From the IMG/VR virus record IMGVR_UViG_3300010233_000314, positions 590-22,114 of that record: a stretch of 21,525 nucleotides of DNA. One strand, 5' to 3'. The position numbers and the translations under genes are program-made. The first letter of the stretch is position 1. The number at the start of each line of letters is the position of its first letter. This DNA comes from a virus. A model generated the notes under the pieces. The model saw only the letters and a program-made list of their open reading frames with translations, ran no database searches and was not told where the DNA came from. Positions 1-21,525 of the stretch are shown piece by piece.

Positions 1-189
1 AGACGATAGCAAATAAGGCGATAGTGTTTTTTGTGCATCAGCATAACGCTGCTCATTTAAAGCCTGCGCTGCTTGCTGTGCGGCAGTTAACCGCTTGCCT
101 GATTTATTTGTAGCATTCTTGGAAGCATCAGCATTTGCAACACCGGCGATTGCTGTTCCAGCACCTACGGCAACATAACCCCATGTCAT
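1..189 (-). CDS. Probable DNA-ejection / internal virion protein, N-terminal 63 codons (runs off window)
   Basis: The open frame starts with ATG at 189-187, overlaps the stop of the cupin-like gene as ATGA, and is open to position 1. The visible part begins with a small, Gly/Ala-rich segment (about residues 4-22) and continues into an Ala/Gln-rich helical stretch containing AQALNEQRYADAQKTL and then SPYLL. That layout, together with a position right after the DNA-stabilisation and cupin-like genes, resembles the start of podovirus ejection proteins such as P22 gp7. That protein also has an Ala/Gln helix followed by a LKPFxPL-type motif. The resemblance is a family impression rather than an alignment. 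Only the N-terminus is visible, so an unrelated structural protein remains possible. Confidence 0.5.
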   Translation of the reverse strand, partial: MTWGYVAVGAGTAIAGVANADASKNATNKSGKRLTAAQQAAQALNEQRYADAQKTLSPYLLSS

Positions 190-632
190 TGCACACCCCC
201 AAGCGCTTTGCGGTAGAAAGTTAAAAAATCTACATATTCAGAAAATGGCATGATTATTTCTTCCTCAATTTTCTGCAAATCGGTTTCATTGGTAAGGTGG
301 TAGGTAGTCCAGCAAGTATTTTCATTAGCATAAACAACACGCTGAACTCCAGCCGGAGAAACAAGCGTTTTATGCCCAACATGGCGCTCAACTCCAGCGA
401 ATGTAGCGACACAAATATCACCATAAGCGATAGTGTTTAAATGCGAGTGTTTATGAACTTTCCCGACGATAGTTGCGCCTTTTGGTATGAACATTTCCCG
501 CGCATACATGCCAGGAGCAAAATGGTGTGTAACGGGGTATTCTGTAATTTCATCGGGAGAGAAAGACATCATCTCCAACATAAGACGAAGAATATTATCG
601 GCGCGGTTTATTTCATGGATTGCGATATTCAT
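186..632 (-). CDS. Cupin-like phage protein of unknown function
   Basis: This 148-residue protein has a single predicted beta-barrel of the cupin type. It shows a GKVHKHSHLNTIAYGD stretch (His60, His62, His64) resembling cupin motif 1, then VSPAGVQRVVYANENTCWTTYH (split here around residues 91-112, with His112) resembling motif 2. Such His clusters normally hold a metal. ATGA overlaps join it both to gp10-like upstream (629-632) and to the ejection-protein candidate downstream (186-189), so it is translated as part of the late operon. Small cupin-like proteins are common in phage structural clusters but their role is not established. An enzyme, a virion component and a small-molecule sensor are all possible. 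No signal peptide or membrane segment is seen. Confidence 0.6.
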   Translation of the reverse strand: MNIAIHEINRADNILRLMLEMMSFSPDEITEYPVTHHFAPGMYAREMFIPKGATIVGKVHKHSHLNTIAYGDICVATFAGVERHVGHKTLVSPAGVQRVVYANENTCWTTYHLTNETDLQKIEEEIIMPFSEYVDFLTFYRKALGGVQ

Positions 633-2044
633 ATCATGTCGCTCATTGGTATATCGATGCTGTAAATCTGTATCCTTACGGGATCTGTCGCGATTAACTC
701 GATCGCAAAATCTTTATGACGAACCAATCTGCCAAAGTTTCTAAGCGCTACACGCTTGCGATAATCACCCTGCGTGCCAAGCTCAACATCCGAGTGATTT
801 ATCCAATTATACCCGCCATCTTTGGTGTATCTTACCATTAATTTAGGTGACACTGTTGGGTCTTCAATCTGCCCAACTTCCATATCAATCTCTATTTTGG
901 GGATAGTGATATCGTAATCAAAGCTAATGCCGGTGCTGCGATAAGTCGATCTTAGTGTCTCGGTTCCTTCTTTTTTTGCAGCAGGATCAAGCAGCCACAT
1001 AGTTGAAGAAATTCTGTCGCCAACAATAATTTTCCCGTTGAAAATCTCACCCGAATTAACGCGCCAGAATCCAATATTTTCTGACTCCCGCACATGGGTT
1101 AGTCCGGTGGTTAAGTCGTAGCCCCACGTATAACCTTCAGTCGGGAAAGTTATGTAATAAATCTTGTGTGTTGGGGTATCAACGAAAAAGCCTATTGCGT
1201 CTTCGGTGGTAGTAAACCCGGGTGAAGTTGCGGTTCCATTGCCTCGAACTTTAAGGTTAAAATTCAAATCTGAAATGACAGTCGCAGCATTTCCACTAAC
1301 CAATCTGACAGTAAGATCGTCAGCAAGAAATGCAAAGTATTCGCCAGCTTCGGCGAGTGAACTTTTGGCTTGAATTCCGCGCTCAATGGTAGAACCCCTA
1401 ACCTTTCGGATTGGCAGAACCACGTCATCGAAGCTTTGCCAGAACTCCATTGTCTGGCTTCCGATAACCCAAAGAGATGATTTTTTGGCAATAATTGACC
1501 TAACAAAGTCCGGAGACTCTTCCGCGCTTGCAAACGTCAACGGGTTATAGCTAAATCCGTCCGATACATCAGAGCCGAAAAACTCATTAGTGCCGTCTCG
1601 AACAAACCAGAAGCGCTCGTTTAAAACAGTGCCCGAAGTGGTAGCAAAGAAATCAGAGTCGGTTATTTTAACCAGCCCAGCATTGTTATAAATCCAGCCA
1701 TCGCCAGCGCCATTTAAAAAGAAAATTTGATTGTTTCCTGGTACCGAGTTTGAAAGAACCTGACCAAATCCTATGCCGCCAATGACACCCAAGCTCTCAC
1801 TTACGCCGGTGCGACTTACCCTATATGCATTTGTGTCGCTGATAAAATACGCATACCCACCATTAACAAGGATATTAGAGCGAGTTGCTCCCAAGGCTGT
1901 GCTGAATGAGGTTAAACCATCACAGCGCTTCACACAGCTATAGTTTTGATCCTTGTCAGCCTCGGCAATCATATTAATAAGCATTGCACGACTTTTCTTG
2001 CTGTCGAAGTTTGCCCCACTGCCGCCCAATGGAATGCTAGCCAC
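629..2044 (-). CDS. P22 gp10-like packaged-DNA stabilisation / tail hub protein
   Basis: This 471-residue protein has almost exactly the length of P22 gp10 (about 472). Its N-terminus (IPLGGSGANFDSKKSRAMLINM) has the arrangement typical of that family: a short Gly/Ser loop followed by an N-[ML]-I/Y segment. The rest is beta-rich with repeated aromatic strands (FGQVLS, GDGWIYN, SLWVIGSQTMEFWQS), as expected for the beta-propeller-like hub. In P22, gp10 sits below gp4 and closes the portal after packaging. The start is GTG at 2044-2042, overlapping the stop of the adaptor gene by 8 bases. A GGTGA ribosome-binding sequence lies 6 bases upstream, inside that gene. The position after the adaptor and before the ejection protein agrees with the P22 gp4-gp10-gp26 order. 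A needle (gp26) homologue is not visible. Confidence 0.78.
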   Translation of the reverse strand: MASIPLGGSGANFDSKKSRAMLINMIAEADKDQNYSCVKRCDGLTSFSTALGATRSNILVNGGYAYFISDTNAYRVSRTGVSESLGVIGGIGFGQVLSNSVPGNNQIFFLNGAGDGWIYNNAGLVKITDSDFFATTSGTVLNERFWFVRDGTNEFFGSDVSDGFSYNPLTFASAEESPDFVRSIIAKKSSLWVIGSQTMEFWQSFDDVVLPIRKVRGSTIERGIQAKSSLAEAGEYFAFLADDLTVRLVSGNAATVISDLNFNLKVRGNGTATSPGFTTTEDAIGFFVDTPTHKIYYITFPTEGYTWGYDLTTGLTHVRESENIGFWRVNSGEIFNGKIIVGDRISSTMWLLDPAAKKEGTETLRSTYRSTGISFDYDITIPKIEIDMEVGQIEDPTVSPKLMVRYTKDGGYNWINHSDVELGTQGDYRKRVALRNFGRLVRHKDFAIELIATDPVRIQIYSIDIPMSDMI

Positions 2045-2966
2045 GATGAGTCACCAATCTAATAGGGAACATTTCCGTATCAAAGCTAAGTGCCAAATCA
2101 AGGCTATCTTTCGCCATTTGTTGGATCATTGCGGCACGACCCTGAGAGCAACCAAATTTCGGAATTAATCGCAAAGCCAAATTGTAAATAAATGCTTCAA
2201 ACCAATAATCAGGTATATCGAAACTATCGGTACCCAAGTTAATGACTTGTATAGCGCGCTCATACGTGAAATTAATTGCGTACTCAGACGTTGAAGGAGT
2301 TGGCCACAAATACATAACGCCTGGATCGCGCTGCCTTGAGAAATAAGCCTGTATTGGGCTTCCCGTGCTGGATTTATCAGGGAAATTGAAATAATCCTTA
2401 CGAGATTCGAATGCTATGGGTATTTCGTAAGTGCTGGATTCTCTGCGGCGCACATCTAAAATGCGCTCAACTGGAATGAAGGAAGATGCAGCATACACTC
2501 TTACTTTTGCGCCTGAAGCAGCAGCAGAAGGCAGCGCGACAGCTATAGTTACTGTGGTGGATGTTTTTGATAAAACCGTAAACCAATGCGTAACTTTAGA
2601 ATCAAGAACAATACCAATAATATTGGTCGCAGCCATATTTGAAGTGTCGGTACAGCTTAAAATTGTTTGGCCAAGCGCTTCAGCAGCCGACAACGTAGTT
2701 TCGTACCATGTATTAGCAAGATTCGCGGTTGAAAAATTATACTCAGCCTGACTTTTTACAGTGAATAGCGTGCCTTCTTGCATAGTCCACAGGTGAATAC
2801 CTTGCCCAGTCCACGCCTTAATCATGAAGTTAGCAGTTCTTCGGCATCTAACAAGCGAATCGCCCGACAAAGTCTCGCCATCTTGCCCAATTTGCAACTG
2901 GTCAAGCGCTTCTTCAGCGATATCATTAAAGTTAACCAATAATCTGTAAGTTCCTGAGACTGTCAT
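2037..2966 (-). CDS. Probable head-to-tail adaptor protein (gp4-like N-terminus)
   Basis: This protein has 309 residues. The first 60 or so are helical and contain DIAEEALDQLQIGQDGETLSGDSLVRCRRTANFMIKAWTGQGIHLWT (described in pieces: an EEALDQLQ helix, an acidic-Gly turn, then a RCRRTANFMIKAW helix). This is the pattern of podovirus head-tail connector subunits, in which a first helix is followed by a second helix ending in AW and LW. The remaining two-thirds is beta-rich with a C-terminal helix (YNLALRLIPKFG). It lies directly upstream of the gp10-like gene, which is where an adaptor is expected. It is longer than P22 gp4 (166 residues). Start ATG 2966-2964 overlaps the preceding stop as ATGA. 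The assignment rests on position plus the N-terminal pattern. Confidence 0.55.
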   Translation of the reverse strand: MTVSGTYRLLVNFNDIAEEALDQLQIGQDGETLSGDSLVRCRRTANFMIKAWTGQGIHLWTMQEGTLFTVKSQAEYNFSTANLANTWYETTLSAAEALGQTILSCTDTSNMAATNIIGIVLDSKVTHWFTVLSKTSTTVTIAVALPSAAASGAKVRVYAASSFIPVERILDVRRRESSTYEIPIAFESRKDYFNFPDKSSTGSPIQAYFSRQRDPGVMYLWPTPSTSEYAINFTYERAIQVINLGTDSFDIPDYWFEAFIYNLALRLIPKFGCSQGRAAMIQQMAKDSLDLALSFDTEMFPIRLVTHRG

Positions 2967-3199
2967 ATTGGCGCCGGAGGCGTAATCACGCTTTCATCGT
3001 AGTATTGTTCTGAACGCGATTCTTTATGAACCACAGGCTTAATGATATTTGGCGCAAAATCTTGTGGATTGCGCAAAGCGTTAGCTTCTGGAATAACTCT
3101 AAAGCCATCCCAAGTCTTAACAGTGTCACAAAGTTTTACCTTGAACCCGGTGCGGTCGCAAATTGTGTTACACGTTCCGGCAACAAAATGATTTTTCAC
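2963..3199 (-). CDS. Small conserved-type phage protein with Cys cluster
   Basis: This 78-residue protein has C10, C14 and C24 in the layout C-x3-C-D-R-x-G-F-x-V-x-L-C, followed by KTWDGFRVIPE and a polar tail with several prolines. Short proteins with a CDR-G-F-K-V segment and a TWDG-RV segment recur beside head-tail genes in podoviruses and siphoviruses, usually annotated as hypothetical. The cysteines suggest a small metal-binding knuckle, but only three are present. The start is GTG (3199-3197), overlapping the previous stop as GTGA, with GGAG about 10 bases upstream. Function is unknown. A head-completion role is inferred only from neighbours. Confidence 0.6.
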   Translation of the reverse strand: MKNHFVAGTCNTICDRTGFKVKLCDTVKTWDGFRVIPEANALRNPQDFAPNIIKPVVHKESRSEQYYDESVITPPAPI

Positions 3200-3531
3200 G
3201 ATATAACATCTCCTGATACATTGTAATCAACGACTGCGCCAACTGATGGAATAGCTAAAAGGCTAGCCGAATTGCCAATGTTTTGGCCTATTGCCTCTAT
3301 GCAAACCCATGAGCTACTAGGTGCTATTGTTTTTTTAGCAATAACAGCGCCGGAGCTGGCTATAGTTTCCGAATCTCTCAAATAATAAACAACCACCGAC
3401 ACAGCAATGGTGTGCAGGTTAAAAAATACACAGTGTGTAACTCTTGTTACCGCTGAACTTTCAGATTCGGCAATGGTTGAGCCAAGAAAAGCGACTGTGC
3501 CATGACCAAGATCACTTACTGATAGCGTCAT
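3196..3531 (-). CDS. Small structural-operon protein, unknown function
   Basis: This 111-residue protein is rich in Ser, Val, Ile and Ala, with alternating hydrophobic strands (VTHCVFFNLHTIAVSVVVYYL, around residues 31-51) and no charged-helix region. The composition suggests a single beta-sandwich domain rather than a membrane protein, because polar residues interrupt the hydrophobic runs. ATGA overlaps join it to the genes on either side (3528-3531 and 3196-3199), so it is surely translated with them. It may be a minor head or tail decoration protein. I do not recognise a family. Confidence 0.55.
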   Translation of the reverse strand: MTLSVSDLGHGTVAFLGSTIAESESSAVTRVTHCVFFNLHTIAVSVVVYYLRDSETIASSGAVIAKKTIAPSSSWVCIEAIGQNIGNSASLLAIPSVGAVVDYNVSGDVIS

Positions 3532-4697
3532 GCGTCCACCAATATCCCGCCAAAACCTGCGCTACCATCAACGTTTGCAGCGCTTGCAGTGGCCTGAAAT
3601 TTAATATTGCCCGGACCAGCAAGTGCCATGTATGGATCAATAGGTTCGGCGCCCGCTGATTGCCCAGTAGATTGCCGACCAGTTACAGCCATGGTCACAT
3701 AGTTAGTTGCCTGAGTGTCTGGCGTTGCGTTGTATAAGATACTGTAGGTAGCATGAGCCGCGGCGGCAGATGCTTTGTTTAAACTTGCCTGCCAATTTTT
3801 TAGGTAAAGTGTTTGGGTTGATGGCCATCCGAAAATAGCCATTTCTGTGGCGCCGGTAAGGGCGCGCATGTGAGCGGTTATTGTTGTGTCGGTCGCGGCA
3901 GTAGCAGTGATAACTCCGGCATTAGGTCCTGCGCTACCACACGTAGCCACTACTAGTTTATTGATAATCACATACGAACTAGCCGTATTGACAGGGGTCA
4001 CCCCATTCATTGTTACTACTTCGCTACTTTCTTTTGTTGCCCAAGTTGTTAAGCCGAAAACTCTAACGGTTCTCGCTCCAGTTCCTGCGGCAGTATCATT
4101 TGCGCTTGCAGAAACAATGGCATGAACACGAGCCGCAGTAGGAGCTAACCATATTTGTTGAGTAGCAACTGAATCAGCGCGGCCCCACAGGTCTGTTCGG
4201 GTTGTTTGAATCCCATCCACTGCACGACCAAATCTATTTACAGTAGCGAACCCAGTTACACGACTGGCTGAAATATCAAGCGTAGGATCGACGGACCTAA
4301 CCGCGATAGTGTCAGTAGTCTGTGTAAAAATTTGGTTTAAAGGGGTTAGTTGCTGCTTGAATACACCGAAAAATGTGTATAGCTGGAATGTAGCCTGAGC
4401 TCCAGAACCGTTAATAAACCTCACCCGAAAATACAGCGGGCCTTTAGTTACAATGTGGGTTTGATGCGTAGCCGCAGGGATTGAATATGAATTTATTTGC
4501 CGCCAGTCAGTTCCGTTAACAGAAACATCCACATAAAGGGTTCCAATAACATCCGCATAACAAGATATAAGCACGCCTTCGAATGGGTTTTGCTCGCCAG
4601 TACCAGTAAAAGTAGCAGCGCCAGCAAGAGGCGTAATAGTTGAGTTAGTGCCGATTGCACTTTGTATCCCATAACCTGAATCAGATACGTAACTCAT
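3528..4697 (-). CDS. Beta-rich virion structural protein
   Basis: This 389-residue protein has low Lys/Glu content and is very rich in Thr, Ala and Ser, typical of phage surface proteins. Residues 30-115 contain a repeated strand pattern (ISCYADVIGTLYVDVSVNGTDW, then PLYFRVRFINGSGAQATFQLYTFFG), matching the sandwich domain found in many phage structural proteins that describe an offset or noise-like field. Residues 190-389 form a second beta domain ending in GFGGILVDA. The absence of long helices argues against a portal, scaffold or tape measure. ATGA overlaps tie it to both neighbours. It is probably a tail or head appendage protein. No enzymatic motif is visible. Confidence 0.6.
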   Translation of the reverse strand: MSYVSDSGYGIQSAIGTNSTITPLAGAATFTGTGEQNPFEGVLISCYADVIGTLYVDVSVNGTDWRQINSYSIPAATHQTHIVTKGPLYFRVRFINGSGAQATFQLYTFFGVFKQQLTPLNQIFTQTTDTIAVRSVDPTLDISASRVTGFATVNRFGRAVDGIQTTRTDLWGRADSVATQQIWLAPTAARVHAIVSASANDTAAGTGARTVRVFGLTTWATKESSEVVTMNGVTPVNTASSYVIINKLVVATCGSAGPNAGVITATAATDTTITAHMRALTGATEMAIFGWPSTQTLYLKNWQASLNKASAAAAHATYSILYNATPDTQATNYVTMAVTGRQSTGQSAGAEPIDPYMALAGPGNIKFQATASAANVDGSAGFGGILVDA

Positions 4698-5128
4698 TTA
4701 ATGACCCATCCTAATTCAGTATATTCTATGGAAATTAAATCGTATGCATGGTGAATAATTATGTTCGACTGGCCATTTATCGTACCCACTACAGTGACAT
4801 TAAAATTTCCAGTTGGCTGAATAGAAACTTTTTCGCGGTACTTTGGCAAGGCGTTTAATATGATCGAACAAGCCGCTGATACATGTATTAACTCATTGCC
4901 AATAGTGGTGTAATTTGATGCAACGGTGTGTACGTAAATATCATCTTGTGTTGAATATGGAAAAGGCGCTATAGATAAAGTTGTTGTATTTGTTGTATCA
5001 GTAATTGGGGGAGCGCCCTCACCGCCCAATGCATTAATCAGCTGATACCACGCATCCTCAAAATAAGCTGTGGCGTTGCCATCATTATCAACGATCGGCA
5101 GCGACCGCAGCTCCAGGAGATCAGCCAT
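4694..5128 (-). CDS. Small structural protein with LPIVD-type N-terminus
   Basis: This protein has 144 residues. Its start, MADLLELRSLPIVDNDGNAT followed by AYFEDAWYQLINALGG, follows the pattern LPI(V)-D-x-D-G-x-x-T-x-x-F-x-x-x-W that I recognise from N-termini of phage appendage or tail-fibre-associated proteins, where it probably docks to the virion. The rest (about 55-144) is beta-rich and resembles the short domains that follow such anchors (SIAPFPYSTQDDIYVH, KVSIQPTGNFNVTVVG). The ATG at 5128 overlaps the upstream stop by 8 bases, and the TGA overlaps the next ATG. It is likely the docking partner of the neighbouring beta-rich proteins. This is inference from position. Confidence 0.55.
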   Translation of the reverse strand: MADLLELRSLPIVDNDGNATAYFEDAWYQLINALGGEGAPPITDTTNTTTLSIAPFPYSTQDDIYVHTVASNYTTIGNELIHVSAACSIILNALPKYREKVSIQPTGNFNVTVVGTINGQSNIIIHHAYDLISIEYTELGWVIK

Positions 5129-5519
5129 TACGAACTTTAATAATCAAGGTACCAGACGTACCGGCAGAGCCAAATCCATTGGTGCTAAATAAAATATTGC
5201 CATTGCCATCAATACCAGACTGATCTTTAATGCCGCCATAGGGATTAAAGTCATTCATGGATAATTGGCTATGCAGTGTCCAAGCCAAGCTTTTTTCAGT
5301 TACGCCAGTATCAAATAATAATTGTGCGTCAAAATCTGCAAAATTATATTCGATGCCTTCAATAGCCAGTCGAGCCTTAGTCGTTAGTCCAAGCATTGCT
5401 GGAGTAATTAATATTTCATTACTCAGCTCGCCGCTAACTCCATCACTAACAAGACCAATAAGATAAATTGATCTTGCAGTGCCTGCCAGCAGCGGTCTTA
5501 CTGTGACAGTATGGGCCAT
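5121..5519 (-). CDS. Small beta-rich structural protein, unknown function
   Basis: This 132-residue protein begins MAHTVTVRPLLAGTARSIYL and ends with a Gly/Ser-rich strand region (FGSAGTSGTLIIKVRNG). It contains no cysteine and no membrane segment. The ATG (5519-5517) overlaps the upstream TAA by one base in a TAATG junction, so it is coupled to the 173-residue gene before it. The composition matches the virion proteins on either side. I recognise no named family. A capsid or tail decoration role is inferred from context only. Confidence 0.55.
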   Translation of the reverse strand: MAHTVTVRPLLAGTARSIYLIGLVSDGVSGELSNEILITPAMLGLTTKARLAIEGIEYNFADFDAQLLFDTGVTEKSLAWTLHSQLSMNDFNPYGGIKDQSGIDGNGNILFSTNGFGSAGTSGTLIIKVRNG

Positions 5520-6040
5520 TAGATATTCACCTCAGCCCAAGTAATAGAGGCAATACCAACAGCGGCCGTGGTTAAATACGACAATGAAAGATGCGTACCA
5601 GGCGGAAGAATAATAGTTCCGTTGGTTTGATCTTCGTACTTTGTCGGAGTAATTGAAGAGGCAGCAGTAACGCCAGCCATTGGGCGCAGCCATACTGGTG
5701 TTCCGACTAAAGTTGCAGCAGCATCGCACTTACCAACTCCGACATTTAGGTTTGAACCTGTCATGATGCCATTGTGAATGACCATCGGTGTAGTGTGGGT
5801 TGGGTCAGTTGCTTGCACGCCGGGAGATATGGCAATACCTACCACTGAAACACCGGCAGGTGCTGTAGATGGTACAAATGAAATGCTTTCAACAACAAGA
5901 TTCTTTCCTGAGCCAACCGGATTCGACAAAGCTAATCCAGTGCACGTTGTGCTAAGCGTAGAAAGCGTAACCGCACCCGCAGAGCAGGCATGATATAACT
6001 TGCCTATTCGCGCTTGATCCATGAAATATGAACTAGACAT
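5519..6040 (-). CDS. Probable virion structural protein
   Basis: This 173-residue protein has a well-placed GAGG seven bases before ATG 6040-6038. The sequence is beta-rich and hydrophobic-polar alternating. A characteristic stretch (NLVVESISFVPSTAPAGVSVVGIAI, residues about 47-71) and a C-terminal PPGTHLSLSYLTTAAVGIASITWAEV look like strands of a jelly-roll. Proteins with a pattern of this kind lie downstream of capsid genes in many podoviruses. It is separated from the beta-helix gene upstream by 24 bases that hold only its ribosome-binding site. Function beyond a structural role cannot be assigned. Confidence 0.58.
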   Translation of the reverse strand: MSSSYFMDQARIGKLYHACSAGAVTLSTLSTTCTGLALSNPVGSGKNLVVESISFVPSTAPAGVSVVGIAISPGVQATDPTHTTPMVIHNGIMTGSNLNVGVGKCDAAATLVGTPVWLRPMAGVTAASSITPTKYEDQTNGTIILPPGTHLSLSYLTTAAVGIASITWAEVNI

Positions 6041-6064
6041 AGAAAATCCTCAATTAATTATAAA

Positions 6065-7045
6065 TTACACCGCTACCGGGTTAATTAGACCTGATTTATC
6101 GGCTACCGCTGTGATCATGCAGTAGTTGTTCTGGAAGGCTAACTTTGTGCCTGTAGGGGCAAGCAATCCCGCAGAGTTATCAAGGTGCCATGAATAGTTA
6201 TCATAAACATAACCAGTTGATCCGGTTGAGCCACCGCTAAATAATGAGCCGCCAGTAGTAGATGTAGATGGCCGGAATACGCGGTTCCTGCCAATATCCA
6301 AATTCAATTGGTTGTTAGCGCCAAAGTCCACTAATGCAGCCGTATCGTTCAACACTGGATAGACCACAAAGTTGTCACGATATGAACAACGACTTGTTGC
6401 TGCCGCAATAATAACTGCCTGACTTGCTGCTGTAGTTGAAAGGCCGAATACTTGGTTGTTCCAATAAGTGAATCCGTCCATTGAGTTTGCAGTAGCATTC
6501 CCTGTGACAGTTTTTACAAAATTAAGCACAGAAGATGTATCACGGAATTCATTAGCTTCCACAACAAAATCCGTTGGAGTTGCTGTTCCAGTCGCCGTGT
6601 ATGCGCTTATCACATCAGCGAAGTTTGCAATATGGAGAATATTTTTAACAACAACATTGGCTGCTGTAATTGGGATATTTGCAGCGGCAGCAGTAAATGT
6701 TAGGCGCGGACGTAACGATCCAAGGCCAAGACCTATGATCGCAATACCTGCAACATCAAGCACTAAGGTAGTCGCGTTTGCAATTGTTTCTGCATGACCC
6801 GGCATAACAAAGATGATGTCGCCACGGTTAGCTGTACATTGCCCAACAGCATAATCAATTGTTGCGTAGGGACGTTGATATGTGCCTGCATTGGCATTGG
6901 CTTGGTCTACACCAGCAACACCGCCAGGAGCTAAGGCGCTTGAATTATTAACAAAGAAAACCCTTCCAGGGTTTGCTTGCAAAAGAGGCATACCTTTAAC
7001 GGTAGCACCATCTGCAAAACCACTCGGATAATTTGACATTGACAT
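6065..7045 (-). CDS. Parallel beta-helix-type structural protein downstream of the capsid gene
   Basis: This 326-residue protein has, from about residue 55, the alternating pattern of a right-handed parallel beta-helix. It includes YATIDYAVGQC, RGDIIFVMPGHAETI, LDVAGIAIIGLGLGSLRPRLTF, ITAANVVVKNILH and VVEANEFRD: short strands with Gly/Asn turns, about one rung per 22-25 residues. The GDIIFVMPGHAE segment followed by a G-L-G-x-x-R-P segment is the usual start of pectate-lyase-like folds. No catalytic residues can be assigned, so a head fibre or decoration role is as likely as polysaccharide binding. AGGAG lies 8 bases before ATG 7045. It is the first gene after the terminator-like hairpin that follows the capsid gene. 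Confidence 0.65.
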   Translation of the reverse strand: MSMSNYPSGFADGATVKGMPLLQANPGRVFFVNNSSALAPGGVAGVDQANANAGTYQRPYATIDYAVGQCTANRGDIIFVMPGHAETIANATTLVLDVAGIAIIGLGLGSLRPRLTFTAAAANIPITAANVVVKNILHIANFADVISAYTATGTATPTDFVVEANEFRDTSSVLNFVKTVTGNATANSMDGFTYWNNQVFGLSTTAASQAVIIAAATSRCSYRDNFVVYPVLNDTAALVDFGANNQLNLDIGRNRVFRPSTSTTGGSLFSGGSTGSTGYVYDNYSWHLDNSAGLLAPTGTKLAFQNNYCMITAVADKSGLINPVAV

Positions 7046-7092
7046 TTGTTTCTCCTACTAACCCTTATAGGGTCATAATGAATTTTAATAGT

Positions 7093-7115
7093 TCGAAACA
7101 AGGGGGCGAACCCCC
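7093..7115 (-). terminator. Terminator-like GGGGG-UUCG-CCCCC hairpin after the capsid gene
   Basis: Read on the minus strand, a perfect 5-bp G/C stem (7111-7115 with 7102-7106) closes a UUCG loop (7107-7110) only seven bases after the capsid stop (7123-7125). It is followed by TTGTTTCG. The T-run is broken, so termination is probably partial, leaving some read-through into the beta-helix gene. A short TATAAG-containing inverted repeat (about 7070-7084) lies further downstream and could restart transcription. That second point is weak. Confidence 0.65.
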
Positions 7116-7122
7116 GAGATTC

Positions 7123-8025
7123 TTAGGTGCCGCTACCCCATGCACAGCGAGGATCTGTAAAGCCGTAAGACTTATAGAACATACCCTTAGTGCGGAAGTT
7201 TTCAGTACCGAAATCATTGTCCTGGCTGAAGGTGTAGCCCATACGTTCAAAGATTTTAAATCCATCTTCTACGTCAGTTTTGATAAACCAGTTAGTAGAT
7301 GAGGTAAATCTGTGATTTACGTGGATGCCACCGCTGAAAATGCCAGCAACCGGGTTGACAGTTGCCACATTTGCTGTATTTGGCTCAAATGAACTCTTGT
7401 CGATACGCTGGGCAACAAAGCGCAATTGGCGTGGGATGTGAAGAGAAACGCCTTTAGCGTCAATCAGCAATCCAGCACCATCACGGAAGTCTTCAAGCGC
7501 AATCAATGCATCTTCAACAGCTGCCTGGCTCAATGCAGTAAACACAGAGAAACGGTTGGCAAACGTGCCGCCCTTACCGAGCAAATGCGCAGTAGAAAAC
7601 AATGGCACGCCATCCATTGAATCGTTGTTTGTGTAACCTACGTTAATCACGTTTGCCGCAAGCTGCTCATCGGTATGCACAAGTGAACGCTTAATCCACT
7701 TACCAGTGGTTTGGATTAAATCTTCATACTTGTTATTCATTTGAGCTTCCATCGTAATGATGCCGCCCAATGAATAAACCGCGTGAGTATAGTTACGCAC
7801 GAAGTCTTGCTTTGAATCATCGTAAGTTGTGCCGGTACCTTCAGGCTTTAACGCCGCGAGACCACCATTCGACACGGCAACATCAAGCTCGTAAGCTTTA
7901 CTAGATGACATGGTTTTAAAGATCTTGTCTTTTTCCATCGGAAGATCTTTGTAGTAATCAGTTGCTACGGCATTAACACCTTCTTGGAGTAACCGAGCTT
8001 TTGAACCTTGTGTATTAATACTCAT
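7123..8025 (-). CDS. Major capsid protein (HK97-fold type)
   Basis: This 300-residue protein lies after the scaffold and decoration genes and is followed by a terminator-like hairpin, which is the usual setting for the most highly expressed head gene. The sequence has an N-terminal arm, an ELDVAVSNGGLAALKPEG segment consistent with the E-loop, a helical segment (EDLIQTTGKWIKRSLVHTDEQ) like the spine helix, a PLFSTAHLLGKGGTFAN motif also common in Mu-like and other HK97-fold capsids, and a C-terminal beta region ending in the MFYKSYGFTDPRCAWG segment. It is shorter than the P22 coat protein (430 residues), so the head module is not simply P22-type. The ATG lies one base after the upstream stop with GGGAG nine bases before it. 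Confidence 0.8.
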   Translation of the reverse strand: MSINTQGSKARLLQEGVNAVATDYYKDLPMEKDKIFKTMSSSKAYELDVAVSNGGLAALKPEGTGTTYDDSKQDFVRNYTHAVYSLGGIITMEAQMNNKYEDLIQTTGKWIKRSLVHTDEQLAANVINVGYTNNDSMDGVPLFSTAHLLGKGGTFANRFSVFTALSQAAVEDALIALEDFRDGAGLLIDAKGVSLHIPRQLRFVAQRIDKSSFEPNTANVATVNPVAGIFSGGIHVNHRFTSSTNWFIKTDVEDGFKIFERMGYTFSQDNDFGTENFRTKGMFYKSYGFTDPRCAWGSGT

Positions 8026-8026
8026 G

Positions 8027-8629
8027 TTAACTTACTCCCAATGTTGCGCGGTCATCGCTTAAGTTGATTGACACAATCCAGTCGGCATAATCACCGAGAG
8101 TATTGCCAACTTTAGGCTCGACATAATGTAAGCGCAGATGAAGGGTGTTGGTGGTGTTGGCAGTGCTAGAATCTATTTCCATTCCAGACATACCAGTAGA
8201 GGTATTGCCAGCCGCCACAATAACATTGGCATTTGTTCCGGCTGAAGTAATGGCAATGTTTCCGCCTTCAGAATCTTCTTGAATCGAGTAAAGAACGTCA
8301 TCACCCCATGCAACGTATCCATAACGCAATGTTGAAGCGCGACGATAATTGGAAGCAGAAAGGGAACCTTCGTTTGTGGTATCTGGCTCAAGCGATATAA
8401 GAACGCCAACCATGATGTCGCCAGCTGCGGCTTGAGCTACTGCTGGCACTGTGCCGTCAGCAGAAGCATTAGCATCAAGCTTTACAAAATCTTTAATGAA
8501 AGTTGCTGTGTTATTTGAAGCGAGAAAACATACGCGGCGAAGCTTTCCATTCCAATCTGCACCGGACATGGTGCCAATTGGTGTTGCGCCTCTTACAACA
8601 TCGCGATTTGCGGGAACTGCTGCGGTCAT
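8027..8629 (-). CDS. Probable head decoration / capsid-associated protein
   Basis: This protein has 200 residues and lies immediately upstream of the capsid gene (one base apart). It is Ala/Thr/Ser/Gly-rich with few helices. The first half (KLRRVCFLASNNTATFIKDFVKL, then GDIMVGVLISLEPD) and second half (LRYGYVAWGDDVLYSIQEDS) have the strand pattern of small capsid-stabilising proteins that precede the major capsid gene in many tailed phages. A very strong AGGAGGT ribosome-binding site six bases before ATG 8629 predicts high expression, as expected for a protein present in hundreds of copies. The family name is not certain, and a head fibre is the main alternative. Confidence 0.6.
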   Translation of the reverse strand: MTAAVPANRDVVRGATPIGTMSGADWNGKLRRVCFLASNNTATFIKDFVKLDANASADGTVPAVAQAAAGDIMVGVLISLEPDTTNEGSLSASNYRRASTLRYGYVAWGDDVLYSIQEDSEGGNIAITSAGTNANVIVAAGNTSTGMSGMEIDSSTANTTNTLHLRLHYVEPKVGNTLGDYADWIVSINLSDDRATLGVS

Positions 8630-8720
8630 GATAGACCTCCTAAAAAGTTAGATTAATTTAAACTACACAATATCTGTGTCGCTAAACCGTGCCTAACTTC
8701 CTAGGGAGGTCTTTGTTGCT

Positions 8721-8745
8721 TAACTAGGTACTCTTGACCTAGTTA
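8721..8745. repeat. Perfect 9-bp inverted repeat between head genes
   Basis: TAACTAGGT (8721-8729) and ACCTAGTTA (8737-8745) are exact reverse complements with a 7-base loop, and overlap the stop codon (8739-8741) of the 173-residue gene. No run of T follows in either direction, so it is not a classical intrinsic terminator. It may be an RNA-processing or stability hairpin that separates scaffold-region mRNA from the decoration/capsid mRNA. The rest of the 109-base gap (8630-8738) holds the strong ribosome-binding site of the next gene and a short ACACA/TGTGT dyad. Confidence 0.5.
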
Positions 8746-9260
8746 GATTTGATCTGATTATAGCCTTTTCCGGTGCCAACTGGCAAGTTTGCTGCATATG
8801 ATTGAATTCCGCCGCCACCGACAAGTGAATCTTCAGCAACTCTACCCTTGAATAATGCGTTGTCGATATCTTCTAGGCGCTGGCGTTCTGGGCCGTGCTT
8901 GTACTCATCGTATAATTCTGGATCCATCATTAACCCGAAAGCGTAATAGGTATCACCACCCTCAGTCTGTCCGGCAGCAAATCTAACCCACTGATTTCCT
9001 GACTTATCATTCAGGCCCTCATACGTTTTACGACCTTCTATTTTTGCCGGGATAGGCTCTGCACCAGCATCAAGCCAGCGCTGCAAATCACCATCAAGAT
9101 CATTAATAAGCATTAGTTTTTTATTAGGATATGCATCAATGTAAGCTTGCATGTCCATTTTCATTTGAATGCCAATATTACGGCGGACTTTCTTTCGTCC
9201 ATCAAGCAATAATCCATTTTCAATGATTGGCTGGCGAATATTGTTTCTGTGGTGGCTCAT
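8739..9260 (-). CDS. Head-operon protein of unknown function
   Basis: This 173-residue protein follows the scaffold stop with only a one-base gap, and has AAGG eight bases before ATG 9260. It is hydrophilic, with a basic N-terminus (RHHRN-like start, then GRKKVRRNIGIQ) and a central KIEGRKTYEGLNDKSGNQW segment. The C-terminus is Gly-rich (residues about 147-173) and probably disordered. The gene has codon use like its neighbours. Proteins of this size between scaffold and capsid genes occur in related phages without known function. A head-assembly role is inferred from position only. Confidence 0.55.
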   Translation of the reverse strand: MSHHRNNIRQPIIENGLLLDGRKKVRRNIGIQMKMDMQAYIDAYPNKKLMLINDLDGDLQRWLDAGAEPIPAKIEGRKTYEGLNDKSGNQWVRFAAGQTEGGDTYYAFGLMMDPELYDEYKHGPERQRLEDIDNALFKGRVAEDSLVGGGGIQSYAANLPVGTGKGYNQIKSN

Positions 9261-9261
9261 A

Positions 9262-10143
9262 TTAATTACCTTTCAGTAAATTTTCGGCGAACATTTTTGC
9301 AGCGCCAGGACTTGTTTTCAGTAGACTGTTGTAAATATCAAGAGCCGCATCTTTGTTTTGGCTTGAAGCATCTACAACTTTGTAGCCCCTCAATTGCTGC
9401 GTAACATCTACAGCTTTTGAAGCTGGCACAATTTTGCCTCTTGGTGGAGCGCCGCGGTTAATCTTCTGCGAAACGAAGCGTTCTGGATAAATTGACTTTA
9501 CTCCCTCCATTGCACTTCGCAAATAACCCTTAATAGCAGCTTCACTCAAAACATCATGAGCACCAACCCCATCAGCTTTTAGCTTACCGTTATAAATCCG
9601 CTGAAATTCTGATTTAATTTCAGGCGATTCAAGTATCACATTGTCTTCGATGAAGCCAGAAATAACAGGATGCTCGCGTCTTGCTTGCTGCTTTGGTGCG
9701 TTATTAAGTTCGTGAAGCTGATTAGTTGCATCAAGTGCAGCATCAACATCACCAACCTCTTTGGCCTCACTGAGAGCGGCCTCAAGTTCGCGACGATGCC
9801 TTGCCTCTGCTTTAGTCTCACGCTCGGCAATAGCCTCAACAGTGGCCTTGAGTGTTTCGGCCATGCCTTTAACGCTGGTTTTTAGTTCTTTTACTTCCTG
9901 GATGCGCTTGTACTCTGCCTCATAGGCCTTGCGGCCTTTGAATTTTTCAGGGTCACGGCCTTCAGCTATCCATTGTTCGTAGGTTTTTAGCCCTGGAGGT
10001 GCTTCGTCATGCTGTTCTTCTTGATTATTTTCATCAAGTTCGCTATCAACGTCAGCAAGATCATCTTCTTGTTGATCGTCAACCATTTCGTCTTCTGGAT
10101 TATCGCTCTCATATTGAGCTTTTAACGCTGCTAAATCAGTCAT
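9262..10143 (-). CDS. Scaffolding protein (P22 gp8-like type)
   Basis: This 293-residue protein is close to P22 gp8 in length (303). The N-terminus is strongly acidic (residues about 14-48, DDQQEDDLADVDSELDENNQ), a Lys/Glu/Ala-rich coiled coil follows (about 78-150), then a mixed segment and a Lys-containing C-terminal helix region. This acid/coil/helix layout with almost no cysteine or tryptophan is typical of capsid scaffolds. An upstream in-frame ATG exists at 10167, but AAGGAG lies 7 bases before ATG 10143, so that start is preferred. The start overlaps the stop of the co-chaperonin gene by 8 bases. The position between portal and capsid supports the call. Confidence 0.78.
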   Translation of the reverse strand: MTDLAALKAQYESDNPEDEMVDDQQEDDLADVDSELDENNQEEQHDEAPPGLKTYEQWIAEGRDPEKFKGRKAYEAEYKRIQEVKELKTSVKGMAETLKATVEAIAERETKAEARHRRELEAALSEAKEVGDVDAALDATNQLHELNNAPKQQARREHPVISGFIEDNVILESPEIKSEFQRIYNGKLKADGVGAHDVLSEAAIKGYLRSAMEGVKSIYPERFVSQKINRGAPPRGKIVPASKAVDVTQQLRGYKVVDASSQNKDAALDIYNSLLKTSPGAAKMFAENLLKGN

Positions 10144-10582
10144 TTTCATACTCCTTACGTTCGTCATCAGTTAATAGATTTTCATCGTAAACGCAAAGAG
10201 GATCTTCATCATTGCAGATTTGATAAAAGAAGCCAGACCCAGGCGGCTCCTCTTGTCTTTGCCCTGCATACCGATTGAAGCCAACAACATCGCCAACTTT
10301 TACCCATGGGCCGCCATCGCGCAGGTCGCCAGAATATGCACCCTTGCCAACACTACAAACAATTGCGTAATTTGACCCGCGTGTTTCTTTTTCAGTTTGC
10401 GCATCAGATTGAGCAACAAATCCAGCAGCAGCTAAAGTTGCATACCTTTCTGATTCTCCAGCTTTTAATTCGCTAGTACTTGGAAGCGCAAATACTTTAA
10501 TGCGATACCCTGCCGCCTGAGATTGCTGAGTAGCAATTATATGTTGGGCACGCTTAATTTGATCTTCATTGGGCTTTAACAT
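10136..10582 (-). CDS. GroES-like co-chaperonin (phage-encoded)
   Basis: This 148-residue protein matches the GroES (Cpn10) plan. A first strand, GYRIKVFALP (residues 25-34), is followed by a polar stretch in the place of the mobile loop (about 35-55). Then come a KETRGSNYAIVCSVGKGAYSG region (65-85), corresponding to the G-x-V-x-A-V-G-x-G segment, VKVGDVVGFNRYAGQ (94-108), corresponding to VKVGDxVxFxxYxG, and YQICNDEDPLCVYDE (120-134), corresponding to the final strand with E/D-x-D-I/L-L. It is longer than bacterial GroES (about 97 residues), with extra residues at both ends. The start chosen is ATG 10582 with GGAG eight bases upstream. An upstream frame extension to 10651 lacks a site. Such proteins work with host GroEL in capsid folding, like T4 gp31. 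Lying between portal and scaffold genes, it probably helps fold the capsid protein. Confidence 0.75.
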   Translation of the reverse strand: MLKPNEDQIKRAQHIIATQQSQAAGYRIKVFALPSTSELKAGESERYATLAAAGFVAQSDAQTEKETRGSNYAIVCSVGKGAYSGDLRDGGPWVKVGDVVGFNRYAGQRQEEPPGSGFFYQICNDEDPLCVYDENLLTDDERKEYEND

Positions 10583-10793
10583 TTGACTTCTCCACCATTC
10601 CGTAACGATTAAACATAAGCTCGAATGCGCCTGCAGTAATACAGCCGTCAATCTGACCCATTCGGCGTGATATTCGTGAAAGCGTTAGGTCTGCATTGGA
10701 TTCGTCAACACAGGCACCAGAGTTGATTTCGTCTTGCACGTCCTCAACCTGCCATTTGAGGCACTTGATTAATACTTGGGTCACTGGATCCAT
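10566..10793 (-). CDS. Small protein overlapping the portal 3' end
   Basis: This 75-residue frame starts at ATG 10793 with AGGTGG 11 bases upstream, inside the portal gene. It overlaps the portal by 50 bases and overlaps the co-chaperonin start by 17. An upstream start at 10856 (96 residues) would overlap the portal more and is less likely. The sequence begins MDPVTQVLIKCLKWQVEDVQ, then an acidic segment and a SRRMGQIDGCITAGAFELMFN segment. It looks amphipathic and globular. The region 10583-10743 is otherwise empty, and the tight overlaps favour a real gene. No family is recognised. Confidence 0.6.
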   Translation of the reverse strand: MDPVTQVLIKCLKWQVEDVQDEINSGACVDESNADLTLSRISRRMGQIDGCITAGAFELMFNRYGMVEKSNVKAQ

Positions 10794-12894
10794 CAACCAT
10801 AGATCCACCTGGATCTGGGTTACTTGTGGCTCCAATAGGGAGTTGTTGTGCGGCATTAGTTCCTCCTTCGGAACGTATGAATGTACTTTCTACTAGTTTA
10901 ATGGCATCCATTCCATTCAATCCCATCTCTACAGCAAGCTGCAAAGATTCCATATACAGTTTGGTGATCTCTGCCTCTTGCTTATCGGCGTTTAATCCCA
11001 TAGCGGTCATTTCTTTGGCGGCTTCCATAGCCATTTTTTGTTGCTGCAACTTCTGGCCTTGCGCCCTAAGTGCTTGGTCTGTTTGCTTCAGCTCAGCTTC
11101 ATGAGCCTTCTCAGCTAAAATCAATTGTTCTTGCTTAGATGGTGGCGCGTTAGGATCGGCTTCAGGCGCTAACTTGTCGATGTTCTCGGTGCGGGTTGCC
11201 TTAAGTAGATCAAGCGTAGCCTCGCGGATATTCATAACTTGAATACCGGCGCCAGCCTGAGCCATAGCTAGCTGTAGATTGGATTCTGCACGCGCAACAC
11301 GCTCAATTGTCGAACCTTGAGTTGGGTTTCCGGCAATCGCAACATCACAATCTTCAGGATTAAAGTCATCTTCCATCACATATTCTTTTTGCTCATCGAG
11401 TACGCGATTATATTTTTTGCTATCGTGATATCTATAATTTAGGTAATGAATCTTTTTAAATTCATTCCGTGCGGCAGCGTATACCCTCATGATAATAGCA
11501 TTAGATCCCTGCAAGGCTTGCTGCAGTCGCGCGAGATATAGGCTTGCTGCTTCGCCAGGATTAGCCTCGACATTAACACTTGCGTTAGTCATAGACCGCG
11601 CTGAGTCGATCATGTAAGTCATTAGCTGGAATAGAACAGGTGACGGTCCTGCGAATGGCATCTGCACGATGTTGTCACGCAACGAACCATTGATCCCACC
11701 CATATTCACGGGGGTTAATTGTCCCATCATAACGTCGATAGGTCCGGTCTCTTGGCGATTGCCACGACCAGCGCCAACGCCAGCAGTTATAAGCCCGGAG
11801 TTGGCCGCAGTTACAGATAGCGTTCCAGAGTCAAGTAGTTGGCGTATATTAGTATTAATTGCGGTAAACATTGGCCCAAGCAGAATGCCCCAACCCATGC
11901 CCATTGGGCCGCCTTCTGGATCAGGCAAGAATCTGTATTGAGTGAAGCAGTCAGTGGCTTTAATCTTGACCACTTTGCCTTTGTCATTGAAAACAATAGT
12001 GTCATCATCATAAGCAGGATATAGGCAAACAATCTTCTGTTCTTCTTCGTGTAATATCGCGTAATAAGGCTCTGCAATACCATCATCATCCAGGTCAATG
12101 CGAACGTAAGCTTCGATAAAGTCAAAGTCTTGCTTGTCTTCTTCCAGCTTGTCCTCATCAATATCCCATTGCTGTTCGCCGCGAATGTAAGCAATTAAAT
12201 CATTGCGGCTTACATTAATATTCTGGAAAACGCATGGCGCATCTTCGAAGTTTCGGCAATTCATATTGAAAATAACTTTGTCCGCGCACACTAGCTCGCT
12301 GCGAATAATCTTCTCTTCGTAATCCCAGTAGGTTTTCTTATATGCGGTGCCAACGCAAGGCAGCATCATCAAACACTTGTCTTGATCATCACGCCAATGG
12401 GGGATGTCTTCTGATAGCTGCCAGTTTGAATACTCCGATACGCGATCAACACGTGCAGCCTTGGATTCTTTCATCGAATCATCAGCCATTTGCTGCTCGC
12501 CTGGCGATATACCTGGCAATTTAATATCCTTACCATAGGTTTTGAATGTAACGATATCATCAGCCCATACTAACTCTGGTGCTGCACGAGAATTAAAATC
12601 AAGCATTGCCTCAAGGATATAAGGCATCATCGCAAGGCTTGCACCTTGGAACGGGAAGCTCTTTTCTTCTATGTCATGCCCGCCAGAGGTTGGCTGTAGT
12701 TTGGCGAGTTTAATTGCAGCAGTATATTTCTTGATCCAGTCAGCCATTGAAGCAACAGCTTCATCATAGAGCTTTTTGACGCTGACGAATTCTTTGGAGT
12801 TATCTTTCAATTGGTCAACGATATTGCCTTTCTCAAGGTTATCAATTAATACGCTTGGCGGATTATTGTCTTCGTCTTGATCGTAATCACTCAT
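10744..12894 (-). CDS. Portal protein (P22 gp1 type)
   Basis: This 716-residue protein has the length of P22 portal (725). Characteristic regions are the N-terminal wing (FPFQGASLAMMPYILEAMLDF, about residues 80-100), the acid-rich segment FDFIEAYVRIDLDDDGIAEPYYA, and the conserved core GMGWGILLGPMFTAINTNIRQLLDSGTLS (quoted here as separate short pieces: GMGWGILLGPMFTAIN and NIRQLLDSGTLS). A long Gln/Lys/Glu-rich helical region at about 584-675 matches the C-terminal barrel helices of long portals. The portal forms the dodecameric ring through which terminase pumps DNA. It follows the terminase and precedes the scaffold, as in P22-like phages. The ATG overlaps the zinc-ribbon gene stop as ATGA. 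Its own ribosome-binding site is weak, so it depends on coupling. Confidence 0.85.
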   Translation of the reverse strand: MSDYDQDEDNNPPSVLIDNLEKGNIVDQLKDNSKEFVSVKKLYDEAVASMADWIKKYTAAIKLAKLQPTSGGHDIEEKSFPFQGASLAMMPYILEAMLDFNSRAAPELVWADDIVTFKTYGKDIKLPGISPGEQQMADDSMKESKAARVDRVSEYSNWQLSEDIPHWRDDQDKCLMMLPCVGTAYKKTYWDYEEKIIRSELVCADKVIFNMNCRNFEDAPCVFQNINVSRNDLIAYIRGEQQWDIDEDKLEEDKQDFDFIEAYVRIDLDDDGIAEPYYAILHEEEQKIVCLYPAYDDDTIVFNDKGKVVKIKATDCFTQYRFLPDPEGGPMGMGWGILLGPMFTAINTNIRQLLDSGTLSVTAANSGLITAGVGAGRGNRQETGPIDVMMGQLTPVNMGGINGSLRDNIVQMPFAGPSPVLFQLMTYMIDSARSMTNASVNVEANPGEAASLYLARLQQALQGSNAIIMRVYAAARNEFKKIHYLNYRYHDSKKYNRVLDEQKEYVMEDDFNPEDCDVAIAGNPTQGSTIERVARAESNLQLAMAQAGAGIQVMNIREATLDLLKATRTENIDKLAPEADPNAPPSKQEQLILAEKAHEAELKQTDQALRAQGQKLQQQKMAMEAAKEMTAMGLNADKQEAEITKLYMESLQLAVEMGLNGMDAIKLVESTFIRSEGGTNAAQQLPIGATSNPDPGGSMVDGSSDPSINQVPQMAG

Positions 12895-13016
12895 GCTGGC
12901 TTTCTCTTGTCGAGAGTCAATTTTTCTTTGGGGGATGGGAGTCGGTAACCGTCACATTTCTCACATTTAATATAAGTTAGTGGCTTGTCTTTTGTAGCTA
13001 TGCAGGATGGGCACAT
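12891..13016 (-). CDS. 41-residue zinc-ribbon-like peptide
   Basis: This short gene has two Cys pairs: MCPSC at residues 2 and 5, and CEKC at 18 and 21. This C-x2-C...C-x2-C arrangement is a rubredoxin-like zinc knuckle. The frame starts at ATG 13016 in a TAATG junction with the upstream gene and stops in an ATGA junction with the portal start (12894). Such perfect couplings on both sides are good evidence that it is translated. The remaining residues are basic (KEKLTLDKRK). It could bind nucleic acid or only stabilise a head component. A similar small Cys-rich protein occurs beside terminase genes in other phages, but no role is known to me. Confidence 0.6.
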   Translation of the reverse strand: MCPSCIATKDKPLTYIKCEKCDGYRLPSPKEKLTLDKRKPA

Positions 13017-13189
13017 TATTTATAGTTTCCATTGCATGACATCTTGCGAGCGTATTGTGGATCTACATCAGTCGTTTGCTTATCAGCGTCAGGGATTGGA
13101 TCGCCATGCTTCTCTGCTTCACCTTCAACCTTAAGTGATGCAAGGCCTTTCATTTCTTCCGCACTAATAACTAATTTCTTCTTAGCCAT
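13016..13189 (-). CDS. Small basic-acidic protein after large terminase
   Basis: This 57-residue protein begins MAKKKLVISAEEMKGLASLK and continues into a polar, probably disordered tail with DPIPDADKQTTDVDPQYARK. The start ATG 13189 lies one base after the terminase stop. A frame extension to 13240 inside the terminase is ignored. The TAA overlaps the next ATG by one base. The N-terminal Lys run and following helix recall small accessory proteins of the terminase region, but no family is recognised. Confidence 0.55.
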   Translation of the reverse strand: MAKKKLVISAEEMKGLASLKVEGEAEKHGDPIPDADKQTTDVDPQYARKMSCNGNYK

Positions 13190-13190
13190 A

Positions 13191-14654
13191 TCAATACCCC
13201 GTAATAGTGTCGCGCCCTTCTCGGCGCACGTTCTGACCATTATACACCATGTTTATATCCATGATGCGAATCGCGTAACGGCGCATCATGTAGGCGTAAC
13301 GAATTGCATCAATGAGATCGTCTTTAACCTTAACGATGTGTGACTTTTGGTTAGCATCCATGGTGGTGTGGTATTGGCGAATTTCTTCGAATACCTCAAC
13401 TAAGTTAGAGAATATTTTAAAACGACCTGTTTTCATTGCATCGTTGAGTTCGGCTATGCCAGCCCAAACGCCGTTACCACCATCTTCCCAGCAAGCAGAA
13501 TCAGGAAGCATGCACCAGCCCTCATCCTCATAATAGGATTTTTGTTGTTTAGCGCTGCCTTTTTCATGTTGCAATCCATCGGCAGGCCATGCAGTAGGGA
13601 TATCTTCAGCCCAAGGTTTGACGCAGTGCCAAGCTTCAAATGGCTGCTTCTTCGACATTTTCCATGCATTGACAATATAGTAAGTATCACTATCACGATC
13701 CCATACCAACTGAATGTGTGCCTGCGGGTGATCCCACCCGAAATCCATACCATTAATCACAAACCAATGCTTGGGTACGCTGAAGGGATCAACCTTCATT
13801 AGGTTTTCATCTATTTCGAATATTAGTCCAGCACCCATAAGCGGCAACCCTCTGGTTCTCATGTCCCGCTGATATGCAGGGTATTTAGATAGAAATAATT
13901 CTTTCTTCTCTGGCGTTATATGTGGACACTCATCCCATGTTGCGCCCTGCAAGTAATCACTTTCAGAGGGCGTTTCCATAAACCCTCTGATTAACTCAGT
14001 CATTCCATTCTCTGGCGTAAACGTGAGTATGCCCCTGCCACCGCGGCCACGATCACCATTCAGTGTTCTGGTTAATACCTGGGGAAATATTTCATGGTCT
14101 TCTGGTTCTTCGTCAATATGATAGCCATCAACAACATCGCCCATGATTGCATGCTGCCCTTGGCCATAGCTCCAGAATTGAACTGTTGATATCCCAAGTT
14201 TGTGCTTTACCCTAACTTCTCTAGCCGCCCTAGGCGTGCCAGTCATAGATAAGTAATCTATTATTTTATCAGCTGGGATTAGCCCGCCTTCCATTACACC
14301 ATCAAGCAGGCGCCCGAATAGTTTTTGCTGGAGTAGATCGCGAGTCTTTTCGCCAGAGTAGCCAAGCAGCCAAAGCAATGGAGGAAAATCATATCTATGC
14401 CCCTCCCAATCATCAGGGTATTCGCCAGTCAAGTGGTAGGCATCTATCATCACGCCCGTGCGCGTTTTCCCACACTGATTTGAAGCCATTAGGCAGCATG
14501 CGAGCTTGGTTTTAGTAGCTGCTATGAACTTACGTTGCCATTGATATAGTGATTCATACTGCCGCTTAAGTTTATTGCGCTTATTTCTCGCAATCTTCTC
14601 ATCCAGTAGGCGAGCTAGTTCGATCTTTTCGGCTTTGCTCAAATTACTGAACAC
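13191..14654 (-). CDS. terL: Terminase large subunit (P22 gp2-like)
   Basis: This 487-residue packaging motor (P22 gp2 is 499) has an ATPase domain with a Walker A variant ASNQCGKTRTG at residues 57-67 and a Walker B DGYHIDEEP around 176-184 (Asp181, Glu182). The nuclease domain has NGMDFGWDHP at 301-310 (Asp304), PADG (Asp359) and KDDLIDAIRYA (Asp446 and Asp449), which are the acidic residues of an RNase H-like fold. It pumps DNA into the procapsid at the portal and cuts concatemers. The start as drawn is GTG 14654, with AAGG almost touching it, so the true start could be a nearby TTG. The gap of 62 bases to the upstream gene (14655-14716) holds nothing I recognise. Confidence 0.92.
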   Translation of the reverse strand: MFSNLSKAEKIELARLLDEKIARNKRNKLKRQYESLYQWQRKFIAATKTKLACCLMASNQCGKTRTGVMIDAYHLTGEYPDDWEGHRYDFPPLLWLLGYSGEKTRDLLQQKLFGRLLDGVMEGGLIPADKIIDYLSMTGTPRAAREVRVKHKLGISTVQFWSYGQGQHAIMGDVVDGYHIDEEPEDHEIFPQVLTRTLNGDRGRGGRGILTFTPENGMTELIRGFMETPSESDYLQGATWDECPHITPEKKELFLSKYPAYQRDMRTRGLPLMGAGLIFEIDENLMKVDPFSVPKHWFVINGMDFGWDHPQAHIQLVWDRDSDTYYIVNAWKMSKKQPFEAWHCVKPWAEDIPTAWPADGLQHEKGSAKQQKSYYEDEGWCMLPDSACWEDGGNGVWAGIAELNDAMKTGRFKIFSNLVEVFEEIRQYHTTMDANQKSHIVKVKDDLIDAIRYAYMMRRYAIRIMDINMVYNGQNVRREGRDTITGY

Positions 14655-14716
14655 CCTTTAAGGTTTATTGCTGTTAGTTTGGTTAAAGCACGTTATTTTG
14701 GCAACTAAATCATCAT

Positions 14717-14968
14717 TTAATCTGTTTTGTGTTCAGTATTCTTTACATCATCACTAAATTCACCAGAACCATAAACAACACTAAAGCTCCTGTCGGGAAC
14801 ATCATGAAACTTAAGCCCACATTTAGCATCATCGGGCAAGTGCCATGTATTTTGTGTTTCGTGCTTAACGACCGCCCCCGACTTTATTAACTCTTCTGCT
14901 GCATCTGCAAGCATTTTGCACCAAGCAGCTCTAACCTTATCGCTCATTACTGGTCCGCCTACTAACAT
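14717..14968 (-). CDS. Small protein between the terminase genes
   Basis: This 83-residue protein begins MLVGGPVMSDKVRAAWCKML. GGAGG lies seven bases before ATG 14968 and overlaps the end of the small-terminase gene, so this start is preferred to the internal one at 14947. It is mostly polar, with a helical N-terminal half (DKVRAAWCKMLADAAEELIK) and a beta-like C-terminal half (CGLKFHDVPDRSFSVVYGSG). No motif is recognised. Its place between the two terminase subunits suggests a link to packaging, but this is inference only. Confidence 0.55.
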   Translation of the reverse strand: MLVGGPVMSDKVRAAWCKMLADAAEELIKSGAVVKHETQNTWHLPDDAKCGLKFHDVPDRSFSVVYGSGEFSDDVKNTEHKTD

Positions 14969-14970
14969 AT

Positions 14971-15468
14971 TTAATCCTCCGCCGATTGCTGTGCTGCACG
15001 TTGACGCTCAAGTATTAAACGGTCTAGCTCTTCTTCGTCCATGTCGGATAGCTCTTTGGTGTTAACTGCTATCGCTACGCGCTCGCCATATTTCTTAGGC
15101 TTAAGCTTTGATGCAGCCCACTTGCGAGTATCAACACGTAACTTCGCATGATTGACTGAAACCATGTCCTTAATCATGACCATCTTGCCATCTATCTGTA
15201 ACGGTAGCCCATCAACTAATAGCGGCTGCTCGACTTGGTTGTCGGCGATATCAAGCATATCCTCAACTAATGCGTCAGCCGATTCCATCTTGGCCTTGTC
15301 GTACTGATTTGAAAACTCTGGGTGTTCACGCATCCATTTGAAGATAGTTGACATGACAGGCATGCCATCATCGCGAGATACCGACCTTAGTGATTCACCT
15401 GCTGATAGTCTCTCGCATATCAAGTAGGTTAGCTCTGGGGTGTATGTTGTTGGTCTTCCCCCGGGCAT
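14971..15468 (-). CDS. terS: Terminase small subunit (Sf6 gp1-like)
   Basis: This 165-residue protein has an N-terminal helix-turn-helix (residues about 10-50, with LSAGESLRSVSRDDGMP and STIFKWMREHPEF), a helical middle (DALVEDMLDIADN) and the motif AKLRVDTRKWAASKLKPKKYG at 108-128. These match the Sf6 gp1 family in order. The segment 78-107 carries a beta-hairpin-like insertion (QPLLVDGLPLQIDGKMVMIK) that Sf6 gp1 (140 residues) lacks, as far as I recall it. The protein recognises the packaging-initiation site and loads the large subunit. The ATG at 15468 overlaps the previous TAA by one base. Pairing an Sf6-type small with a P22 gp2-type large subunit is plausible but noteworthy. Confidence 0.82.
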   Translation of the reverse strand: MPGGRPTTYTPELTYLICERLSAGESLRSVSRDDGMPVMSTIFKWMREHPEFSNQYDKAKMESADALVEDMLDIADNQVEQPLLVDGLPLQIDGKMVMIKDMVSVNHAKLRVDTRKWAASKLKPKKYGERVAIAVNTKELSDMDEEELDRLILERQRAAQQSAED

Positions 15469-15650
15469 TATTGCTCATCCTTGAAATGCTTTTCAGCTAC
15501 GGCTTTAATGCCATCACGGAATAATTGTTGGGATTTACTAAATGCAGACGGAGTGGTCATGTAGTCATGAACGCAGCACATTAAAATAATTAGGAATGGC
15601 TGAGAAATGAAGAATATGAATAAATATAATATTTGCAGTTTTTCGCTCAT
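15468..15650 (-). CDS. Small single-span membrane protein
   Basis: This 60-residue protein has one strongly hydrophobic segment at residues 7-26 (ILYLFIFFISQPFLIILMCC) followed by a polar, charged tail, giving an N-in/C-out or reverse single-pass protein. GAGG lies five bases before ATG 15650. An extension to 15671 would include that site and is unlikely. It ends in a TAATG overlap with the small terminase. A small membrane protein beside the terminase genes could be a holin, pinholin or membrane anchor for virion components. No lysis enzyme is next to it in this window. Confidence 0.55.
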   Translation of the reverse strand: MSEKLQILYLFIFFISQPFLIILMCCVHDYMTTPSAFSKSQQLFRDGIKAVAEKHFKDEQ

Positions 15651-15689
15651 TTGATCCTCGCTTGTGATCATAATGTTATTGAAATGAAT

Positions 15690-15947
15690 TTAAAGTTTGT
15701 AGCCAAATATCCCTGTTGCGGTGATAGCGGTAGAGCCATCAGTGGTAGCAAATACTTTAACAATAGAAACCGGCTCTCTTTCGCCAGCGGCTAATGTTTG
15801 AACAATTACCGAGCCATCCGCACATTCATATTTTATCGTGCCTGCCGTGGTGACTTTTATGCCGCCAGTGGCAGGGGTTGTTAATTTACTTCTATCATCG
15901 CCAGTAATGGCAAATACGCCTTGGGCTAAACTCGATGGTACGCTCAT
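15690..15947 (-). CDS. Small beta-rich protein, probably structural
   Basis: This 85-residue protein begins MSVPSSLAQGVFAITGDDRS. It consists of short alternating strands rich in Thr, Ala and Val, with Gly turns (GGIKVTTAGTIKYECADG, IVKVFATTDGSTAITATGIFGY). Proteins of this kind and length are often found beside tail-fibre genes. ATGA couples it to the upstream 410-residue gene (15944-15947). Its exact role is unknown. The 39-base gap after it (15651-15689) holds the ribosome-binding site of the next gene and a TGATCA palindrome. Confidence 0.5.
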   Translation of the reverse strand: MSVPSSLAQGVFAITGDDRSKLTTPATGGIKVTTAGTIKYECADGSVIVQTLAAGEREPVSIVKVFATTDGSTAITATGIFGYKL

Positions 15948-17176
15948 ATTCCTACACCTATTCCTATCCAGTTTCTTTTTGGCCCGGAAATGCTAAGGCC
16001 GCTTTGGCTTACCGTTAATGTACTTGTGTACATCTTACCATCTGAGACGTCTCTACGCCACATAGTGTAAGTGCCAAATACGTAATCAGTTAGGGATGTA
16101 TCTGGATTTAGAGTTCCTGCTGCTGTTGGCAGACTTACTGCGTCAGAATTGGCAAACGCTGGATCTTTAGCGAGAGAATATGCACCAGTATCGAGCGGCG
16201 CAACCAACACAACACAGGTATCACCGGTAATTGTATTCACTACTGATGTGATAGTTGCAGATAAAGTGCCATCGCTTGCGGTAAACGTCTCATTTGCTGC
16301 ATCAGGATAGGTTTTTGGGTAAGTTACACTATTAGCAAAGCTTGGCATTGTGAATGTACAGCTACCAACACTTGCCGCAGTAATCGTGCAAGCTTTACCA
16401 GCAAATGACAGAGATGTTATTACACCCATGCCTGTAGTGGTTAGTGTGTAACCTGTGCCGCCAACATAAACAGGGCTTGTGATGCCTGTCACAGAATAAG
16501 CCGCAGCCGCATCAAGATAATACGCAAAATGGTTGTACATGGGGGCATCAGCTGACGCAGCCCATGTACTTGTTATATTGCTTCCTGCACCAGCAGTAGA
16601 TTGCACATACATTCTGCCGATTGAATTGGTGCCAGTATTTTGAATGTTGCCACGGGCTGTTTTGTTGCCGGACCATGTTACCGTGGGGATTGGATCAAAC
16701 GCAGTGTTATAGGCTGTGCCGTAAAGCACGCTTAGAGATAATGCCGTAGCCGGAACCGATGTATTTGTTAATGATGGCGCAGCATAAGTGCCTGAGTCAT
16801 ACTTTTGAGACTGTAAATCAGTTAATGTTATGACGCCAACAGCCGAATCGCGAGCCACTGTAACAGCAGCGTTGCAATAACAAAATCCACCACCTCCACC
16901 GCCAAAAGTAATTACAATGCTATTTGTCGTTGACGCTCCAGCTGTGCAACTATATCTAGCGCAATCGCCACCAGTGCCCGTAAATACTGACCCCTCAATT
17001 GATAACGCCTGCAAACCCCACAAAATGCTTGTAATCGTTTGACCTGAGTCTTGCTTCCAAAAAAGGTCTACAATTATTTTATCACCCGTTACCGCGGCAA
17101 CAGACGTCTGAGTAAATGAATTTAAAAACCCACTAGAGCCATTAAATAAATTTGTACTTATGTGGGAGACTGTCAT
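15944..17176 (-). CDS. Large beta-rich surface or tail-fibre-like protein
   Basis: This protein has 410 residues. Residues 1-235 resemble a jelly-roll domain (VTGDKIIVDLFWKQDSGQTI, SIVITFGGGGGG, SATALSLSVLYG, NHFAYYLDA). Residues about 236-330 look like a separate Ig/TIG-like domain (SVTGITSPVYVGGTGYTLTT, then SLSFAGKACTITAASVGSC). A final domain ends with SGPKRNWIGIGVGI. There is no signal peptide, no membrane segment and no enzymatic motif. The Cys content (C87, C92, C107 and others) is higher than in the other structural genes. ATGA overlaps join it to neighbours on both sides. It probably forms part of a receptor-binding appendage together with the 358-residue gene. Confidence 0.58.
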   Translation of the reverse strand: MTVSHISTNLFNGSSGFLNSFTQTSVAAVTGDKIIVDLFWKQDSGQTITSILWGLQALSIEGSVFTGTGGDCARYSCTAGASTTNSIVITFGGGGGGFCYCNAAVTVARDSAVGVITLTDLQSQKYDSGTYAAPSLTNTSVPATALSLSVLYGTAYNTAFDPIPTVTWSGNKTARGNIQNTGTNSIGRMYVQSTAGAGSNITSTWAASADAPMYNHFAYYLDAAAAYSVTGITSPVYVGGTGYTLTTTGMGVITSLSFAGKACTITAASVGSCTFTMPSFANSVTYPKTYPDAANETFTASDGTLSATITSVVNTITGDTCVVLVAPLDTGAYSLAKDPAFANSDAVSLPTAAGTLNPDTSLTDYVFGTYTMWRRDVSDGKMYTSTLTVSQSGLSISGPKRNWIGIGVGI

Positions 17177-18249
17177 GCGTTATCCGCCGTTACTGTGATA
17201 GTTTCGGATTTAACCAAAGTATTGTTGGCGAATGTATGCAGGTAGGCGGTAGCTCCAATTGAGAATGGGCCACGCAGTTTTTTAGGTCTAACCAATGTCG
17301 GCGTCCATGTGGCGCTCACGCCAACAAATGGCTGCACCATAAAGACTGTAGAGCTGCCATAAGTTGCATTGTCGGTCATTACAACGCGATAAAGATTTGT
17401 TGAAATATATAAATTGTCAATCGTAGCAGTGGCGGTAGCAGGATTATCAAACCCGTTTAATGGAGTTAGCGCCCATTGCAATTTTGTAGAGTTTGATGTT
17501 GTTAGAAACTCTACATTAATCCATGAGCATGTAGTTTTGTTGTCGGCCTTTTCTAAAAAGAAGGCATTATTACCATTCACCGTACCAACATAGCAATATC
17601 CCTCATAAAACACATAAGAGCCGTTTTTAAATGCGGTTGCCGGGTCTTGTGTAGCAGTATTGTTTGCTGAGTATGATGTGAATTGTTCTGGATTTTGAGA
17701 TTTTATCTCACCAGAAAAGCTGCCAGGGACAGCAGAACCAGACGATGCTGTGTAAGAAAACCCGCCATGAGGCGTACCATGATAAACGCCACCGCCACCC
17801 CCGCCATCTACATTCGCGCCAAATCGGCTGAACTTATAAACAGTGGGCCCGGCACCATCTATGCGAAAATGGCACGACAAATAAACATAATCAGTCAAAC
17901 TCAGCGGATAGTAAATCTCCGGGAAATCAGTTGTGCCGAATGTTTGTTTAAGCGCTTTTGTCCCCGAATATGGGTTGGTGGTTGTTATTGCTGTACCAGC
18001 GCAATCGCCATTAATTATGAGCGACCCAATTGTTAAACCTGTTTGACCAGCTGTACCTATTGCGCCAGCTATTCTACTCTCAAAATCATCAGAATAGCCG
18101 AGCGTTGAATTGGTCCCCAACCCGGTGCCAGTAATCGTATGATAGCCCGCAATATCTCCACCGCCGCCCCCACCGCCCTGCGCATTGGAGTTGAATTTAC
18201 CATTGCCGCTAGCGGTGCCGGTTATTGTGATATTGCCCTGAGCTGTCAT
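17173..18249 (-). CDS. Lectin-like (concanavalin-type) surface protein, probable appendage
   Basis: This protein has 358 residues. A Gly run (QGGGGGGGD at about 25-33) separates a short N-terminal segment (NITITGTASGNGKFN) from a jelly-roll of the concanavalin/LamG type at about 55-285. Within it are SGTKALKQTFGTTDFPEIYYPL, SLTDYVYLSCHFRIDGAG, YVFYEGYCYVGT and ATIDNLYIST. A second small beta domain follows (RVVMTDNATYGSSTVFMV, WTPTLVRPKKL). This is the architecture of phage proteins that bind sugars at the host surface, though it could be a virion decoration. The ATG lies at a TAATG overlap with the small membrane peptide upstream, and its TGA overlaps the next ATG. Confidence 0.58.
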   Translation of the reverse strand: MTAQGNITITGTASGNGKFNSNAQGGGGGGGDIAGYHTITGTGLGTNSTLGYSDDFESRIAGAIGTAGQTGLTIGSLIINGDCAGTAITTTNPYSGTKALKQTFGTTDFPEIYYPLSLTDYVYLSCHFRIDGAGPTVYKFSRFGANVDGGGGGGVYHGTPHGGFSYTASSGSAVPGSFSGEIKSQNPEQFTSYSANNTATQDPATAFKNGSYVFYEGYCYVGTVNGNNAFFLEKADNKTTCSWINVEFLTTSNSTKLQWALTPLNGFDNPATATATIDNLYISTNLYRVVMTDNATYGSSTVFMVQPFVGVSATWTPTLVRPKKLRGPFSIGATAYLHTFANNTLVKSETITVTADNA

Positions 18250-18365
18250 TAATGAAAATACACGATAGCAGCCACGCCAATCATAATAATAATGACTATA
18301 GCTGCAGATGCGTAGAGTTTGGATTTGGTCGTTGACTGTGGCGGGTCATATTTGCTATTTATCAT
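18249..18365 (-). CDS. 38-residue single-span membrane peptide
   Basis: The frame starts at ATG 18365 in an ATGA overlap with the coiled-coil gene and stops at 18249 in a TAATG overlap with the lectin-like gene. Both junctions argue that it is a real gene. The peptide is polar at the N-terminus (MINSKYDPPQSTTKSK) and has one clear membrane segment at 17-37 (LYASAAIVIIIMIGVAAIVY). Together with the upstream tail-anchored protein it makes a pair of tiny membrane proteins at the promoter-proximal end of the late operon, a common place for holin-type genes. No family is recognised. Confidence 0.6.
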   Translation of the reverse strand: MINSKYDPPQSTTKSKLYASAAIVIIIMIGVAAIVYFH

Positions 18366-18700
18366 GATTTGCTCATTGTATTTATGATTAAAATCAAGGC
18401 GGGGATTGCTGAAATGAGCGAAAACAGGAAATAAAATCCTCTATTACTATTCTTTTTTGCTCCCCGATCCTCCGCCTGCGTCGTCTGGACTGACTGTAAA
18501 GCAGTTGAAATTGCAGTAAATTTTTCATTTACAAGAGTGACAACCTCTTGCCGCGTCTCAATAAGCTGTTTGCACATGTCAGCAGAGGCTTTTTCGCTGG
18601 CGTGCAACCTGTGGTTAGTCACCATTTCGTTTGCCTGCAATGCATTTATAGCTTTACCGTGTTCGTCAAGTTTTCGCCATACGGGTTCAAATTGATCCAT
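18362..18700 (-). CDS. Coiled-coil protein with C-terminal membrane anchor (XhlA-like layout)
   Basis: This 112-residue protein is the first gene after the strong minus-strand promoter. It starts at ATG 18700 with AGGTGA four bases upstream. The frame extends to 18778, but that part contains the promoter. Residues about 5-85 are a Gln/Lys/Glu-rich helix with heptad-like spacing (EPVWRKLDEHGKAINALQAN, LVNEKFTAISTALQSV). Residues 92-109 are a membrane span (YFLFSLISAIPALILIIN). A long coil followed by one C-terminal span is the layout of XhlA-type and related phage membrane proteins that act with holins. The same layout also occurs in unrelated phage proteins, so the function is only suggested. 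Confidence 0.6.
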   Translation of the reverse strand: MDQFEPVWRKLDEHGKAINALQANEMVTNHRLHASEKASADMCKQLIETRQEVVTLVNEKFTAISTALQSVQTTQAEDRGAKKNSNRGFYFLFSLISAIPALILIINTMSKS

Positions 18701-18702
18701 AA

Positions 18703-18725
18703 AATCACCTATTGTTTTGGTGATT
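18703..18725. promoter_or_regulatory. Dyad overlapping the -10 box and ribosome-binding site
   Basis: AATCACC (18703-18709) and GGTGATT (18719-18725) are perfect 7-bp inverted repeats 9 bases apart. One arm covers half of the -10 box and the other covers the AGGTGA ribosome-binding sequence of the first late gene. A dimeric repressor bound here would block both the promoter and the start region. If transcription began upstream, the RNA could also form a hairpin hiding the ribosome-binding site. Confidence 0.45.
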
Positions 18726-18750
18726 ATACGCGATATGTGGGGTTTTTCAA
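18723..18750 (-). promoter_or_regulatory. Near-consensus sigma-70 promoter of the late operon
   Basis: On the minus strand TTGAAA (18750-18745) and a perfect TATAAT (18728-18723) are separated by 16 bases. Transcription should begin near 18716, about 16 bases before ATG 18700. This is the only strong promoter I can see for the long minus-strand late operon. A host-type promoter here implies that late expression either does not need a phage RNA polymerase or is limited by a regulator at the overlapping dyad. Confidence 0.7.
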
Positions 18751-18812
18751 TGCTACTGTTTAATGCCAAAAATAGCAATTTTATGCGTCAATGTCTGTGC
18801 GGTGGGTTACAT

Positions 18813-18828
18813 TGTTTCACGTGGAGCC
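18813..18828. promoter_or_regulatory. parS-like 16-mer
   Basis: TGTTTCACGTGGAGCC matches the chromosomal/plasmid parS consensus TGTTnCACGTGnAACA at 12 of 14 fixed positions of the core (GTTTCACGTGGAGC against GTTCCACGTGGAAC or GTTTCACGTGAAAC), with the CACGTG centre intact. ParB-family proteins read this palindrome. The match is imperfect on the right arm and there is no ParA/ParB gene in the window, so it may be coincidence. Confidence 0.3.
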
Positions 18829-18872
18829 ATCCTTGGCCGTGGAATTAATTACAAAGACTATTTAGTTATATC

Positions 18873-18914
18873 AACATGTTAGATTATAATAACTCAGTAT
18901 TGGATTAACATGTT
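18873..18914. promoter_or_regulatory. Pair of AACATGTT palindromes around the plus-strand promoter
   Basis: AACATGTT occurs at 18873-18880 and again, as TAACATGTTA, at 18906-18915, 34 bases apart. The second copy fills most of the spacer of the promoter for the plus-strand genes. Two copies of the same 8-bp palindrome placed so close to a promoter suggest an operator pair for a dimeric repressor. Confidence 0.45.
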
Positions 18915-18929
18915 ATGCATTGCTATTAT
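18900..18929 (+). promoter_or_regulatory. Promoter of the plus-strand small genes
   Basis: TTGGAT (18900-18905) and TATTAT (18924-18929), with an 18-base spacer, precede the 73-residue gene by about 50 bases. Transcription would begin near 18936. A second TATAAT-like hexamer (18884-18889) just upstream is possible but has a poor -35 partner. The palindrome TAACATGTTA lies inside the spacer. Confidence 0.5.
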
Positions 18930-18978
18930 GTATTCATGAGCTGAGGAATTCACCGAAGCCGAAATAGGAAGAAACAAA

Positions 18979-19200
18979 ATGAAAAATTTACAAAGCCTGA
19001 AAAATGAGTTAGCCCAAGTACGTGAAACCGCATACGAATTAGCATCTGGTGTAGACGCAGAATCAGCTAAATTTTATTATGAAATTGCAGACGCAGTTAC
19101 CGAAAAACTAATGGTTATCCTTGACCAAGAAGAAAAAGCAGCAAAAGTAGCAAGCGGCGAACCATTAAATTTTGATATTGATGATTTATCAATAGTTTAA
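18979..19200 (+). CDS. Small helical protein, first plus-strand gene
   Basis: This 73-residue protein has AGGAAG about seven bases before ATG 18979 and the promoter at 18900-18929. The sequence is almost all helix (LQSLKNELAQVRETAYELAS, YYEIADAVTEKLMVILDQEE) with an acidic C-terminal tail (LNFDIDDLSIV). It has no membrane segment or cysteine. Being divergent from the late operon and next to operator-like sites, it might be a small regulator or an early phage protein, but nothing in the sequence identifies it. Confidence 0.65.
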   Translation: MKNLQSLKNELAQVRETAYELASGVDAESAKFYYEIADAVTEKLMVILDQEEKAAKVASGEPLNFDIDDLSIV

Positions 19201-19209
19201 TTTCTAACA

Positions 19210-19225
19210 GCGCCCTGCGGGGCGC
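19210..19225. repeat. GC-rich hairpin between small plus-strand genes
   Basis: GCGCCC (19210-19215) and GGGCGC (19220-19225) form a 6-bp stem with loop TGCG, ten bases after the stop of the 73-residue gene. No T-run follows (AATGAGG does), and this contains the ribosome-binding sequence of the next gene. It may therefore be an attenuating or mRNA-stabilising hairpin rather than a terminator. Confidence 0.5.
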
Positions 19226-19236
19226 AATGAGGCAAC

Positions 19237-19404
19237 ATGAAAAAACCATCTGAATACATGCAATCTTCTCGCCAGCGCCGGATCGACCTTGGTCTAGTCC
19301 CATTACGTCAATCTGAAATCTGGTGCACGCCAGCTCAGAAAAAAGAGCTTCAGCTTAAAATAGCGGTTGTCATCGCGCAGGTACTAGCTAATGAACGTGT
19401 TTAA
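19237..19404 (+). CDS. 55-residue protein with YM-RR-GLV motif
   Basis: The frame starts at ATG 19237 with GAGG five bases upstream. The protein begins MKKPSEYMQSSRQRRIDLGL and continues VPLRQSEIWCTPAQKKELQL. The pattern S-E-Y-M-x5-R-R-x4-G-L-V followed by a short strand and a helix (KKELQLKIAVVIAQVL) recalls tiny phage and plasmid proteins that look like ribbon-helix-helix DNA binders. Here the strand is short and a W-C pair follows. A regulatory role is possible but unproved. It overlaps the next gene by 14 bases. Confidence 0.6.
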   Translation: MKKPSEYMQSSRQRRIDLGLVPLRQSEIWCTPAQKKELQLKIAVVIAQVLANERV

Positions 19405-19519
19405 TGCTTATCAAGCCTATCTCAAAGCCCAGCAATCTAAGATTCATCAGCAGCGCATGGAGGCGCTAAAGCCAATTGTTAAAGCTGCTCTTGAGCGCAG
19501 GAAAGAGGCTCGCAGCTAA
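19391..19519 (+). CDS. 42-residue basic helical peptide
   Basis: This starts at ATG 19391 with AGGT eight bases upstream, inside the previous gene. The sequence begins MNVFNAYQAYLKAQQSKIHQ and ends in a Lys/Arg-rich helix (ALERRKEARS). It is the last plus-strand gene before the convergent minus-strand cluster, whose first stop is only 24 bases away (no terminator is visible between them). No family is recognised. Confidence 0.5.
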   Translation: MNVFNAYQAYLKAQQSKIHQQRMEALKPIVKAALERRKEARS

Positions 19520-19543
19520 ATTCTGTAGCTCTGTCTATGCGAA

Positions 19544-19768
19544 TTAACCGCGTACTGGAATATCAGCAACACAATTTAAAAACTCTAGCTGCCGTTGCGC
19601 TGCAATAACTTCGCTTGGAAGCGCCATACGCAAAGAAAACCAATTTTTCCCATCTGCATGCCTCTCAAATAGCCAGCAGTTGTGTGGAGATTTTTCGTTT
19701 ATGTCAACGGCGTATTTACCGTGCGATCCCACAATAAACTTCTTTTCTATTTGCTCTTCGATATTCAT
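19544..19768 (-). CDS. Small phage protein, unknown function
   Basis: This 74-residue protein is the last gene of the right-hand minus-strand cluster. It begins MNIEEQIEKKFIVGSHGKYA. A central WLFERHADGKNWFSLRM segment and a C-terminal helix (PSEVIAAQRQLEFLNCVADI) give a compact alpha/beta layout. Start ATG 19768 overlaps the previous stop as ATGA, with AGGGT next to the start and AAGG further up. Function is unknown. Confidence 0.6.
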   Translation of the reverse strand: MNIEEQIEKKFIVGSHGKYAVDINEKSPHNCWLFERHADGKNWFSLRMALPSEVIAAQRQLEFLNCVADIPVRG

Positions 19769-19935
19769 ACCCTATACCTTTCTCTATGCTCTTTGCGAGA
19801 GCGGGCTTTTTCGCCTTTGGATTTGCGGTGGTCAAAACCTAAAATATGAGGCTTCATTTTTGGCTCAGGCTTAATAGCTCTAACGGTAATCATCGACGCA
19901 ATAGGGCCAGCTGCTAAAATCATTACTCCACTCAT
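19765..19935 (-). CDS. Small basic protein
   Basis: This is a 56-residue frame whose TGA overlaps the next ATG (ATGA at 19765-19768). The C-terminal half is very basic (DHRKSKGEKARSRKEHRERY). Three starts are possible: 19935 (AGAG seven bases upstream, a hydrophobic MSGVMILAAGPIASM start), 19923, and 19893. The last would overlap the 64-residue gene by 14 rather than 56 bases. The start is undecided. The tail may bind nucleic acid. No family is recognised. Confidence 0.5.
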   Translation of the reverse strand: MSGVMILAAGPIASMITVRAIKPEPKMKPHILGFDHRKSKGEKARSRKEHRERYRV

Positions 19936-20074
19936 ATATCAGCTCTATATGTAAGTTAAAAGGTGCTATTTTGCCACTTGGGCCTAACACCGTTACCTGC
20001 AATATTTCAGCAGACAGCATGTTGCGAGCATAGCTACTCAAGCTCTTTGTGCCTTTCGGCGAATATGGTGTCAT
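19880..20074 (-). CDS. Small protein with beta-strand core, unknown function
   Basis: This 64-residue frame begins MTPYSPKGTKSLSSYARNML and continues with strands (AEILQVTVLGPSGKIAPFNL, HIELIYEW). ATG 20074 overlaps the end of a possible upstream 26-codon frame as ATGA. An AGGAG sequence lies 13 bases upstream, inside a hairpin. It overlaps the basic protein gene by 14 or 56 bases depending on that start. The strand pattern looks like a real small domain, but the case is weaker than for its neighbours. Confidence 0.45.
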   Translation of the reverse strand: MTPYSPKGTKSLSSYARNMLSAEILQVTVLGPSGKIAPFNLHIELIYEWSNDFSSWPYCVDDYR

Positions 20075-20151
20075 GAGCAGGTCACTACTCCTGCAATTTG
20101 TGGGTGTCCTCGACTATTTACCCTGAGCTTCTGTGGTTCCAGCTCCGTCAT
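20071..20151 (-). CDS. Possible 26-residue leader peptide
   Basis: ATG 20151 begins MTELEPQKLRVNSRGHPQIA and stops at 20071 in an ATGA overlap with the 64-residue gene. GGGGA lies nine bases before the ATG. Coupling at the stop is the main argument for it. A frame this short can occur by chance, so it is listed mainly because the overlap pattern matches the rest of this genome. Confidence 0.25.
   Translation of the reverse strand: MTELEPQKLRVNSRGHPQIAGVVTCS
20077..20094. promoter_or_regulatory. Hairpin covering the ribosome-binding site of the 64-residue gene
   Basis: GCAGG (20077-20081) and CCTGC (20090-20094) on the plus strand form a 5-bp dyad with an 8-base loop. In minus-strand RNA one arm includes the first bases of AGGAG, and the hairpin ends two bases before ATG 20074. 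It could hold the gene closed until ribosomes pass through the 26-codon frame. Confidence 0.35.
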
Positions 20152-20219
20152 GACATAAAATCCCCGTTCGTGCCGCATTGGGGGCTTGCGAATATAGGAG
20201 TTGCACCTCGCACTTTGCA

Positions 20220-20248
20220 TTTATTTCACATCTTGTGCGCTTTGCCAA
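20220..20248 (-). promoter_or_regulatory. Weak promoter candidate for the right-hand minus cluster
   Basis: On the minus strand TTGGCA (20248-20243) and AATAAA (20225-20220) are 17 bases apart. The -35 fits five of six consensus bases, the -10 four of six. It would produce a leader of about 60 bases before the 26-codon frame, including a CCCC/GGGG pairing (about 20162-20183). The 231-base stretch 20076-20306 otherwise holds only small dyads. Confidence 0.3.
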
Positions 20249-20306
20249 CAGTGAGATACTGCCACTAACACAAATATTGCGAATGCACACGCTTACGAAA
20301 TTGGTA

Positions 20307-20388
20307 GGGATATGACAGGACTTGAACCTGTGACCTATGATGCATCCAGAATTCTGGCAATTGCTCTACCGACTGAGCTACACATCCC
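20307..20388 (-). tRNA. tRNA-like gene with abnormal anticodon region
   Basis: On the minus strand an 8-bp (or 7-bp) acceptor stem (GGGATGTG with CATATCCC), a canonical D arm (GCTC-AGTCGGTA-GAGC), a T arm (ACAGG-TTCAAGT-CCTGT) and a GGTC variable-loop end are all in order. Between the D arm and T arm there are about 8 bases more than a class I tRNA allows. No 5-bp anticodon stem with a proper 7-base loop can be drawn. Instead CCAG-AATT-CTGG makes a tight hairpin there. The anticodon cannot be assigned. Encoded 3' bases are CTACCA rather than NCCA directly. It may be a decayed phage tRNA, a tRNA-like RNA, or a tRNA rebuilt by recombination. Confidence 0.6.
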
Positions 20389-20394
20389 ATAGCT

Positions 20395-20413
20395 GCACAG
20401 GTTTCTGCTGTGC
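20395..20413. repeat. Hairpin between the 65-residue gene and the tRNA-like gene
   Basis: GCACAG (20395-20400) and CTGTGC (20408-20413) are a perfect 6-bp dyad with a 7-base loop. It lies between the stop of the 65-residue gene (20426) and the tRNA-like 5' end (20388). There is no T-run after it in the minus direction, so it may be an RNA-processing hairpin. Confidence 0.45.
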
Positions 20414-20425
20414 TCAGTAAAACAA

Positions 20426-20623
20426 TTATGCTACTGGAGCTGCAACTGCGCCATCCGCAAAATCTGTTTGTAGAACTTCTTTTACAGAGACGATCCGCTC
20501 ATCAAATGCAGCCACAGAACAGGTTTCACCATTAGATATAACTCTATCAGGCTGCCCTGTAACTGAAATTAAAACACATTTATCTGGTGAACAATGCGCC
20601 TGAATATTTACTGTAGTTGTCAT
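20426..20623 (-). CDS. Small protein of unknown function
   Basis: This 65-residue protein is read from ATG 20623. A frame extension to 20635 would use TTG and is not preferred. The sequence begins MTTTVNIQAHCSPDKCVLIS and is a run of beta strands with two Cys (C11, C16) and a third at C36 (ETCSVAAFDERIVSVKEVL). Its upstream region is AT-rich without a clear ribosome-binding site. It lies between the tRNA-like gene and a terminator-like structure, so it is probably transcribed from its own start. No family is recognised. Confidence 0.5.
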   Translation of the reverse strand: MTTTVNIQAHCSPDKCVLISVTGQPDRVISNGETCSVAAFDERIVSVKEVLQTDFADGAVAAPVA

Positions 20624-20650
20624 AATCTTGCTCAATTAATTAGTTAATTT

Positions 20651-20701
20651 AAAACCCCACCGACCCCCTACAGGCGTTCTGTTTCTGAGGGTCTGCGTGG
20701 G
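20651..20701 (-). terminator. Terminator-like structure for minus-strand transcription
   Basis: Two stacked stems pair on the minus strand: CCCAC/GTGGG (20656-20660 with 20697-20701) and GACCC/GGGTC (20662-20666 with 20689-20693). They are followed by TTTTAAATT (20654 downward). The loop of about 22 bases is long but contains a small ACAG/CTGT stem. This would stop transcription arriving from the right, just before the 65-residue gene. Confidence 0.45.
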
Positions 20702-20986
20702 TACTCGTAAAACTGTTGTGAATGGATGGCTAGAGCATCTAGCTTCCCTTATGTCATCATATGACAGCCGTTACAACAAGTGCTTACGGCACCAGCGGAT
20801 TTACTGTTTTCTCAGACCGTTGCGTAACAGTAGAAGCTGCACTCACCATACCGTCTATGGCTGCACAAATGAGCGGATCTGTGCGGAATGCAACCTCTGC
20901 TGTTAGCTCTCCATTACAGCAGAGAGCGGGGCAGATTATTCTGGATCGGTTGTATATCTTACATTTTTAATGATACTATGTAAGTT
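20702..20986. other. Gene-poor stretch upstream of tnpB with several dyads
   Basis: No convincing gene lies here. A 69-codon plus-strand frame at 20761-20970 lacks a ribosome-binding site and is at most a remnant. Perfect dyads are GCTAGA/TCTAGC (20729-20743), TGTCAT/ATGACA (20752-20766), CTCTGCTGT/ACAGCAGAG (20895-20924, 9 bp) and CTTACAT/ATGTAAG (20958-20984, 7 bp). IS200/IS605 elements carry subterminal hairpins at their left end, so one of the last two may mark that end. A weak promoter (TTGTAT 20950-20955, TACTAT 20974-20979) would start almost at the tnpB ATG. Confidence 0.4.
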
Positions 20987-21525
20987 ATGAAAAAGAAAGC
21001 ATACCGCTATAGATTTTATCCAAATAAAGAACAGGCTTTAATGCTTGCAAAAACATTTGGCTGCGTAAGATTTGTATATAACACTATACTAAAATACCGA
21101 ACAGATGCTTACTACTCATCAAATGAAAAGATTAATTATTATGCCGCCAGCGCCAAACTGACTTTACTAAAAAAAGAAATAGGTAAAGAATTTTTAAATG
21201 AGGTATCGGCAATCCCTTTGCAGCAATGTTTGCGGCATCAGCAGCAGGCCTTTTCTAATTTTTTCTCTTCAAGAGCCGGTTACCCATGCTTTAAAAGGAA
21301 ATCATCCGCGCAATCAGCGGAATTCTCAAAAGCAGCTTTTTCATTCGCTAATGGGGAGATTACACTAGCGAAGCAGAAACAGCCTCTAAAAATTAAATGG
21401 AGCAACAAGCCTCCATGCCATCCAAGCACAGTAACCGTAAGCCTTGATAGCTCAGGGAGATACTTCGTATCCTTGCTGTGCGATTTTGACATAGCAGAAA
21501 AGCCAGTTACTTTGAATAAAATTGG
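20987..21525 (+). CDS. tnpB: IS200/IS605-family TnpB (OrfB) RNA-guided nuclease, N-terminal 179 codons (runs off window)
   Basis: The frame starts at ATG 20987 and is open to the window end. The N-terminus, YRYRFYPNKEQALMLAKTFGCVRFVYN (shown here in two parts: YRYRFYPNKEQALML and FGCVRFVYN), is the typical helix-turn-helix start of OrfB proteins. PLQQCLRHQQQAFSNFF (78-94) and GYPCFKRK (98-105) are the usual L-Q-x4-L-x2-A-x3-F and G-x-P-x-FK-x-K motifs. A beta-strand wedge region follows (about 112-170). The catalytic Asp/Glu residues of the RuvC domain and the zinc finger lie beyond the window. TnpB cuts DNA guided by an RNA made from the right end of the element. No tnpA is visible in the window, so this may be a TnpB-only (IS1341-type) element. 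There is no strong ribosome-binding site. Confidence 0.88.
   Translation, partial: MKKKAYRYRFYPNKEQALMLAKTFGCVRFVYNTILKYRTDAYYSSNEKINYYAASAKLTLLKKEIGKEFLNEVSAIPLQQCLRHQQQAFSNFFSSRAGYPCFKRKSSAQSAEFSKAAFSFANGEITLAKQKQPLKIKWSNKPPCHPSTVTVSLDSSGRYFVSLLCDFDIAEKPVTLNKI

Follow-up and report, generated by a model that had tools for sequence, protein, structure and literature searches.

A likely phage GroES-type lid with an extended mobile loop, encoded in a head-gene cassette

Our analysis identifies a 148-amino-acid phage protein that very likely is a GroES-family co-chaperonin and that is encoded within a tightly packed head-gene cassette (Table 1). The gene lies in a stretch of viral DNA of 21,525 nucleotides ("the window"), which forms part of the 22,114-base IMG/VR virus record IMGVR_UViG_3300010233_000314. 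Both its place in the cassette and its co-occurrence with one capsid type make it likely that this lid folds a phage head protein on the GroEL of the host. We therefore favor, with good confidence, a phage GroES/Cpn10 co-chaperonin that caps host GroEL and folds head proteins, most likely the capsid protein, in the way gp31 serves gp23.

Table 1. Head-cassette genes and related features of the window (L numbers denote related loci).
Feature	Position	Strand	Evidence and remarks
GroES/Cpn10-like co-chaperonin gene, 148 aa	10136..10582	-	stop codon 10136-10138; PF00166, PHROG 3188, AF2 model, Foldseek and VIA
Extended mobile-loop region	10381..10503	-	approximately residues 27-67: long N-terminal arm, G-F-V-A (54-57), C-terminal arm
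Conserved 96-aa ORF between portal and GroES	10566..10856	-	kept in L001, L002 and L006; dN/dS ~0.19
Portal protein, SU10-type, 716 aa	10744..12894	-	PF23899 E 7e-11; PHROG 1216 portal
Scaffold-like acidic protein	9262..10143	-	probable start 10143; counterpart directly downstream of GroES in 135/137 loci
173-aa cassette protein (orf173)	8739..9260	-	conserved in L001, L002 and L006
~200-aa protein directly before capsid gene	8027..8629	-	117 homologous ORFs in related loci; PHROG 37556, unknown function
Major capsid protein, 300 aa, 33.0 kDa	7123..8025	-	PHROG 133 C-terminal half E 5e-6; GenBank relatives annotated major capsid protein
SU10-type adaptor	2037-2966	-	PF24175

The GroES homologue is located exactly where the first-pass annotation had placed it, and it is encoded on the minus strand; a plus-strand reading of 10136-10582 was ruled out, as stops occur all along it. 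The predicted product has a mass of 16.3 kDa and a pI of 4.7. A Shine-Dalgarno-like GGAGAAG precedes the ATG, the stop overlaps the ATG of the scaffold-like gene by eight bases (ATGACTGA), and the scaffold-like gene has its own AAGGAG ahead of its start. Given such tight overlaps and Shine-Dalgarno-like sites, the GroES gene looks like an ordinary member of a packed operon.

Pfam returned a single match (PF00166 Cpn10, E 5e-5, 23.6 bits versus a curated cut-off of 21.1), as did PHROGs (PHROG 3188, 'co-chaperonin GroES'), and a phmmer search against PDB sequences recovered GroES entries weakly (3nx6, E 2e-4). Cpn10 was also the only Pfam match in 36/36 diverse relatives (best E 3e-14), and a profile of these 36 sequences matched several bacterial GroES, Cpn20 and mitochondrial Hsp10 in the PDB at E 2e-6 to 2e-18. 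By these sequence comparisons the evidence is modest for the single protein and strong for the family, and homology to Cpn10 is well beyond chance. Profile searching thus agrees with the original assignment: the best matches are Cpn10/GroES, and no virion protein matches better.

The fold leads to the same identification. A single-chain AlphaFold (AF2) model, computed from an alignment of 36 sequences (mean pLDDT 77), contains the GroES barrel as judged by Foldseek and VIA. The top Foldseek matches were all Cpn10/GroES (E 3e-5) and T4 gp31, and VIA aligned 73 residues with 3nx6 (Z 9.7, rmsd 2.6) and 74 with gp31 in its GroEL complex (2cgt; Z 9.2, rmsd 1.7). Among viral models, the first matches were co-chaperonin GroES of uncultured viruses. 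VIA also listed enzymes of the quinone oxidoreductase type (Z 4-6), which are known to contain a GroES-like barrel; these matches reflect that barrel and were rejected as a rival identity. The roof segment, counted from VG to KVGD, is 15 residues long in the window protein and 15 in E. coli GroES, so the roof has not been deleted, unlike in gp31. Of the terminal extensions proposed in the first-pass annotation the N-terminal one is real; the C-terminal tail is variable, as the close relative L002 is almost without it.

The mobile loop departs most clearly from bacterial GroES. Between the same anchors, the barrel strands are separated by 41 residues in the window protein, 24 in E. coli GroES and 29 in T4 gp31 (all three counted by hand; gp31 sequence from AF158101), making the loop of the window protein about 17 residues longer than that of E. 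coli GroES and 12 longer than that of gp31. A length of 41 is also found in L006 and L002; the Alcaligenes phage has 36 and pelagiphage-type relatives have 28-29. Most of the extra residues lie ahead of the docking motif (23 in the window protein versus 11 in GroES and 15 in gp31). The lengthened N-terminal arm recurs in the Alcaligenes phage, L086-L089 and L091, often as D-E-V-Y/F-x-x-A-K-x-x-G. In the window protein this arm is modeled as a helix at low confidence (pLDDT ~57; loop pLDDT ~57-61).

In GroES, the tripeptide Ile25-Val26-Leu27 docks on GroEL. The segment AAAGFVAQSDAQTEKETRG of the window protein pairs with SAGGIVLTGSAAAKSTRG of E. coli GroES (fine placement by eye), which brings G-F-V-A to the place of G-I-V-L. 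Among the relatives, the loop glycine is kept in 30/36 and the residue following it is I, L, F or V in 36/36. The mobile loop had been described as changed, and it is indeed longer, but the docking motif has been kept; the loop is accordingly extended and not replaced. Where GroES has Leu27, the window protein has the less hydrophobic alanine of G-F-V-A, which counts against reading the protein as a GroEL lid. A conserved hydrophobic docking motif would be unneeded in a purely structural protein. It is very unlikely that a Cpn10-fold protein has here given up its work with GroEL and turned into a head-assembly part, such as a portal ring or procapsid factor. Such a conversion would fit the fixed place between portal and scaffold-like genes, the extra N- and C-terminal segments and the many ring proteins at phage necks; it does not fit the distant MW202601 and vir526, which encode Cpn10 elsewhere than between portal and capsid.

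On the minus strand of the window, the genes run from small terminase (PF20901) through, large terminase (PF17289/PF03237), portal (79 kDa), 96-aa ORF, GroES, scaffold-like gene, 173-aa gene, 200-aa gene and capsid gene, with the adaptor further on. The GroES gene was originally placed between portal and scaffold genes. It does adjoin the scaffold-like gene; it does not adjoin the portal gene, from which the 96-aa ORF separates it. This ORF overlaps the 3' end of the portal gene by 113 bases in another frame and the GroES gene by 17 bases. The overlap with the portal gene recurs in L001 and L002, though not in L006, where the two genes are separate, and its recurrence suggests that the common stretch may code twice. 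The scaffold-like product, which has no family match, is presumably the scaffold, and by its position the ~200-aa protein would be a decoration or head protein. Portal and adaptor are both of the SU10 type (PF23899, PF24175), which points to a short-tailed phage. Elsewhere in the window, 186-632 (minus strand) matches the PHROG 'short tail fiber protein' (E 6e-37) and 'tail fiber adhesin', and 20987-21523 (plus strand, opposite to the phage genes) is the start of an IS200/IS605 OrfB/TnpB-type gene (PF12323, E 2e-20) cut by the window end.

The cassette arrangement is widespread. Searches with GroES queries gave 152 loci besides the window, each with a GroES match, and grouping at 55% identity yields 17 clusters. 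Since the set includes many closely related loci and a few repeated fragments of the same contigs, clusters and not loci are the fair count. The scaffold-like gene follows GroES immediately in 135 of the 137 loci with enough sequence, a capsid gene lies no more than 3.5 kb downstream in 108/108 and a portal gene no more than 4 kb upstream in 91/105. All 17 clusters contain the portal - GroES - scaffold-like - capsid cassette. To avoid selecting on GroES, a second survey, of IMG/VR, started from the capsid alignment alone and counted those loci in which the sequence ahead of the capsid gene exceeded 3.3 kb. Here the GroES gene was present in 49/49, ending 1.8-2.3 kb before the capsid start. Also, GenBank phages whose capsid protein is at least 36% identical to that of the Alcaligenes phage carry it in 18/18. 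In two more distant relatives with 27% capsid identity, MW202601 and the methanogen virus vir526, the Cpn10 gene is found outside the portal-to-capsid run; MW202601 had been considered as the same cassette without GroES, which was rejected, as Cpn10 sits elsewhere in its genome. In vir526 (L155, BK063670.1; a tailed virus assigned to the archaeal Methanomicrobiales) a 10-kDa chaperonin gene lies at 1027-1383 near the terminase, and downstream of it a capsid of distant relationship is encoded. The original idea that the phage has a GroES homologue positioned to serve capsid folding is strongly supported by profile, fold, fixed position and the 49/49 co-occurrence taken together.

The survey numbers also bear on a more general role. 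A general-purpose GroES supplement would work with host GroEL on many phage and host clients without a special tie to the capsid, and its place in the head operon would serve only late, strong expression. In its favor, the Cpn10 fold and the docking motif are kept, and gp31 is able to replace GroES for host clients (PMC6318259). Against it, the gene accompanied this capsid type in every locus of the survey that started from the capsid, and it stays next to a scaffold-like gene across 17 clusters at less than 55% identity; we consider a general supplement unlikely.

All 12 phage or virus records that were searched whole, some of which are perhaps incomplete, contain exactly one Cpn10 and none contains a Cpn60/GroEL, so the partner is presumably the GroEL of the host. 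For the dedicated head-protein lid that we favor, we infer the following course. Seven copies would form a ring, which would cap host GroEL, the phage bringing none of its own, and would dock through the G-F-V-A of its long mobile loop. Made together with the head proteins, the lid would fold them, its main client most likely being the major capsid protein.

The first-pass annotation had further suggested that the changed loop could enlarge the folding chamber for the 300-residue capsid protein, as in T4. This part is not supported by our data. T4 gp23 (~56 kDa) slightly exceeds the capacity of the GroEL-GroES cage and is thought to need the enlarged cage of gp31 (PMC6318259). At 33.0 kDa the capsid protein of the window is well under gp23, so the rationale of a larger chamber does not apply to it, and the roof segment is of normal length. 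Neither cage would hold the 79-kDa portal protein. Host GroES could in principle suffice for folding a 33-kDa capsid protein, and this counts against our preferred explanation.

The lid gene has an evolutionary history of its own. When the GroES gene of the window is compared with those of its nearest relatives, dN (0.12-0.37) is far below dS (2.9 or saturated), which indicates purifying selection. Compared with L002 (GroES at 5001-5411), it is the fastest-changing gene of the cassette, with 59% amino acid identity against 77-94% for the other cassette genes, and DNA identity between window and L002 falls inside GroES. With L006 as outgroup, informative sites in GroES place the window with L001 (7:0:1), whereas those in the 96-aa ORF (0:7:0) and the 200-aa gene (1:5:0) place it with L002. 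In this small sample, the conflicting groupings and the drop in identity suggest either that related phages have exchanged the lid gene or that it has changed rapidly in L002. The idea that GroES and capsid alleles were inherited together, apart from the flanking genes, was considered and found unsupported, informative sites in the capsid gene being 1:1:1. In the sub-group formed by the window, L001, L002, L006, the Alcaligenes phage, L086-L089 and L091, the extra, possibly helical N-terminal loop arm of ~7-12 residues might make an additional contact with host GroEL or raise the lid. The lid gene would then be the component of the head cassette that is exchanged to match the host, in keeping with L002, where it has diverged much further than the adjacent genes and its grouping conflicts with theirs. 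This extended scenario is tentative and we assign it a low probability.

Another history would be that of a passenger (auxiliary) gene of recent host origin without a fixed role. GroES-like genes occur in many phages, and a published list of genes in variable genomic islands includes GroES (PMC6487183). The deep divergence from host GroES, with a signature of its own (A-Y...P-W-C-K-V-G-D), purifying selection and core status in HTVC023P-type phages (PMC9599517) all speak against it, and the 49/49 co-occurrence largely refutes it; we regard a passenger as extremely improbable. Recent capture from a host was likewise rejected: the GenBank matches searched were all phages, and a scan of genome contigs, weak as it used one strict pattern only, found no relatives.

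Our results describe one widespread type of head cassette that always keeps its own GroES-type lid although its capsid protein fits the ordinary cage, in phages of SAR11, roseobacters, Caulobacter, cyanobacteria and Alcaligenes and in many uncultured relatives. Why a 33-kDa capsid protein needs a private lid is now a testable question, for example in Caulobacter phage RW, which infects a laboratory organism, and the extended loops are natural variants for studying how GroEL is recognized by its lids. The HTVC023P-type pelagiphages count co-chaperonin GroES among their 13 core genes (PMC9599517), and it also occurs in the CRP-901 roseophages (PMC10149686); a paper on a siphovirus GroES remarks on earlier examples from myo- and podoviruses (PMC4294664). 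In the open-licence literature we found no description of a capsid-linked rule or of the extended loop, nor did a search there turn up virion proteomics for such phages.

The window protein is best seen as a member of this already known phage GroES family that carries an extended loop. HTVC023P/HTVC027P-type pelagiphages and their relatives (including phage 023Pt_psg01, Roseobacter phages CRP-901/902, Caulobacter phage RW, Planktothrix phage Pag-Yong1 and Alcaligenes phage vB_Af_QDWS535) share the family and the order portal - (small ORFs) - GroES - scaffold-like - x - ~200 aa - capsid, but their GroES is only ~25-32% identical to that of the window, and the pelagiphage-type loop is near normal (~28), with the Alcaligenes phage intermediate. 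Bacterial GroES (E. coli; Xanthomonas 3nx6) has in common with the window protein the barrel, the length of the roof segment, the K-V-G-D-x-V-x-F strand and the docking motif of the loop; the window protein differs by its ~17 extra loop residues, an N-terminal helix of ~20 residues and an acidic C-terminal tail. T4 gp31, the known phage lid of the GroES type (PMC6318259), resembles it in its lengthened loop, in the structural alignment (Z 8.6-9.2) and, probably, in serving as a phage lid for host GroEL in capsid folding. In contrast, identity in the structural alignment is only 16-19%, gp31 is without roof loops (PMC6318259) and the roof segment of the window protein is not shortened, and gene 31 is neighboured by ligase and small unrelated genes and by no head genes, whereas the GroES gene of the window resides in the head cassette.
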